Source: Planctomycetia bacterium
Lineage (GTDB): Bacteria > Planctomycetota > Planctomycetia > Pirellulales > UBA1268
Assembly: GCA_026401035.1 (NCBI GenBank)
Contig: JAPLNR010000072.1
Coordinates: forward strand, 1 to 64,000
Direction of reading: 5' to 3'
Length of the DNA: 64,000 nucleotides
In this document: in pieces, positions 1 through 64,000 of the stretch
Position numbering within the stretch: the first letter of the stretch is position 1
Layout: every line of letters begins with the position of its first letter
The notes under the pieces: generated by a model
Told to the model about the DNA's origin: nothing
Database searches by the model: none
Seen by the model: only the letters and a program-made list of their open reading frames with translations
Translations under genes and position numbers: made by a program

Positions 1-1
1 C

Positions 2-391
2 GCACCGGCTCTCTCGGTGCGCACGCGGGTCGCCCTCGGGCTCCTGCAGGTGCATGCCTCCGTCATCGCCGCCGCCGCGGCCCTCGCGCAGCTCAAGGGG
101 GATGTCTGGTGGGACGGCACCGCGGTCTGGTGGCTGGCCGCGCGAAGCGATTCCCGGCTCGTCGACCTCACGGGCCTCTTCATCCGCTCGGAATACCTGA
201 CGAATCTCGTCACCCATGCGATCCCGCTCTTCGAGCTCACCTTCGCGATCGGCCTCTGGTTCGTGCCGCTGCGGCGGGTGCTCGTGCCGGTGTCCTGCAT
301 CGCCTGGCCGCTCATCGGCGTTCTGGCCGGCGAGCCTTCCTGGGGCCTTGCCATGGGAGTGCTGGCGGTGGCATTCGTGCGGCGGGGCTAA
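2..391 (+). CDS. HTTM-like membrane protein, C-terminal fragment
   Basis: The reading frame is open through the left edge, so this is the last 129 residues of a longer protein; the GTG at 17 is probably internal. The visible part is hydrophobic, with three or four membrane segments and the stretch QVHASVIAAAAALAQLKGDVWWDGTAVWWL. That resembles the HTTM (vitamin K-dependent gamma-carboxylase-like) membrane family, in which a similar Q-x-x-x-K-x-x-G-x-x-WW pattern is common in planctomycetes. Its substrate cannot be told from this fragment. A DoxX-like assignment is the main alternative. It ends 57 bases before the next gene, which has its own promoter-like box. Confidence 0.55.
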   Translation, partial: APALSVRTRVALGLLQVHASVIAAAAALAQLKGDVWWDGTAVWWLAARSDSRLVDLTGLFIRSEYLTNLVTHAIPLFELTFAIGLWFVPLRRVLVPVSCIAWPLIGVLAGEPSWGLAMGVLAVAFVRRG

Positions 392-436
392 GGCAGGCCG
401 CAGCGGTCAGGCTCCAACTCCGCCTCGCGAGCGGGC

Positions 437-442
437 TATACT
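437..442 (+). promoter_or_regulatory. Candidate -10 box (TATACT), leaderless layout
   Basis: TATACT lies with its last base 7 nt before the A of the ATG at 449, so a transcript starting at the usual distance would begin at or next to the start codon. No convincing -35 box is seen 17 nt upstream. The same hexamer occurs before glgP (5267) and before the mutase at 19756. Confidence 0.35.
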
Positions 443-448
443 TCCGGT

Positions 449-2748
<2,300 letters not shown>

Positions 2749-2766
2749 GACAGGCTTCAGCCTGTC
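2749..2766. repeat. 18-bp palindromic repeat (copy 1)
   Basis: GACAGGCTTCAGCCTGTC is an exact inverted repeat with 8-bp arms and a 2-base centre. The preceding TAG, part of the wider repeat (AGTAG + palindrome), is the ligA stop codon. There is no T tract, so it is not a textbook intrinsic terminator. Exact copies, in either orientation, are at 3923, 21124, 21178, 29731 and 29770. Confidence 0.85.
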
Positions 2767-2797
2767 GCCGCCTGCTTGGAAGCGGCCTCCAATCCCC

Positions 2798-3820
2798 TCA
2801 GGCGGCAGCCCGGGAGAGGAGCGCGGCGACCGACGCGACGACGCGGTCGACCTCGATGCCCCCCATCGCGACGGTGTCGGTCTTGCGCTGTTCCCATGCC
2901 GGCCGCAGCGAGACCGGCGGTTCGACCGCCTGGTGAATCGATCCGTAGGGTCCGTTCCGCTTCGCCGGCACCGGACCGAAGAGTCCGACGCAGGGGGTGC
3001 CCACCGCGGCGGCCAGATGGAGGGGGCCGGTATCGCTCGAGATGAAGACCCGCGCGAGGCGGCAGAGTTCGCCGAGATCGGTGAGGCTCGTCTGCGGCGC
3101 CAGGATCGCGGCGTTGCCGGCGAGGTTCGCGATCTTTTCGGCGGCCGCCCGCTCCTGGCCGCCACCCCAGACCACGATCGATTGGAGTCCATGCCGCTGG
3201 TGGAGCGCACGGGCCACCGCGGCGAACCGTTCCGCCGGCCAGATCTTCGACGGCCAGCCGGCGCCGGGATTGATCATGGCGGGCGCCGCGGTGAACCGCT
3301 GCGTGACGAACCACTGCTGCATCCGCGCATGACTCACGGGCCACCGTGGCATGTCGAACGTGGTCCCCGGCTCATGCACGCCGAGAGCCCCGAGCAACTG
3401 GCAATGACGATCGACGACGTGCGCTGCCGTCGTGACGACGGGATGCGTGTAGAACCGCCAGGCCTGTTCGCGGGATTCGGGCCGGGCGTAGCCGATCCGC
3501 ATGCGACTGCCGGAAAGCCAGGTGGGAATCCCGCTCTTGAGCAGTCCCTGGAGATCGATCGTCACGTCGGGAGCGAAGTCGAGCAGTTGGCGCCGCAGCG
3601 AACGGACAGCGCCGAGCGACTTGAGCCAGCCGCGCGGCAGCCGAAAGAGGTGGTCGATGGCGGGGTGACCGGCGAGCACGTCGCCGGCGCGGCCCTCGAC
3701 GACCCAGCCGATCGTCGCCCGCGGAAAGGCCCGCTTGAGCGCCACCGCCGTGGGCACGCCGTGCAGCACGTCGCCGATGGCGGAGAGTTTGACGATGACG
3801 ATGGAGCGGGGCGCGTTCAT
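2798..3820 (-). CDS. Glycosyltransferase family 9 (heptosyltransferase-like)
   Basis: This 340-residue GT9 enzyme would transfer a sugar, in known members ADP-heptose, onto a lipopolysaccharide core at the inner face of the cytoplasmic membrane. The N-terminal Rossmann start (SIVIVKLSAIGDVLHG, residues 6-21) and the C-terminal donor-site motif SSDTGPLHLAAAVGTPCVGLFGP are both clear and typical of the RfaC/RfaF group. Planctomycete lipid A cores differ, so the exact donor and acceptor are open. It converges with ligA, with 49 bases between the stops, and reads towards it. The start at 3820 is the first ATG after a leader that can form a GGGGATTTT...AAAATCCCC stem. Confidence 0.85.
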   Translation of the reverse strand: MNAPRSIVIVKLSAIGDVLHGVPTAVALKRAFPRATIGWVVEGRAGDVLAGHPAIDHLFRLPRGWLKSLGAVRSLRRQLLDFAPDVTIDLQGLLKSGIPTWLSGSRMRIGYARPESREQAWRFYTHPVVTTAAHVVDRHCQLLGALGVHEPGTTFDMPRWPVSHARMQQWFVTQRFTAAPAMINPGAGWPSKIWPAERFAAVARALHQRHGLQSIVVWGGGQERAAAEKIANLAGNAAILAPQTSLTDLGELCRLARVFISSDTGPLHLAAAVGTPCVGLFGPVPAKRNGPYGSIHQAVEPPVSLRPAWEQRKTDTVAMGGIEVDRVVASVAALLSRAAA

Positions 3821-3922
3821 GGGGCGGGGATTTTTTCGCGATGCCGCCGGCGAAGCAAGGCCAGTTTCGCGGAAAATCCCCCTCGGCCATGAAAGCCGTG
3901 ACGACCGCCCTCCGGAAAGTGG

Positions 3923-3940
3923 GACAGGCTTCAGCCTGTC
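3923..3940. repeat. 18-bp palindromic repeat (copy 2)
   Basis: An exact copy of GACAGGCTTCAGCCTGTC, lying upstream of the glycosyltransferase gene and not at a stop codon. With the degenerate copy near 4136 it forms direct repeats on either side of structured element A. Confidence 0.85.
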
Positions 3941-3961
3941 ATGGCCTCGCCTGTGCTGACA

Positions 3962-4092
3962 ACCCGTATTGGTCGCCGGCGGCAGAAGTCTCCTTCGCGC
4001 TGCATTTTCTCCGCTGACGACCTACGGAGCTGCTGACCTCAGGAGGTCGAAAATGCAGACGCTCGTCGAGCTTCAGCCGACCGCCTCCCCAG
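3962..4092. repeat. Structured dispersed repeat, copy A
   Basis: This 131-nt element is shared with copies at 17644 and 38005. It folds into one long nested hairpin. The outer helix pairs 3975-3988 with 4071-4085. The middle helix pairs GCG-CTGCATTTT (3997-4008) with AAAATGCAG-a-CGC (4050-4062). The inner helix pairs CGACCT (4018-4023) with AGGTCG (4044-4049). A nine-base conserved bulge (ctccgctga) separates middle and inner helices on the 5' side. The element lies about 70 nt downstream of the stop of the minus-strand gene at 4165. Confidence 0.75.
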
Positions 4093-4164
4093 CAAGTGGC
4101 TTCACGCAAAACTCGAGCATTCTGCCGGAAAGTAGGGCGGGCTTCAGCCTGTCATGCCGGCGGC

Positions 4165-5220
4165 TCAGAGCCCGGCGAGCTGGCAGAGCATCGCGTCGGC
4201 GACCGTCTGCGGGCAGCTCCAGACGAGATAGAAGAGCGACTCGCGGACGAGCCGTTCGGCGGGGTGGCCCGCCACGAAGCCGGCCCCCTTCGAGGCGGTG
4301 AGCGCCGCCTGAGCGGCGCGGATGACGAGGCTGTTGGCGTCGCCGCGGAGGCGGTCGCGGGCTTCCGGGTCGATGCCGTCACTGGCGGCGGTGGCAAGCC
4401 GGGCGGAGAGCGCCAGCGTTTCTGCGCGGAGCCCCGCCGCGATCGGGGCGAGTGCGGGCCGGCCGTCGGCTTCGTGGTCGAGCAGCGCGAGTGCGGCGCG
4501 GCTGCTGCCGAGGGCCAGGGCCGTGGTCGCCAGGCCGCCGGTCCGCACACCGCCTCCGGCCGGGGCGATCACGTCGGCGGGGCGGACGTTATGAAAGGCC
4601 ACGCTCGAGGTGCGGCTGCCCGAGAGCGCGAGCATGTCGAGGGGCGGGGCGATGTCGAGGCCCGGAGAATCGGTCGGCACCACGAAAAACAGTTGCGTGC
4701 CCCTGTCGGTGACGGCACCGGTCACGATCGTGTCGCAGGCATCGGCTCCGGTCACCCACGGGCAGTTGCCGGTGAGCCGCCAGCCGCTGCCGTCTTGGGT
4801 GGCACTGAGGGCCGGCGCGGTCAGGTGGCGGCGGCTTGTCGTGAGGTGCGAGATGCCGACGGTGGTGAACGACTCGCCGCGGGCGAGCGGCGGCAGCCGT
4901 ACGGCACGAACATTCGGGGCACCGGCGGCGATGATCCGGCAGGCGCTCGCCCATTGCGTGAGGGCAAGCGCGGTCGTCAGGCAACTCGTGGCGATCGCGG
5001 TGAGTGCGCCCAAGATCGCGGGCTCGTCGGCCGCCGTGCCGCCGCAGTCGGCGGGCAGGAAGGCGGCGAGCACGCCGGAGCGGGCGAGCAGCGAAAATCC
5101 GCCGCTCTGCCAGGGGCCGTCGCGGCTGGTCGCTGCCGAACGCTCGGCGAGTGCTGCACAGAGGGAATCGAGCGCGGCTGCGTCTGGTGGCAACCGATCT
5201 GAGGAAATCATGCACGGCAT
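4165..5220 (-). CDS. Acyl-CoA dehydrogenase-like flavoprotein
   Basis: This 351-residue protein has the acyl-CoA dehydrogenase fold: an N-terminal helical domain (residues ~1-110), a middle beta domain with WVTGADACDTIVTGA in the FAD-binding position, and a C-terminal helical bundle. Known relatives oxidise acyl-CoA esters or act as acyl-ACP or flavin-dependent oxidases. The end of the protein (HPAERLVRESLFYLVWSCPQ) aligns with the family region where the catalytic Glu of a YEG motif is normally found, and here reads WSC. Dehydrogenase chemistry is therefore uncertain. A second possible start, M4, lies at 5211. It is divergent from the phosphorylase gene. Confidence 0.65.
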   Translation of the reverse strand: MPCMISSDRLPPDAAALDSLCAALAERSAATSRDGPWQSGGFSLLARSGVLAAFLPADCGGTAADEPAILGALTAIATSCLTTALALTQWASACRIIAAGAPNVRAVRLPPLARGESFTTVGISHLTTSRRHLTAPALSATQDGSGWRLTGNCPWVTGADACDTIVTGAVTDRGTQLFFVVPTDSPGLDIAPPLDMLALSGSRTSSVAFHNVRPADVIAPAGGGVRTGGLATTALALGSSRAALALLDHEADGRPALAPIAAGLRAETLALSARLATAASDGIDPEARDRLRGDANSLVIRAAQAALTASKGAGFVAGHPAERLVRESLFYLVWSCPQTVADAMLCQLAGL

Positions 5221-5266
5221 TATGACATCGCCGTGGGCGGGGGTCGAAGCAATCGCGGCGGGCGGC

Positions 5267-5272
5267 TATACT
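5267..5272 (+). promoter_or_regulatory. Candidate -10 box of glgP
   Basis: TATACT stands 57 nt before the chosen glgP start. The hexamer 17 nt upstream (TCGAAG) is only a weak match to a -35 box. It lies in the 109-bp region between the divergent dehydrogenase-like gene and glgP. Confidence 0.3.
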
Positions 5273-5329
5273 CCGAACCACTTCTGGCAGGTTTCCCACC
5301 ATCTCCACATCACGTCCGGAGCGAACATC

Positions 5330-7561
5330 ATGAGCCAGGCCGAAGAAGTCTCCCGCCGATCCCCTGCCAAAACAACGGCCGCTCAGTTGGCCCACCTGGC
5401 ACCGCCGCGGCTCGATGAGCTGTCGCCGCAAAACCTCTACGACAAGTGCATGGCGCTGGCGAGGAACCTGTGGTGGAGCTGGCACCCGGAGGTGACCAAC
5501 CTTTTTCGCGAGCTCGACCCGATTCGCTGGCGGCAGCTTGATCACAACCCGATCGCCCTTCTGGCAGAGTTCACCCCCGAGCGGCTCGAGGCCCGGGCGG
5601 CCGAACTGGTGCTCTACAGCCGGATCAATCAGGCCTACCGCCGGCTGAAGGAATACCTCGCGGCCGGAACGACCTGGAGCGACGTGAATGCCGGCGTGCT
5701 CGGCTCCAAGCCGGTGGTCTACTTCTCGGCAGAGTTTGGCATCCACGAATCGGTGCCGATCTATTCCGGCGGCCTGGGCGTGCTGTCGGGGGACCATATC
5801 AAGAGCGCCAGCGGCCTCGGCATCCCGCTGATCGCCGTCGGGCTCTTTTACGATCAGGGCTATTTCAAGCAGCAGCTCGACATCGACGGTTACCAGCACG
5901 AGGAATACCTGCAGTCGCGGGTCGAGGTGCTGCCCATCGAGCCAGCGATCGGGTCCGACGGCAAGCCCGTGATGGTGCAGGTCGAGACGCGTTCGGGAAC
6001 GATCCGCGCCAAGGTCTGGAAGCTGGCCGTCGGCCGCGTGAGCCTCTACCTGCTCGACTCCGACGTCGAGGGCAACACGCCGGAGGATCGCGAACTCACC
6101 AGCCGGCTCTACGGCGGCGACACCCGGATCCGCATCCGGCAGGAGATCGTGCTCGGCATCGGCGGCGTGCGGGCGATCCGCGCGCTGGGGATCGTGCCCG
6201 GCGTCTATCACCTCAACGAGGGCCATTCCGTCTTCGCCACGCTCGAGGCCATCCGCGGCCGGATGGATCGCGACGGCTATCCGTTCGACGATGCGGTTCG
6301 CAAGGTGTCGCGGCAGACCGTCTTTACGACGCACACTCCGGTGCCGGCCGGCCACGACCGCTTCGACAGCGGCCTGATGGAGGAGCATCTCGGGCCGATG
6401 CGTGATGCGCTGGGCATCTCGCACGACCATTTGATGGGGCTCGGTCGCGTCGAGCCGCACAACCACAACGAGCCGTTCTGCATGACCGTGCTGGGGCTGA
6501 AGATGTCGCGACGGGCCAATGCCGTGAGCGCCCTCCACGGCCATGTCAGCCGCAAGATGTGGTCCGCCCTCTGGCCGTACCGCGTCGAGGAAGAGGTGCC
6601 GATCGGCCACATCACCAATGGCGTGCACGTGCCGAGCTGGCTCTCGTGGCAGATGCTGCAGCTCTACGACCGCATCTTCCCGGCCAACTGGTTCCGGCGA
6701 ATGGGCGAGCCGGACGTCTGGCAGAAGATCCACGAGGTCGATCCGGGCGAACTCTGGGAAACCCATTACGCACTCAAGAACCTGCTGCTGCAGTTCGTCC
6801 GCCGCCGTCTGAGCCGGCAGTGCCGGCGCCGCGGCGAGTGCGACGAGGCGGTGGAACTGGCACGGACGGTGCTCGATCCGAACGTGCTCACGATCGGCTT
6901 CGCCCGGCGGTTCGCCACCTACAAGCGGGCCGATCTCGTGCTCGGCGAGCTCGACCGTCTGCTCGCGCTCATCAGCGACCGTGATCGGCCGATTCAGATC
7001 ATCTTCGCCGGCAAGGCGCACCCGGCCGACGAGCCGGGCAAGTCGCTGATTCGCAAGATCGCCAACCTGCGGCACGACCCGCGGACCGCCGGCCGGATCG
7101 TGTTTGTCGAGGATTACGACATCAACGTCTGCCGGCATCTCATCCAGGGCGTCGACGTCTGGCTCAACAACCCGCGCCGGCCGCTGGAAGCCTCCGGCAC
7201 GAGCGGCCAGAAGGTGGTGCTCAACGGCGGCCTCAACTGCTCGATCCTCGACGGCTGGTGGGCCGAGGCCTTCGACGGCCATAACGGCTTCGCGATCGGC
7301 CGGGGCGAGACGCATTCCAACGACGAGATCACCGATCGCCGTGATTCCGACGCGCTCTACGAGGTGCTCGAGCAGGAGGTGATCCCGCTCTTCTACGACC
7401 GTGACGCCGACGGCCTGCCCCGCGAGTGGATCCGGATGATGAAAAACTCGATCAGTTCGCTGGCCTGGCGGTTCAGCGCTCACCGCATGGTGATGGACTA
7501 CGCGCGGGCCTGCTACGTGCCGGCCGCGGGCGGTGTGTCGTGCGACATGCATAATCGTTGA
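5330..7561 (+). CDS. glgP: Alpha-glucan phosphorylase (GT35)
   Basis: The enzyme phosphorolyses storage alpha-1,4-glucan to glucose-1-phosphate in the cytoplasm. The 743-residue protein starts with a DUF3417 region (NLWWSWHPEVTNLFRELDP) and has the pyridoxal-phosphate site EASGTSGQKVVLNGGLN with the lysine at about residue 628. It belongs to the shorter DUF3417-containing phosphorylase class rather than the E. coli GlgP class. The ORF is open upstream to 4610, but that part is antisense to the dehydrogenase-like gene; the ATG at 5330 fits the family N-terminus. It works with GlgC (48205) and the phosphoglucomutase (17824) in this window. Confidence 0.93.
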   Translation: MSQAEEVSRRSPAKTTAAQLAHLAPPRLDELSPQNLYDKCMALARNLWWSWHPEVTNLFRELDPIRWRQLDHNPIALLAEFTPERLEARAAELVLYSRINQAYRRLKEYLAAGTTWSDVNAGVLGSKPVVYFSAEFGIHESVPIYSGGLGVLSGDHIKSASGLGIPLIAVGLFYDQGYFKQQLDIDGYQHEEYLQSRVEVLPIEPAIGSDGKPVMVQVETRSGTIRAKVWKLAVGRVSLYLLDSDVEGNTPEDRELTSRLYGGDTRIRIRQEIVLGIGGVRAIRALGIVPGVYHLNEGHSVFATLEAIRGRMDRDGYPFDDAVRKVSRQTVFTTHTPVPAGHDRFDSGLMEEHLGPMRDALGISHDHLMGLGRVEPHNHNEPFCMTVLGLKMSRRANAVSALHGHVSRKMWSALWPYRVEEEVPIGHITNGVHVPSWLSWQMLQLYDRIFPANWFRRMGEPDVWQKIHEVDPGELWETHYALKNLLLQFVRRRLSRQCRRRGECDEAVELARTVLDPNVLTIGFARRFATYKRADLVLGELDRLLALISDRDRPIQIIFAGKAHPADEPGKSLIRKIANLRHDPRTAGRIVFVEDYDINVCRHLIQGVDVWLNNPRRPLEASGTSGQKVVLNGGLNCSILDGWWAEAFDGHNGFAIGRGETHSNDEITDRRDSDALYEVLEQEVIPLFYDRDADGLPREWIRMMKNSISSLAWRFSAHRMVMDYARACYVPAAGGVSCDMHNR

Positions 7562-7619
7562 AACGGCTTGTCCCAACCCGGCTACGGCTTTCGCGCTGTC
7601 GCCGCAAATAGCCCAATCC

Positions 7620-7761
7620 GGCTTCGGACTACCCGTGCCCCGTCGCCGGACGTTCGCTACGGGCATCCATGCCCTTCGCTCACTCGATGCTGCCCGCGCT
7701 TCGCCATCCTGGCTGCGCTTGGCAGCAACGCCGGCTCCTGGGGCACGGGTAGCCCGAAGCC
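7620..7761. repeat. 142-nt intergenic inverted-repeat structure
   Basis: Arms at 7620-7641 and 7740-7761 are complementary at 21 of 22 positions. The stem can continue through GCCGGaCGTT (7645-7654) paired with AACGCCGGC (7727-7735). Inside it are two further hairpins: GGGCA/TGCCC at 7661-7674, and GCTGCC-c-GCGC (7689-7699) paired with GCGC-tt-GGCAGC (7715-7726). The result is a three-way junction. No protein-coding signal is seen. It could be a structured RNA or a mobile-element end. Confidence 0.6.
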
Positions 7762-7788
7762 TCCCGAAGGGGGTGAACTGCAGAAAGA

Positions 7789-7811
7789 GGGAAGGCCCGG
7801 GGCTGCCTTCC
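7789..7811. other. Hairpin downstream of the three-way junction
   Basis: GGGAAGGC pairs with GCCTTCCC across an eight-base GC-rich loop. There is no T tract. The rest of 7812-8028 shows no gene or clear signal. Confidence 0.45.
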
Positions 7812-8028
7812 CTTCAGCACCTGCGACTCCCGATGCTTTCGGCGGAGCTGGTCGGGGGCACGCGCAGAAGCCGGTGAATCTTTGCGACTCACGAGCGATT
7901 CGCCGTTGGCCGAGCGGGCCTCCTGTAGCACACCGCAGGTGGGTCGGAGACCTCAAGTCCTCCGTCTGCATGTCACCGCCGGCTCCGAGTGCGGCCCGAC
8001 ACCGCATGCGCTGCAAAAAGAGGAGGCA

Positions 8029-8072
8029 GACAGGCACTGAGGCCTGTCGTACCGGCAGGTCGCAAACCTGCC
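8029..8072 (-). terminator. Tandem hairpins ending the minus-strand PSCyt1-WD40 operon
   Basis: Read on the minus strand after the stop at 8092, there are two perfect hairpins in a row: GGCAGGT/ACCTGCC (8054-8072), then GACAGGC/GCCTGTC (8029-8048). About nine bases later comes TTTTT (8016-8020). On the plus strand the first hairpin is also followed after five bases by TTTTT, so termination from both sides is possible. The second hairpin is a variant of the window's palindromic repeat. Confidence 0.5.
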
Positions 8073-8091
8073 CCTGCTTTTTCGAGGAGAG

Positions 8092-9852
8092 CTATTTTTG
8101 TTTACGGCTGAACTCGAGTTCCGCCTTCCAGCGTTCGAGTTGTTTTGCAGCCTCGGCCTCGTCCGCCTTCGTGGCCGCGACTTCCGCGGCAGATGTCTCG
8201 ATCAGCTTGCGGGCCTCATCGACAGCCTTCTGGGCCGCGGCGGACTGCGACTCGGCGACCTGCATCGCATCGGCTGCGGTCCGCGCCTTTTCAGTTGCCG
8301 CTCTCTCCGCGGCAGCGGTCCTTTCGAAGACGGCCGCGGCGGCCTTGAGTCGCTCGTCCAGACGCGGTGGATTCGTGTCGGGCGTACCCACGACCGTGCC
8401 GGTGTCGATGTCGAAGGCCGTCAGCGTGCCGCCGAGGTCGCCCGCCAGCAGCCGTCGGCCGTCGCTCGTGGCCGCCACCCGCAGAAAGATCTCGGGCGGC
8501 CGGCCGGGCGGCGGCGGATAGTCGCGATCCCGCGTGCCATCGGCCTTCCAGGTTGCCACCTTTTTGTCGCGGCCACCGCTGGCGAGCCGGCCGTCGACAA
8601 GCCAGCACACGCTTTGCACGCCGCCGGGGTGCGCCTCCCACTCCTTCATCTTGTCACCGGTCTTCCGGTCCCAGAGACGAATCCGCCCGTCTTCGCTCGC
8701 CGTCGCGAGCACCGCGCCGTCGCTCCGCCACGACACGGCCGTGATGCCGCCGCCGTGCCCTTTGAGCACCGCATGCTCCCGCGCGCCCCGCGTCTCCCAG
8801 AGAAACGCATTGCCGGCGCGATCGCCGCTGGCGAGGAGCTTGCCGTCGGGGGAAAATTCCACGGCCGTGATCCAGTCGGTATGCCGGCGGATCTCGGCAT
8901 CGATCCCGCCGTCGGCCGTCCGCACGATCCGCACCACCTTCTGCGGGCCTCCGAGCGCGACGGCCTGCTGGTCGGCCGTGACGTCGGCCGCGAGCACCTG
9001 GTCGAACTCGTCGCCCAGTTCCGCGACCCGCGCGGCCGTGGCCACGTCCCACGCGACCACGCGGCCGCTCTTAGCCCCCTGGCCGCCACCCGCCACGAGC
9101 AGCTTTGCGTTGCGAGAAAACCGCAGCGTTTTCACGTCGCCCTCTGGAAATGGAAGCACGCCGAGGAATGCGAGGGTGGATGTGTCGTAGAGGAGCACCT
9201 GCCGCCGGCCGCCGACCGCGGCGACCGTGCCGTTGGGCGAGGTGGCGAGCGCCGTGATGGCCAACGGCCGGGAGCCATGGGTTTCCACGTCGAGCGCCAG
9301 CCGCGGCGGCATCACGGGCGGCCCGTCGGGCACGATCGGCGACTGCAGGTCGAGCGCCAGCGTTGCGGCTGGCTGCTTCGCGATCGGCTTGCCGCCGGCC
9401 CTTTCGATCGCCCCGCCCGCGATCCACTTCCGGATCGTGTCGAGCATCTCCTGGGGGATGCGGTCCGACTGCGGCGGCATCTTCGGCTCGGATGCATGGC
9501 TCGCGAGTTGCCAGAGATAAGAGCCGTCGGCATCTCCCGGCGCGATGACCTCCCCCGAGGAGCCGCCGGCCAGCGCCTGGCTGTGCGATGTGAGGTCGAG
9601 GCCGCCCTGTTTCTTGTCGGCGTTGTGGCAAGAGCAGCACTTCTCACGGAAGATCGGCAGCACGTGCTCTTCGTAGGTCGGGGGCGTGTCGGCCGCGCGG
9701 GCGAACGCGTACGACATCGCCCAAAGAGCGACCACGGAGAGCGAGCCCGTCCAGCCCGGCTTGGGGATGGCAAAAATTTCGTCGCGGCGGCCGAACGCTC
9801 CGCGAGCGTTCGCCGATCCCCTCGCCTTCACGTGTCGATCGGGGGCAGTCAT
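8092..9852 (-). CDS. PSCyt1 haem domain plus WD40 repeat protein
   Basis: This 586-residue exported protein has a hydrophobic signal segment near residues 34-53, a planctomycete cytochrome C (PSCyt1) domain with CCSCH at 72-76, and then WD40 repeats (for example HTDWITAVEFSPDGKLLASGD and HGGGITAVSWRSDGAVLATASEDGRIRLWD). It ends in an Ala/Glu/Lys-rich coiled coil of about 90 residues. The function of such proteins is not established. It is the last gene of a four-gene operon, starting 17 nt after the DUF1549/DUF1553 stop. The ORF track extends to 11031, but that part lies antisense or out of frame over the neighbour. The N-terminus is uncertain because codons 13-21 overlap an inverted repeat (CGAACGCTC-CGC-GAGCGTTCG). 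Confidence 0.8.
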   Translation of the reverse strand: MTAPDRHVKARGSANARGAFGRRDEIFAIPKPGWTGSLSVVALWAMSYAFARAADTPPTYEEHVLPIFREKCCSCHNADKKQGGLDLTSHSQALAGGSSGEVIAPGDADGSYLWQLASHASEPKMPPQSDRIPQEMLDTIRKWIAGGAIERAGGKPIAKQPAATLALDLQSPIVPDGPPVMPPRLALDVETHGSRPLAITALATSPNGTVAAVGGRRQVLLYDTSTLAFLGVLPFPEGDVKTLRFSRNAKLLVAGGGQGAKSGRVVAWDVATAARVAELGDEFDQVLAADVTADQQAVALGGPQKVVRIVRTADGGIDAEIRRHTDWITAVEFSPDGKLLASGDRAGNAFLWETRGAREHAVLKGHGGGITAVSWRSDGAVLATASEDGRIRLWDRKTGDKMKEWEAHPGGVQSVCWLVDGRLASGGRDKKVATWKADGTRDRDYPPPPGRPPEIFLRVAATSDGRRLLAGDLGGTLTAFDIDTGTVVGTPDTNPPRLDERLKAAAAVFERTAAAERAATEKARTAADAMQVAESQSAAAQKAVDEARKLIETSAAEVAATKADEAEAAKQLERWKAELEFSRKQK

Positions 9853-9869
9853 GACGTCTGGAAAAACTC

Positions 9870-12326
9870 TCAGTGATTGAAGATGAATTCGGGAGAATTG
9901 AGCAGCGCCCAGAAGACGTCTTCGAGCGCCTGCGTGCGGTCCGGCGCGTCGAGCACGGCGACCACCGTCTCGATCCGTTCCCGCTCCGTCGGTCGGCGGC
10001 AGTAGCACCGCACGAACAGGTTCTCGACAATTTCGCTGTCGGGCAGGCCGTCCTTGATCCACCGGGCTACGAGGCCCCCCTGCCGGATGCGTTCGTTCGC
10101 GGCATCGCCGTTCAGGAGATGCAGGGCCTGCGACAGATTGGGGTCCATCCGCACGGCACAGCTGCAGACATCCTCGCGGGTGGCGCGGCCGAATGTCGTG
10201 AGAAAATAGTTCGTCGTCCGCCCGTCGGCCACCTGCACGGCGCGGGCCCCCAATGGCAGGCCCGGAAACTTGTTCTTCGTGCCCGTCACCTCCGCCAGCA
10301 CGTCGAGCAGCACCTCGGCGCGGACTCGCCGCACGGCCGCGTGCGAGAAATTCGTATCGTCGAGCCGGTTGGTGTCGTTGAGGTCGCACGACCGCTGATA
10401 GGTCTGCGAGAGAACGATGTCGCGGACGAGCTGCCTGAAGTTCCAGCCCGACGCGGCCAGCCGCCGGCCGAGCTCGGCGAGCAAGGGGCCATTGGAGGGC
10501 GGGTTGCTCACCCGCGCGTCGTCCGGCTCGTGCACGATGCCGCGGCCGAAGAAGTGCGTCCAGGCCACGTTCGCCACGTGTTTGGCGAAATAGGGATTGT
10601 CGGGAGCCGTTATCCAGGCCGCGAGCGCCTCGCGGCGGTCGCGGTCGGTCACCTTCGGCACCGCCCCGCCAAGAAACTTCGGTGGCACGGTGGCCCCCGT
10701 CACCGGATGCTTCATGTCGCCCGAGCCCGAGTCGTAGACGATGGTTTCCCGCGGGTCGGCCCCGCGCTTGCGGGCGATCTGCTTGAAGAAGGCGGCGAAG
10801 CCGTAATAGTCGTCCATCGTCCAGCGGTCGAACGGATGGTTGTGGCACTGGGCGCACTGGATCCGCATGCCGAGGAAGGCCTGGGCCACGTTTTCGGAGA
10901 GCTTGAGCGTGTCGCGCTCGAGCTGGAAATAGTTGGTGGGCGGATGTTCGAATGTGCCGCCCGACGCCGTGATCAGGTCGCGAATCATTTGGTCGACGGG
11001 CACGTTGGCGGCGATCTTCCGGTCGAGCCACTGGTGGTAGAGATTCGCCCCCTTCGGGCTGACATCGTTGCCGCTGGAGCGAATCTGGAGGATCTCAGCC
11101 CAACGCATCACCCAGAGCTCGACGAACTCCTTCCGCGTGAGGAGTTCATCGACGAGGCGGGCCCGCTTGTCGGGCGCGGTGTCGGCGAGAAAGCCGGCCC
11201 GCTCCTCCGGCGTCGGCACGAGGCCGACGAGATCGACCGTGGCGCGGCGGAGAAATGCCTCGTCATCGCAGAGACCGCTGGGGGCGATCCGCAGCTGCGC
11301 GAGCTTCTTGTCGACCAGATCATCGATCCAGCGGGATTCCGTCGCCGCCGCCGTCGCGTCCGCCGCGGCTGGAAACGTGAACGGCAGGTCTTTCGGAATC
11401 ACGACCAGTGGCGTGCCGACGGTGATCGTGTCGTAGCGGGCCATGATGAAGGCCTCGCCGCGGCTACCGCTGGTGACGACGCCAGCGGGCGATACCTTGG
11501 CCGTGGGATCGTTGTTGGAGCCATACCAGCAGAGGTCGGTGACGTCGCGGTCGGTGCCGTCGGCAAACCGAGCCACGGCGACGAGCGGCTGGACGAGGCC
11601 GCTGCCGGCGAGCAGGGCCGTGGAGGGATACAGATCGAGGGCGACGAGTTGCAGCGGCGGAAGCGGATCGTCCAGGCCGCCGGCCGCGATCCAGCGGACG
11701 AGCGTCTGCGCGAGGCCACTGTCGGCCTCGAACCGCTTGCCGCCGGTGTGTGGCACGCTGCCGAGCGCCTTCTGCACGAGCAGGCTGCCGGCGGGATCAC
11801 CCGGATCGATGCGACGTCCGGGGAATTCACGCGTGATCCGCTGGTAGTCGCCCGCGGGATCGAAGCCGAAGAGCGAAAGCCGGAAACCGTCCTTGCCGCG
11901 GGCGGCGCCGTGGCAGCTGCCCATGTTGCAGCCGGCCCGGGCGAAGACCGGCATCACGTCGAGCCGAAACGAGAGCGGCGGCTCCGACGATGCGGAGACG
12001 ACCTTGAGCGGAATCTCCCGCACATGGCCGGCATGCTCGACGCGGATTTTCCCCACGCCGTCGGCCAGCGGCCGCAGGCTGTTCGTGTCGATGGCGACGA
12101 GCCGAGCGTCGGAGGGCGTGAACGCGGCGGCCGCCGTGACGTCTTCCGTGCGGCCGTCGGCATACACCGCCTGCACGATCAGCCACTGCCGATCGCGGGC
12201 TGAGTCGAGCTGCACCTGCGGCGGATAGACCTCGATGGCAACGGGCTCGTCGGCATGGGCATTCGCGAGAGTGAGGAAGAGGAACAGCGAGATCGAAATG
12301 GAGATCGAGCGAACAAGATTCCTCAT
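9870..12326 (-). CDS. DUF1549/DUF1553 exported cytochrome-like protein with Ig-like N-terminus
   Basis: This 818-residue protein carries a signal peptide (residues 1-25), a bacterial Ig-like (BIG2-type) stretch at ~28-110, a PSCyt-like motif CNMGSCHG (133-140), then DUF1549 (around RWIDDLVDKKLAQLRIAPSG) and DUF1553 (around REALAAWITAPDNPYFAKHVANVAWTHFFGRG). A second haem-like CAQCH lies at the end of the DUF1549 part. These families are abundant in planctomycetes and have no proven biochemical role. Its ATG overlaps the stop of the preceding PPC gene by four bases (ATGA), which indicates translational coupling. The next gene follows after 17 nt. Confidence 0.88.
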   Translation of the reverse strand: MRNLVRSISISISLFLFLTLANAHADEPVAIEVYPPQVQLDSARDRQWLIVQAVYADGRTEDVTAAAAFTPSDARLVAIDTNSLRPLADGVGKIRVEHAGHVREIPLKVVSASSEPPLSFRLDVMPVFARAGCNMGSCHGAARGKDGFRLSLFGFDPAGDYQRITREFPGRRIDPGDPAGSLLVQKALGSVPHTGGKRFEADSGLAQTLVRWIAAGGLDDPLPPLQLVALDLYPSTALLAGSGLVQPLVAVARFADGTDRDVTDLCWYGSNNDPTAKVSPAGVVTSGSRGEAFIMARYDTITVGTPLVVIPKDLPFTFPAAADATAAATESRWIDDLVDKKLAQLRIAPSGLCDDEAFLRRATVDLVGLVPTPEERAGFLADTAPDKRARLVDELLTRKEFVELWVMRWAEILQIRSSGNDVSPKGANLYHQWLDRKIAANVPVDQMIRDLITASGGTFEHPPTNYFQLERDTLKLSENVAQAFLGMRIQCAQCHNHPFDRWTMDDYYGFAAFFKQIARKRGADPRETIVYDSGSGDMKHPVTGATVPPKFLGGAVPKVTDRDRREALAAWITAPDNPYFAKHVANVAWTHFFGRGIVHEPDDARVSNPPSNGPLLAELGRRLAASGWNFRQLVRDIVLSQTYQRSCDLNDTNRLDDTNFSHAAVRRVRAEVLLDVLAEVTGTKNKFPGLPLGARAVQVADGRTTNYFLTTFGRATREDVCSCAVRMDPNLSQALHLLNGDAANERIRQGGLVARWIKDGLPDSEIVENLFVRCYCRRPTERERIETVVAVLDAPDRTQALEDVFWALLNSPEFIFNH

Positions 12327-14782
12327 GACCCGCCCTCCTTCGCGGCCGGCGGCGGGAGGGGCTTGTCGATCCGGAGCGACGTGGCGGGCGTCTGGTGCAC
12401 CACGCTGGCCGTGCCCACGGGAACCTCGATCCGGCAGAAGATGTTTTCGTGCCTGCCCACGGGAGCATCGGCGGCGACCGTCACGGCAAACTCGAGCGAC
12501 TCGTCGCCGGCCTTGAGTTCGAGCGCCGGCGCCTGCGTGTTCGTGGGCAGGCCGATGAGCGTCGCCTTGGCGGTGCCCGTGAAGGCGGCCGGGCGGGTGG
12601 CCTTGAACGTGAGCTTCGTTTCATGCCCCTGTTCCACCATCGCCTTCTCCGCCGCCAGTTCGACGAGCGGCTCGCTGACCGTGAGCGTGACGGGCCGGCT
12701 GGCGATCCAGCTGCCACGGCCGGCCCGCCTGGCCTGCTGCCGTTCTTTCTTTCCGTTGGGTTTCTTGGTGTCAGAGTTTTTGCTGTCGGGCTTCTTCTCC
12801 GCGGCTGGGATCAGGCTGGCCGCGACGGCGATCTGCCACTCCCGCATCGGCGCGTCGGCTGCGGCATTGATCGGAAACAGGATCTCCGTCTCGCCTTCCT
12901 TCACGTCCACGGTCGAGGCTCCGATTCCCGGCGGCTTGAACGGCAGTTCGAGCCGCACCTTGCCGTCGAAGTCTTCCGCGCGGTGCACCTTCACCTTCAA
13001 TTCAAGAACGCCCCGCCGCACGATCGGCACGGCCGGTGGCACGAGTTCGATCGACACCGGCGCTTCCTCCACCACCGCCACGGCGAGGCGGTCGCCGAGC
13101 GCGGTGCGGTAGGTCGTGCGGTTGGGCTCGCCGTAGATCGTGTCCGTTTCCTGCCGCAGTCCGCCGATCTGTTTGGCCGCGTCGCCGGCGCCGCTCATGA
13201 CCCGCACCGTGGCGAGCGCCGTGCCCGCCGGCGCGTCGGGGGCCGCCTCGAAGACCACGAGGCCGCCGGGGGCAGGCTCGCCAAGGAGTGGCGATAATGC
13301 CGTGACACCCGCCGGCAGGTCGGCGAAAACGAGCTGCACCGGATCGCCGCAGTTGATGCGGGTGGCGTTGAAAAACAGGGCCATGCGATTGCCGCGGGGT
13401 ACGGCGACGACGAGCCGCTGCTGGGTTTTCGTCTGTGCCGGCGGCACGGAGACCGTGACCTGCGGCAAGACTTGCTCGACATCGATCCAGTAGATGAAGT
13501 CGGGCCCGCCGCGATGTTGAAAATCATTCACGCGGAGCAGAAACGCCGCCTCTTCCGGCACCGTTACCTGCACGACGCTGTCGGGCCCGTCGGCATCGTC
13601 GTTGCCGGTGATCTTCTCCCGCTTGTCGTTGTCGCGATGGGCATTGAGCACGAGATCGACCGGCGACCCGAGCCGCCGGCCCCAGCCGCTCACCCGCCAG
13701 GTGCTGCCCTTTGGGGCCTCGACGCGAATCCAGTCGATATCGTCGGAGGCATCGATGCGACCGATGATCGCGGTGGGCGCGGTTGCCCGAGCCGCTGCGG
13801 CCGGCTCGTTGCTCGGCTCGGCCACGATCGCGACGGGGGCCGCGGTGACGCGAAAGGGAACGGCCAGCGGCGACGGCTGTTCGCCCCCGCCACGCACGGG
13901 CCGCACGCGGGCGAGGCCGTCGAGTTCGGCTGCCGGCAGGATCACCTGCTGACGGAACGGCCCGGCCGGATCGCCGATCCATTCGACATCGAGCGTCGCT
14001 CCCGGCGGCCCGCCGGGTGGCCAGGCGACATGCGGGATCGGAAAGTTGCCGACGTGCAGAAGATAGACGCCGTTGCCGCCGCCGTAGGCCGTCTCCCGCA
14101 CCCGCAGGAAATAGTCTCCTTCCCGCCCCACCGTGACCGCGATCGCGGCGTCTTGGGCGAGCAGCGGATGGTCGTCGCAGGCGGCGACGACGAAGCCCTC
14201 GGCGTCGAGGAGTTCGAGGTGCGGATCGAGCATCTGTTGATCGAGCCGGACGGCCTCGACCACCGCACTGATTCGGCCGCCGGCGGGCAGATGGATCCGG
14301 AAGGTGTCGACGTCTTCGTTTCGCAGCGTGCCCCACACCGCCTGCCCGGCCGCGATCGGCTGCGCGGATTCGGGGGCATCGTTCGGCTCCTGTTCCTCAA
14401 GTTGATCGGAGAGATGAACGTGGAACATCCGCAGGTCGGACAGCCCTTCGGCCGTCCGCAGCCGCAGCCGCTGCGGTCCGGGGGGGCAGTCGGCCGGAAT
14501 CCGCAGCGTGGCTGTCACGACGTTGTTCTCGCCGGTCAGTGCTGCGACGCTGATCCGACCCGCCTCGAAGAAGAGCTCCTGCGGCTCGTCGAGCTCCGTG
14601 CCCGTGATCCGAATCTCGACCTCGGCGCCCTGCTTCCCACCGGGCGGCTCGATCCGCTCGAGCGCCGGTGCCGCGATCGTGACGCTGCCGTAGCAAACAA
14701 GTAGACCAAGGCAGGCAAGCAGGCCAAGGCAGGCAGGCAGGCCAGTGACGATGCGGCGCATGAAAGAGGAGTCGGGAGTCAT
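12323..14782 (-). CDS. Exported PPC-domain / Ig-like protein
   Basis: The protein has 819 residues and I assign no enzymatic function. A signal peptide with two tandem LACLGLL-type units is followed by an IPT-like stretch (PALERIEPPGGKQGAEVEIRITGTEL) and a pre-peptidase C-terminal (PPC) domain at ~130-240 (EEQEPNDAPESAQPIAAGQAVWGTL, DVDTFRIHLPAGG). Further beta-sandwich regions follow. A Lys-rich stretch (EKKPDSKNSDTKKPNGKKERQQ) lies before the last domain. It is the second gene of the operon, 17 nt after the DUF1501 gene and overlapping the DUF1549/DUF1553 gene by four bases. It is presumably an accessory surface or binding protein for its partners. Confidence 0.8.
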   Translation of the reverse strand: MTPDSSFMRRIVTGLPACLGLLACLGLLVCYGSVTIAAPALERIEPPGGKQGAEVEIRITGTELDEPQELFFEAGRISVAALTGENNVVTATLRIPADCPPGPQRLRLRTAEGLSDLRMFHVHLSDQLEEQEPNDAPESAQPIAAGQAVWGTLRNEDVDTFRIHLPAGGRISAVVEAVRLDQQMLDPHLELLDAEGFVVAACDDHPLLAQDAAIAVTVGREGDYFLRVRETAYGGGNGVYLLHVGNFPIPHVAWPPGGPPGATLDVEWIGDPAGPFRQQVILPAAELDGLARVRPVRGGGEQPSPLAVPFRVTAAPVAIVAEPSNEPAAAARATAPTAIIGRIDASDDIDWIRVEAPKGSTWRVSGWGRRLGSPVDLVLNAHRDNDKREKITGNDDADGPDSVVQVTVPEEAAFLLRVNDFQHRGGPDFIYWIDVEQVLPQVTVSVPPAQTKTQQRLVVAVPRGNRMALFFNATRINCGDPVQLVFADLPAGVTALSPLLGEPAPGGLVVFEAAPDAPAGTALATVRVMSGAGDAAKQIGGLRQETDTIYGEPNRTTYRTALGDRLAVAVVEEAPVSIELVPPAVPIVRRGVLELKVKVHRAEDFDGKVRLELPFKPPGIGASTVDVKEGETEILFPINAAADAPMREWQIAVAASLIPAAEKKPDSKNSDTKKPNGKKERQQARRAGRGSWIASRPVTLTVSEPLVELAAEKAMVEQGHETKLTFKATRPAAFTGTAKATLIGLPTNTQAPALELKAGDESLEFAVTVAADAPVGRHENIFCRIEVPVGTASVVHQTPATSLRIDKPLPPPAAKEGGS

Positions 14783-14799
14783 TGCCGGGCAAGACCCTT

Positions 14800-16107
14800 T
14801 CAGGCGAGCAGGTCCCGCCGAACCTTGCCCCCGTCGACGATCTCCACCGGCCGGTTTCCCGGAGCCACGAGCTCCTTGTCGGCCACGATGCCCAGGCAGT
14901 GATAGACCGTGGTCGCCAGATCCTCGACCGACAGGGGAGCATCGGCGGGCTCGGCGGCGATCGCGTCGGACGCGCCGTAGACGAGGCCCTTTTTCACGCC
15001 GCCGCCGGCGAGCAGGATGGAAAAGACTTTCGGCCAGTGGTCGCGGCCGGCGTCCTTGTTGATCTTCGGCGTGCGGCCGAATTCACTCGACACCATCACG
15101 AGCGTCGAGTCGAGCAGCCCGCGCTCTTCGAGGTCGCGGATGAGGGCCGCATAGGCCTGATCAAACGGCGGCAGCGTCTTCGCAATGCCGTCGGTGATCT
15201 TCTGGTGCATGTCCCAGCCGCCATAGTTGAGCGAGACGAGCCGCACACCCGACTCGACGAGTCGCCGGGCCAGCAGCATCCGCTGGCCGGCCTCGTTCCG
15301 CCCGTAGGCGTCGCGGGTCGCGGCCGACTCGGCCTGGATGTCGAAGGCGGCCCGCGCCCGGTCGGAACTGACGAGGTCGTAGGCCCGGCGATAAAACTCA
15401 TCCATCGCCTCGAGGTTCTCGCTCTCCTCGAGCTGCTGAAAGTGCCGGCCCACGATGTCGCGCAGCCGCTGCCGCGTGGCAAACCGCCGGGCATCGACAC
15501 CGCCGGGCAGCGCGAGATCCCGCACGGTGAAGTTGGGGCTCGCCGGATCGGCGCCGATCGTGAACGGCCCGAAGGCACTCCCGAGGTAGCCCGCGCCGGC
15601 ATCGGGGGCCGGCAGGTTTGGGAGGCAGACATACGGCGGCAGGCTCTCGCGGGGCCCGAGTTCGTGCGACACCACGCTGCCAAAACTCGGGAACGTGAGC
15701 GCGGGGCTTGGCCGATACCCCGTGAACATGTTGTGCGTGCCCCGCTCGTGGGCCGCCTCGCCGTGGGTCATCGAGCGGACGACCGTGATCCGGTCGGCGA
15801 TCTGCGCGGTCTGCACGAGCTTCTCGTTGAAGTGCACGCCTGACAGGCTTGTCGGGATCGTGCCCATGTCGCCGCGGTATTCCAGCGGCGCGAGCGGCTT
15901 GGGATCAAACGTCTCCTGCTGCGCCCAGCCGCCGGGGAGCCAGATGTGGATCACGCTCTGGGCGGTGCCCGAGAAATGGGCGAACGACTTGGTGTCGCCG
16001 CGGGCCGCCTGCTGACGGAGCAGCCCGCCGAGTGAGAGGCCGAGGCCGGAGGCCGCTCCAACCTGGAGAAAATCCCGCCGCGAACCACTGCCGGACGCCG
16101 CGAACAT
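14800..16107 (-). CDS. DUF1501 protein with Tat-type signal
   Basis: This 435-residue member of the DUF1501 family (sulfatase/alkaline phosphatase-like fold) is the first gene of the operon. The N-terminus SRRDFLQVGAASGLGLSLGGLL is a twin-arginine export signal. Family hallmarks include VRSMTHGEAAHERGTHNMFTGYRPSP and the C-terminal SSEFGRTPKINKDAGRDHW. The start is supported by GGGAGG seven bases before the ATG. A TAAAAT box about 40 nt upstream could be the operon promoter; no -35 is evident. DUF1501 proteins almost always sit beside DUF1549/DUF1553 genes in planctomycetes. Their substrate is unknown. Confidence 0.88.
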   Translation of the reverse strand: MFAASGSGSRRDFLQVGAASGLGLSLGGLLRQQAARGDTKSFAHFSGTAQSVIHIWLPGGWAQQETFDPKPLAPLEYRGDMGTIPTSLSGVHFNEKLVQTAQIADRITVVRSMTHGEAAHERGTHNMFTGYRPSPALTFPSFGSVVSHELGPRESLPPYVCLPNLPAPDAGAGYLGSAFGPFTIGADPASPNFTVRDLALPGGVDARRFATRQRLRDIVGRHFQQLEESENLEAMDEFYRRAYDLVSSDRARAAFDIQAESAATRDAYGRNEAGQRMLLARRLVESGVRLVSLNYGGWDMHQKITDGIAKTLPPFDQAYAALIRDLEERGLLDSTLVMVSSEFGRTPKINKDAGRDHWPKVFSILLAGGGVKKGLVYGASDAIAAEPADAPLSVEDLATTVYHCLGIVADKELVAPGNRPVEIVDGGKVRRDLLA

Positions 16108-16214
16108 GGGAAGACCTCCCGGGGGGGTGCCGTCACGGGAAAGATTTTACAGTGGCGACGCGGGACGGGCTAGGTTTGGGAGATGGGGGCAAAGATTACG
16201 GCCTCAAGGCCCCC

Positions 16215-17588
16215 CTATTCGTCGAACGTGCGCTTGCCACGCAGCAGGTGGTGGTAATGCTGGGCGAAGCGGTGGGCCTCGTCGCGGACATATTCCAGGA
16301 GCCGCAGGGAGTAGGAGTCGCGGGAGAGCCGCAGCGGCTCGCTCCTGCCCGGCAGGAAGACCTCCTCCTCGCGCTTGGCCAGCGAGATGATGCACGGCGG
16401 CTCGATGCCGAGTGATTCGACGGCGTCGAGCGCCGCCGACAGCTGCCCCTTGCCGCCGTCCACCAGGAAGATGTCGGGCAGCGAACCACCCTCGCGAGCG
16501 AGCCGCGCGAACCGTCGCGACACCACCTCGTGGATGCTCTTGAAATCGTCGATCCCGTCGACCGTCTTGATGCGATACCGCTTGTAGCCCGGCTTGAATG
16601 GCAGGCCATCGATGAACTGCACGAGGCTGGCCACCGTTTCGTTGCCATGCAGGTGGGCGATGTCGACGCCCTCAATCACCCGCGGCGGCTTCTTCAGGCC
16701 GAGCACCTTCTCGAGGCCCGCGAGCCCCTTCTTCGGATCGACGAGAAACACCTCCGGCTGGACGTTCTCCTCCAGGTCGCCACGGTCACCGAGCGTTTCG
16801 AGCAGCCGGATCTCATCCCGCAGCCGGGCTGCCTTCTCGAACTCGAGTTTGCCCGAGGCCGCGAGCATGTCCTGCTTCATCTCCTCGAGGAGCCGTTTCT
16901 TGCCCCCCTCGAGAAACGTCTTCAGCCGGTTGATGTCCTTGCGATACTCCTCCTTCGAGATCCGCAGGTTGCAGGGGGCCGTGCACTGGTCGATCGACGC
17001 GAGCAGGCAAGGGCGAAACCACCGCCACTGCTCGTCGTCGGCATCGATGTCGAGCGTGCAGGTGCGAAACTTGAAAATCCGCTGCAGCACCACGATCGCA
17101 CCCCGCAGGCTGCCGGCGCTCGTGAACGGTCCGTAGAGCTTCACGCCCTTCTGCCGGGGCGTGCGAGTGAACTCGACCCTGGGGAAATCCTCGTGGGTCG
17201 TAATCTGCAGATAGGGAAACGTCTTGTCGTCCTTGAGGTCGGAGTTGAACCGCGGCTGCACGTCCTTCACGAGCCGGCTCTCGAGCAGGAGCGCGTCGAC
17301 CTCGCTCTCGGCCTCCAGGTAATCGATGTCGCGGATCTCCTGCACGAGATCGGCCGTGCGGCGGTCGAGTTCGGCGGCCTTCAGGAAATAGCTCCCCGCC
17401 CGCGACCGCAGGTTTTTCGCCTTGCCGACGTAGATCACGCGGCCGGCGGCATCCTTCATGAGATAGACGCCCGGCGTCTGGGGAAACGTCTTCACCTTCT
17501 CCGCGGCAGCCGAACGATCGAGGCTCCCCGTCGCGTGGTCGGTGTCGGCGGGAGTGGTTTCGGCCCGCGGGTCGGCTTCAGCGCTCAT
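16215..17588 (-). CDS. uvrC: Short UvrC excinuclease subunit
   Basis: UvrC makes the dual incisions of nucleotide excision repair with UvrB. The GIY-YIG domain (TPGVYLMKDAAGRVIYVGKAKNLRSR), the UvrBC contact region (KLEFEKAARLRDEIRLLE) and the RNase H-like endonuclease domain (GVDIAHLHG, LVDGGKGQL, RDEAHRFAQHYH) are all present. The protein stops right after the last motif. At about 457 residues it lacks the C-terminal helix-hairpin-helix domain of the usual ~600-residue UvrC. The ORF extends to an ATG at 17627; I prefer the ATG at 17588 because the extra residues have no family match. The stop is TAG next to a GGCC-rich hairpin. Confidence 0.87.
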   Translation of the reverse strand: MSAEADPRAETTPADTDHATGSLDRSAAAEKVKTFPQTPGVYLMKDAAGRVIYVGKAKNLRSRAGSYFLKAAELDRRTADLVQEIRDIDYLEAESEVDALLLESRLVKDVQPRFNSDLKDDKTFPYLQITTHEDFPRVEFTRTPRQKGVKLYGPFTSAGSLRGAIVVLQRIFKFRTCTLDIDADDEQWRWFRPCLLASIDQCTAPCNLRISKEEYRKDINRLKTFLEGGKKRLLEEMKQDMLAASGKLEFEKAARLRDEIRLLETLGDRGDLEENVQPEVFLVDPKKGLAGLEKVLGLKKPPRVIEGVDIAHLHGNETVASLVQFIDGLPFKPGYKRYRIKTVDGIDDFKSIHEVVSRRFARLAREGGSLPDIFLVDGGKGQLSAALDAVESLGIEPPCIISLAKREEEVFLPGRSEPLRLSRDSYSLRLLEYVRDEAHRFAQHYHHLLRGKRTFDE

Positions 17589-17643
17589 GGCATCGATTGT
17601 ACCGATGGAGCCTGGGGGCCGCTTCATTCACAAGCGGTCTGCC

Positions 17644-17774
17644 ACCCGCATTGGTCGCCGGCGGCAGAAGTCTCCTTCACGCTGAAATCTCTCCTTTGAC
17701 GACCTACGGAGCTGCTGACCCCAGAAGGTCGAGATTTCAGACGTTCGTCGAGCTTCCGCCGACCGGCTCCTCAG
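17644..17774. repeat. Structured dispersed repeat, copy B
   Basis: This 131-nt copy has the same nested hairpin as copies A and C. The middle helix is ACG-CTGAAATCT (17679-17690) with AGATTTCAG-a-CGT (17732-17744). Compared with copy A it differs on both strands at four paired positions, and pairing is kept each time. The inner CGACCT/AGGTCG (17700-17705, 17726-17731) and the outer GCCGG-CGGCAGAAG helix are conserved. It lies about 50 nt downstream of the phosphoglucomutase stop and upstream of uvrC. Confidence 0.78.
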
Positions 17775-17823
17775 TATCGGGAGGTGGAAAAGGCAAATGG
17801 TGGCTGTCACCTTTTTCGCTGCA

Positions 17824-19698
17824 TCACACTCCCGCGAGGGCGCGGAGGTCTTTCTCGAGCGCGTCGAGCCGCTGGGTGAGCGACTGCTTCACGGCCGGGA
17901 GCTGGGCGTTGGTGCAGGGGGGGGCGGCGGCGAACAGATAAAACTTGATCTTTGGCTCGGTGCCGGAGGGCCGCGCCGCGACCGCGTTGCCGAGCGCGGG
18001 AAAGTGGCCGGGCGTGCCGGAGCCGGCGTCGGGCAGGCCCGCGAGGTCGAAGATCACGAGATCCCCTTGGGCGCCCGTGAACGCGACGGGCTCTGTGGTT
18101 GGAGTAAATGTCGTAAGGCCGCCGTAATCACGGACGCGGACGACGTCGAGGCCGCCGAGTTGCGCCGGCGGCTTCGCCCGCAGCGCCGCCATGATGTCCC
18201 GCATCCGGTCCATGCCCGCGGCGCCCGGGAGCGTGATCGCCACCTGCCGCTCGAGGTGGCAGCCGTGCAGGCAGAAAAGCTCGTCGAGTTTTTCGTGGAG
18301 TGTCTTGCCCTGGGTCTTCAGGGCGGCTGCCAGTTCCGAAATCAGCAGGGCGGCCACGCTCGCGTCTTTGTCGCGAACATGCGTGCCGGCGAGGTAGCCG
18401 TGCGACTCCTCGCAGCCAAACGCAAACCGCTCGGGGCCGATCCGGTCGATTGCCTGCCCGATCCACTTGAAGCCCACCTGCAGGTCGTCGACCACGGCCG
18501 CGGCATATCCCGCGGCGATTCGTCGCACCAGGCCGGTGGTGACGAGCGTGGTCACGGCGGTGTCCGTGGGCTTCAGCACACCGCGGGCCTGGCGGCTCGA
18601 AAACACCCAGTCGACGAGGAGCCCGCCGATCTGATTGCCCGTGAAGGTTTTCCATGGGCTGCCCGGCTGAGCCGTGAGCGGCGCCGCGGCGCCGAGCCGG
18701 TCGCAATCGGGATCGCTCGCGAGCACGAGGTCGTCGCCCCGGGCCTTGGCCTCGTCGATCGGCCCGCCGAGCACGGCCGGATTCTCGGGGTTCGCCACGT
18801 GGCCCGGCACGTTGGGGAAGTCGCCGTCGGGTTTTTCCTGCGGTCCGTAGAGGCGGAGTTTCTTGAACCCGGCGCCGTCCAAGACCGGCACGACGGCGCT
18901 AGCGCCCACGCCGTGCAGCGGCGTGTAAAGAATGGAGACATCCCGCGGACCGGGCGTGGCTTGTTTCAGCACCGCGGCAACGAACGCCGGATCGATCTCC
19001 TGTTCGACGAACTGCACGCGGCCTGCTGCCACGCCGGCCTCGAAGGGCTCCCGCCGCACCTGGTCGACCGTCATCACGCGGTCGATGATCCCCTTGTCGT
19101 GCGGCGGCAACACCTGCACGCCGCCGGCCCAGTAGACCTTCACGGCATTGTCGCTCGGCGGATTGTGGCTGGCCGTCACCATGATGCCGCAGGTGCTGCC
19201 CGTGTGCCGCACGGCGTAGGAGAGCTCTGGCGTGCTGCGGAACCCGCGCAGGAAAAAGATCTTGAAGCCCGCCGCCAGCAGCACCTCGGCGCAGAGTTTC
19301 GCGAAGTGCTCGGAGCGGTGCCGCGTGTCGTAGGCGATGGCGCAGGAGGGCGTCGCGGCCGACTCGAGCACACCGGCGGGGAGGCTGCGGATGTAATCGG
19401 CCAGGCCCTGGGCGCTCTCGCCGATCGTGCGGTCGTTGATCGCGTTGGATCCGACCGGGTACATCTTCCCGCGGCGGCCGCCGGTGCCGAACGGAATCAC
19501 GGTCCAGTAGGCGTCGTCGAGTTCCTTCCAGAGACCGCGGTCGATCTGCGCGGCGAGTTCTCCCGCAAAGTCGGCATAGCGGGGCTGTGTGAGCCAGTCG
19601 CGCATCGTGCGGGCGGAGTGGTCGGTGAGCGTGCCGGCGGCGTGGGCCGCGGCGATCGCGTCGAGGCGGCGGGAAAGGTCGGGGGACGGCGTCTGCAT
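17824..19698 (-). CDS. Phosphoglucomutase/phosphomannomutase, PgcA-like
   Basis: This 624-residue phosphohexomutase interconverts hexose-1- and hexose-6-phosphates. The phosphoserine loop VTASHNPP (Ser at 177), the metal loop ASDPDCDR, the sugar-binding loop CEESHGYL and the phosphate-binding loop RPSGTEPKIKFY are all intact. Its length and the N-terminal extension match the large bacterial/eukaryotic PGM2-like (PgcA) group, so glucose-1-phosphate is the most likely substrate. That would link GlgP to glycolysis. It is divergent from a second mutase gene, with 57 bp between them. Confidence 0.9.
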   Translation of the reverse strand: MQTPSPDLSRRLDAIAAAHAAGTLTDHSARTMRDWLTQPRYADFAGELAAQIDRGLWKELDDAYWTVIPFGTGGRRGKMYPVGSNAINDRTIGESAQGLADYIRSLPAGVLESAATPSCAIAYDTRHRSEHFAKLCAEVLLAAGFKIFFLRGFRSTPELSYAVRHTGSTCGIMVTASHNPPSDNAVKVYWAGGVQVLPPHDKGIIDRVMTVDQVRREPFEAGVAAGRVQFVEQEIDPAFVAAVLKQATPGPRDVSILYTPLHGVGASAVVPVLDGAGFKKLRLYGPQEKPDGDFPNVPGHVANPENPAVLGGPIDEAKARGDDLVLASDPDCDRLGAAAPLTAQPGSPWKTFTGNQIGGLLVDWVFSSRQARGVLKPTDTAVTTLVTTGLVRRIAAGYAAAVVDDLQVGFKWIGQAIDRIGPERFAFGCEESHGYLAGTHVRDKDASVAALLISELAAALKTQGKTLHEKLDELFCLHGCHLERQVAITLPGAAGMDRMRDIMAALRAKPPAQLGGLDVVRVRDYGGLTTFTPTTEPVAFTGAQGDLVIFDLAGLPDAGSGTPGHFPALGNAVAARPSGTEPKIKFYLFAAAPPCTNAQLPAVKQSLTQRLDALEKDLRALAGV

Positions 19699-19740
19699 CG
19701 AAAAGGGCTCCGTGAGATGGGCGAATCCGCGGTGGAGTTT

Positions 19741-19746
19741 TATACT
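19741..19746 (+). promoter_or_regulatory. Candidate -10 box (TATACT) next to a start codon
   Basis: TATACT ends 9 nt before the ATG at 19756 and would give a leader of about two or three bases. No -35 match is apparent. It sits in the 57-bp divergent region between the two mutase genes. Confidence 0.35.
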
Positions 19747-19755
19747 CTCCCCCCT

Positions 19756-21123
19756 ATGGCGGACACATTGATCGTGAGCGTGTCGGGATTACGCGGTGTC
19801 GTGGGCACGAGCCTCACACCCGACGTGGCGGTGCGGTATGCCGCGGCGTTTGCCGACACGCTGCCCCCCGGCCCGATCGTGATCGGCCGCGACGGCCGCA
19901 CGAGCGGCCCCATGCTGGCGGCCGCGATCTCCAACTATCTGACCGGGATCGGCCGCGACGTGATCGACTGCGGCGTGGCGGCCACGCCCACCGTCGGGAT
20001 CGTGGTTCGCGACGAAATCGCGGCCGGCGGCATCCAGATCTCGGCCAGCCACAATCCCGCGGCCTACAACGGCATGAAACTCTTCTCCCGCGCGGGCCGC
20101 GTGCTCTCGGCAGCCGCCGGCAAGAAGGTGCTCGAACGATTTCAGGCCATCGCCCCGAGCGACGAAACGCGGCCGCTGGCCGAGACCGTCGGGGATGTCC
20201 GGGAAGTGGACGGCACGGCCGCGCACGTGCGTCTCGTCGCGGCGACCGTGGATGTCGCGGCGATCCGCCGCCACCGGCCGCGGGTCTGGCTCGACAGCGG
20301 GCATGGCGCGGGGAGCCGCGTGGCCGTGCCGCTCCTCGAGCATCTCGGGTGTGAGATGGTGATCGAAGGGGGCGAGCCCGACGGGCTGTTCGAGCATCTG
20401 CCGGAGCCGACGGCCGAAAACCTCGCCGGCATGCTGCCGCGAATTGCCGCCGCGAAGGCCGATGTCGGCTTCTTCCAGGATCCCGACGCCGACCGGCTCG
20501 CGATCGCCACGGCCGACGGCCGCTACATCGGTGAGGAGGCGACGGTCGCGCTGGCGGTCGAAGGCGTGCGCGCCAAGCGGCCGGGGCCGATCGTCGTGAA
20601 CTGCTCGACGAGCGGCATGGCCGCCGCGATCGCGGCCCGTCATGGCGTGGCCTGCCATATCTCGGCGGTGGGCGAGGCGAATGTCGTCGAAAAGATGAAC
20701 GATACGGCCGCCGTGCTCGGCGGCGAGGGGAATGGCGGCGTGATCGATCCGCGGGTGGTGCTCGTCCGCGACAGCTTCGTGGCGATGGCGCTGGTGCTCG
20801 AGCGGATGTGTGCCGGCGAAGCGCTCACGAGCATCGATGCCCTGGCCCGCGCGCTGCCGCAATTCGTGATGAAGAAGACGAAGGTCGATCTCTCTCCGGA
20901 GATCCGCGGTCCGGCGCTTGCCGAGGCCCTCGTGCGGATCGAAAAAGCTTTTCCGGAGGCGAAGCCCGACCGGCTCGACGGCCTGCGGCTCGACTGGCCC
21001 GGCGGCTGGCTGCTCGTGCGGAGCAGCAACACCGAACCGATCGTGCGGCTCGTCGCCGAAGACCGCGACGCGGCGAAGGTCGACGAAGCCCTGGCCCGCG
21101 CGGCGTCGGCACTGCTTCAGTAG
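19756..21123 (+). CDS. Phosphohexomutase, GlmM/ManB-like
   Basis: This is a 455-residue alpha-D-phosphohexomutase. The active-site loop ISASHNPAAYNG (phosphoserine at 98), the metal loop QDPDADR, the sugar loop GGEGNGGVI and the phosphate loop RSSNTEPIVRLVAE are present. The GEGNGGV and RSSNTEP forms are those of phosphomannomutase/phosphoglucosamine mutase-like archaeal-type enzymes, so glucosamine-6-phosphate and mannose-6-phosphate are both possible. The ORF track start (17797) is antisense to the neighbour; the ATG at 19756 begins the family N-terminus (LIVSVSGLRGVVGTSLTP). Its TAG stop abuts an exact palindromic repeat. Confidence 0.87.
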   Translation: MADTLIVSVSGLRGVVGTSLTPDVAVRYAAAFADTLPPGPIVIGRDGRTSGPMLAAAISNYLTGIGRDVIDCGVAATPTVGIVVRDEIAAGGIQISASHNPAAYNGMKLFSRAGRVLSAAAGKKVLERFQAIAPSDETRPLAETVGDVREVDGTAAHVRLVAATVDVAAIRRHRPRVWLDSGHGAGSRVAVPLLEHLGCEMVIEGGEPDGLFEHLPEPTAENLAGMLPRIAAAKADVGFFQDPDADRLAIATADGRYIGEEATVALAVEGVRAKRPGPIVVNCSTSGMAAAIAARHGVACHISAVGEANVVEKMNDTAAVLGGEGNGGVIDPRVVLVRDSFVAMALVLERMCAGEALTSIDALARALPQFVMKKTKVDLSPEIRGPALAEALVRIEKAFPEAKPDRLDGLRLDWPGGWLLVRSSNTEPIVRLVAEDRDAAKVDEALARAASALLQ

Positions 21124-21195
21124 GACAGGCTTCAGCCTGTCGAATACATCGAAAGGCTTCAGCCTGTCGATGTGGGTGACAGGCTGAAGCCTGTC
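21124..21195. repeat. Cluster of three palindromic repeats between convergent genes
   Basis: There are exact palindromes at 21124-21141 and, in reverse orientation, at 21178-21195. A degenerate copy (AAAGGCTTCAGCCTGTC) lies between them near 21152. The block fills the whole 72-bp gap. Its left edge carries the TAG of the mutase gene and its right edge the CTA (TAG) of the YidR-like gene, so two convergent genes both end inside the repeat family. Confidence 0.85.
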
Positions 21196-22542
21196 CTACT
21201 TTTCGACTTTGGGCAGGACTGCGGGATCGGCCGACACGATGAAAATCTGGTTGTGCGGTGCGGCCGCCGGCAGCCGCCGCATGAACGCGATCCGGCGGCC
21301 GTCGGGAGAGAAGACGACCGCCTCCGGCAGCGGGTCCGCGCCGTCCGCGCGGCGGTCCGTGAGGCGATGCGACCTTCCCGTCTGCACGTCGACCGTCATC
21401 ACGCTGCCGTCGGCGGCGTAGGCGATGCAACTGCCGTCGGGGCTCCATGTGAAGGCGCTGGCGACGTTCCACGGATCGCGGGTCACCTGCTGGGCCGCGC
21501 CGCCCCAGGGGTTCACGGTGAAGAGTTGCACGACGCCGTCGTCGTCGCGCATGAGAAACGCGATCCGGGCGCCGTCGGGACTCGACCGCAGCCAGTGCCG
21601 CGGTCCCTGGATGCCCGGATGTTTGCGGCTCGCGGTGAACGTGAGCCGCCGCTGCACCACGCCCCGCGGCGGGCAGGGGCGGCGGGTGGCCGTGCCCGCA
21701 AGCGGTCCGGTGCTGGGTTCCGTGAACGCCGTCGGATCGTCGGGCAGGTCAACGATGAAGACCTCGCTGATGGTCTCGCCATGGGCCGTCCTGACGAGCC
21801 CCTGACAGGCAAGGGCATACCGCTGCCGCGAGCCGTCCGGGCGGCGATAGCCCGCGGTGCCGATCCACGCTTCCTCGAACGCCTTCGAGATCTCCTCACT
21901 GCCAGGCCGCGGCGCGTCGTGGAGCGTCGTGACGAGCACCGTGAACGCCGCGCCGTCGTGGTTCCGCGGATGAGTCGCGGGCACCCGCACGGGCTTGCCG
22001 CACACGCTGACCCCCACTCCGCGCAGGTTGGCCTGCGGACAGTCGCTGCCGGCCGCGGCGGCCGCCACTGCCGCGCCGAGCACCGCGTCTTCGTACGTAA
22101 AGCTCACGAGGCGGCCGTCGCCGCTGAAGGTGTGCACGTGGCTGCCACCCCGCAACGCGCCGGGCGTGAACGGTGCCAGGAGGTCGCGGGCGTCGAGATT
22201 TTCTGCGACACCCGGCCGGGAGCACTGCACGACAACGCCCTGCCGGTGGGCCGGGCCGTACTGCCAGTCGGGCGTGGGGTTCTCGGGCCCGAGAATGAAC
22301 ACGCTGCGGTCATCGACTGGGCTCGCCGTCACCACGCCACAGCACGCGCCGTTCCGGGCTGCATAGAGCACCTCGACACGGCCAGTCGTCGCTTCGACCC
22401 GCTCGATCCGCACACCGTCGAAGACCGAGCCGTCAGCACCGGACCGCGTGTCGTAGACGATCCACCGCGAGTCGGCCGACCACGCAAATGCGTTGGTCAG
22501 CATGTGGCCGTGCGGTGCGGTCGTGAGTTGTTGCTCGCCCAT
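21196..22542 (-). CDS. DUF3748 (YidR-like) beta-propeller protein
   Basis: This 448-residue protein resembles E. coli YidR, a DUF3748 protein with TolB-like propeller repeats. Matching stretches include HMLTNAFAWSADSRWIVYDTR, GPENPTPDWQYGPAHRQGVVV and APFTPGALRGGSHVHTFSGDGRLVSFTYED. Later blades read SPDGARIAFLMRDDDG and SPDGSCIAYAADG. The function of YidR is not established; the propeller suggests ligand binding. I moved the start from the ORF track's GTG (22653) to the ATG at 22542, because the extra 37 residues have no counterpart and YidR begins just before the HxLTN motif. No signal peptide is obvious. Confidence 0.78.
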   Translation of the reverse strand: MGEQQLTTAPHGHMLTNAFAWSADSRWIVYDTRSGADGSVFDGVRIERVEATTGRVEVLYAARNGACCGVVTASPVDDRSVFILGPENPTPDWQYGPAHRQGVVVQCSRPGVAENLDARDLLAPFTPGALRGGSHVHTFSGDGRLVSFTYEDAVLGAAVAAAAAGSDCPQANLRGVGVSVCGKPVRVPATHPRNHDGAAFTVLVTTLHDAPRPGSEEISKAFEEAWIGTAGYRRPDGSRQRYALACQGLVRTAHGETISEVFIVDLPDDPTAFTEPSTGPLAGTATRRPCPPRGVVQRRLTFTASRKHPGIQGPRHWLRSSPDGARIAFLMRDDDGVVQLFTVNPWGGAAQQVTRDPWNVASAFTWSPDGSCIAYAADGSVMTVDVQTGRSHRLTDRRADGADPLPEAVVFSPDGRRIAFMRRLPAAAPHNQIFIVSADPAVLPKVEK

Positions 22543-22750
22543 CCGTGGATCATCAGTTGCCCGTGAGGCCGTGAGCCCAAGCCGGTTCCGCAAGGCCAGG
22601 CTCTCCGGATCAACCACCGAACGCTGCGACAAGAGTGTAGGGAAGTTCTTCACGCTGTGGAACGCGGGCGGCCGGTCTCAAACGCCAGAACGTATGTCGG
22701 GGGCTGGCGAACACATGGCTGCAGGCACGGAAGCAGGTTATAGATGGTGT

Positions 22751-25700
22751 ATGGCAGCGTCTTTCGCAATCCATGATTGGACTGCCCCGGCCTGGGCGAC
22801 CAGGCACGGCCGTGTCGTCGTGCTCTGCCTGGCCGGCCTGCTGTTGGCGGCGTTCCCCTGCCAGGCCGATCCCGCGGCCGACGACACGTTTTCCCCAGAG
22901 CAGATCGCGTTTTTCGAGGCGAAGATTCGCCCGATCTTCGTCGAGCATTGCTGGAAATGCCACACCGACGACGAGCAGGGAAACCTGCGGCTCGACTCGC
23001 GTGACGCGGCCCTTGTCGGAGGCGACTCCGGGCCGGCGCTGGTGCCCGGTGATGCCGCGGCCAGCTTACTGGTCAAGGCAGTTGGCTATGCCGACCCGGC
23101 CTACCAGATGCCCCCCTCGGGCAAACTGCCCGCTGCCGCCGTGGCGGCGATCGAAGAGTGGGTTGCGCTCGGTGCGCCGTATCCGGGGGCAACGAAGTCG
23201 GCCGGCGCCGGCGCGGTGCGGCGGGGTGAATTCACGGTCAGCGACGACGACCGCGAGCACTGGTCGTATCGTCCGGTCGAGCGACCGTCGGTGCCGGCCA
23301 CCGCGGGCACGGCGGGCACGGCGGCCATTGATGCGTTTCTCGACCAGAAGCTGACCGCCCGGAAACTCGCGGCGAATCCCGAGGCCACGCCACGGGAACT
23401 CGTCCGTCGGGCCTGGTTCGATCTCGTGGGTCTACCGCCGCCGATCGAGGAAGTAACGGCCTTCGAGAGGGATCCCTCCGCTGCCGCCTGGCAGGCGCTC
23501 GTGGAACGGCTGCTCGCGATGCCCGCCTACGGCGAGCGCTGGGGACGGCACTGGCTCGACGTCGTGCGGTTTGCCCAGACCAATGGTTACGAGCGCGACC
23601 ACGAGAAGCCCTTTGCCTGGCGCTACCGCGACTGGGTGATCGACGCCTTCAACGCCGACCTGCCGTACGACCAGTTCGTGCGGCAGCAGATTGCGGGCGA
23701 TCTCCTGGAGCCGCGGAACGACTCGGCCCGGATTGCCTCCGGCTTCTGGCACCTGGGGACGTGGGACGACGAACCCGACGACGGCCGGCTCGCCCGATAC
23801 GACGAACTCGACGACATGCTCGCGACCGTTGGCCAGGGCTTCCTCGGGAGCACGATCAACTGCGCGCGGTGTCACGACCACAAGTTCGACCCAGTCGGGC
23901 AGGCCGATTACTACAAGATGCTCGGCATGATCCAGTCGGTCCGCCGGTACAGCCCCCGGTATGGCGTCGAAAAGAAGAAGAAGGGAAAGAACAAGGAAAA
24001 GGCGGAGGCTGACGTTCAGGCGGAGGCCGCCAAGCCGTCGGAAAAGCAGCCTGAGAAAGAGGAGGAGCAAGAGGAAATCGTCGAGATCGACGCTGCCGCC
24101 TTCGTGAAACTCTCGCAGCCAGGCGAGTGGGCGCTCGCCGCGGTCGATGACAAGCGGGCTCCAGCGCAGGCGCACGTCCTCATCCGCGGCAATCCCGCGA
24201 CACCGGGGGCCGCAGTCGATCCCGGTATTCCCGCCGTCTTCACCGGCCGCGTGCCCGATGCGCAACTGGCGGGATTCACCGGCCGACGAGCGCTTGCGGA
24301 GTGGATTGCCAGCCCGGCCAATCCCTTGACGGCCCGCGTGATGGCGAATCGCATCTGGCTTCACCATTTTGGCCGTGGCCTCGTGCCCACCCCCAACGAT
24401 TTCGGCTTTGCGGGCGTGCCTCCCCTGCACGAGGAACTGCTCGACTGGCTCGCGGCCGAATTCATGGAGCACGGCTGGAGCGTCAAGCACCTCCACCGCG
24501 TGATCATGAACTCGCAGGCCTATCGCCGCAGTTCGAACGCCGATCGTGTTGAGTGCCTCGCCACCGACGATGGGAACGACCTCTACTGGCGGCAGAACCG
24601 CCGTCGGCTCGAGGCCGAGGCGATCCGCGATGCCTTTCTCACCACGGCGGGCACGCTGCACCCGCAGGCCGGTGGCCGCGGTTTTTTTTCCACGCTGGGC
24701 CGCGACTGCCTCGCCGGACAGTCGAAGCCGGGCCAGGGCTGGGAAATCTCCGCTCCCAAGCAGCAGTGCCGCCGCAGCGTCTACAGCTTCGTGAAGCGCA
24801 CGCTCCTGCTGCCGGAGATGGAGGGCTTCGACTACACCAATACGACCAGTTCCGTCGGCGAGCGGGCCGTCACCACCGTTTCGCCGCAGGCGCTGCTGTT
24901 GACCAATGGCGTGTTTGCCCGCCTGCAGGCGGAGGCGATGGCGAAGCGGATTGCGGCGGAGCAGCCGCCGGTGGCAGCCGATGCCGCGGCGGCGGACACT
25001 GCCGATGCTCGGTTCGTGGCCCGAGCCTACGAGCTGGCCCTCGCCCGGAAGCCGACTCCCGCCGAGAGCGAGATCGCCGTGGCCTACCTGGCCCGGCAGC
25101 GGTCGGCGTGGGCGTCGACGACCGACGCCATTTCACTGATGCCGCTCGTGCCCTCGGCCCTCGTGGATGGGTATCAGGAGAAGTTGCGGTCCGAGGAGAT
25201 CCTCACCGTCTCTCCGGCCGGCTGGCTGGTTGGTGGCGGTCTCTGGGCCGGCGGGTATGAGGCGATCAAGAACATCGACACCGACACGGGCCCGTTCGCG
25301 TTCTGGTTTGAGAGGAGCAAGGACGATCAGCCCGGAGCGTCAGCCGGCTTCGTCGCCGGCACGATGTTCGCCGACGGCGTCGTGGAGACGGAGCTCTTCA
25401 TTCGCGGTGCGACCGAACTGGCAACCGTGGTGGTGCGCGGCCTGCCCGATGACGATCAGGCCGGGAAGCGGTTCACGGGCTACGAACTCGCTTTCGCGCC
25501 CGCGGTCAAATCGATCCAGTTGCGGAAGGTGACCGCCAAGGGCGCTGCGACACTCGCGGCCATCAAGCGGGAAATCGAGCCCGATCACTGGGTGCATGTG
25601 CGGATCGAAATCCGTGGCGGGCGGGTTTCGGCCACGCTCGACCACGAGCCGGAGCCGCTCCTCGCGGCGGACGATCCGGAGCCGCTCGCTCTCCCAGGCC

Positions 25701-25885
25701 ACGTCGGCCTGCGGACCTGGGGCGCGGGCCTCCTGGCGCGAAACATGTTCGTCACACCGGCCGGCGGCGAACCGGTGCGCATCGATCCCTCCACGCCGCC
25801 GGATTCCGCCGAAGCGACGGCCCGCGCCCGCCGCGATCTCTGCCTCGTCGTCCTCAACCTCAACGAGTTTCTCTATGTGGACTAA
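22751..25885 (+). CDS. PSCyt1-DUF1549-DUF1553 fusion with inserted LamG-like domain
   Basis: This is a 1044-residue exported protein. It has a signal peptide (~17-40), PSCyt1 with CWKCH at 67-71, DUF1549 (AIDAFLDQKLTARKLAANPEAT onward), a very charged Lys/Glu stretch at ~405-440 and DUF1553 (RRALAEWIASPANPLTARVMANRIWLHHFGRG). Between about 807 and 1007 lies an inserted beta-sandwich-like region (GPFAFWFERSKDD...GHVGLRTWGAGLLARNMFV). It resembles LamG/DUF1080-type concanavalin folds and separates the DUF1553 body from its usual end, LCLVVLNLNEFLYVD. It is the first gene of an overlapping three-gene operon. Upstream in-frame ATGs exist (22694, 22715); I chose 22751 for the signal peptide. Confidence 0.82.
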   Translation: MAASFAIHDWTAPAWATRHGRVVVLCLAGLLLAAFPCQADPAADDTFSPEQIAFFEAKIRPIFVEHCWKCHTDDEQGNLRLDSRDAALVGGDSGPALVPGDAAASLLVKAVGYADPAYQMPPSGKLPAAAVAAIEEWVALGAPYPGATKSAGAGAVRRGEFTVSDDDREHWSYRPVERPSVPATAGTAGTAAIDAFLDQKLTARKLAANPEATPRELVRRAWFDLVGLPPPIEEVTAFERDPSAAAWQALVERLLAMPAYGERWGRHWLDVVRFAQTNGYERDHEKPFAWRYRDWVIDAFNADLPYDQFVRQQIAGDLLEPRNDSARIASGFWHLGTWDDEPDDGRLARYDELDDMLATVGQGFLGSTINCARCHDHKFDPVGQADYYKMLGMIQSVRRYSPRYGVEKKKKGKNKEKAEADVQAEAAKPSEKQPEKEEEQEEIVEIDAAAFVKLSQPGEWALAAVDDKRAPAQAHVLIRGNPATPGAAVDPGIPAVFTGRVPDAQLAGFTGRRALAEWIASPANPLTARVMANRIWLHHFGRGLVPTPNDFGFAGVPPLHEELLDWLAAEFMEHGWSVKHLHRVIMNSQAYRRSSNADRVECLATDDGNDLYWRQNRRRLEAEAIRDAFLTTAGTLHPQAGGRGFFSTLGRDCLAGQSKPGQGWEISAPKQQCRRSVYSFVKRTLLLPEMEGFDYTNTTSSVGERAVTTVSPQALLLTNGVFARLQAEAMAKRIAAEQPPVAADAAAADTADARFVARAYELALARKPTPAESEIAVAYLARQRSAWASTTDAISLMPLVPSALVDGYQEKLRSEEILTVSPAGWLVGGGLWAGGYEAIKNIDTDTGPFAFWFERSKDDQPGASAGFVAGTMFADGVVETELFIRGATELATVVVRGLPDDDQAGKRFTGYELAFAPAVKSIQLRKVTAKGAATLAAIKREIEPDHWVHVRIEIRGGRVSATLDHEPEPLLAADDPEPLALPGHVGLRTWGAGLLARNMFVTPAGGEPVRIDPSTPPDSAEATARARRDLCLVVLNLNEFLYVD

Positions 25886-27395
25886 TTTTGGGGCGAGCGG
25901 TTCTGGGTCGAGTCGCTCCGGATCGAGCCGGTCGCAGTTCTGCGGCCGCACCCGTCGCGAATTCATCTGGGAAACCGGTGCCGGCTTCACCGGTCTCGCG
26001 TTGTCGAGTCTGCTGGCCCGCGACGGGTTTTTTCCGGCGGCCCACGCCGCCGCCAGCGGGCAGCCGCCACTCGCCAGCCCGCTGGCCATGAAGCCGCCGC
26101 ACCATCCCACAAAGGCCAAGGCGTGCATTTTTCTCTACATGTACGGCGGCCCGTCGCAGATGGACCTCTTCGACTACAAGCCGGAACTACAGAAGCGCGA
26201 CGGCGAGGAACTGAGCATCGAGATCCGCCGTCGCAGCATCCAGAAACAGAAAATCCTCGGCTCGAAGCGGAAGTTCAAGCAGCATGGCGAATCGGGCCTC
26301 TGGTGTTCCGACGCGTTTCCGCACATTGCCAAACACATGGACGAGATGGCGGTGATCAAGAGCCTCTATGCCGACTCGTTCGCCCACGGCTCCGCCAATC
26401 TGCAGATGAACACGGGCCGGATCCTCCAGGGCTATCCGTCGCTCGGCAGCTGGCTGGGCTATGGCCTGGGCAGTCAAAACGAAAACCTCCCCGCCTTCGT
26501 CGTGATGCTCGACCCGCGGGGCGGCCCGATCCCGGGCGCCGCCAATTGGGCGAGCGGCTTCATGCCCGCGGCCTATCAGGGCACCGTGTTTCGTTCGACT
26601 GGCGAGCCGATCCTGGCGCTCGATGCACCGAGCGGCGTGAGCCGCGTGATGCAGCGGGACACCGTCGATACGCTTGCCGCGCTCAACCGCGTGCACGCCG
26701 CCGACCGGCCGGGCATGTCTGAGCTCGACGCCCGGATCGCGAGCTACGAACTGGCCTTTCAATTGCAGTCGAGCGCGCCGGAACTGCTCGACCTTTCGGA
26801 CGAGGACGATCGCACGCTCGAATCCTACGGGCTCTACGACAAGAAGGGCGACCAGCCGCTCACGATCGGCCCCGCCACGTTCGGCCGGCAGTGCCTCGTG
26901 GCCCGGCGGCTGGTCGAGCGGGGCGTGAGGTTCGTGCAGATCTACTCCGGTGGTGGCCATCAGCAGCAAAACTGGGATGCCCATCAAGGCATTGAGTCGA
27001 ATCTCGCCATCCATTGCCCGGAGGTCGACAAGCCGATCGGCGCGCTCCTCAGCGATCTCAAGGCCCGCGGACTGCTCGACAGCACGCTCATCGTCTGGGG
27101 AGGCGAGTTTGGCCGGCAGCCGGTGAGCCAGGGCGGCAGCGGCCGCGACCACAATCCGAAGGGGTTCACCTATTGGCTCGCCGGCGGTGGCGTCAAGAAA
27201 GGGATCAGTTACGGAGAGACCGACGATCTCGGCCACGAGGCCGTCGTCGACCGCCACCACGTCCGCGATCTGCATGCCACGATCCTGCATCTCATGGGGC
27301 TCGAGCACGAGAAGCTCTCCTTTTTCTTCAATGGCCTCGACCAGAAACTCACCGGCGTCCAGCCGGCGCACCCAATCACCGGAGTCATCGCATGA
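25875..27395 (+). CDS. DUF1501 protein (second locus)
   Basis: This 506-residue DUF1501 protein is the partner of the preceding fusion. Its start lies inside the end of that gene (11-bp overlap). The N-terminus has Ser/Arg-rich residues and then RTRREFIWETGAGFTGLALSSLLA, a twin-arginine signal. Typical motifs are KACIFLYMYGGPSQMDLFDYKPEL, the SGGGHQQQNWDAH region and WGGEFGRQPVSQGGSGRDHNPKGFTYWLAGGGVKKG. The HNPKGF form marks the large DUF1501 subgroup that accompanies three-domain PSCyt1 proteins. The ORF track's earlier start is antisense or out of frame. It overlaps the next gene by four bases (ATGA). Confidence 0.9.
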   Translation: MWTNFGASGSGSSRSGSSRSQFCGRTRREFIWETGAGFTGLALSSLLARDGFFPAAHAAASGQPPLASPLAMKPPHHPTKAKACIFLYMYGGPSQMDLFDYKPELQKRDGEELSIEIRRRSIQKQKILGSKRKFKQHGESGLWCSDAFPHIAKHMDEMAVIKSLYADSFAHGSANLQMNTGRILQGYPSLGSWLGYGLGSQNENLPAFVVMLDPRGGPIPGAANWASGFMPAAYQGTVFRSTGEPILALDAPSGVSRVMQRDTVDTLAALNRVHAADRPGMSELDARIASYELAFQLQSSAPELLDLSDEDDRTLESYGLYDKKGDQPLTIGPATFGRQCLVARRLVERGVRFVQIYSGGGHQQQNWDAHQGIESNLAIHCPEVDKPIGALLSDLKARGLLDSTLIVWGGEFGRQPVSQGGSGRDHNPKGFTYWLAGGGVKKGISYGETDDLGHEAVVDRHHVRDLHATILHLMGLEHEKLSFFFNGLDQKLTGVQPAHPITGVIA

Positions 27396-28306
27396 CGCCC
27401 GCCGCATCCGCCGCCGATCAAGTCGCCGATCAAGCTGCAGGCACGCCCGCCCTCGGCCGCCCGCTGCGGGTGGGCTGCGGCGAGTGGGGCTTTCGCAACC
27501 TGCCGATGCGCGAGCATTTCGAGATCGCGGCGGAGTTTGGATTTGAAGAGTTGGAGTTTGGGATCGGCGGCGGTCAGGTGGGGCGGCTGCCCGAGGAGCC
27601 GTCGCCGGCCGACAGCGCCGCCTTCAGGAGGCTCGCCGAGTCGAGCGGCATCGCCACGCCCGGCTGCTGCATCGAGAACGAGTTCACGCTTCCCGATGCC
27701 GCCGCGCATGCCGCCGCCGTCTCGAAGGCGCTGGCGCAGTCGGAGGCGGCCGCCGCCTGCGGTGCCAGGCAGGTGCGGTTTTTCGCGGGCTTCACCCCCT
27801 ACGCCGAAATGACGGAGCCGCTCTGGCAGCAGTTGATCGAGGCCCTTGTCACCTGCGACCGCGCCTTGGAGACGCTCGGCCTGACGATGGCGATCGAAAC
27901 CCATGGTACGATCCGCTGGAACCCCGACGGCTCGGCCACGCACATCCACACGACGACGACCCATCGCGAGGGCTTGCAGCGGCTGCTTGCCGCACTGCCG
28001 CAGCGGGTCGGATTTAACTACGACCCCGGCAACATCCGCGCCGCCGAGCCCGGGGATGCCCGTCATGCCGTCGATCTCCTCGCGGGCCGGATCACCTACT
28101 GCCATCTCAAGGACTGGCTGCGGATGGGCGCAGGCTGGACGGCCGGGGCGGTGGGCGATCCCGCCGATGGCATCGACTGGGCCGACCTGCTGCCCAAGAC
28201 CGGCTACAACGGAACGTGCCTGATCGAATACGAGCCGCTCGCTGACACGCATGCGGGCATCGACCGCAGCCTCGCGCACCTCCGAAGCGTCGGCTTTACA
28301 TTCTGA
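27392..28306 (+). CDS. TIM-barrel sugar isomerase/epimerase-like protein
   Basis: This 304-residue protein is of the xylose-isomerase-like AP-endonuclease 2 superfamily. Strand-end acidic and His residues are visible in FEELEFGIGG, MAIETHGTIRWN, VGFNYDPGNIR, ITYCHLKDW and GTCLIEYEPL. That is the arrangement of metal-binding residues in sugar epimerases and isomerases. The substrate is unknown. Its ATG overlaps the DUF1501 stop, so the three genes form one translationally coupled operon. A XylR-like regulator faces it, which fits a sugar-related role. There is no signal peptide, so it should act in the cytoplasm. Confidence 0.82.
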   Translation: MTPAASAADQVADQAAGTPALGRPLRVGCGEWGFRNLPMREHFEIAAEFGFEELEFGIGGGQVGRLPEEPSPADSAAFRRLAESSGIATPGCCIENEFTLPDAAAHAAAVSKALAQSEAAAACGARQVRFFAGFTPYAEMTEPLWQQLIEALVTCDRALETLGLTMAIETHGTIRWNPDGSATHIHTTTTHREGLQRLLAALPQRVGFNYDPGNIRAAEPGDARHAVDLLAGRITYCHLKDWLRMGAGWTAGAVGDPADGIDWADLLPKTGYNGTCLIEYEPLADTHAGIDRSLAHLRSVGFTF

Positions 28307-28310
28307 TAAA

Positions 28311-28330
28311 AGGCAGCACGGAGCTGCCGG
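28311..28330 (+). terminator. Hairpin after the TIM-barrel gene
   Basis: GGCAGC and GCTGCC form a 6-bp stem with a short loop, five bases after the stop codon. The hairpin is preceded by AAAA but has no T tract after it, so it is at best a weak or factor-assisted terminator for the operon. Confidence 0.35.
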
Positions 28331-28407
28331 CCTCCTGCAGTCGCATCGGCCGTGGTCATTCGCAGCCTGGTGCGCCGCGCCGGCTCTCGCGAATCCCGTC
28401 GGGATGG

Positions 28408-29622
28408 TCAGGAAAAAGTCTTCGTGCCGGCCTGCGCCCGCCGCCGGTAATCGCGGGGTGATTCCCCGACGTCGCGCTTGAAGGCGTGGCTCAGATAACT
28501 GGCCTGCGAAAAGCCGACGAGCGGCGCGATCCGTTCGAGCGGCAGATCGGTCTCGGCCAGCAGTTGCCGCACCCGCTTCATCTGCACGCCGCGAATTTCC
28601 GCCTGCGGAGTGCGGCCGAGGACATCGCGAAACCGGCGCTCGAGGCTCGTGCGCGACAGGCCCGATTGCTTGACGATCTCCCGAACCGTGAGCCCGTCGC
28701 AGGCCCGCTCTCGGATCAGCCGCAGCGCCGCCGCAAGCTGTGGATCGTCGATGGCGAGGATGTCGGTGCTCTGCCGCGCGGTGACGCCGAGCGGCGGCAC
28801 CAGAATCTGTTGCGGCCCGGATTCCCAGGCAGCCGCGGTGCCGGCACGCCGCCGCGCCATCAGCTGCTCAAGCTGCTCGGCCGCGCGATAGCCTACCTCT
28901 TCGGGATTGGGCCGCACGCTCGACAGGGGCGGATCGCACAATTCGCAGAGGAGCGCGTCGTCGTCGACGCCGATCACACCCACCTCCTCCGGCACCGCCA
29001 GGCCGGCCCGTCGCGCGGCATCGATGACGTGCTGTCCGCGCAGGTCGTTGCACGCCAGCACGGCCAGCGGCGGAGTGAAGCCCTGCAGCCAGGCCTTGAG
29101 CCGCTCCTGGCACGACTCCCATTCAGGCGCGTTCGCGCCGAACCAGTCTGACTCGAAGACCTCGACCACCAATCCGGCCTCGACCGCCCGCTCCCGGAAG
29201 CCTTCCAGCCGCAGGTCGCTCCAGCGTTGGTCCGAAAAGCCGCAGAACCCGAGCCTGCGAAACCCCCGGTCGATCAGGTGCTCCGCGGCCACGCGGCCAA
29301 TCGCCCGGTGGTCGCTCCAAATATGGATGAACCCGAGGTCGTCATGGAGATCGTTCAGGTCGACAACCGGCATGCCGCCGGCCCGCAGGAGGGCCGCAAC
29401 CTGCGGATCGGTCACCCGACAGAGCACGCCGTCTCCGCGCCAGCCCGCCAGCCATGCCGGAGGAGAGGCGATCAACTCATGCTGCTCCAGATACATGCTC
29501 CAGCGGCGCTGGCTATGCAGCCAGCGGGTGATGCCGCGGAGGATCCCGCGGCCGTAGGCGATCGATGTCTCGACCATCACCAGCACATGCGGGCGTTCGT
29601 ATGGCGGATTTTTAGGGGTCAT
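28408..29622 (-). CDS. XylR-like AraC-family regulator
   Basis: This is a 404-residue transcription factor. Residues ~10-285 form a LacI/periplasmic-binding-like sensor (VLVMVETSIAYGRGILRGITRWL; GVIGVDDDALLCELCDPPLSSVRPNPEEVGYRAAEQL). The C-terminus is an AraC-type double HTH (CDGLTVREIVKQSGLSRTSLERRFRDVLGRTP and LERIAPLVGFSQASYLSHAFKRDVGESPRDYRRR). This is the architecture of E. coli XylR, which binds D-xylose. The start is the ATG at 29622; the ORF track's longer form starts in a poorly conserved stretch. It converges with the operon ending at 28306, so regulation of that operon is possible but unproven. Confidence 0.88.
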   Translation of the reverse strand: MTPKNPPYERPHVLVMVETSIAYGRGILRGITRWLHSQRRWSMYLEQHELIASPPAWLAGWRGDGVLCRVTDPQVAALLRAGGMPVVDLNDLHDDLGFIHIWSDHRAIGRVAAEHLIDRGFRRLGFCGFSDQRWSDLRLEGFRERAVEAGLVVEVFESDWFGANAPEWESCQERLKAWLQGFTPPLAVLACNDLRGQHVIDAARRAGLAVPEEVGVIGVDDDALLCELCDPPLSSVRPNPEEVGYRAAEQLEQLMARRRAGTAAAWESGPQQILVPPLGVTARQSTDILAIDDPQLAAALRLIRERACDGLTVREIVKQSGLSRTSLERRFRDVLGRTPQAEIRGVQMKRVRQLLAETDLPLERIAPLVGFSQASYLSHAFKRDVGESPRDYRRRAQAGTKTFS

Positions 29623-29730
29623 CCGTCGCTCTCGCGGAAACAGGGGTCGGCCCCATGTTTTACAGGCTGGCGAGGAGTATCGCCATCTGCCGCGGAAGCA
29701 TATGCCAGCAACGCACGATCGCCAGGCCGT

Positions 29731-29787
29731 GACAGGCTGAAGCCTGTCACGGCCTTCGAGTTCGGGCATGACAGGCTGAAGCCTGTC
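29731..29787. repeat. Two palindromic repeats downstream of the sigma factor
   Basis: Two exact reverse-orientation palindromes (29731-29748 and 29770-29787) are each followed on the plus strand by a copy of CTTCGAGTTCGGG. The right-hand copy is the end of the sigma-factor reading frame, and its CTA (TAG) is the stop codon. A unit of about 39 bp therefore seems to have been duplicated past the gene end. Confidence 0.8.
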
Positions 29788-31296
29788 CTACTCTTCGAGT
29801 TCGGGTAGGACGGCTTCGGCGGCGGCCGCCTCGCGGAGCTTCTCGAGGGCCTTGGCCTCGATCTGACGGACGCGTTCCTTCGTCACGCCGAGCGCGGAGC
29901 CGACTTCCTTCAACGTCTGCGGATCGCGCTCGTGGTCGAGCCCGTAGCGGCGGATGATGATCGTCTGCTCACGCGAGTCGAGCCGGTCGAGGAACTTGCC
30001 CACCTGCTGCAGCCGATCGTTTTCGGCGAGCCGCAGCTGGTATTCGTCCGTCCGACGATCGGTCGCCGACTGCAGCATGTCCATGTCGGCGGCGCGGAAG
30101 CGGTCGCGACGACGGTGCTCGTCGGGGATCGTGCGGGCGTAGTTCTTCATGATCGCCCACGAGGCGTAGGTGCTGAACTTGTTGCCCCGCGAGTAGTCGA
30201 ATTTCTCGACCGCACGGATCAGAGACATGTTGCCGTCACTGACCAGGTCGAAGAAGCTGTCGCCGGGCGCCACTCGCCGCTTCGCGATCGAGACGACGAG
30301 CCGCAGATTCGACCGCACGAGCCGGTTCTTCAGGGCCACGATCTCTTCGTAGAGCTTGTCGATCTGATCCATCAGCCGCGTGCTCGGCCGTTCGGGATTG
30401 AGCTGCTCGCGGAGTTTCGAGGCCTTGTACTTGAGGAAGTTGAACTTTCGGAACAGCCACACCTCCTGCTCCCGCGTGAGCAGCGGCACCTCGTAGAGAC
30501 TGGCCAGGTAGGCGGGCAGACCGGATGGGCGGCGAACCTTCTTCGTCGGCTCGTTCAGGCCGGGGAACGGCTGGTCGACCACCTTCTCGGCACTCTTCCG
30601 GGCGAAGAGGGCGTTGGGAATGAAGTCGAGCGGCAGCTGCACCACATGCTCCGCACGCTGGGCGAGGATCACTCGATAGATGCTCGCCTTGGAGCGGCGG
30701 TACCGCTTGGCGATCGACTCAACCGGCTCGCCCTGCGCGTAGAACTGGAAGATGCGGGCGCACGTCTCGGGCCGGAGCTTGCCTTCGTCCGCCGCGAAGA
30801 CGGCCAACTCGGGATGGTCCTGGTCATGCTGCTTGATCGTGTAGCGGATCGTCTCGACGCTGCGATTGAGCCGACCGGCGATTCGCCGGTGGACGTCGGC
30901 CGGGCAGGCGCCCGCCGCGGCGAGCCGCCGGGCCCAGGAGATGATCCGATCGTGCTCGTCTGGCGTGAGCTGACTGAACCGGGCGCCACGCTCGATCCGC
31001 AGTGGATTCGAGGCAATGAAGCGATCGACGGCACTCTTCAGAAAGCCGACCCGTTTGCGGCCGCCGATCTCGTACCGCTGGGCCACGAGCCCATGCTCGC
31101 GCCACCGGGAGATCGTCTTCGTCGAGACATTGAATTGCTCGGCGAGATCCTCGATCGACAGCACCTCGTCGTCGGCGCCGACCTTTCCGCCCTGCTCCTC
31201 GGAGAAGAGACGGATCATCGACTGAGCCTGGCTCGAGGCATCGGCGGAGTCAGAACCAGCGCCGGGGAAATCACCATCGGGAAAATTGGAACGCAT
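29788..31296 (-). CDS. Sigma-70 factor with three N-terminal HTH modules
   Basis: This 502-residue sigma factor has regions 1.2-2 at about 257-400 (LYEVPLLTREQEVWLFRKFN; FFDLVSDGNMSLIRAVEKFDYSRGNKFSTYASWAIMKN) and region 4 at about 435-488 (EVGSALGVTKERVRQIEAKALEKLR). Region 3 is much reduced or missing. The first ~220 residues look like three DNA-binding modules: a MerR/excisionase-type HTH (45-98, LSIEDLAEQFNVSTKTISRW), a homeodomain-like HTH (111-157) and a Hin-type HTH (174-215, EPVESIAKRYRRSKASIYRV). GGAGG lies before the ATG. It is probably an alternative group 2/3 sigma; its regulon is unknown. Confidence 0.9.
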   Translation of the reverse strand: MRSNFPDGDFPGAGSDSADASSQAQSMIRLFSEEQGGKVGADDEVLSIEDLAEQFNVSTKTISRWREHGLVAQRYEIGGRKRVGFLKSAVDRFIASNPLRIERGARFSQLTPDEHDRIISWARRLAAAGACPADVHRRIAGRLNRSVETIRYTIKQHDQDHPELAVFAADEGKLRPETCARIFQFYAQGEPVESIAKRYRRSKASIYRVILAQRAEHVVQLPLDFIPNALFARKSAEKVVDQPFPGLNEPTKKVRRPSGLPAYLASLYEVPLLTREQEVWLFRKFNFLKYKASKLREQLNPERPSTRLMDQIDKLYEEIVALKNRLVRSNLRLVVSIAKRRVAPGDSFFDLVSDGNMSLIRAVEKFDYSRGNKFSTYASWAIMKNYARTIPDEHRRRDRFRAADMDMLQSATDRRTDEYQLRLAENDRLQQVGKFLDRLDSREQTIIIRRYGLDHERDPQTLKEVGSALGVTKERVRQIEAKALEKLREAAAAEAVLPELEE

Positions 31297-31825
31297 GACA
31301 CTCCTCCATTGCCGGCGATCCTTTGCCGGCTGTTGTGAAACAAACTGCCGCCTAAAACCAATCCGTCCGCGTTCGAGGGAGGTCCTCCTGACCCCCGCCT
31401 TGCTCTTCCATGGGACGTGTGAGTTATACGCGGCGTCCGCGGGAAGGTTCGCGCCGCCGATCGCATTCTTGAGTCTTTTTCGTGGACGTGATCCAAACGG
31501 ACCGACCTGCTGGTTGATGCAAATCCTTGGCGTTCAGTCCTTTATGAAAAATTCCCGGGGCTTGACTTATTGCAGGGAAACCCCGTTGCGATGCAAAGAG
31601 TCTTGTGAATATAGGGGGTTTAAAGTGGTAGACAGTTGGTATCTGATCGGTTTTCAGCCCGCGAACTGGGCAGTTGGGGAGGGGAAAACGGCGGGCTCGC
31701 GGACTCGGCATGGGCGGCGGCAGCAACCGGCCGATGACGAGAGGCGGCGAGATAGGTCGAGAGAGCGGGCCGGCGGGCCGCACTGAGCGGAAAGCACGGT
31801 CGGAGACTTCGGGAGCGCGGCAGTG
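31297..31825. other. 529-bp divergent region between sigma factor and secreted protein
   Basis: No convincing gene is seen; the 166-codon ORF on the plus strand has no family features. The composition is more AT-rich than its surroundings around 31540-31640. It must hold the sigma-factor promoter (minus strand) and a promoter for the gene at 31826. One candidate for the latter is TTGCGA (31586) and TATAGG (31610) with an 18-bp spacer. That would give a leader of about 200 nt. Confidence 0.4.
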
Positions 31826-33310
31826 ATGGCAACTTTCGAGGATGGATCGGCGGGGGTGGGCGGACGGGGCGTGATCTGTCTGGCCGTCATGGGTGTCGTG
31901 GCCGTCGTGGCCTCTTTGGCCACGCTGCCACTGGCGGCGGCCCCATCGCCTGATCAGCGGGTGCGGGTGAAACTCGACGTCACCGGGGAGTTGGTCGCTG
32001 CCGCGGGCCGTGATGCGGAGCCCGTCCGCGAACCGATCACCGTGGCGGCGGTGTTTGAGTTTCTCGAATCGGACGTTCCCTCGAACAGTCCGGAGGCCTC
32101 CGAAAAGGTCGTGGCGACGCGCCGGTATCTCGAGGCCGCCGCCGAGATCAGCATCGCCGGCCAGCCCTCCCGCACGGCGCTCGCGCTGGATGCCCGCACA
32201 CTCTCCATCGCCCGCCTGGGCACGACGGCCCTGCCATTCCTGCACGACGCCTTTTTGTCGCGGGAGGAACTCGACCTTCTCGAGACACCGTTCGACTCGA
32301 TCCTGCTCGACGAACTTCTGCCGAAGACCCCGGTGGCTGATGGCGACGCCTGGCAGATTTCCGGCGACGTGACGGCTGGCCTGCTGGCGATCGACACGGT
32401 GGACAACGGCACGCTCGAGGCGAAGCTCGACTCGGTCGTCGACGGCGTTGCCCGGATCACGCTGGCTGGCGTGATCGACGGCGCGATCGATGGCGTGCCA
32501 ACGCACGTCGTGGTCGAGGGCACGTTTACAGCGGCCGCACGCGAGGAGGAGGACCGGCATGTGATCGAAGGCCACGTGGCCGGCGTCGAGGTGGTGTTGC
32601 GGGAACGGCGGCAGGCGAGCCACGTGGCGCCGGGGTTCGACGTGGAGGCCCGGCTGACGCTGGCGCGAGCGTCCGCAGATACCGCTTCAGATACCGCGAC
32701 CTTGTCTGCAAATGTCGCCGCGGAGCCGGTGGCGACGTTGCGACGGCGCGGCACCGGCAGGCCCGGCCGCCTTTGGCATCGCGATGCGGAAGGTCGGTAT
32801 GACCTCGTCTACGATGCGGGGTGGCGGTCGGTGGAGGATAGTCCCGGCGGCCATGTGCTGCGGCTGGTTGACCATGGGGCGCTGGTGGCCCAGTGCTCGA
32901 TCATGACGTTGCCGCGGGCCAACGCCGACGTGACGCCCACGATCGACGAGGTGCGGCGGGACATCCAGTCGTCGCTCGCCGGGCAGTTCGGTCAATTCGA
33001 GGGCGCGAGCGAATTCACCCGTGACGGCATCGACGCCGGCGACGCCGCGGCCGAAAGCCCCGCGGGAGGCAGCGGCGCGGTCAAGGTGGTGCGGGTCGCC
33101 TCCACGGGCACCGCCGAGGGCCTCCCCTTCCACTGGATTCATTACGTGCTGAGCGACGGGGAGGGCCGTCGGGCGAGTGTCACCTTCATGCTTGAGGAGT
33201 CGCTGCGGAAACGGTTTGGCGACGCCGACCGGGCCCTGGTGGACGGCCTGCGGCTCGAACCGGACGCTGTGCGGGAGGCCCGGCTGCCAGAGAAATCAGT
33301 GCTGCCTTGA
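31826..33310 (+). CDS. Secreted protein of unknown function
   Basis: I do not recognise this 494-residue protein. It has an N-terminal hydrophobic segment (GVICLAVMGVVAVVASLATLPLAAA) that looks like a signal peptide or anchor. Two beta-rich halves follow, separated near residue 305 by a basic stretch (LRRRGTGRPGRLWHRD). The second half (RYDLVYDAGWRSVEDSPGGHVLRLVDHGALVAQCSI) resembles soluble domains of other exported planctomycete proteins that follow a lipoprotein-like pattern, but no named family is certain. A GTG directly before the ATG (31823) is an alternative start. It is followed by the infC operon after 184 nt. Confidence 0.65.
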   Translation: MATFEDGSAGVGGRGVICLAVMGVVAVVASLATLPLAAAPSPDQRVRVKLDVTGELVAAAGRDAEPVREPITVAAVFEFLESDVPSNSPEASEKVVATRRYLEAAAEISIAGQPSRTALALDARTLSIARLGTTALPFLHDAFLSREELDLLETPFDSILLDELLPKTPVADGDAWQISGDVTAGLLAIDTVDNGTLEAKLDSVVDGVARITLAGVIDGAIDGVPTHVVVEGTFTAAAREEEDRHVIEGHVAGVEVVLRERRQASHVAPGFDVEARLTLARASADTASDTATLSANVAAEPVATLRRRGTGRPGRLWHRDAEGRYDLVYDAGWRSVEDSPGGHVLRLVDHGALVAQCSIMTLPRANADVTPTIDEVRRDIQSSLAGQFGQFEGASEFTRDGIDAGDAAAESPAGGSGAVKVVRVASTGTAEGLPFHWIHYVLSDGEGRRASVTFMLEESLRKRFGDADRALVDGLRLEPDAVREARLPEKSVLP

Positions 33311-33481
33311 CGCCTGCCCCCGCGGGCTGGAATATTGTGGGACTTTTCCCGGGAAACAGCGGCGTCGATCTTCGGCTGCCGCCCGGGAACCTCTGGGAGG
33401 TGATGCACTGTTGGCAGATGCCCAAGCGGCAGGTGCCTGCGTCGCGGCTGCCTCCTTCCCAGGGGAAAACAGTCCGTGACC

Positions 33482-33497
33482 GGAGGCGTAAGCCATC
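33482..33497 (+). promoter_or_regulatory. RBS and AUC start of infC
   Basis: GGAGG (33482-33486) is followed after eight bases by ATC (33495-33497). The in-frame TAA at 33489 excludes any start further upstream, and between it and the GTG at 33546 the only possible start codons are ATC. The ATC at 33495 is the one placed correctly for the ribosome-binding site. Confidence 0.75.
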
Positions 33498-33995
33498 GAG
33501 AAACAGCATCGCATCAATGAGCAGATCCGGATCACTCCGATCCGGGTGATCTCCGCCGAAGGCGGCCAGCTCGGCATCATTCCGACCGAGGAGGCGCTCA
33601 ACCTTGCCCGGGAGGCGGGGCTCGACCTGGTCGAGGTGGCGCCAAACGAAAAGCCGCCCGTCTGCCGAATCATGGACTTCGGCAAGTTCAAATATCAACA
33701 GAAGAAGAAGCTCCACAAAACCCACGTTCACCAGACGAAGCTCAAGGAGATCCGCCTGCGGCCCAAGACGGGCGAGCACGACATCGAGTTCAAGGTGAAT
33801 CAGGCCAAGGGGTTCCTGCAGCACAAAGACAAGGTGATCGTGTCGGTCGTGTTTCGCGGTCGCGAACTGGCCCACATCGACGAGGGCCAGCGCGTGATGA
33901 AAAATATTCTTGTCCAACTCGAACCGGTGGGAAAACTCGATTCCCCGCCGCAGCAGATGGGCCGACGGCTGGTGTGCACGCTGTCGCCAAAGTAA
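33495..33995 (+). CDS. infC: Translation initiation factor IF-3, AUC start
   Basis: IF-3 binds the 30S subunit and checks the start codon-initiator tRNA pairing. The 166-residue product has the conserved N-terminus [14 protein letters not shown], the linker ([16 protein letters not shown]) and the C-terminal domain ([25 protein letters not shown]...[10 protein letters not shown]). The ORF track begins at GTG 33546 and loses the conserved RINEQIR stretch. The only reading that keeps it starts at AUC 33495, behind a good GGAGG. IF-3 discriminates against non-standard starts, and infC starts on AUU in E. coli and AUC in Myxococcus, where this gives feedback control. It heads the infC-rpmI-rplT-pheS-pheT operon. 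Confidence 0.9.
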
Positions 33996-34030
33996 CATTC
34001 AACGATCGAAATTTTGAAAAGGAGTTTGCC

Positions 34031-34234
34031 GTGCCAAAGCAGAAGACCCACAAGGGCGTCAAGAAGCGGTTCCGGATGACAGCCCGCGGCAAGGTGAAGC
34101 ACCGCCGCGCCGGCACGAGCCATCTGCAGGTGCGGCTCACCAGCAAGCGGAAGCGGAATCTCCGTGGCACGGGTGTGCTCGCCGAGGTCGATACGCCGAA
34201 GATCGTCGAAGCGCTCGGCAGCTACAGTTACTGA
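34031..34234 (+). CDS. rpmI: 50S ribosomal protein bL35
   Basis: This is a 67-residue basic protein starting VPKQKTHKGVKKRFRMTARGKVKHRRAG and containing the HLQVRLTSKRKRNLRGT stretch typical of bL35. The true start is the GTG at 34031, supported by AAGGAG seven bases upstream; the ORF track's earlier start adds residues that overlap the end of the infC region. It lies 35 nt after infC, the usual order. Confidence 0.94.
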   Translation: MPKQKTHKGVKKRFRMTARGKVKHRRAGTSHLQVRLTSKRKRNLRGTGVLAEVDTPKIVEALGSYSY

Positions 34235-34464
34235 CAGCATGCCGGCAGGGCCGTTCGCGGCCGCTGTCGGCTTTGGCCGAGTCCGACCAACGCCAAGGGT
34301 TTGTCGGGACCACGGGCCGGCTTGCACCTCCGGGCGAGCCTGCGGCTGCCGCCACGGTGGTGATGCGGTGCCGTAAAAGCACAAGGAATTCCGGGGTGGC
34401 CTTGCATTTCCGCCGTTTTGCGGCACATTTGGTGTCTCTCCGAACTCTCTAAAGGCTGTGAATC
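34235..34464 (+). other. 230-nt spacer before rplT
   Basis: This gap inside an otherwise tight ribosomal-protein operon contains no ORF of note. It is GC-rich with several short inverted repeats at its 5' end (GCCGGCAGGGCC, GCGGCCGC) and is more AT-rich just before rplT. In other bacteria L20 represses its own operon through a leader RNA, so this spacer is a reasonable place for such a site or for a separate rplT promoter. I see no specific match. Confidence 0.3.
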
Positions 34465-34842
34465 ATGCGTACAAAAAGTGTCGTTCCCCGGTTGCGGGCC
34501 AAGAAGCGTCTCTTCAAGCGGGTGAAGGGCTTCGTCGGCGGCCGTCGCCGCCTGCTGCGAACGGCGACGGAATCGCTCATCCGCGCGGGTGTGTATGCCC
34601 GTCGCGACCGCCGGCGCAAGAAGCGTGATTTCCGCCGCCTCTGGATCGTGCGCATCAACGCCGCCGTTCGTGAACGCGGCATCCGCTACAGCCAGTTCAT
34701 CGCCGGCCTCGACAAGATCGGTTCCGATCTCGATCGCCGCACCCTCGCCGAGATGGCCGTCCTCGATCCGACGGGCTTCGATGCCGTCGTCGAGCAGGTG
34801 CGGAAGGCCCTCGGCCTGCCGGAGCCGGCCGCGGTCGCGTAA
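34465..34842 (+). CDS. rplT: 50S ribosomal protein bL20
   Basis: This 125-residue, strongly basic protein matches bL20: [66 protein letters not shown], followed by the globular C-terminal domain ([29 protein letters not shown]). bL20 is needed early in 50S assembly. The C-terminal tail is slightly extended ([10 protein letters not shown]). pheS starts four bases after its stop. Confidence 0.96.
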
Positions 34843-34846
34843 GGCA

Positions 34847-35860
34847 GTGCCAACCGTTTCGCTCGACGCGTTTCTGGCCGAGATCGAAAGCCTGCGTGCG
34901 GATGCCGTCGCCGCTCTCGGTGTCGTCGCCGACGAAGCATCGCTCGAGCAGGCGCGAATCGAGTTTCTCGGCGCCAAGAGCGGCCGCCTGAAGTCCATCC
35001 AGAAGATGCTCGGCGGGCTGTCCGTCGCCGAGCGTCCCGCCGCCGGCAAGCATTTCAACGACGCGAAGCAGGCGATCACCGCGGCGCTCGAGGCCGCGCA
35101 GGGTCGCCTGGCGGGAACCGCCGCCGAGGCCGACGCGATCGATGTCACGCTGCCGGGCGATCCGCTGCGGCTCGGCCATCTGCATCCGATCACGCAGACA
35201 ATCCGCCGCGTGCAGGAGATCATGTCGCGGCTTGGCTTCGAGAGCGTTGATGGTCCCGAGGTCGAGGATCAGTGGCACAACTTCGAGGCGCTGGCGATCG
35301 GCGCCGAGCATCCGGCCCGCGATCCGCTCGACAACTTTTACCTGGCGGTGGCCCGCGGGGCCGATCCGCTCCTCCTGCGGTCGCAGACGAGCACCGTGCA
35401 GATCCGCGTGATGGAGCAGCGGAAGCCCCCGCTGCGGATCGTGTCACTGGGCCGCGTCTACCGGCCCGACACGGCCGACGCGACGCACTACCCGATGTTT
35501 CATCAGGTCGAGGGGCTGCTCGTGGAACAGGGCACCACGATGGCCCATCTCAAGAGCGTGCTGCGGCTCTTCGCGTCGAGTTTTCTCGGCGGCGACGTGC
35601 ATGTGCGGTTTCGCCCCTCCTTCTTTCCGTTCACCGAACCCAGCGTCGAGGTCGACATGGAGTGGGGCGGCCGCTGGATCGAGATGGGGGGCGCCGGCAT
35701 GGTGGATCCCGCCGTGCTCGCGGCCGTCGGCTACGACCCCGATCAGGTCTCGGGATTCGCCTTTGGCCTGGGCGTGGAGCGGATCGCCGCCCGCCGCTAC
35801 GGCGTGGCCGACATCCGCGATTTCTACCGCAACGACGTCCGCTTCCTCGAGCAGTTTTAG
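34847..35860 (+). CDS. pheS: Phenylalanine-tRNA ligase alpha subunit
   Basis: PheS is the catalytic alpha subunit of the alpha2beta2 PheRS. The 337-residue protein has an N-terminal coiled coil (residues 1-90), class II motif 2 ([31 protein letters not shown]) and motif 3 ([27 protein letters not shown]). The start is the GTG at 34847, just after the rplT stop; the longer ORF-track form is out of frame over rplT. The order infC-rpmI-rplT-pheS-pheT is the classic one. pheT follows after three bases. Confidence 0.95.
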
Positions 35861-35863
35861 CCG

Positions 35864-37906
35864 ATGATCATCTCCACGAACTGGCTGGCCGATTACGTGC
35901 AGGTGCAGACCACGACGGAGCAGCTCGTCGAACGGCTGCTCATGTCGGGGCTCAATCATGAGTCGACCGCGACGGTCGGTGCCGATACGGCCGTGGAGAT
36001 CGAGGTGACGAGCAACCGCTCCGATTGCCTCGGGCACATCGGCGTGGCCCGCGAGGCCGCGGTGCTCTTCGCGCGGCCGCTCCACGTGCCCGATCCGCGG
36101 CCGCTGGAAGGGGGCGGCCGGGTGGCCGAGAGCATCGCCGTCGAGATTCGCTCGGCCGATGTCTGTCCCTTTTATACCGCCCGCGTCATTCGCGGTGTGC
36201 GGGTGGGGCCGAGCCCCGCCTGGCTCGTCGAGCGGTTGGCGACGGTCGGCGTCGAGAGCGTCAACAACGTGGTCGACATCACCAATTACGTGATGCTCGA
36301 GTGCGGGCAGCCGCTGCATGCCTTCGATCTGGCCAAGATCCGCGGTGGCCGCATCGTCGTACGGCGGGCCGCGGAAGGGGAGCCGTTTACGGCGATCAAC
36401 CACAAGACCTACACGCTCACCGGACAGATGTGCGTGATCGCCGATGCCGCCGGCCCCGTGGCCCTCGCCGGGGTGATGGGGGGCGCGGAGAGCGAAATTT
36501 CAGCCGCCACCACCGACATCGTCATCGAATCGGCACAGTTTGCGCCCCTGGCGGTGCGGGCCGCCGCGCGGGGGCTCGTGCTGGCGAGCGGTTCGTCCTA
36601 CCGCTTCGAACGCACCCCCGATCCCGCGGCCGTCGACTGGGCCAGCCGCCGCGCCGCGGCGCTGATCCTCGACAGCGCCGGCGGCACGCTTGAACGCGGC
36701 GTCGCCGAGGCGGGCACGCTCGCCTGCGCACCGGCCACGATCGACCTGCGGGCAACGCGGGTTCAGGAAGTGCTCGGAATCGACATCCCCTCGGAACGGC
36801 AGCAGGCGATCCTCACCGGTCTCGGGTTCGTCGCCGTCAAGCCGCTGGCCGACGGCCCTTCGCGGTGGCAGGCCCCGACCTGGCGCCGCGATGTCTGGCG
36901 GGAGATCGATCTCGTCGAAGAGATCGCCCGCATCGAGGGCTACGACAAGGTGCCGGAGGATCGGCCGATCACCGCCCGGCCCGTCGAACTCTCGCCGCGC
37001 GAGCAGGCGATCCGCACGGCATCGGCCGTGCTCGTGGCCGCCGGGATGTGCGAGGCCCTGACACGCAGCGTCGTCAGCGTCGCCATGGAAGTGACGCAGA
37101 GCCCCTGGGGCGCGGCCCCGCCGCTCGTCGTGTCGCCAGCGCTCGTTCGTGGTGCCGACCGCCTGCGGCGCACGCTCCTGCCCAGCCTGCTCGAGGCCCG
37201 CGCGGGCAATGTCGCCGTCGGTGCCCCGCATGCCGAACTGTTCGAGGTGGCCCGCGGCTACATCGGCCGCGATTCAGACCACAGGCCCGACTCGCCGATT
37301 CAGGAGCCGCTGCTGGTGTCGTTGGTGACGGGCGGCGCATTCACGGCCGCCAAGGTCCGCGCCGAGGCGGTGCTTGCGCGACTCGGTGTCGCGGCCACGT
37401 ATCGGCCGATCGATCTCGACCTCTTTGCCCGCGGCCGCTCGGCGGAAATCCTCCTCGAGCGACCGGGCCAGCCGGCCGAACGGATCGGTGTGGTGGGAGA
37501 ATTTTCAGCGGCGGCGCTCAAGGCCGCGGGGCTCGACACGCCGGTCAGCGGTGCGGAACTGCGGCTGGACCGGCTCGAATTCGCGGTCGGCATCGAGAAG
37601 AAGCTCCGGCGGCCGAGCGACTTCCCGGCCGTGGAGCGGGACGTGAACCTCGTCGTCGACGACGCCGTGGCGTGGGGCCACGTCGCGGCCGCCGTCAGCG
37701 AGACAGCCGGCGATCTGCTGGAGCAGTGCCGGCTGGTGCAGGTGTGGAAGGATGCCGATCGTCTCGGAGTCGGCAAGAAAAGCCTGGTCATATCGCTCCG
37801 GTTGCGGAGCGCCACCGGAACGCTCTCCAGCGAAGACGCCAACCGTACGGTCGCGGCCGTCGTTGAAGCCTGCGGCCGACAGGTCGGCGCCGTGCTGCGG
37901 AAGTAG
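35864..37906 (+). CDS. pheT: Phenylalanine-tRNA ligase beta subunit, lacking the EMAP-II domain
   Basis: At 680 residues this PheT is about 110 shorter than the ~795-residue E. coli protein. The N-terminal B1 strand (MIISTNWLADYVQVQTTTEQLVERLLMSGLNHES) runs after only a few residues into the second half of B1 (AVEIEVTSNRSDCLGHIGVARE). The tRNA-binding EMAP-II-like B2 domain is therefore absent. B3/B4 editing, B5, the catalytic-like core and the C-terminal anticodon-binding domain (RRPSDFPAVERDVNLVVDDAVAWGHV) are intact. Loss of B2 is seen in some bacterial PheT proteins and should not abolish aminoacylation. The TAG stop begins a degenerate palindrome (TAGGGTGGCCTTCAGGCTGCC). Confidence 0.94.
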   Translation: MIISTNWLADYVQVQTTTEQLVERLLMSGLNHESTATVGADTAVEIEVTSNRSDCLGHIGVAREAAVLFARPLHVPDPRPLEGGGRVAESIAVEIRSADVCPFYTARVIRGVRVGPSPAWLVERLATVGVESVNNVVDITNYVMLECGQPLHAFDLAKIRGGRIVVRRAAEGEPFTAINHKTYTLTGQMCVIADAAGPVALAGVMGGAESEISAATTDIVIESAQFAPLAVRAAARGLVLASGSSYRFERTPDPAAVDWASRRAAALILDSAGGTLERGVAEAGTLACAPATIDLRATRVQEVLGIDIPSERQQAILTGLGFVAVKPLADGPSRWQAPTWRRDVWREIDLVEEIARIEGYDKVPEDRPITARPVELSPREQAIRTASAVLVAAGMCEALTRSVVSVAMEVTQSPWGAAPPLVVSPALVRGADRLRRTLLPSLLEARAGNVAVGAPHAELFEVARGYIGRDSDHRPDSPIQEPLLVSLVTGGAFTAAKVRAEAVLARLGVAATYRPIDLDLFARGRSAEILLERPGQPAERIGVVGEFSAAALKAAGLDTPVSGAELRLDRLEFAVGIEKKLRRPSDFPAVERDVNLVVDDAVAWGHVAAAVSETAGDLLEQCRLVQVWKDADRLGVGKKSLVISLRLRSATGTLSSEDANRTVAAVVEACGRQVGAVLRK

Positions 37907-38253
37907 GGTGGCCTTCAGGCTGCCGTGCCTCCGCTTTTAGCCCGCTTTTAGCCCGCTTGTAGGCAGCTTGTAGGCAGCTTTGTTTGTTGCCCAGTGGGGG
38001 CTACCCGCATTGGGAGCCGGAACGGCAGAAGTCGCCTCACACGGCATCTTCTCCTTTGACGACCTACGGCGATTCATGCCCCAGAAGGTCGAAGAAGCCT
38101 CATGTTCGTCGAGCTTCTGCCGATTCCGTCTCCTCAGCATCCGCAGCATTGGGGGCATCTGCAGCTTTGGGGGCATCCGCAGCATCGGGAGCTTTGCTGC
38201 GTTGGGAGCTTTGGGTTCGGAGAGACTGGGCTTTGGCCTGAGTCGGGCGGGGT
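37907..38253. other. 347-bp repeat-rich gap between convergent genes
   Basis: No gene is supported. It starts with a degenerate palindrome at the pheT stop, then tandem CGCTTTTAGCC and CTTGTAGGCAG units (about 37931-37980), then structured repeat copy C (38005-38139). It ends with imperfect ~20-bp tandem units rich in GGGGGCATCYGCAGC (about 38138-38215) directly before the end of the DUF11 gene. Confidence 0.65.
38005..38139. repeat. Structured dispersed repeat, copy C
   Basis: This is the most divergent copy, 135 nt. Inner CGACCT (38062-38067) and AGGTCG (38088-38093) and the outer CGGCAGAAG/CTTCTGCCG helix are kept; here the position mismatched in A and B is an A-T pair. The middle helix is GGC-a-TCTT (38045-38052) with AAGA-a-GCC (38094-38101), so the sequence is new but the pairing position is the same. 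It lies about 115 nt downstream of the DUF11 gene stop. Confidence 0.7.
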
Positions 38254-40728
38254 TCACCGGTCCGAATAGACCCGCGTGATCTCTTCCTTCGTGATCGGTG
38301 CCGCGTGGTCGTCGCTCGTCAGCTGGACCTGCACCCGCTGGTCGCCTTCGCGGTGACCGCGGACGCGGACGCGGAAGATGGCTTCCTCGGCGGGGGCGAG
38401 TTTGGCCAGCGGCTCGAAGCCGACGCTGAGATTCTCGATGCGATGGGCGGCGGGCCCCTTCGCTTCGATCGGCTCCAGTTCGCCAAGCATGGTGGCCGTG
38501 AGCCGCACGCCGCTGGCCGACTTCGTGCCCTGGTTTCGCACCCGCACGATGTATTCGGTGAGGCCGCCAACCTCGATCGGATCTTCGCTGTCGGTGACCT
38601 CGAAGGAGATGGCGGCGAGGCCCTCGACTTCGAGCGTGTGCGCGACCTGATCGGAGAGGCCATCGGCGGAACGGGCCGCGGCCACGATCTTCTGCGGTCC
38701 GAGGTCGATCGGCATCACGACCACTTCGCAACTGCCGGTTTCGGCGGCGGGCAGTTCCTCGAGGTTCCAGAGCACGCGGTGACCGCGCTCGTCGTAATAA
38801 CCGGCGTTGTTGGCCCGCACGAATTTCACGCCCGGCGGAAGCTGGGCGGCGAGTTCCACCGCCTTGGCCGGCGCCGTGCCGGTGTTGGCCATCGAGATCA
38901 CGCAGGTGGCGGGCCGCTGCAGGTAGCGGCGGGTGGGCATCACCACGGCGATTTCGAGCGTCGGGGCCGTCACCTCGATCCGCAACTGGTGCTCCACCTC
39001 GATCTGGCCGTCGGCGCGGGCCACCAGGCGCACAGTATGGACACCGGGGCCGGTCGAGCCGAGCGCGAGATCGATCGTGCGCGAGCCGCCGGGCTGCAGC
39101 TGGCCGACGTCGAATTCCAATTCGCGGCCCGACTTGTGAATGAGCTGTTCCGGGAGGGCCCCCTCGAGCACCACGCCGGTGGCCACGCCCGTGCCGGGGT
39201 TGGTGATCTTGATCGACACGTTCACATCCTTGCCGATCAGGATCGGCTTGGGGTCTGACATCTCGAGCCGCAGGGCGGGCTTCGTCGCGCGGGATCGCAC
39301 CGAGGCGTCGGCGCGGAACGTCACGCTGGCGACGCTGCCCACGTCGCCCTCCGTCGTCGGCATCAACTCCATCGCCACGCGGGCCTGTCCGCCGGGGGGC
39401 AGGGTGCCGAGCATCCAGACGAGGTCGCCGTTGCCACCCGATCCCGTCGCGGGATTTGTCGGGCTGGCCGGGGGCGTCGTGGCGACGAGCGTGGTGCCGT
39501 AGGGTACGGAGTCGCGGAGGAGGCATTCGTGTGCCGTGGCGCTGCCGACATTCCGCACGAGAATTTCATAGCGTGCCGCCTTGCCCACCTGCACCTCCCG
39601 CGGCCCGCGTTTTTCCACGGAGAGCTGCGGCGTCTGCACGCCCTCGAGTTGCATCGGGCCGGGACGGCCCTGGCCCGTGGAACCACCACCGGCTGGCGCA
39701 GTGTCCGCACCAGACCCTGGGAGTGGCGGATTGCCGCCGGCACCCGGCAGCGACGCCGCGCCGAGTCCGGGAACGAGCGGGGGCGCTGCGGCAAATGGAA
39801 CTGCTGCCGCCAGTTGCGGACGGGCCGGGGCGGCAGGCCCGTTGCCCCGCAGCGGATTGCCGGTCACTGCAGCCGCAGGCACGGTCGTCGCGAGCAGGTC
39901 TGTGGAAGCATGTGGCATCGGCGCCTCGGGATCGGCGGCGGAGTTTGGCCGCGGGAACGATGCGGGCGGGTCGATGTCGCGGGAGAATGCCGTTGCGGGT
40001 GCTGCGGCGGCGGGAACTGAAGCAGCGTTTGCGGCTGCGGTCTCTGGCTGGGCGACGAGATCACCCACATCTTCGGGGAGCGGTCGCGAATCGGCAGCCG
40101 CTTCTGTCTCCGCAGCGGCCACGGCTGCCGGCGAAATCGGCTGTGTCAGGAACGGATTGGTGGGGGCCGCAGCCGGCTCCTCGGCGAGGTCGTTCGCCGG
40201 CTCGGATTCAGTCGAGGCCGCCGGCTCCCCGATGGTCTGGATGTCCGACTCCGGGGCAATCGTCTCGGCTGACCGGCCCGGTTCCGCCGACGGATTTTCA
40301 TCTGCGGGGGGGGCCGACTCCAACGCCGGCTCTTCACCGTTTGCAAACCGTGAGAATCGGGACGAACTGGCCGCGGTCGGCACGACGTCGCCCGGCGTAT
40401 CGAGCGACGTCGTCTGGATCGGATAGCGGTCGCCGTAACGGTCTGTGGCACCGGGGCCGTCCGCTGTCGGCCGGGGTGCACTGCCCGCGGAGGGCGCGAA
40501 GCGGCCAGGCTCCGCCTCCTGCTCCGCTGAATTTTCCGGGGCAAACGCGGCTGCGATCGGCGGTTCGAGCGACGGATCATCGGCCTGCCGAGCCCCGGAG
40601 CGACCAAGCCCAAGAGCCAAGACAGCGACGAAACCGGCGCATCCGCTGGCGGCGGCGCCCAGGACGAAGGGCAGATTGGATCGCTTTCGGGGAACGACGA
40701 GATCCTGGCGGGTAGGTCGGTCAGACAT
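38254..40728 (-). CDS. DUF11-repeat surface protein with Pro/Ala-rich stalk
   Basis: This 824-residue protein has a short cytoplasmic N-terminus (MSDRPTRQDLVVPRKR), one membrane segment (NLPFVLGAAASGCAGFVAVLALGLG) and about 330 residues of low-complexity Ala/Pro/Glu sequence. Several DUF11/COG1361-like beta-sandwich repeats run from ~370 to the end (PQLSVEKRGPREVQVGKAARYEILVRNVGSATAHECLLRDSVPYGT; KPILIGKDVNVSIKITNPGTGVATGV; PIEVGGLTEYIVRVRNQGTKSASGV). Related repeats occur in planctomycete and chlamydial envelope proteins. It is probably anchored and extends across the periplasm. The gene converges with pheT, and its stop lies inside a tandem-repeat tract edge. Confidence 0.82.
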   Translation of the reverse strand: MSDRPTRQDLVVPRKRSNLPFVLGAAASGCAGFVAVLALGLGRSGARQADDPSLEPPIAAAFAPENSAEQEAEPGRFAPSAGSAPRPTADGPGATDRYGDRYPIQTTSLDTPGDVVPTAASSSRFSRFANGEEPALESAPPADENPSAEPGRSAETIAPESDIQTIGEPAASTESEPANDLAEEPAAAPTNPFLTQPISPAAVAAAETEAAADSRPLPEDVGDLVAQPETAAANAASVPAAAAPATAFSRDIDPPASFPRPNSAADPEAPMPHASTDLLATTVPAAAVTGNPLRGNGPAAPARPQLAAAVPFAAAPPLVPGLGAASLPGAGGNPPLPGSGADTAPAGGGSTGQGRPGPMQLEGVQTPQLSVEKRGPREVQVGKAARYEILVRNVGSATAHECLLRDSVPYGTTLVATTPPASPTNPATGSGGNGDLVWMLGTLPPGGQARVAMELMPTTEGDVGSVASVTFRADASVRSRATKPALRLEMSDPKPILIGKDVNVSIKITNPGTGVATGVVLEGALPEQLIHKSGRELEFDVGQLQPGGSRTIDLALGSTGPGVHTVRLVARADGQIEVEHQLRIEVTAPTLEIAVVMPTRRYLQRPATCVISMANTGTAPAKAVELAAQLPPGVKFVRANNAGYYDERGHRVLWNLEELPAAETGSCEVVVMPIDLGPQKIVAAARSADGLSDQVAHTLEVEGLAAISFEVTDSEDPIEVGGLTEYIVRVRNQGTKSASGVRLTATMLGELEPIEAKGPAAHRIENLSVGFEPLAKLAPAEEAIFRVRVRGHREGDQRVQVQLTSDDHAAPITKEEITRVYSDR

Positions 40729-40892
40729 CGCTCGAGGCCCCTGAAGAAGTGAATGCAGCGGTGCAATCTCGTGGAATCACGGCGTGGCGCGCGGGTCGCG
40801 CGGATCACCACGAAGGGAAGTAGCAGACGCAAACCCCCACGAGAAGGTCACCCTGCGGGAGATCCGGGTGCGGGGGCGGCAGCCGCAGCAGT

Positions 40893-41786
40893 TCAGGCCG
40901 GGCTGAGAATCTGGCGAAGATGGAAATGAAACTTGCCCAGTTTGCCGCCGTAGTTTCCGGCTGAAATGGCGATCGTATCGGGGCCGCTGGCCGCGCGGAT
41001 GCCCGCGATCATGCTCGCGGCCACGACGGCCTCGTCAATGCCGTCGATCACGATCTCGAGGCCACAGACGGCCCCCGCGACCAGTTCCGAATCCACCCGT
41101 CCGGCCAGCGACGGACAGAAGGCATCGTTCGTCGAAGCCTTGAGTCCCTCGTATCGCGAACCCACCTTGCTGCCGGAGCGAACCACGCCCCCCGGGAATG
41201 GCGTGATCGTACCACTCACCGCCGCGATGGCATCGACTCCCCTCCGGGCCGCCGCCAGCGCGGACTCGAGCGACCGTGCCTGGAGGATGAAATTTCCACC
41301 GCCGACACCCTTCTCGATGCCGACCGCATCCTCGACGAGAAACTCTCCGTCCATCACCGGCACCCGCCAGAAGCGGCGACCGTCGACGACCTTCGTCTTT
41401 TCGAAGCCATCGCCGAAATAGCGGATATGAGACCCGAGCGGCGCCCGGTCCTCGGCCTCCGGCAGGCCGTCGAAGACGCTGGCAGTCGGGCAGGTGAGCA
41501 GGCTCTGGGCGGTGCGATTCGCGATCGCCTTCGCCAGTCCATCGGCCGAAAATCCGAACGCGAGGACCGCGGCTCCGGGGCGGCCGTCCGGAGTTTCCTG
41601 CGGGGACAGGCGGCGTTCGACACCGATTTCCGCATCGCAGCCGATCACGCTCGTGCCGTAGCCGCAGGCGGCCCGCAGCCCCGCGTCGAGCCAATGATCG
41701 TCATGCGCCGTGACGATCAGCCGCGCAAATCGCAGTCGGAAGGCCTCGGCAAAGGTGTCGACGATATATGTGGAGTCGATGAGCAC
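40893..41786 (-). CDS. ftr: Formylmethanofuran-tetrahydromethanopterin N-formyltransferase
   Basis: Ftr (FhcD in methylotrophs) moves a formyl group between formylmethanofuran and tetrahydromethanopterin in the C1 pathway. The 297 residues match the length of archaeal Ftr and carry its hallmarks: VDTFAEAF, GYGTSVIGCDAEIGVE, ETPDGRPGA, SHIRYFGDGFE, GEFLVEDAVGIEKGVGGGNF, TPFPGGVVRSGSKVGS, ASTNDAFCPSLAG and the end ISAGNYGGKLGKFHFHL. H4MPT-linked C1 genes are known in planctomycetes. No fhcA, fhcB, fhcC or mch gene is nearby, so the pathway must be scattered. It acts in the cytoplasm. Confidence 0.93.
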   Translation of the reverse strand: MLIDSTYIVDTFAEAFRLRFARLIVTAHDDHWLDAGLRAACGYGTSVIGCDAEIGVERRLSPQETPDGRPGAAVLAFGFSADGLAKAIANRTAQSLLTCPTASVFDGLPEAEDRAPLGSHIRYFGDGFEKTKVVDGRRFWRVPVMDGEFLVEDAVGIEKGVGGGNFILQARSLESALAAARRGVDAIAAVSGTITPFPGGVVRSGSKVGSRYEGLKASTNDAFCPSLAGRVDSELVAGAVCGLEIVIDGIDEAVVAASMIAGIRAASGPDTIAISAGNYGGKLGKFHFHLRQILSPA

Positions 41787-41910
41787 GCTGGTTCTCGCCG
41801 GAGATTTTCTTTCGCCACCGAAAGGCTGGGGATTTCATGTTCTCCCGCCACGGTGATTTCGCATATGTTAGGGCATCCTGATTCCGATCACCAAGCAAAG
41901 GATCTCACCG

Positions 41911-44346
41911 ATGGTTGCCCCGATCCACGCCCTGGTCGCCACCTGCCGGCAGACCACCTCGACGACCGCCCTGACGACCGCCCTGCTCGTTTCCACGCTC
42001 TGGCTGACCGGTGTGCATGGGAATGCGGCCGCCCGCGGTGACGACTCAACCGTCGGCGGCGTGGCCGTGGTGCCCAAAGACGCCGCCTTCCTCTCCGCCT
42101 CGCTGCGGCTGCGTGAGCAGTACGACCTGTTCGTGAAGAGCAACGCCTTTGCCGCGGTGCGAAACCTGCCGGCAATGCAGCGGGCGATCGAGAGCTTCGA
42201 GGAGCAGGCGACGCAGCCCGGCAGCCCGCTCTCGACACTGGCCACGTTCATGGAGCTGCCCGAGAATCAGCAGGCGCTGGAGGTGCTCAAGGACATGATC
42301 GCCAGCGACACGTTCGTCTACGGCGAGCCGTCGTGCATCACCTTCATCGAACTCATGGTGAAGCTGCAGCAGGCGCAGCAGGCGGCCAACGTCCTGCAGA
42401 TGGCCCGCGGCGATTCCTCATTCGGTGGTATCGAAATCGATGCGTTCGAGGGCCTCGACGGCATCGAACTCGATGATCTTCAGGATACCGACGATGATGA
42501 AGAAGACGACGACGGTGCCGCGGCGCCGCGGCGGCTGCCCGTGCTGCCGGTCCGCTTTCAGGCCGTCGAAGAAGAGGAGATCTCGTCCGACGAACTCGCC
42601 GGCCGCCTGCTCCTGCAGACGCTCGCCGACAACACCGACCTGATCGTGGTGCCCGACCTGATCTGGGGCTTCAAGACCACGAAGCTGCCCGCCGCCGAGG
42701 GGCAGCTCAAGCGGATCGAAGTGCTCATCAAACTGGTGACACAGGCCAACCCGGATCTCGCCGAGTCGCTGGAGCGGCGGAAAATCGCCGGCGGCGAGGT
42801 GGTCACGTTCACGATCAAGGGCCAGTCGCTCCCCTGGGAGGAAATGACCCGCGAGGCGACCGACGGCATGGACGGCGAGGCGCTCGACAAGGTCCGCGAA
42901 CGGCTCCGCGAACTCGACATCGTCGTGGGGCTCGGGATCATCGGCGACCACGTGATCCTTTCGATCGGCGATTCGGCCGACCATCTCGAGAAGTTGGTGA
43001 AGCCGGGTGCTGGCGGCGGGCTGACGGCCACGAAGCCCTTCGCACCGCTGGTGGCCCATCTCGCCACCCATAAAGACAAGCGGATCACCGGCATCAATTA
43101 CATCAGCGAGCCGCTCGCCAAGGCGATCGCACCGTCGGCCGCCGACATCGAGCAACTCGCGGCCCTCAGCGACAAGATCGCCGCCGCCGCCGATCTGCCC
43201 GAGGGCGCCGCCGAAGAGGCGAAGAGTTTTCTCGCCAAGGCCGCGGCGGGCTACAAGCAGCGGCTGCCCGTGCCCGGCCCGTGGATGTCCTATTCCTTCC
43301 TGACCGAGCAGGGTTACGAGGGCTATGCGTGGAATTGGGCGAAGAATCTGCCCATCGATGGCTCGAAGCGGCTGGAACTCCTCGAGCACGCCGGTGGAGC
43401 GCCCCTCGGGGCCCTGGTGTTCCGCACGAAGAATGATCCCGCGCAGTTTGAGGACCTCGTGTTGTGGGGCGACATGGCCCGGAAGTTCTTCAAGAAATAC
43501 CTGCTTTCCAAGACGGGCGACGAGGCCCGCGAGAAGGTCGAGGAGGCCGACGAGCACCTCGTGCCGCTGGCCGAGAAATTGGTCGGTATCCTGCGGACGA
43601 AGATCCTGCCGGCGGTCGCAGATGGCCAGATCGGTCTCGTGCTCGATGCCAAGAGCAGAACGAAGCGGCCGCAGGCAGGCCTGCCGGAAGCGGTCGAGCC
43701 GCTGCCGCTCATCGAGCCGGCGATCGTGCTCGGCATCGATGATCCCAAACTCTTTCGCGAGGGCATGAGCGATATCTTCGCGCTCACCGACCAGCTGGTC
43801 GATGCGGTCCGGGAGATCAGCCCCGATGCGGTGCCGGCCGAGTATCGGATTCCGGATCCCGAAAAGACCAAGCTCGACAAGGGCTCCGTCTGGTCGTGGA
43901 AGCTGGATCGCAGCGGTGTCGACGAGCAGGTGCGGCCGGCGATCGGCGTCGGCGACGACGTGGCCGTGTTTTCGCTGCTGCCCAAGCAGGCCGGCCGACT
44001 GCTGGTGGAAAGCCGGCTCGAGACCGGCTCGCAGCTCTCGAAGTTTGACGAGCCCCTGGCCGCCGCCGCCGCGCTCGACTTCGCCGGCTTTGTCGATGTC
44101 ATTCAACCCTGGATCGTCTATCTCACCCGCTACGGCTGCGTGCAGCAGCGTGACGGGAGTGTCGACCGCGATGCCGAACTCACGGCCGACGTCGAAAATG
44201 AACAGGCCCGCGATGCGCTCAGGAACGTGGCGGTGGTATGCGAGGCGCTCAAGTCGCTGCGGGCGGCGGTCGCCGAGATGTCGACCACCCCCGATGCCAC
44301 CGTCACCCACTGGCGGAACGTCATCCGCGACATGCCCGCCAAGTAG
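41911..44346 (+). CDS. Large secreted protein of unknown function
   Basis: This 811-residue protein belongs to no named family that I recognise. A signal peptide is likely within residues 17-42 (TTALTTALLVSTLWLTGVHGNAAA). A very acidic stretch (DLQDTDDDEEDDDG) lies near 190-203. The body is mixed alpha/beta with repeated phrases such as VVPKDAAFLSASLRLREQYDLFVKS and WSYSFL-type segments. Its start at 41911 gives a clean signal peptide. The gene stands alone, 124 nt after the divergent ftr. The TAG stop begins a degenerate palindrome (TAGGGCGGGCTTCGCG). Confidence 0.65.
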   Translation: MVAPIHALVATCRQTTSTTALTTALLVSTLWLTGVHGNAAARGDDSTVGGVAVVPKDAAFLSASLRLREQYDLFVKSNAFAAVRNLPAMQRAIESFEEQATQPGSPLSTLATFMELPENQQALEVLKDMIASDTFVYGEPSCITFIELMVKLQQAQQAANVLQMARGDSSFGGIEIDAFEGLDGIELDDLQDTDDDEEDDDGAAAPRRLPVLPVRFQAVEEEEISSDELAGRLLLQTLADNTDLIVVPDLIWGFKTTKLPAAEGQLKRIEVLIKLVTQANPDLAESLERRKIAGGEVVTFTIKGQSLPWEEMTREATDGMDGEALDKVRERLRELDIVVGLGIIGDHVILSIGDSADHLEKLVKPGAGGGLTATKPFAPLVAHLATHKDKRITGINYISEPLAKAIAPSAADIEQLAALSDKIAAAADLPEGAAEEAKSFLAKAAAGYKQRLPVPGPWMSYSFLTEQGYEGYAWNWAKNLPIDGSKRLELLEHAGGAPLGALVFRTKNDPAQFEDLVLWGDMARKFFKKYLLSKTGDEAREKVEEADEHLVPLAEKLVGILRTKILPAVADGQIGLVLDAKSRTKRPQAGLPEAVEPLPLIEPAIVLGIDDPKLFREGMSDIFALTDQLVDAVREISPDAVPAEYRIPDPEKTKLDKGSVWSWKLDRSGVDEQVRPAIGVGDDVAVFSLLPKQAGRLLVESRLETGSQLSKFDEPLAAAAALDFAGFVDVIQPWIVYLTRYGCVQQRDGSVDRDAELTADVENEQARDALRNVAVVCEALKSLRAAVAEMSTTPDATVTHWRNVIRDMPAK

Positions 44347-44397
44347 GGCGGGCTTCGCGTGGCTGGAACGCCAATCGTGGGTTTGCCGGGAGTTCAA

Positions 44398-44517
44398 ATG
44401 AACGCAAGCGTGGTTGCCGTCGCCATCGCGGGGCTCGTCGGTTGGGGCACGGCGGCCGTCGCCGACCGGGCCAGTGTCGAGTTTCTCGACGCCCATCTGA
44501 AACCGTGGCGGATCTAG
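44398..44517 (+). CDS. Possible 39-residue exported peptide
   Basis: This is a short ORF below the ORF-track limit. MNASVVAVAIAGLVGWGTAAVADRASVEFLDAHLKPWRI looks like a signal peptide with an AVA-D cleavage site, followed by only 17 residues. The tail VEFLDAHLKPW is reminiscent of the start of planctomycete cytochrome-like domains. It may be a small secreted peptide or the stub of a decayed gene. It lies between the large secreted protein and an ECF sigma factor. Confidence 0.3.
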   Translation: MNASVVAVAIAGLVGWGTAAVADRASVEFLDAHLKPWRI

Positions 44518-44551
44518 CGGACCTTGGGAACGCGCTGTCTTGAATGGCGGA

Positions 44552-45166
44552 ATGCGGGTGAATCCAGAAACGTCCGACATCGCCGGGCTCGGCGGTCTCG
44601 CCGACGAGCAACTCGCCGCGCAGGCGGCGCGGGAAGGCTCCGACGGCGCGGCGTTTACGGCGCTCATGGACCGCTATCGCGAAAAGGTCTGGCGGGTCTG
44701 CTGGCGGCTGATGGGCGGCCAGCACGATGCAGAAGATGCTGCGCAGGAGGTGTTTGTCCGGCTGTTTTTCGAGCGCGGAAAGTTTGCCGGCCGCTCGACC
44801 TACTCGACCTGGCTGCACGGCGTGGCGATCCGCACCTGCCTGATGCTGCGGCGGTCGCGGTCGCGCCGGCAGCGGCGCGAGGGGCCCGGGGGCGACGAGC
44901 AGATCGCGACCCACGCCGACACCCAGGCATCGGGCAGCAATGCTGTCGACGCGAGCCATGACATCCACAAGCTGCTCGAGGGTCTCGACGAGGAGGACCG
45001 GGCGCTGGTGCTGATGCGGTTTGGCGAGAGCCACGACTACGAGCAGTTGGCTGAGATGTTTGGCACGACGGCCGGCGCGTGCCGGATGCGGATCAGCAGG
45101 ATCAGGGAAAAACTGTCGGCCAAGGCGGGCAGGCTGTTCGGTGAGCCGGTCGACAAGAAAGGGTGA
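44552..45166 (+). CDS. ECF-type RNA polymerase sigma factor
   Basis: This sigma-70 family protein has about 204 residues. Region 2 reads FTALMDRYREKVWRVCWRLMGGQHDAEDAAQEVFVRLFFERGKFAGRSTYSTWLHGVAIRTCL. Region 4 reads LLEGLDEEDRALVLMRFGESHDYEQLAEMFGTTAGACRMRISRIREKL. The linker is basic (RRSRSRRQRRE). I used the ATG at 44552; a TTG at 44540 is an alternative, and neither has a strong ribosome-binding site. The next small membrane-protein gene overlaps or abuts its stop, the usual arrangement for a regulator of the sigma factor. Confidence 0.85.
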   Translation: MRVNPETSDIAGLGGLADEQLAAQAAREGSDGAAFTALMDRYREKVWRVCWRLMGGQHDAEDAAQEVFVRLFFERGKFAGRSTYSTWLHGVAIRTCLMLRRSRSRRQRREGPGGDEQIATHADTQASGSNAVDASHDIHKLLEGLDEEDRALVLMRFGESHDYEQLAEMFGTTAGACRMRISRIREKLSAKAGRLFGEPVDKKG

Positions 45167-45171
45167 AGCAG

Positions 45172-45414
45172 ATGGATCCGTTCGAACAGTTGGCAGAGAT
45201 CGAGGTGCCGCCGGTGCCGGCCGCGAGGACCTTCACAGCGGGTGTGCGGCGCAAACTTCATCCCCGGCTGCTCGCCCTGCACCTCATCGAGTTTGCCTTC
45301 GGGGCGACGGGCTGGGCCCTCGTGCACATGGCCTCGGCCCTGGCGGCGGCGGTTCGCTACACCGTCACCGGCTCCTGGCCGGAGCGGCGCAAAACTGGCG
45401 AAAAACGGCGGTAA
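45172..45414 (+). CDS. Small membrane protein coupled to the ECF sigma factor
   Basis: This protein has about 80 residues: a soluble N-terminus (MDPFEQLAEIEVPPVPAARTFTAGVRRKLHPR), one membrane segment (LLALHLIEFAFGATGWALVHMASALAAAV) and a basic tail. Its position directly after the sigma factor, with a possible GTG start overlapping the sigma stop (GTGA at 45163), suggests an anti-sigma or membrane sensor role. There is no zinc-binding HxxxCxxC motif. I chose the ATG at 45172, nine bases after AAAGGG. Confidence 0.6.
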   Translation: MDPFEQLAEIEVPPVPAARTFTAGVRRKLHPRLLALHLIEFAFGATGWALVHMASALAAAVRYTVTGSWPERRKTGEKRR

Positions 45415-45620
45415 CGCCGGGGAAAACCTGGCCCAAAAATTTTTTTGTGACACGGCGGGCCCGGCCGGCAACTCATCTTTTGGCAGCCGAGACGGGCAGC
45501 GGCAACGCGAGCCCGGCCGGCGGCCGGAGAAAACACACTCGCCGGCACGGCGCCGGCGGCACAGATTGGGTTGCGGGCCAAGTCAATTCCCGCGAGAGGT
45601 TTTGGGGAGGGATTCATCCA

Positions 45621-46484
45621 ATGGCTGATTTCGCGACGGTCGGGCAGACGGCTGCCGATACCGTGAACGTTTCGAAGCAGGCGCTCGTCGACAGTTTCAC
45701 CCAGGCCTGGAGCCAGGTGATCCTGCTCGCGCCGAAAATGGTGGCGATGGTGTCGGTGGTGGTGATCGGCTACGTGATCGCCCGGTGGGTGGGTGGCGTG
45801 ATCACGGTGATCGCCGACAAGATCGGCCTGCAGGTGGCGGCCGAGAAGAGCGGCCTGGCCAAGAGCATGAACGACGTGGGCATCAAGCGGCCGGTACCGG
45901 CGATCGTGGGCGGGCTCGTGTTCTGGCTGCTGATGTGCGTCTTCGTGATGGCGGGATTCAACATCCTCGGCCTCGAGAGCGTCACCTCGGCGATGGGTGA
46001 GGTGGTCAACTACATCCCGCGGCTGCTCGTGGCGACCGTGGTGGTGGTGATCGGCCTCTTGGCGGCGACCTTCCTGCGTGGTGTGGTGGCGACCAGCGCC
46101 GACCGCGTCGGGCTGTCCTACGCCGAGTATCTGGCCGGCGGCTGCTACTGGGTGCTCTCGCTGCTGACCTTCATCGCGGCCTTCAACCAGCTCGGCATCC
46201 AGTTTGCCCTGCTCGAGAAGCTGATCCTCATCGGTTCGGCGGGCCTGTCGGCCGGCTTCGCGCTCGCCTTCGGCCTCGGCGGCCGCGACGTGATGAGCGG
46301 CATCCTCTCGGGCTACTACGTCCGCCAGCGTCTCCAGGCGGGAGACACGGTGAGCGTGGGCACGATCGAGGGCACGGTTCGTGAAGTCGGTCCGGTGGCG
46401 ACGGTGATCGAGACCCGTGAGAACGGTCTCGTGAGCCGCCGCTCAGTGCCGAACTCCAAGATGCTGCAGGAGGCGGTGCGGTAG
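45621..46484 (+). CDS. Small-conductance mechanosensitive channel (MscS family)
   Basis: This 287-residue channel protein would release solutes on osmotic downshock in the inner membrane. It has a conserved TM-helix module (WSQVILLAPKMVAMVSVVVIGYVIARWVGG and two further helices), a helix near 180, and the pore-like segment GSAGLSAGFALAFGLGGRDVMSGILSGYYV. A beta domain follows (AGDTVSVGTIEGTVREVGPVATVIETRENGLVSRRSVPNS). It lacks the large cytoplasmic C-terminal cage of E. coli MscS. The start at 45621 has GGGAGG upstream; the ORF-track N-terminal extension is out of frame over the sigma factor. A strong terminator follows. Confidence 0.87.
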   Translation: MADFATVGQTAADTVNVSKQALVDSFTQAWSQVILLAPKMVAMVSVVVIGYVIARWVGGVITVIADKIGLQVAAEKSGLAKSMNDVGIKRPVPAIVGGLVFWLLMCVFVMAGFNILGLESVTSAMGEVVNYIPRLLVATVVVVIGLLAATFLRGVVATSADRVGLSYAEYLAGGCYWVLSLLTFIAAFNQLGIQFALLEKLILIGSAGLSAGFALAFGLGGRDVMSGILSGYYVRQRLQAGDTVSVGTIEGTVREVGPVATVIETRENGLVSRRSVPNSKMLQEAVR

Positions 46485-46545
46485 GGCGAAACCGCGAGAG
46501 CATCACCCGGCAGTGCACTCAAGTCTGCCTGCCGAAAGCAAATCG

Positions 46546-46578
46546 GGCCCGCGGTGCGAAAGCGCCGCGGGCCTTTTT
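46546..46578 (+). terminator. Rho-independent terminator of the MscS gene
   Basis: GGCCCGCGG pairs with CCGCGGGCC, continued inward by a G-T and GC pairs around a GAAA tetraloop, and is followed directly by TTTTT. It is the clearest intrinsic terminator in the window, 62 nt after the MscS stop. Confidence 0.92.
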
Positions 46579-46602
46579 CATGCGCCGCTGCAACCGCGGC
46601 GG

Positions 46603-47946
46603 CTATTTTCGCACGAGCACGTGCGAGCCGGGGCCGAGGATGTCGATGATCTCCTCGAGGTCATCGGCGGAGACGATAAGGCTCGCCTGCGGCGCGGAAT
46701 CGACGACGAGGCCGGGGTCTTCGGCGGCCTCGATCGAAAGCCCGTCGCCGAGCACGATCGACTTCGCCGCGGCCGGGCTGACGAAGGCCACCTGGGCCGC
46801 CGGACCCGCTGACGGTGAGGGATCCCCGCCGCGACGGACGTCGATCACGGCCAGCGATGCGCCGATGCGATCCTGAACCTGACGGCCGATCACCACCGGG
46901 AAGCTGCCGGCGTAGTTGCCGCCCACCTGCAGGCTGAGCCGGCGCCGCGACACGCTGACGACCGCATCGAAGGGGCCACGGACGACTTTGAGGTGTTCCC
47001 CCGGCACCAGTCTGGCCGGATCCGCGACGCCGTTGATCTTGGCGAGCAGTTGCCACGGCACGGCCAGTTGGCCGGCGATCGACTGGAGCGTGTCGCCCGC
47101 CGCTACGATATGGGGCGGCAGCAGCAGATCCTGCTGCGAATAGATGACCGTGCCGGCCAGCTGCCCGAGCAGATCCTCGAGCCGCTGGCTCTCCTCGACG
47201 CTGAGCGACGGATCGTCGTGCCAGATCGAAAGGGCGGCGAGCCCCTCGGCATAGCGGGCGGCGGCCAGCTTGTCGTGAGCCTCGGCCCAGGCGGTGGCGA
47301 AGGCGGCGGAGCCTGCCGCGGCTGCAGCGGCACCGAGCGTCATGGGGGCGGCCGGGGCGGCAGCAGCGACCGGATCGGCCGCGAATGCGGCGGGCGGTTC
47401 AGCCGAAAACGACGACGGTGCCGCGCCGGGCGCTGCCAGCAACGCGGCGGCCGCGGCTGTTTCCGCCACCGGTGGCGGCGCCGAGCGGGCGTTGAGAAAG
47501 GTCGGCGGCTGGTCGGGCAGGGGGGGCGCGACAGGCGGAGCCGAAGCCAGTGCGGCGGGTGGTTCGGGAATCGCTGCGGGCTGGGGAGGCCCACTGAATG
47601 CCGGCGGCCCCGCGAATTGGGCCGGGGGCTGAGTTATCGCGGGCTCGTTGGTCGTGTTGATTGGGGGTGCGGCCAGCGGCTGGCTGGCCACCGGAGCCGG
47701 CATTTCGATCGCGGGTGCCGCGACCGGCGCGAAGGGGGGAGCGTCGGCGGCCATGCCACCCTGGGCGATATCGGTCTGGGTTGCGGCGGGCCATGCCGGG
47801 CCGGTCTGGCCAGGGCCCTTTTGCACGACGAGATAGGCACCGTAGAGGATCGTGCCGAGCAGCCCGAGCACGACGAGCGGCTTGAGTGCTTCCATGGTGT
47901 CGGACTCCCGTTCGCGACGGAGCGGAGTCTTGGAACGGTGTGCCAT
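46603..47946 (-). CDS. LysM protein with catalytically empty YkuD-like region
   Basis: This 447-residue protein has one N-terminal membrane segment (PLVVLGLLGTILYGAYLVV), about 190 residues of Ala/Pro-rich stalk, a helical linker, a LysM domain (HIVAAGDTLQSIAGQLAVPWQLLAKINGVADPARLVPGEHLKVV, ~275-320) and then FDAVVSVSRRRLSLQVGGNYAGSFPVVIG. The last matches the start of L,D-transpeptidase (YkuD) domains. The catalytic His and SxGCxR motif that should follow are missing, so it is probably a peptidoglycan-binding, non-enzymatic relative. A second start, M18 at 47895, has GGGAG upstream. It is divergent from glgC. Confidence 0.8.
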   Translation of the reverse strand: MAHRSKTPLRRERESDTMEALKPLVVLGLLGTILYGAYLVVQKGPGQTGPAWPAATQTDIAQGGMAADAPPFAPVAAPAIEMPAPVASQPLAAPPINTTNEPAITQPPAQFAGPPAFSGPPQPAAIPEPPAALASAPPVAPPLPDQPPTFLNARSAPPPVAETAAAAALLAAPGAAPSSFSAEPPAAFAADPVAAAAPAAPMTLGAAAAAAGSAAFATAWAEAHDKLAAARYAEGLAALSIWHDDPSLSVEESQRLEDLLGQLAGTVIYSQQDLLLPPHIVAAGDTLQSIAGQLAVPWQLLAKINGVADPARLVPGEHLKVVRGPFDAVVSVSRRRLSLQVGGNYAGSFPVVIGRQVQDRIGASLAVIDVRRGGDPSPSAGPAAQVAFVSPAAAKSIVLGDGLSIEAAEDPGLVVDSAPQASLIVSADDLEEIIDILGPGSHVLVRK

Positions 47947-48116
47947 GTCTGGCCTTTCGCGGGGAGGCGGGGGGACCGCTGATCACAGAGGCCGGGATCG
48001 TAGAAAACCGTCCAGCCCCGTGCCAGACCGCTTGCGAGCCGGAAAATGACAGCGGTGCTGGCATTCCCGGGGGCCGGTTCCCCAAACCAGCGTCGCTTTC
48101 CCCGGGGGGGAAGGCG

Positions 48117-48122
48117 TATATT
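48117..48122 (+). promoter_or_regulatory. Candidate -10 box of glgC
   Basis: TATATT lies 82 nt before the glgC ATG in the 258-bp divergent region. The matching -35 position (CGCTTT) is weak. A good ribosome-binding site (GGAGG) lies before the ATG. Confidence 0.3.
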
Positions 48123-48204
48123 CATCCCACGTTCAACCGCGGTCCAAGGCATTGGCCCGCAAGACATCCCCGAAGGAGCGCGGAATTCGGGAGGAGGCAG
48201 ACAG

Positions 48205-49488
48205 ATGCGTTCACGCGACGTGGACCCAACGCGCATGCGAGATGTGGTGGCCGTGGTGCTGGCCGGAGGCAAGGGCGCGCGTCTCGATCCGCTGACCCGC
48301 GACCGGGCCAAGCCCGCCGTGCCGTTCGGCGGCAGCTATCGGATCATCGACTTCGCGCTCTCCAATTGCCTGAACAGCGGCCTGCGGCAGGTGCTGCTGC
48401 TCACGCAATACAAGGCGAGCAGCCTCGACCGCCATTTGAACCTCGGCTGGCACCGGTTCTTTTGCCGCGACCTCGGCGAACGCCTCGACGTGCTGCCCCC
48501 GCAGCAGCGGGTCGACGAAAACTGGTATCTCGGCACGGCCGACGCGGTCTACCAAAACATCTACTCGCTCGAGATGGCCGCGCCCCGGCTGGTCATCGTG
48601 CTCGCGGGCGACCACATCTACAAGATGAACTACCAGTCGCTCATCGACGCCCACGAGGAAAACGCCGCCGACGTGACGATCGGCGCGCTGCCCGTGCCGC
48701 GGGCCGATGCACGGGAGTTTGGGACGATGGAGGTCGACGCCTCCGGCCGCGTTCGCAAGTTTCGCGAGAAGGTCGTCGATCCGCCGGCGATCCCTGGCGA
48801 TCCGGGGATGTGCCTGGCATCGATGGGCATCTACTGCTTCTCGTGGCCCTTCCTTCTCGAACGGCTCAAGTTCGACGCCAATGAATCGGCCAGCCGCCAC
48901 GACTTTGGCCATGACCTGCTGCCCTCCGTGGTCGACACGCACGGCGTCTACGCCTTTCCGTTCCGCGACGAGAACCGCAAGCGCGACGCCTACTGGCGCG
49001 ACGTCGGCACCGTCGACGCCTACTTCGAGGCCAACATGGATCTGATCGACGTCGACCCGCAGCTCAACATGTACGACGAGCAGTGGCCGATCCGCACCCA
49101 CCACCCGGCCTATCCGCCGCCGAAGTTTGTCTTCGCGGGCGAGGGGCACGATGCCCGCCGCGGCGAGGCGACCGACAGCCTCGTCTGTCCCGGGGCGATC
49201 CTCTCGGGCGGTCGGGCGACGCGTTCGATCATCGGCCCCGGAGTTCGCGTCAACAGTTTTGCACGGATCGAAGACAGCATCCTGTTCGAAGGGGTCGACA
49301 TTGGTCGGCACGCCCAGGTGCGCAGGGCGATCATCGACAAGGGAGTCTGTGTGCCGCCCGGAATGACGATTGGCTTCGATCTCGAGCAGGATGTCGCCCG
49401 GGGGTTGACGGTTTCGCCGCAAGGCGTGACCGTGGTTCCAAAGGGTTACCAGTTCGAAGATGCCCCCCTCACCGCCCTCACCCGCTAA
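48205..49488 (+). CDS. glgC: Glucose-1-phosphate adenylyltransferase
   Basis: GlgC makes ADP-glucose, the donor for bacterial glycogen synthesis. The 427-residue protein has the nucleotidyltransferase start VVLAGGKGARLDPLTRDRAKPAVPFGG, ADP-glucose pyrophosphorylase motifs (WYLGTADAVYQNIY, AGDHIYKMNY, YWRDVGTVDAYFEANMDL) and a left-handed beta-helix C-terminus (RSIIGPGVRVNSFARIEDSILFEGVDIGRHAQVRRAIIDKGVCVPPG). The start at 48205 has GGGAGGAGG upstream; the ORF-track start at 48046 lacks support. The S41 protease gene begins 23 nt later, so the two are probably co-transcribed. Confidence 0.96.
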   Translation: MRSRDVDPTRMRDVVAVVLAGGKGARLDPLTRDRAKPAVPFGGSYRIIDFALSNCLNSGLRQVLLLTQYKASSLDRHLNLGWHRFFCRDLGERLDVLPPQQRVDENWYLGTADAVYQNIYSLEMAAPRLVIVLAGDHIYKMNYQSLIDAHEENAADVTIGALPVPRADAREFGTMEVDASGRVRKFREKVVDPPAIPGDPGMCLASMGIYCFSWPFLLERLKFDANESASRHDFGHDLLPSVVDTHGVYAFPFRDENRKRDAYWRDVGTVDAYFEANMDLIDVDPQLNMYDEQWPIRTHHPAYPPPKFVFAGEGHDARRGEATDSLVCPGAILSGGRATRSIIGPGVRVNSFARIEDSILFEGVDIGRHAQVRRAIIDKGVCVPPGMTIGFDLEQDVARGLTVSPQGVTVVPKGYQFEDAPLTALTR

Positions 49489-49511
49489 CCGTCCCCCGCC
49501 CGCCCCGCATC

Positions 49512-50810
49512 ATGCCGAAGCGAAACCTTCTCCTCCTGTGCCTGCTCACGGTCGTCTGCGTTCTGGCCTGGACCGCCCGTGACCGTGGCGTGCACGGCCG
49601 CCACTTCGGCGAGGTGCTGGCGGCGATCGAGCGGTCGTATCTGGAACCGGTCGATCCCGAGACGCTCTTCGACGCCGCGATGGAGGGAGTCTTTGCAAAA
49701 CTCGACGAGCACTCGGCCTTTCTCGACAGCACGGCCCGGCAGGGGCTCGATGCGGCGCTCGACCAGGAATTTGGCGGCGTCGGCCTGGAACTGTCGGTCG
49801 ACGAGCGGGCAGGCACGCTCGTCGTCCAGAGCCCCATCCTGAACTCGCCGGCCTGGCGGGCCGGCATCGTGACGGGCGACCGGATTCTGTCGATCGACGG
49901 CGTCTCCGCCCGCGGCCTGAAATTCACGGAGGCGGTGGCGGCGCTGCGGGGACGTCCCGGCACCCCGGTGACGGTCACGGTCAACGATCTAGACCGTGTG
50001 GTCACGCTCGATCGTGAGGTCGTGCGCACCGAGAGCGTGCTCGGAGACCGCCGGCGGCCCGATGGATCATGGGAGTGGTTCGTGGAAGGAGAGCCGGGAA
50101 TCGCCTTCATCCGCATCACCGGGTTCGGCGACCACACGCTCGAGGAGTTGGACCGCACGATCGGCGAGATCAGCGGCACGCCCGGGCTGAATGGCGTCGT
50201 TCTCGATCTGCGCGGCAATCCCGGCGGACTGCTCGCCGTTGCCGTCGAGGCCTGTGATCGGTTTCTCGACGAGGGCGTGATCGTGTCGACGCGGGATCGC
50301 GTTGCCCGGCAGTCTGCGCTGCTCGACGTCCGGCGGGCCACGGCCGGCGCCGCTTTTCCGGGCGTGCCCCTGGTGGTGCTCATCGACGGTCTCACTGCGA
50401 GTGCCGGTGAAATCGTGGCGGCCTGCCTGCAGGACAATCGCCGCGCGGTCGTCGTCGGCAGCCGCTCGTTCGGCAAAGGCACCGTGCAGTCGATCCTGCC
50501 CCTCTCCGACGGCCGGAGCCTGCTCAAGCTCACGACGAGCGAATACCTGCGGCCGAGCAGCGTCAACATCCAGCGGCGCGAGGGCGATGCCGAGTGGGGC
50601 GTGTCGCCCGAGGCGAAGCACGAGATCAATCCGCCGGCCAAAACGCTCGAGGCGGTGAAGGCATGGCGGGCAGGCCGCGACGCGGTGTTGCCGCCCGATG
50701 CAACCGCACGTTCAGCCGAGCCGGCGTTGGACGAGGGACAGTCGGCGGCAACGCTGCCCCGGCAGGTCGACCCGGTCCTCGCCCGGGCGTTGGAAGTGCT
50801 CGCCCAGTAG
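49512..50810 (+). CDS. S41 family C-terminal processing peptidase
   Basis: This 432-residue protease resembles CtpA/Prc. A signal or anchor segment (NLLLLCLLTVVCVLAW) directs it to the periplasm. A PDZ domain (EFGGVGLELSVDERAGTLVVQSPILNSPAWRAGIVTGDRILSIDG) precedes the peptidase domain, with the catalytic Ser at 297 (GLTASAGEIVAA) and Lys at 322 (GSRSFGKGTVQS), the normal 25-residue spacing. It ends in a low-complexity tail. The usual cut is near the C-terminus of tagged or damaged envelope proteins. It lies 23 nt after glgC. The TAG stop begins a degenerate palindrome (TAGGGCGGGCTGCAGGCTGAC). Confidence 0.93.
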   Translation: MPKRNLLLLCLLTVVCVLAWTARDRGVHGRHFGEVLAAIERSYLEPVDPETLFDAAMEGVFAKLDEHSAFLDSTARQGLDAALDQEFGGVGLELSVDERAGTLVVQSPILNSPAWRAGIVTGDRILSIDGVSARGLKFTEAVAALRGRPGTPVTVTVNDLDRVVTLDREVVRTESVLGDRRRPDGSWEWFVEGEPGIAFIRITGFGDHTLEELDRTIGEISGTPGLNGVVLDLRGNPGGLLAVAVEACDRFLDEGVIVSTRDRVARQSALLDVRRATAGAAFPGVPLVVLIDGLTASAGEIVAACLQDNRRAVVVGSRSFGKGTVQSILPLSDGRSLLKLTTSEYLRPSSVNIQRREGDAEWGVSPEAKHEINPPAKTLEAVKAWRAGRDAVLPPDATARSAEPALDEGQSAATLPRQVDPVLARALEVLAQ

Positions 50811-50928
50811 GGCGGGCTGCAGGCTGACCGGATACCGGCCACCACAACTCACCGCTCGGGTTTAACGGGATCTTGATTCGTTTCTTGCCGCCGTGAGGAA
50901 GCTGTGGCACCGCTTGGCTTGAGGCCCG

Positions 50929-51168
50929 TCAAGGAGCCGACTGGGAGTCCTGCAGACGGAAAGGCTCGATCGAGGCCACGTGCAAGAGCGGGCAGATATC
51001 GAACTCTGCGGGCATACCGTCGTGGATGATGTCGGTGCTCACGAGGATGTCGTTGCGCAGCACCCAGGCCATCTCTGGATGGCGAACCTCGTACTCCTTG
51101 CCACTCGACATCACAAGTCTAAAAGGGGATGACCGGCTGCTGCCGCTGACTCGCGCTCGCACATCCAT
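50929..51168 (-). CDS. Small conserved protein (FRLVMSSGKEYEVRHPE motif)
   Basis: This is a 79-residue cytoplasmic protein. Its core FRLVMSSGKEYEVRHPEMAWVLRNDILVSTDI...HVASIEPF is, as I recall, the pattern of a small family frequent in planctomycetes, usually 70-100 residues and of unknown function. I took the ATG at 51168 because the ORF-track extension upstream reads as low-quality Arg/Ser-rich sequence. It is the last gene of a minus-strand group with a lipoprotein and a DUF1559 protein, 37 nt after the former. Confidence 0.6.
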   Translation of the reverse strand: MDVRARVSGSSRSSPFRLVMSSGKEYEVRHPEMAWVLRNDILVSTDIIHDGMPAEFDICPLLHVASIEPFRLQDSQSAP

Positions 51169-51205
51169 CAAACTGTAGGCGGGGCAAGTAAATAATTGCC
51201 GAATC

Positions 51206-51607
51206 TCACTTCCGTGTGGTTGGCGGTGACTTTTCGGGCACGACGATGTCGAGTATCGACGTCCCCTTGGAGATTTCAGTCTTGAATGTATGTGGTGGGA
51301 ACAGCGGCACGCCCAGAAATGATTCCCCCTCTTGAATGCCTGAAAGACCGGTGACCTGCACGATGACCGGCCCGCTGACCGCACCGAACTGGGGCCTCGT
51401 GGCGTATTGCCCCTTCTCGATGGCGGCGATCGCTTGAGGCCCGCGGTTCGAACGCTCCGAATCGGGTTCGATCGTGATCATGCCGACCGGCACCGGCTTG
51501 TTGCGCCAGGTGACAAAGCCCTGGACCCGACTCAGCCCTTTGTCACGACCGCACCCCGCCAACGTAACGGCGAGAATCGCGGCCACGCCGCCGAGGTGCC
51601 TCACCAT
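51206..51607 (-). CDS. Lipoprotein with transthyretin/carboxypeptidase-regulatory-like fold
   Basis: This is a 133-residue protein with a lipobox signal (MVRHLGGVAAILAVTLAGCGRD; lipidated Cys at 19). The following beta-rich domain (VQGFVTWRNKPVPVGMITIEPDSERSNRGPQAIAAIEKGQY) resembles the small carboxypeptidase-regulatory-like lipoproteins that accompany DUF1559 genes in planctomycetes. Its start overlaps the end of the DUF1559 gene by seven bases. It is presumably exported to the envelope and may bind the DUF1559 pseudopilin or the PEP-CTERM protein upstream; that is inference from position. Confidence 0.78.
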   Translation of the reverse strand: MVRHLGGVAAILAVTLAGCGRDKGLSRVQGFVTWRNKPVPVGMITIEPDSERSNRGPQAIAAIEKGQYATRPQFGAVSGPVIVQVTGLSGIQEGESFLGVPLFPPHTFKTEISKGTSILDIVVPEKSPPTTRK

Positions 51608-52671
51608 GGCAGCGTTTCCATGAGTGCACCATCTGCGCGTTGGCCCAGACGACGGTAGAGATTGATGTCGATCATCTCGTCGATGAATTTCGTCGCTCCA
51701 TCCGCTAGGGCCATGTGGCAGCCGCCGGGATGAAAGCTGCCAAAGGCTGATACCTGATTTAATCCGGGATTGCATTCCGCGGCCATCAACGGCGGCGCCT
51801 TGGTCATGTCGGTGCAGCCGGATGCGTTGATCCCGGTTTTCGATGTCGAGGCCGCGGTGGCCCCGAGTGCAAAGGTGGTGTTACTGCTGCAACTCCACAA
51901 TCTCGCTCCTCCGGCCCATGACGGACGGCTGACGCGGTCCACGGGGAAGTCGGGCTTGTAAGCGGCCCAGGCAACCTCGCTCGCTAATTGAAATTGATAA
52001 CGCGTTTCTCCGAGGAGGAACGTGTTCGACGTTCCATCGAGAATACTGCCCTCGGTGACCCGGCCATTGATAGGGATGATGCCGTTGTTGTAGTAGAGGA
52101 GCCCGTTACTGGTGCCCAGCCATGCGTAGCCATTCTTTGGCGTCTTTCCGGACGGCGGTGCCGACCAGGCGCCGCCGCCCGAGACACCGAAATAGTTCGT
52201 GTTCGGCACGTCGGGTAGGCTCGCCGGGTCCGACGGACACTGAAACGCCGTGTTTGGCGTGTAGGCCGCCGTGCGATTCGTCACGTTCCAGCCCACGTAA
52301 GCGCCATCGAAGCCGGCCGCGGCGTTGAACGAGTTGTAGCGATTGATGTCATCGAGATAGGGCAGTACCTGCACGGTCCAAGCGGGCCCCTGATCATTAC
52401 TGAAATCTGGCATCCCACTACCGCAGGTGAGGTAGGCGTTCGACGATGCCGATTGAAAAGTCTTGCTCGTGAAAGCGGACGGAAATGCTGCTTGGGCATT
52501 CCGAAAGAGGAGGCATGCTTTGCCAAGTTGCGCGATCTTGTTCATGCAACTAACGCGGCGGGCGGACTCGCGGGCCGACTGCACCGCTGGCAGAAGGAGT
52601 CCAACCAATAGGCCAATGATGGCGATCGTGGCCAGGAGTTCCACCAAGGTGAATCCCGGATATTTTTTCAT
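51601..52671 (-). CDS. DUF1559 prepilin-like protein
   Basis: This is a 356-residue DUF1559 protein. The N-terminus MKKYPGFTLVELLATIAIIGLLVGLLLPAVQSARESARRVSC is a type IV prepilin/pseudopilin signal with cleavage after Gly and a Glu at +5. The large C-terminal domain carries the family end ADGATKFIDEMIDINLYRRLGQRADG and the H-x-G-G motif FHPGGCHMALADGATKF. DUF1559 proteins are numerous in planctomycetes and probably form pilus-like or surface structures. I used the ATG at 52671; the ORF track adds ten residues (52701). The gene lies 50 nt after the PEP-CTERM gene. Confidence 0.9.
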   Translation of the reverse strand: MKKYPGFTLVELLATIAIIGLLVGLLLPAVQSARESARRVSCMNKIAQLGKACLLFRNAQAAFPSAFTSKTFQSASSNAYLTCGSGMPDFSNDQGPAWTVQVLPYLDDINRYNSFNAAAGFDGAYVGWNVTNRTAAYTPNTAFQCPSDPASLPDVPNTNYFGVSGGGAWSAPPSGKTPKNGYAWLGTSNGLLYYNNGIIPINGRVTEGSILDGTSNTFLLGETRYQFQLASEVAWAAYKPDFPVDRVSRPSWAGGARLWSCSSNTTFALGATAASTSKTGINASGCTDMTKAPPLMAAECNPGLNQVSAFGSFHPGGCHMALADGATKFIDEMIDINLYRRLGQRADGALMETLPW

Positions 52672-52721
52672 AATCGTAAACGGCCGCGTAGTCCGCTTCA
52701 TTCTGCAGCGAAACCGGTCTG

Positions 52722-55329
52722 TTATTGCTCTTGGGAACCAGGCAGGAAATCAGCCAAGGATTGGCGGCGCCGCCTCGAGAGTGACCAGCCGGCGAGGGCG
52801 ATGCCGATGCCGGCGGCCACGATAGTCCCTGGTTCGGGCACCACGATCACGCTGGCGGCGATCGTGAGGTCCCGGCGCTGGGTCGCGCCAGACAGGTTCT
52901 GGTTGTCGGAGAACGAGAGCGTGAAGTTCTTCGAGAAAGTACCCTGGCCGTTCGGCGTGAACGTGAACTGATAGCCAGCCGTGCTGCTCGCAGCGAGATC
53001 CAGGAGCGACGAGAGACCCGATGAAAATCCGTCGCCGTCGGCAGTCCAGTCCGTGAGGTCGAGGCCGGCTGTGAGATTCGCGCCGGCCAGGGCCGCGAGA
53101 TTTGTGAGCGAGTAGCTGAAGGTTTGCAGGCCGCTGGACGGGTCGATACTGCCGAAGTTGATCGAGAGCGTCGTGCCCGAGAACCCGAGGAAGGCGGGCG
53201 TCGCATGATCCAAGACGGCCACGCTCACCGATCCGGTGCCCGTCGTCGTGATCGCATTTGGATCGCTCACCGTAAATAAGCCGGTCTGGTTGCCGACAGT
53301 GGCGCCGGTGAAGAAGAGTCCTGCGACGGTGCCACTCGTCGAGTCTGCAGTCGCCGTGCCGGCGCTGGCCCCCGACACGTTCGAGCCGCTGACGCTTGCG
53401 AACGAGAGGGTGGCACCGCCGGTGGGCGTTGTATTCGCCACAGAGTAAGTGATTGCCGCCGAGCCACCTGTGATGATCTGGGCAGTTGCCGAGGCTGTTA
53501 CCGTGCCAATGTCGGCCTTCCGTTGCACGAACAGGTTTACGGTGGTGGCCGTATTTGTGAGCGAGTAAAGAAAGTCCGCGTTCGGCGTCGTGCCGATCGC
53601 CATGCTGCCGGTGCCCGAGAGCGAGCCGCTGCCGCCGGTGGCATAGTCGAAGATCCGGTAGGTGCGGCTGCCAAAAGTGTCGAACGCGGGCGACGCGATC
53701 ACGTTGAGCGTGCCGCCGAGGGTGAGGCTGCCGGCCACGCGGGTGAGGTCGTTGATGCCGCTGCCCACGGCGGCGTCTGTGCCATTGATCTCATAGCTCG
53801 TGATGCTCGACGCTCCGAGCACAAGGTCCCCGCCGGAGATGGTGAGCGTACCGGGGCTGTTGCCGGCGGCCAGTGTGCCATTGATCGTGAGCACCTTGCC
53901 GGCGGCCATCTGGATTGTGCCGATGCCTTTCAACGTCTGGCCGGAGCCAAACGAGAAGCCGCCGGTCTTCGCGGTCAGGTTGAGCACGGCACCCGTTGAT
54001 CCGGCGTTGCCGACCGTGATAGTGGGGCTCAAATCGAACGAACCGCTCGCGCCTAGCGCTAGCGTACCGGCCGAAATAGTGGTGGCTCCGGAGTACGTGT
54101 TGGCAGCCGACAGCGTCAGCGTGGCTGCACCGCCCTTGGTGAGCGTTACCGAGCCTGCGCCATTCCGGATGACGCCGGCGAATGTGCCGCTGCCGGTGTT
54201 GTTGACGGAGAGTGTGGCGAAGCCGCTACCGCTTTCGATGAAATGGTTGGTATTGCCCCCATTGAGTCCGGTGACAGCGATTGCTTTGCCATTGAGGTCG
54301 ACAATCAGGAATGTTGACCCGCTTAAGGCAGTTGGCGTCAAGGTGAGGGGGCCGGAGCCGAAGGCGTAGTCACTACCGGCGACGAGCTTTGAAGTGGCCC
54401 CTGCTGTAGAAGTCGGAGTGAATTTGAGCCCACCAGTGAAGGAGTTGCTTCCGCTCAGGGTGGTCGTTGTGGACAAAGAGTCACACACTAAAGTCAACTC
54501 CCGAGCCGTCTCGTAATCGCTGATGTTACCGGCCAACGTCAAGCCCGCGCTGCGGGTGACGATCGAAGCGTTGCCGGAAAGCCTGATGCTCCCGCTGATT
54601 GTGGCAGTGCCGGAGGCGTAAAAACTGAGGGGGCCACGGTTGCCAACCCCGAACCCATTGATGTCGAAAGATGTTGCTGCCGAGATGGAATAAGGATTCC
54701 AAAAGCGAAGGGTATTGGCATTGCCGACCGTTATCTGAGTCGCCCCAAGCAGAGTGTTTGCTCCATTCACTCCCGCCAATAGATTGGAACCGCTGACAGT
54801 TACCGAGCCACCGATACTGTTGGAGCCGCCGAGGCTAAGATTCAGAATACTGGCAGAGGACCCCGATATGGTCAGGTTGCTACCGGCATCAGTCACGAGT
54901 CGGGAGCTGACAATCGGAGTCCCGTTGGAGCTGGCCGTGATCGTCGGGGCCGCAGTTTGCAGGGCGATGACGCCCCCAGTGAGCGTATAGTTCCCTGAGG
55001 AAGGGTTTACGAAAGAGAGCCCAGTCGGAGTCACCGTGCCGGTGATAGTTACCGTGCCCGCCGTGCCTGATGTACCGCCACCGAACTTGGCGATATCGCC
55101 GGCGTTGGTCGTGTTGTTCCACACAACTGAACCGGAACCATCTGAACGGCCCAGAAGTGGCGGTCCATGCGCCAGTGCCATCCGTGATGATGGCGTCAGG
55201 TGCGACCGTCGTGTCCCAGTTCAGGGTTGCCGCACGGGTCGGCGCGAGAAGCGTGACTAGCAAGCAGACTGCTGGAAGCGAGTGGATCGAAATGATCCGC
55301 CCGGCTTTCGAACTTGTCCGATGAAGCAT
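52722..55329 (-). pseudogene. PEP-CTERM protein with autotransporter-type repeats, frameshifted
   Basis: The gene starts at 55329 with a signal peptide (IISIHSLPAVCLLVTLLAPTRAATLNWDTTVAPDAIITDGTGAWTATSG). Near 55155-55180 the coherent frame switches: the first frame turns to Arg-rich nonsense, and GSDG-like sequence continues in another as GSVVWNNTTNAGDIAKFGGG. Dropping one base at the switch joins them. The rest has autotransporter-associated beta-strand repeats (LTKGGAATLTLSAANTYSGATTISAGTLAL) and ends in a PEP-CTERM sorting signal (VPEPGTIVAAGIGIALAGWSLSRRRRQ). It is Ser/Thr/Gly-rich and less GC-rich than neighbours. It could be a pseudogene, a sequencing error or phase-variable; the intact product would be about 868 residues. 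Confidence 0.75.
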
Positions 55330-55360
55330 GCTCGATTCCCCCCCGACGATGGATTAAAGT

Positions 55361-55372
55361 CGTGTCAACACG
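55361..55372. promoter_or_regulatory. Palindromic operator candidate in the PEP-CTERM leader
   Basis: CGTGTCAACACG (minus strand CGTGTTGACACG) has perfect 5-bp arms. It lies about 20-30 nt downstream of the predicted transcription start, a normal place for a repressor site. Eleven bases (TCGTGTTGACA) are shared with the promoter of the GntR-type regulator at 56805-56815. Confidence 0.4.
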
Positions 55373-55399
55373 AAAGAGGCCATCGGTCGACACATTAGC

Positions 55400-55428
55400 A
55401 GCATATGTGGGTGTTTGGAACGTGTCAA
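55400..55428 (-). promoter_or_regulatory. Sigma-70 promoter of the PEP-CTERM/DUF1559 group
   Basis: On the minus strand, TTGACA (55423-55428) and TATGCT (55400-55405) are separated by 17 bp. This is a near-consensus housekeeping promoter about 70 nt before the ATG at 55329. The -35 lies inside the motif GTTGACACG that recurs in this region. Confidence 0.65.
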
Positions 55429-55615
55429 CTCTTCGGAATAAAAATTCGTCGGTGATGTTGAACGGCTTCGGAGGCCTAAAAAAAGAGCTTTTGCCGCTCT
55501 CGGTGGGGGCGGCGATCGGCAGACGCGGCCGCTCAGACCGTGTCGCCAGGAAAACGGCCGCGTTGCGGCGTCGATTCCTGCCGAGATGACAGTGCGTTGG
55601 GCCTGATCTTGCGAA

Positions 55616-56740
55616 TCACAGTCGGCGGGTCGATTCCCTTTCCACAATCGATTGCTCGATCCGCAAGGTTCGTTGTTCAGGGGCATCGCCGAGGCAGGCG
55701 GCCTTGAGGAGGCTCAGCGCCTCGCGGGCCGCGGTCTCCGCATTGCCCTGAACCACCGTGAGGGCCGGATTGGTGAATTCGGAAAGCTTATTTTCGCCCG
55801 CATGGGCAATCACGCTGACATCGCCGGGCACCTGAATGCCCAGTTCCCTGAGCGCCCGGAGTGCAGCAAGCGCGCCGGTCCAGTGGAGGCAGAAGAGGCC
55901 GGTCGCGTCGAGCTTGTTGCCATTTTGGTAGAGCCAGCGGCGGAGCTTTTCATAGGAGCCCAGGATGGAATCGAGGCCGGGCTTCACCGAGCCATCGATT
56001 ACCAATCGCTCTGGAAGTTTTTCCCCCGTCTCCCGCATCGCCTGCTCCCAGCCGGCAAGCCGGTTGTTCATCCGTAGGAGTGGCGGCTCGCTCAAAAATG
56101 CCGCGATCCGCTTGTGTCCGAGTTTTTGCAGGTATTGCGTGGCCAGATAGCCCGCTGAGTGGTCGTCGTCGGCGACGCACATCATGCCGTCGGCCAGTTC
56201 TTCCTCGAAGAGCATCACGGCGGGCGTCGCCGTCTGCTTGAGGAGGGCGGCGAGGTTGGTGGGCATCGACGAGGGCAGGATCACGACCGCGTCATGCGCC
56301 TCGATCGCAGGCTGGAGGTTCGCGGTACCGCCTGCCCCCCATTCGGAGCCGTAATGCACCGACTCGATCGAAAACCGCTGACGGCGAGCCTCGTCGACGA
56401 GGGCCTGGTTCATAGTATTGTAGTCGGGCGAACTCCAATTGGGGCAGAGTACGAGCACACTCAAAACCGTGTCGCGGTTCTTCGCGCGACCAACGGCGAC
56501 GAGCCGCTTCTTGCCGGGGATCTTCGTGATCAGCCCACGGGACCGGAGGTGTCGGATCGCATGCACGACCGTGCCCTGCGACACCCCAAATCGCTCCATC
56601 AATTCCAGTACCGGGCTGATGGGAGTTCCTGGGGCCATGTGCCGAATCTCACGATCCATGGCCTCCGCCATGAGCGCGTGCTTGGGTTTGGAGCCGTTGT
56701 CGGGGAGCGGTTTCGTGGTCGCTTTTTTGATCGAGTGCAT
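55616..56740 (-). CDS. GntR-HTH / LacI-type sensor hybrid regulator
   Basis: This is a 374-residue transcription factor. Residues ~20-85 form a GntR winged helix (HALMAEAMDREIRHMAPGTPISPVLELMERFGVSQGTVVHAIRHLRSRGLITKIPGKKRLV). The rest is a LacI/periplasmic-binding-like sensor (VLSVLVLCPNWSSPDYNTMNQALVDEA; HSAGYLATQYLQKLGHKRIAAFL; GDVSVIAHAGENKLSEFTNPALTVVQGN). The same arrangement is known in AraR, a sugar-responsive repressor. It lies between the PEP-CTERM group (same strand) and the sialate esterase operon (divergent). A consensus promoter with a TCGTGTTGACA motif precedes it, so autoregulation and control of both neighbours are likely. Confidence 0.88.
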   Translation of the reverse strand: MHSIKKATTKPLPDNGSKPKHALMAEAMDREIRHMAPGTPISPVLELMERFGVSQGTVVHAIRHLRSRGLITKIPGKKRLVAVGRAKNRDTVLSVLVLCPNWSSPDYNTMNQALVDEARRQRFSIESVHYGSEWGAGGTANLQPAIEAHDAVVILPSSMPTNLAALLKQTATPAVMLFEEELADGMMCVADDDHSAGYLATQYLQKLGHKRIAAFLSEPPLLRMNNRLAGWEQAMRETGEKLPERLVIDGSVKPGLDSILGSYEKLRRWLYQNGNKLDATGLFCLHWTGALAALRALRELGIQVPGDVSVIAHAGENKLSEFTNPALTVVQGNAETAAREALSLLKAACLGDAPEQRTLRIEQSIVERESTRRL

Positions 56741-56781
56741 GGAACTTAGGCTATTTGGTTGATATTCTTGTCGATCTATCG

Positions 56782-56810
56782 GATGTTATGTGTCAGTATG
56801 GAATATGTCA
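56782..56810 (-). promoter_or_regulatory. Sigma-70 promoter of the GntR-type regulator
   Basis: On the minus strand, TTGACA (56805-56810) and TAACAT (56782-56787) are separated by 17 bp. It is followed by about 40 nt of leader before the ATG at 56740. The -35 is embedded in TCGTGTTGACA, also seen in the PEP-CTERM leader at 55361. Confidence 0.6.
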
Positions 56811-56839
56811 ACACGATGCGAAGGAAGGACCCTGTTGTG

Positions 56840-58867
56840 ATGAGAATGAGTATTCAACAGTTCTTCGTGCTCATGGCTAGCGCATCGTTGAGCCTGTTGC
56901 CGATGGCCGCGGATGCCAGGCCCATTCCGGCAGGCATGTTTGGCGATCACGCTGTACTGCAAAGGGAGTGTGTCGTGCCCGTGTGGGGCATGGCCGATGC
57001 CGGCGAAAAAGTGACCGTTTCGTTTGGCGGCAAGGATTTCACAGTGGTCGCGGGCCCGGATGGCCAGTGGCGGGTGCAGTTTGATTCCATGCCGGCATCC
57101 TCGGAACCGCGCGACATGGTGATCCGCGGCGAAAGTGGTGAGCCGGTCACGCTCACGGACATCCTGGTGGGCGATGTCTGGCTCTGCTCCGGGCAGTCGA
57201 ACATGGGCTGGAACGTCGAATCGTCGTTGAACCCGGCAGAGGATATCGCGACCGCGAATTACCCAGCGCTCCGGCAGTTCCGGGCTGCGGAGCGGTCGTC
57301 GCTGACCCCGGTTTCGGAGGTGAAAGGGAATTGGGAGCGGTGCTCGCCGCAAACGGTCGGTAAGTTTTCCGGCGTTGGCTATTTCTTCGCGCGGGAACTC
57401 CACAAAGACCTCGATGTCCCGATCGGAATTTTCATCAGCGCCGTGGGCGCGACGCCGGCCGAGGCGTGGACACGGTTGGAGGCTCTCCAGAAGCTTCCCG
57501 ACATCGGCCAGCGGGCGGCAGCGGAGATCGCGAAGATCCAATCGCAGCAGGAGGACAACCGGCGGTTTCTGGTGGAGCGGGCTGCCTGGGAGGAAAAACA
57601 TGGCGTAACGCCGCCGCCGGTGGCCGAGGCCGCAAAGGGCTGGGCCGCCCCCGACCTCGACACGGGCGACTGGCAGGCGGTCACGTTTCCGGGCCAGTGG
57701 AAAAACTTCGGGCTCAAAAGCGGCGGGGTGTTTTGGATCCGCAAGGAGTTCGACCTGCCCGCCGAGGCGTTGAAACACCCCCACATCATCATCGGGCTCA
57801 ACTGGGCGAGCGAGCAGTACGACACCGTGTTTCTCAACGGTGAGAAGGTGGCAGAACTCGTCGAGAAGCCGCCGACGTTCTACACGGCGCAGCGAACGTA
57901 TTACGTGCCGGTGAGGTTTGCGAAACCTGGCCGCAACGTCGTGGCCGTGCGGTTCGTCGCTGCCACCGAGCACACCGGCATGCATCAATGGGGCAAGGGG
58001 GTTTTTCCATTCGCCGGCTTGAAAGACATCGACAACCACTGGCTCATGAAGGTCGAGTCGACCTTCCCGCGACTGCCGTCCGAGGCACTCGCGTCACGGC
58101 CGAAGCCCAACGGCCTCAACAGTAGGGCGGTTTCCTCGTCGCTCTACAACGGCATGATCGTGCCGCTCATGCCGATGGCGATCAAAGGGGTGATCTGGTA
58201 CCAGGGGGAGAGCAACGTGACGCGGCCCAAGGAGTATCGCGATCTGCTTTCCGCGCTGATCGAGGACTGGCGCGAGCGTTGGGGCCAGGGCGATTTTCCC
58301 TTTTACATCGTGCAGTTGGCCAACTATTACGGTGCGCCCAAGGAGCCGGCTGACAGTGGCGTGGCCCGCGTGCGCGAGGGGCAACTTCAAGTGGCCCAGA
58401 ATGTGCCGGGTACCGGCCTCGCCGTGGCGATCGACATCGGTGAGGAAAGCATCCATCCCCGCAACAAGCAGGACGTGGGCAAGCGGCTGGCGCTTCAGGC
58501 GTTGCACCACACGTATGGTCGTGCGGTGACCTGCAACGGGCCGATCTATCGCGGCATGGCCGTGGAGGGCGACACGGTCCGCCTCTCGTTCGATCACGTC
58601 GCAGGGGGACTCATCGCGAAAAATGGGCCGCTCACGTGGTTCGCCATCGCCGGCGATGACAAGAAATTCGTCTGGGCCGACGCGAAGATCGACGGCGAGA
58701 CCGTGGTCGTCACGAGCTCGCAGGTTCCCGAGCCTGTCGCCGTGCGGTTCGCCTGGGCGGACAATCCCGAGGGCTTCAATCTTTACAATGCCGCCGGTCT
58801 ACCGATGTCGCCGTTCCGAACCGACGATTGGCCGGTTTCGGGTGATTCCGGGAAATCGCAACCATGA
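56840..58867 (+). CDS. Sialate O-acetylesterase-like exported esterase
   Basis: This 675-residue protein is of the SASA (SGNH-hydrolase) family, whose members remove acetyl groups from sialic acid or other glycans. A signal peptide (SIQQFFVLMASASLSLLPMAADA) is followed by the first half of the catalytic domain with the nucleophile motif WLCSGQSNMGW (Ser near 120). An inserted beta-sandwich follows (~330-420; WIRKEFDLPAEALKHPHIIIGLNWASEQYDTVFLNGEKV), then the second half with GVIWYQGESNV. I chose the ATG at 56840, behind GGAAGGA; a GTG at 56837 is possible. It overlaps the beta-helix gene by four bases (ATGA). Confidence 0.88.
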   Translation: MRMSIQQFFVLMASASLSLLPMAADARPIPAGMFGDHAVLQRECVVPVWGMADAGEKVTVSFGGKDFTVVAGPDGQWRVQFDSMPASSEPRDMVIRGESGEPVTLTDILVGDVWLCSGQSNMGWNVESSLNPAEDIATANYPALRQFRAAERSSLTPVSEVKGNWERCSPQTVGKFSGVGYFFARELHKDLDVPIGIFISAVGATPAEAWTRLEALQKLPDIGQRAAAEIAKIQSQQEDNRRFLVERAAWEEKHGVTPPPVAEAAKGWAAPDLDTGDWQAVTFPGQWKNFGLKSGGVFWIRKEFDLPAEALKHPHIIIGLNWASEQYDTVFLNGEKVAELVEKPPTFYTAQRTYYVPVRFAKPGRNVVAVRFVAATEHTGMHQWGKGVFPFAGLKDIDNHWLMKVESTFPRLPSEALASRPKPNGLNSRAVSSSLYNGMIVPLMPMAIKGVIWYQGESNVTRPKEYRDLLSALIEDWRERWGQGDFPFYIVQLANYYGAPKEPADSGVARVREGQLQVAQNVPGTGLAVAIDIGEESIHPRNKQDVGKRLALQALHHTYGRAVTCNGPIYRGMAVEGDTVRLSFDHVAGGLIAKNGPLTWFAIAGDDKKFVWADAKIDGETVVVTSSQVPEPVAVRFAWADNPEGFNLYNAAGLPMSPFRTDDWPVSGDSGKSQP

Positions 58868-61800
58868 ACCGGAGTCTGTTGGCCGCCGCGCTGCTTGTGG
58901 TGATGCACGGCCGTTTTCCCGCGGCGGCCGTCGAGTCTGCCGCAGCGCCGCGGCTCCACTGGGATACGTCGGAAGCGCCCGGGCTACAGGGCGGCGGAGG
59001 CACGTGGAATGCCGATGCGCTTGCCTGGAACCCGGTGGCCGACGGTTCGGCGGCGCGGGTCGCGTGGCAGTCGGGGGCGATCGCCGTGTTTGACGGCGCC
59101 GAGAGTGATGGTGGCAAAGGCACGCCGCCACGGGTGCTCCTCGCGGCAGACATCGAGGCCGCAGGCATCGTGGCGCATGCGATCGAACTCGTGGGTGGTT
59201 ACCTGCGGGTGGCGGGGGGAGGCCTGGCGATCAACTCGCACGGCGAAGTCGTGCTCTCGTGCGGCGTGGGCGGCGGGGGATCGGTCGCCCTCACCGGCAG
59301 CGGTAGTGTCGTGCTCACGCGGCCGACCGCCGCCGGCGGCTGGACGCTCCAGTCGGGCACGTTGCGGTTCTTCGATCCGCGGTCGCTCGGTACCGGCACG
59401 TTGGCGGTCACCGGCAACGCCACGCTCGCCCCGGCGGCTAGGAACATCATCGTCGAAAATCCGCTCGTCATCGACGTCGGCACACGGCTTGTCGTGGAAT
59501 CGCGGGTGGCGCCGGTGACGCTCGCCGGCCACATCTCCGGCGGCGGCGAACTGGTTGCCACGGACCGCGGCGGCCTTGTGATCCGCGGCCGCTGGGCCGC
59601 CGGCTGCCGGCTCACCGTCACCTCCGGTACGGTCGAGTTTGCGCCGCCGCAGCCAGCCACTCTCCTGGCCACGGTTCGCGGCGGCCTCTTTCGCGCGGCG
59701 AAAAACAGCCTCGCCGCGGGTACGAGACTCGCGATCGCTTCGGCAGGGGCGGTCGCCGCATCGGGCGCGGCCGACGGCATCGATGCCTGGGCTGAAAGCG
59801 GCTGGATCGCCGCCGACTCGACGGGCGCGATCGCAATCGACGGCGACACGACGCTCGATCGCCCGCTCGATCTCGCCCGCTTGCAGGCGGTGTGTCCGAA
59901 GCTGAGCGTTGGGGCCTCGGGGAGCGCGGCTCTTGCCGGCGGCATCAATGGCGCGGGCGCCACGCTGCGGCTTGGCGGCGGCGGCGGGCTGCTCGACGTC
60001 CGCGCACCGATCACGGGCCCCGTGCGACTCGTCGTGGGCGGCCCCGGTGCGACTGGCGCCGTGACGCTCGCTGCGGTCAACACGTTCTCCGGCGGCATCA
60101 CCGTCGCGGGCGCGACGCTCCGCGTCGGCCACCCGCAGGCGATTCCTCCCGGACCGCTCGTAATCGGCGACAAGCAGAGCAACGAGCATTCCTGCGGACT
60201 TGATCTCGCCGATGCCACGCTCTCGAACCCCGTGCGGCTCGCCGGCCGAGCCTCGATCCGGAACGCGGGCGGTGGCGAGGCGACGTTCGCGGGATCGATC
60301 ACGGCAGGCCCGCACCGGCTGCGACTCGCGGCCGATCACGGCTCCACGCTGCGGGTGACTGGGGCGATCGAATCGACGTCGCTCATCTCCGTCAACTGCG
60401 ATCACCTACCGCCACTGGGTAAGACGAACGTGGTGGAGCTTTCACCTGCGAGCCCGAATACGTGTGCCACGATCCAGGTGGATCGCGGGCTCGTATTGCG
60501 GGCCCGCGATGGCGTTGGGCTGCCGCAGGCCGCGCGGCTCGTGCTCGCCGGCGGCGTGCTCGAAAGCCACGGCGAGTTCACCCGTGAGCCGGTGCGGGCC
60601 GACGGCCCACCACATGGCTCAGGCGGCATCGCCCTGCTGTGGAATCGCTATCACGGCAGCGGGTTCAGCGCCCGCGGCGGCACGCTGACTGTGCGGCTCA
60701 GCGGCGATCTCCCGCTCGTGTGGGGGCGACAGCCCGACGGCTCCATCGAGCCGGCCCCGCGCGAACTCGTGCTCAACGCCCCGACCGCCGACGGCAGGCT
60801 CGAGTGGGACGTCGCACTTGATCTCGCCGGCGAGACCCGCGACCTGAAGGGCGACCCCACGCCGCTGCACACGATTTCAGTGGGAGCGGGAACGGCCGCG
60901 ATCGTCCAGCCGGTGTCGAACTCGGGGCCGACGCCCGCCGGAATCAAGAAGACCGGCGTGGGCGCGCTCATGCTCGGTGCCGCGAACACGTATGACGGCC
61001 CGACCGTGGCTTCGGAAGGCACGGTCGTGTTCGGCTCGGCCGAGGCAATCGGCGGCAGCGGCCGCACGGTGACCGCCGACGCAGGAGCGGTCGTGGCGGC
61101 CGGCTTCCCGATCGACAACGCGTTTCTGAACCGGCTTGCGAGCCCGACCGCCGTGCCGTTCACCGTGGCCCTCGCGGCCGACAGCGACCGGCCGCTCGAC
61201 TTCGGGTCGGACGCGGGCGCGATCCTCCGGGCGGCCACGCTCGGCGTCATCGGTAATCGAATCTACTCCGGCGAGTTTTCACCATGCGACCGGGTGGTGC
61301 GTCTCGGCGGCGGAGACGGCACGCTCGCCACGGGTCTGCGGAGCTGGGACGCTGCCGACAGTGAACCGCCGGCGGATACTCCCGCCGCGGCGACACTCCC
61401 GGACGAGCCGCCGGTGACGACGGCCTCGGCCAATGATCGCTGGATCGACGCGGTATGGACGTTTCCCGCCGACCCGCCGGGCGGATTCGCAGTGGAACTT
61501 TCGCACAACGGTGGCGGCTTCGAGCCCGCCGGAACCGCCTGGCCGGGCGAGCGGCGGTTTCCGATCTATCTCCCCGATCCGGCCCGCGATCTCTCCACGA
61601 TCCGCGGCGAACTCTCCTTGCGGGTAGCCGCGATCGCGTCCGACGGCACGCGCGGCCAGTGGTCGAACGTGGCCCAGGCCCGCCCGGCGGCGCGGTTCGA
61701 GCCCGATGTCGAACTAGCGCGACGGTTCCCCGGCACGGGCGATGCCCGGCGCTACTCGGTCGACGATCCGGTGCGGCTCGTCGAATACTCCGCTGCCGAG

Positions 61801-63561
61801 AAGGAGGCCCAGTGGGCGGCGGGCCGCGACCTCGCGTTACGGCTCCACGCCGCCGCAGCCGACGCGACCGCACAGCAGCAATTGACGATCCCGCCCGGTA
61901 TCTACCGTGTCGCGCCGGGGCAGATCAAACTCAAGAATATGAAGCAGTTCACGATCCACGCCGCGGGCGTGAAGATGATCGTCGACTCCGAGAAGAGCGG
62001 CGCGGCGTTCACCTTCGAGGGCTGCGCGGACATCGTGCTCACGGGCCGGCCGCAGGACGGGCGGCTCGAGCCTGGCCTCGAAATTGACTCCGAGCAGTTC
62101 GCGATGAGCGTCGCTCGGATCGTGGGCGTGAACGTGGCAGCCGCCACGCTCGACGTGGAGATCCTTCCCGGCTACGAGACGACGTTGCCCGACGAGGAGC
62201 GGATGATCGTCTACCGGCCCGACGGGCGGATGGCCAATTTCCAGCAGATGGGCTGGAAGGGTGTCGAGCCGCTCGCCGGACGGAGCATTCGGCTTGGCGT
62301 GCCGGCACTCTCCAGCCCGCGGCAGCACAACACCGTGCTCGCCATCGGCAATCTGCTCTCGCTGCACAACAACATTCATCACTCCGCGCGGACGCACGTC
62401 GCCGTCGGAGCCCATGGCTGCCGCAACATGACCTACGAATCGATCCGCATCGTGAACGGCGTCGGTCAGCCTGCCGACCAGCGCACCGCCGGCGACACGG
62501 TCTACCGGGGCTGGCGGCTGATGCCGACGCCGGGCACCAGCCGGCTCGAGATCTGCGGGGGGCTCGGCCAGTTCTCCAAGGAGGGCGGGCGGTTCATATT
62601 CGAGGATTGCGAGTTCGCCGCACATCTCGACGACGGGATCAACCTGCTCTCCAAAATGGGCATGGTGGCCCGCCAGGACGCAGGCGCAACGATCGTGGTG
62701 GTCGGACCCGAGCCGACACCGGGACAGGTGCTCACGTTTCACGATTTCCACAGTTGGAAACGGCTGGGCACGGCTTCGATCGTCTCCTGCGAGAAACTGG
62801 CCGAGCCGGAGACACTGGCTGCCGTCAATTCCTTCAGCGCCTCGAAGGGATTCAGGGACGTCGGCCGCGCGTCATGGCGGGCGAAACTCGACCGGCCCAT
62901 CGCGCTCGGGCCGTTCGCCGTAGCGATCCATTCCGACCACCGGGCCGACGAGATCGTCGTGCGCGGCTGCCTGTTCCGCGACCAGCTTGCCCAAGTCATG
63001 CTGCTCCAAGGAGCAAAACGAGGGCTCATCGAAAACAATCTCATCCTGCGGAGCACCGGCCCGGCCGTGAGCCTGCAGTTCTCACAGTATTGGTGGGAGG
63101 GACCGATGCCGGGGAACTTCGTCGTGCGTAACAATGTGATCCGCGACAATCCCGTCTGGACGCCGGTCAGCGGGATGGGCGGATCGGGCTCGATCTCGGT
63201 CTGGGCCGGTACCGGTCAGCCCGTCGCAGAGCGAATCCTCTCGGGGTTTCGGATCGAGGGCAACGTGATCGAGAATCCGGCCGTGAGCGGCATCCTCCTG
63301 CGGAATGCGGAACACGCCGTCGTGCGGTTCAACCGAATCGTGAATCCTGGGGCGCAGCGGATCGAAGGCGAATTTCGGGGGCGGCCTGCCTGGCAGGAGG
63401 CCGCGGGCATCCGCCTCGATCGAGTGTCACACGCAGTCGTGACGGACAACGATATCGTGCTCGCGAGCCCATGGTGCCGGCAGGCGATCGTGATCGAAGA
63501 CACGTGCGATGCGGCGACCGTCACAGTCGCGGGAAATCGAGTGGACACCCACTTTCCGTGA
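58864..63561 (+). CDS. 1565-residue exported protein: autotransporter-type repeats and right-handed beta-helix
   Basis: This very large protein is co-translated with the esterase (ATGA overlap). A signal peptide covers residues 1-~22. The first ~850 residues carry autotransporter-associated beta-strand repeats (GAVTLAAVNTFSGGITVAGATLRVGH; GIKKTGVGALMLGAANTYDGPTVASEGTVVFG). A fibronectin-like region follows near 860-950 (DRWIDAVWTFPADPPGGFAVELSHNGG). The C-terminal ~600 residues form a right-handed parallel beta-helix (DQLAQVMLLQGAKRGLIENNLILRSTGPAVSLQ; FVVRNNVIRDN; RIEGNVIENPAVSGILLRN) like polysaccharide lyases and epimerases. No PEP-CTERM signal is present. It probably binds or cleaves a polysaccharide outside the cell. 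Confidence 0.82.
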   Translation: MNRSLLAAALLVVMHGRFPAAAVESAAAPRLHWDTSEAPGLQGGGGTWNADALAWNPVADGSAARVAWQSGAIAVFDGAESDGGKGTPPRVLLAADIEAAGIVAHAIELVGGYLRVAGGGLAINSHGEVVLSCGVGGGGSVALTGSGSVVLTRPTAAGGWTLQSGTLRFFDPRSLGTGTLAVTGNATLAPAARNIIVENPLVIDVGTRLVVESRVAPVTLAGHISGGGELVATDRGGLVIRGRWAAGCRLTVTSGTVEFAPPQPATLLATVRGGLFRAAKNSLAAGTRLAIASAGAVAASGAADGIDAWAESGWIAADSTGAIAIDGDTTLDRPLDLARLQAVCPKLSVGASGSAALAGGINGAGATLRLGGGGGLLDVRAPITGPVRLVVGGPGATGAVTLAAVNTFSGGITVAGATLRVGHPQAIPPGPLVIGDKQSNEHSCGLDLADATLSNPVRLAGRASIRNAGGGEATFAGSITAGPHRLRLAADHGSTLRVTGAIESTSLISVNCDHLPPLGKTNVVELSPASPNTCATIQVDRGLVLRARDGVGLPQAARLVLAGGVLESHGEFTREPVRADGPPHGSGGIALLWNRYHGSGFSARGGTLTVRLSGDLPLVWGRQPDGSIEPAPRELVLNAPTADGRLEWDVALDLAGETRDLKGDPTPLHTISVGAGTAAIVQPVSNSGPTPAGIKKTGVGALMLGAANTYDGPTVASEGTVVFGSAEAIGGSGRTVTADAGAVVAAGFPIDNAFLNRLASPTAVPFTVALAADSDRPLDFGSDAGAILRAATLGVIGNRIYSGEFSPCDRVVRLGGGDGTLATGLRSWDAADSEPPADTPAAATLPDEPPVTTASANDRWIDAVWTFPADPPGGFAVELSHNGGGFEPAGTAWPGERRFPIYLPDPARDLSTIRGELSLRVAAIASDGTRGQWSNVAQARPAARFEPDVELARRFPGTGDARRYSVDDPVRLVEYSAAEKEAQWAAGRDLALRLHAAAADATAQQQLTIPPGIYRVAPGQIKLKNMKQFTIHAAGVKMIVDSEKSGAAFTFEGCADIVLTGRPQDGRLEPGLEIDSEQFAMSVARIVGVNVAAATLDVEILPGYETTLPDEERMIVYRPDGRMANFQQMGWKGVEPLAGRSIRLGVPALSSPRQHNTVLAIGNLLSLHNNIHHSARTHVAVGAHGCRNMTYESIRIVNGVGQPADQRTAGDTVYRGWRLMPTPGTSRLEICGGLGQFSKEGGRFIFEDCEFAAHLDDGINLLSKMGMVARQDAGATIVVVGPEPTPGQVLTFHDFHSWKRLGTASIVSCEKLAEPETLAAVNSFSASKGFRDVGRASWRAKLDRPIALGPFAVAIHSDHRADEIVVRGCLFRDQLAQVMLLQGAKRGLIENNLILRSTGPAVSLQFSQYWWEGPMPGNFVVRNNVIRDNPVWTPVSGMGGSGSISVWAGTGQPVAERILSGFRIEGNVIENPAVSGILLRNAEHAVVRFNRIVNPGAQRIEGEFRGRPAWQEAAGIRLDRVSHAVVTDNDIVLASPWCRQAIVIEDTCDAATVTVAGNRVDTHFP

Positions 63562-63625
63562 TGCAGCGGACGTGCCGACGGATTCGCCCCTCGGCTTTGG
63601 CCGGGGGCCGCAGCAGTGCGAAAAC

Positions 63626-64000
63626 ATGACACTCGAGCGGAGCACGTTGCAGGCGATCTACCTCAACGCCAGCAGCTACTGGCACGAGGGCTACTGGCCC
63701 AGCAATGTCACGATCCGCAACAACGTGATCCAAAACAACACCCCCGTCTCCAATCGGTATTCCTGTCCCTCCATCGAGGTTGGCAGCCGGCTCGCCGTGC
63801 CCGGTCACGTCCGCGGGCAGATCGAGAACTGTGACATCCTGGGCAACACGATCATCAATTCCGCGCACTCGGCAATCCAGCGCAACTATGGCCGCAACTA
63901 CCGCATCGTCGGCAACACGATCGTCAATCCTGGCGTGGTGGGCGGAGCGACGCATTTCGCGATCGTGATCCGCGGTGGTGAGAACGTTGTCGCGGCCGAC
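63626..64000 (+). CDS. Second right-handed beta-helix fragment, cut by the window end
   Basis: This open frame has no stop before the window edge and is missing from the ORF track. It reads MTLERSTLQAIYLNASSYWHEGYWPSNVTIRNNVIQNN...ILGNTIINSAHSAIQRNYGRNYRIVGNTIVNPG, a beta-helix pattern closely like the end of the preceding gene. The frame is open back to 63494 (ATG at 63509), and no signal peptide is present. It may be a frameshifted continuation of the 1565-residue protein or the remnant of a tandem paralogue. The start is only a guess. Confidence 0.5.
   Translation, partial: MTLERSTLQAIYLNASSYWHEGYWPSNVTIRNNVIQNNTPVSNRYSCPSIEVGSRLAVPGHVRGQIENCDILGNTIINSAHSAIQRNYGRNYRIVGNTIVNPGVVGGATHFAIVIRGGENVVAAD

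Follow-up and report, generated by a model that had tools for sequence, protein, structure and literature searches.

A previously unnamed family of folded, dispersed repeats of about 90-155 nt in a planctomycete lineage

Rickettsia palindromic elements (RPE) are repeats of 105-146 bp that form a long hairpin and occur both in intergenic regions and fused in frame within protein genes (PMC2229807). ERIC, IRU, RU-1 and their kin are hairpin repeats of about 127 bp that are located near coding sequences, reach tens to hundreds of copies and can be transcribed (PMC2229807, PMC10969869). The REP sequences of the GTAG and CGTC families are 20-40 bp in length, with a stem of 5-13 bp and a GTAG or CGTC tag at one end, and REP palindromes are already known in Planctomycetes (PMC3733652).

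Copies A, B and C of the element described here, found in the window (the whole 64,000-nt stretch of planctomycete DNA that was analysed), are members of a previously unnamed family of folded repeats of about 90-155 nt. The element resembles RPE in being a long hairpin that is found in intergenic regions and in frame in a conserved protein gene (rlmKL), whereas it differs in its restriction to planctomycetes, its GC-richness and the single host gene in which an in-frame copy has been demonstrated; a covarying double G.A module and constrained resident stems further set it apart from RPE by description. With ERIC, IRU, RU-1 and related MITE-like repeats (Correia, RUP), it shares a hairpin structure, a location near genes and a high copy number, but no target-site duplication (TSD) was found, it has neither TA termini nor a matching IS beside its copies, and its interior domains are swappable. 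Like REP sequences with RAYT, it is a dispersed hairpin at gene 3' ends, with a GGAG/GTAG-like tag ahead of many copies; however, it is several times longer (78-155 nt), has stems of more than 20 bp and is not associated with Y1 transposases. Assignment to the REP class was rejected on size and stem length and on the lack of correlation or linkage with Y1 (RAYT) genes. Dispersed structured RNAs of the Rfam type share its covariation-supported fold and conserved non-canonical steps, yet it matches no Rfam family. The element probably works in the manner of ERIC, RPE or BOX, and relatedness to them is not claimed. Integron attC sites were considered from the sequence only, and neither GTT...AAC core boxes nor gene-cassette arrays were noticed.

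Copy B, the feature under study, is a type I long form located at 17644-17774 on the minus strand (128 bits). A PGM/PMM gene (17824-19698, minus strand) stops 49 nt ahead of it, and a UvrC-like gene (16215-17627, minus strand) starts 16 nt beyond it. Copy A (3962-4092, minus strand, 118 bits) is also a type I long form; it has REP-like palindromes of the GTAGGACAGGCTTCAGCCTGTC type on both sides, and its neighbours are an acyl-CoA dehydrogenase-like gene (4165-5220, minus strand) and a GT9 glycosyltransferase gene (2798-3820, minus strand). Copy C, a long form with the outer stem GGAATCGG/CCGTTCC (38003-38137, minus strand, 130 bits), lies between a convergent pair composed of a DUF11/CARDB gene (38254-40728, minus strand) and a pheT-like gene (35864-37906, plus strand). 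Copies A and B are 88% identical, C matches them at 76-79% identity, and a blastn search within the window yielded no further comparable match. All three copies reported in an earlier note on this DNA are present, and its coordinates for A and B are exact, whereas the best fit of copy C lies 2 bases from the 38005-38139 given there. The note overlooked a fourth copy, a short and degraded form at 9745-9830 on the minus strand (37.6 bits, E 3e-7 for the window), which is located 39 nt past the stop of a PSCyt2/PSD1 gene (9870-12326, minus strand). Gene calls agree with the described siting of A-C: each lies 50-120 nt beyond the point where a minus-strand gene stops.

The conserved fold is a long hairpin on the minus strand of the window. 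For copies A, B and C, the minus-strand fold exceeds in stability both the plus-strand fold and the folds of dinucleotide-shuffled sequences (z = -2.5, -4.8 and -3.3, respectively, against the shuffles). In copy B, the basal helix P2 consists of 9 bp between a 5' arm (CGGCGGAAG, 17753-17761) and a 3' arm (CTTCTGCCG, 17662-17670), all arms being on the minus strand, and is nearly invariant in 151 copies. The adjoining double tandem G.A module, which is conserved in the same copies, has a 5' strand (17743-17752) comprising a bulged C and then TC-GA-C-GA-AC, and a 3' strand (GTGAAGGAGA, 17671-17680). The middle helix is formed by the arms CTGAAATCT (17732-17740) and AGATTTCAG (17682-17690); three of the four double changes between A and B fall in this helix. 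The 3' strands of the module and of P2 are supported by the conservation and covariation alignments, and the 3' arm of the middle helix by the comparison of double changes between A and B. The outer helix, the bulge and the inner helix CGACCT/AGGTCG, all proposed earlier, exist, but predicted folds offer CCTTC/GAAGG as a competitor to the inner helix, and other subtypes have a different helix in its place.

In 151 distinct copies, the basal module CGGCGGAAG-C-TC-GA-S-GA-GC pairs with GC-GA-S'-GA-GA-CTTCTGCCG. Both tandem G.A steps are retained in 137-149 of these copies, although overall module percentages are biased upward because the pattern used to extract the copies prescribed a large part of the module, allowing up to one substitution per half. 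The central pair between the two steps is never mismatched: 88 copies have C-G, 62 have G-C and one has T-A. Mismatches were detectable at this position because the pattern allowed C/G/A on one side and G/C on the other. As the opposite strand would give T.C mismatches instead of G.A, what is conserved is a particular single strand, either RNA or ssDNA. In 48 distinct arms, 97.6% of cells are paired and nine pairs show changes on both sides; 0 of 500 shuffles reach the observed values on the main measures, and sliding the partner abolishes the signal. A full-length alignment agrees with the arm set and contains 16 pairs with double changes, including pairs of the middle helix. The four double-sided changes between A and B that had been listed before (G-C/A-T, C-G/A-T, T-A/A-T and T-A/C-G) were recovered exactly. 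Together with the 151-copy module and the covariation in both alignments, they bear out the claim that structure is preserved while sequence drifts.

The family is restricted in its distribution. Blastn of the own genome gave 49 matches, and a covariance model trained on 30 diverse copies gave 105 matches there at E <= 0.01 (about 101 after four antisense double hits were dropped). Within the same family, this model detected the element in 63 of 72 genomes, which represent 11 of 12 genera. In an order-wide sample, 58 of 66 in-family genomes were positive, compared with 0 of about 231 genomes of other families. Copy number varies from 0 to about 100 within this one bacterial family. Scanning 84,980 species genomes for an exact pattern found the element in MAGs only, mostly labelled Planctomycetota, with several from lakes and a few under generic labels; two pattern scans of viral contigs gave 0 matches. 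Rfam (release 15) had no match in the window at the gathering threshold, in line with the earlier statement that no named family fits, and at E up to 1 it gave four matches over eight loci, none of them credible as a family match to the element. In the literature on repeats in planctomycetes and freshwater planctomycetes, no paper on the element was found.

Several types of outer stem occur and the interiors are swappable; interior variants include a 23-nt additional hairpin, and a short form of 93 nt is also present. The five same-genus sister genomes carry only the short form (about 85-115 nt), with between 5 and 45 copies per genome. Sister species have a constant clamp, GGCGAGGGGGTCGGCGAAC...GCCGCCCCCGAGCC, around single, double or multi-branched interiors. 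Three loci in two sister genomes (L402, L405 and L409; G001 and G004) have the outer clamp of the short element with different, multi-branched interiors, and L402 occupies a locus at which a sister species carries the standard interior. The upstream tag is not uniform: GGGAG, occasionally GTAG, precedes the short form, and long type a has GAGGAG.

Near-identical copies, arrays, a variable copy number and sister loci without A and B all speak for copying. In sister species, near-identical short copies with sharp ends lie at unrelated sites, as their flanks show. Tandem arrays with spacers of about 9 nt are found at C40:1317/1458/1599 and C19:58275/58416/58558. The sister genomes are without copies A and B and have shorter intergenic regions there, so that net insertion is visible; no exact empty site was found in the sister intergenic regions compared, because their flanks are too diverged. 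The element has MITE-like traits (small, non-coding, multi-copy and hairpin-forming), its terminal inverted repeat being the hairpin itself. Identification as a classical MITE was rejected on the TSD, as direct repeats at the ends were no commoner than with shuffled flanks in four subsets. No recurring flanking gene or transposase was found beside the copies, only orthologous loci and common paralogues, and neither a host gene nor an IS accounts for them, an origin that the earlier note had named as refuting its reading. Its suggestion of a structured RNA or a non-autonomous mobile element named the right class.

Copies cluster close to stop codons. Both neighbours were called for 87 intergenic copies of the own genome; convergent genes flank 38 of these and divergent genes one, while copies between co-directional genes comprise 27 in sense and 21 in antisense orientation, counts that rest on a home-made gene caller. 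Over all genomes, the convergent excess is 59 versus 10 (p 1e-9), whereas no strand preference is seen (53 sense, 42 antisense, p = 0.30). Position is therefore constrained and orientation is not. The idea of a 3'-UTR element holds in that copies are found at gene 3' ends, but the sense-strand placement of A-C is no general rule, as copies occur in either orientation and some lie inside a coding gene. Orientation is unrelated to local GC skew as a sign of replication-strand bias, although the skew itself is weak here.

One own-genome copy lies in frame within the linker of an RlmL-RlmK fusion gene, which we take to be rlmKL. In-frame linker copies are present in five genomes of two genera, and the own copy is nearest to those of the other genus (154-175 bits, versus 113 for the best other copy), which indicates a shared, old insertion. 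Between the genera, this copy shows 2-4 differences over 86 stem sites and 11-14 over 37 apex sites; the coding blocks on either side differ by 17-25%, and the linker beside the element aligns poorly or is unalignable. In the rlmKL linker of one sister species (L264, G004), tandem short peptide repeats (EARSGSDGTNGHHH) occupy the place of the element. The stems of two non-coding orthologous pairs are also conserved (0/86 differences for G081/G087 and 3/86 for G014/G023), while other such pairs are less so, with 7, 7 and 28 of 86 stem sites differing. Two of four sister-species orthologous pairs show a C-G/G-C flip of the central pair, for which gene conversion between copies may be the source. 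These patterns are evidence for constraint on the fold of resident copies in place, not merely in spreading copies. Small palindromic repeats are usually regarded as decaying selfish DNA, whereas old copies of this element, including one in an rRNA methyltransferase gene, have stems that stay nearly unchanged across genera while the surroundings drift, and the single pair between the G.A steps flips freely and is never mismatched. The constraint on the stems and the free flip make the question of a selfish repeat or a functional folded element directly testable, and point to a partner that reads the fold in this freshwater bacterial group.

The element is probably a lineage-restricted, non-autonomous family of dispersed palindromic repeats that spreads via a folded strand and whose resident copies likely have a second role. 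The recognised object would be one folded strand consisting of an outer clamp, the 9-bp basal helix, the bulged C, the double tandem G.A (two consecutive steps with a single Watson-Crick pair between them) and an apical domain that can be exchanged. We infer both the mobiliser and the host role. Copies would be duplicated by an enzyme reading the folded strand, and insertions would survive mainly near stops because those in promoters or coding sequences cause damage. Resident copies may also have come to serve a further function, most likely as stable hairpins where transcripts end, in mRNA protection, processing or termination. Against this reading stand the searches, which turned up no mobilising enzyme, TSD or exact empty site, and the strong constraint in old resident copies, which would be surprising in a repeat that is purely selfish.

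The main rival explains that constraint better and the missing strand preference worse. It holds, as a tentative possibility, that the element is a functional structured RNA class acting in cis in transcripts (3' UTR, intercistronic and even coding) as a post-transcriptional regulon, with dispersal secondary and a conserved binding partner such as a nuclease or an RNA-binding protein. The nearly invariant, strand-specific G.A steps are consistent with it, as are the compensatory flips, including that of the S pair at orthologous sites between sister species, the stems constrained across genera in non-coding copies too, and the multi-branched variants sharing the same clamp. The lack of preference for a strand of the flanking genes, the range of copy number within one family and the near-identical bursts in some genomes argue against it. 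The class might be family-wide, with a constant double-G.A clamp read by a conserved protein and swappable apices in about 100 transcripts per genome, and have also become mobile.

It is very unlikely that the copies are REP elements with unusually long hairpins moved by a RAYT (TnpA-REP) tyrosine transposase. Their 3'-end placement and high copy number, the GGAG/GTAG-like tag ahead of many hairpins, the true GTAG-type REP-like palindromes that adjoin many copies and a degraded RAYT fragment in the own genome would suit such a mechanism. However, Y1_Tnp does not track the element, since G006 has four Y1_Tnp and 0 elements and G004, G011, G018, G020, G032 and G079 have many elements and no Y1_Tnp; moreover, no element lies near any of 17 Y1 loci, and the length (90-155 nt against 20-40 bp) and the stems do not fit REP, while the tag is not uniform. 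Mobilisation by RAYT/Y1 is thus largely refuted by uncorrelated presence and unlinked loci. Long imperfect palindromes readily undergo arm-to-arm copying, but it is highly improbable that the covariation arose by mutation alone, through template switching at quasi-palindromes and without selection, as such copying would turn the persisting G.A mismatches into Watson-Crick pairs and would not be expected to flip an already matched C-G pair to G-C.

Other repeats accompany the element. A GTAG-type REP-like palindrome (GTAGGACAGGCTTCAGCCTGTCATG), present at 3940-3965 and 4130-4156 of the window, flanks many own-genome copies, sometimes on both sides, and composites of 240 nt are therefore repeated (e.g., C43:127242-127482 is 91% identical to window 3916-4156). 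The RAYT-type Y1 transposase fragment (L262, C82:113677-113856) lies beside a GGTGGCTGTCACC palindrome, which is also found just downstream of copy B (about 17799-17812). Another dispersed hairpin repeat, about 150 nt long (GGCTACCCGTGCCCC... / ...GGGGCACGGGTAGTCC), is located at 7611-7765 of the window. Dozens of its copies, about 80-93% identical, occur here and in all five same-genus genomes, and one of them appears to interrupt the element at C49.
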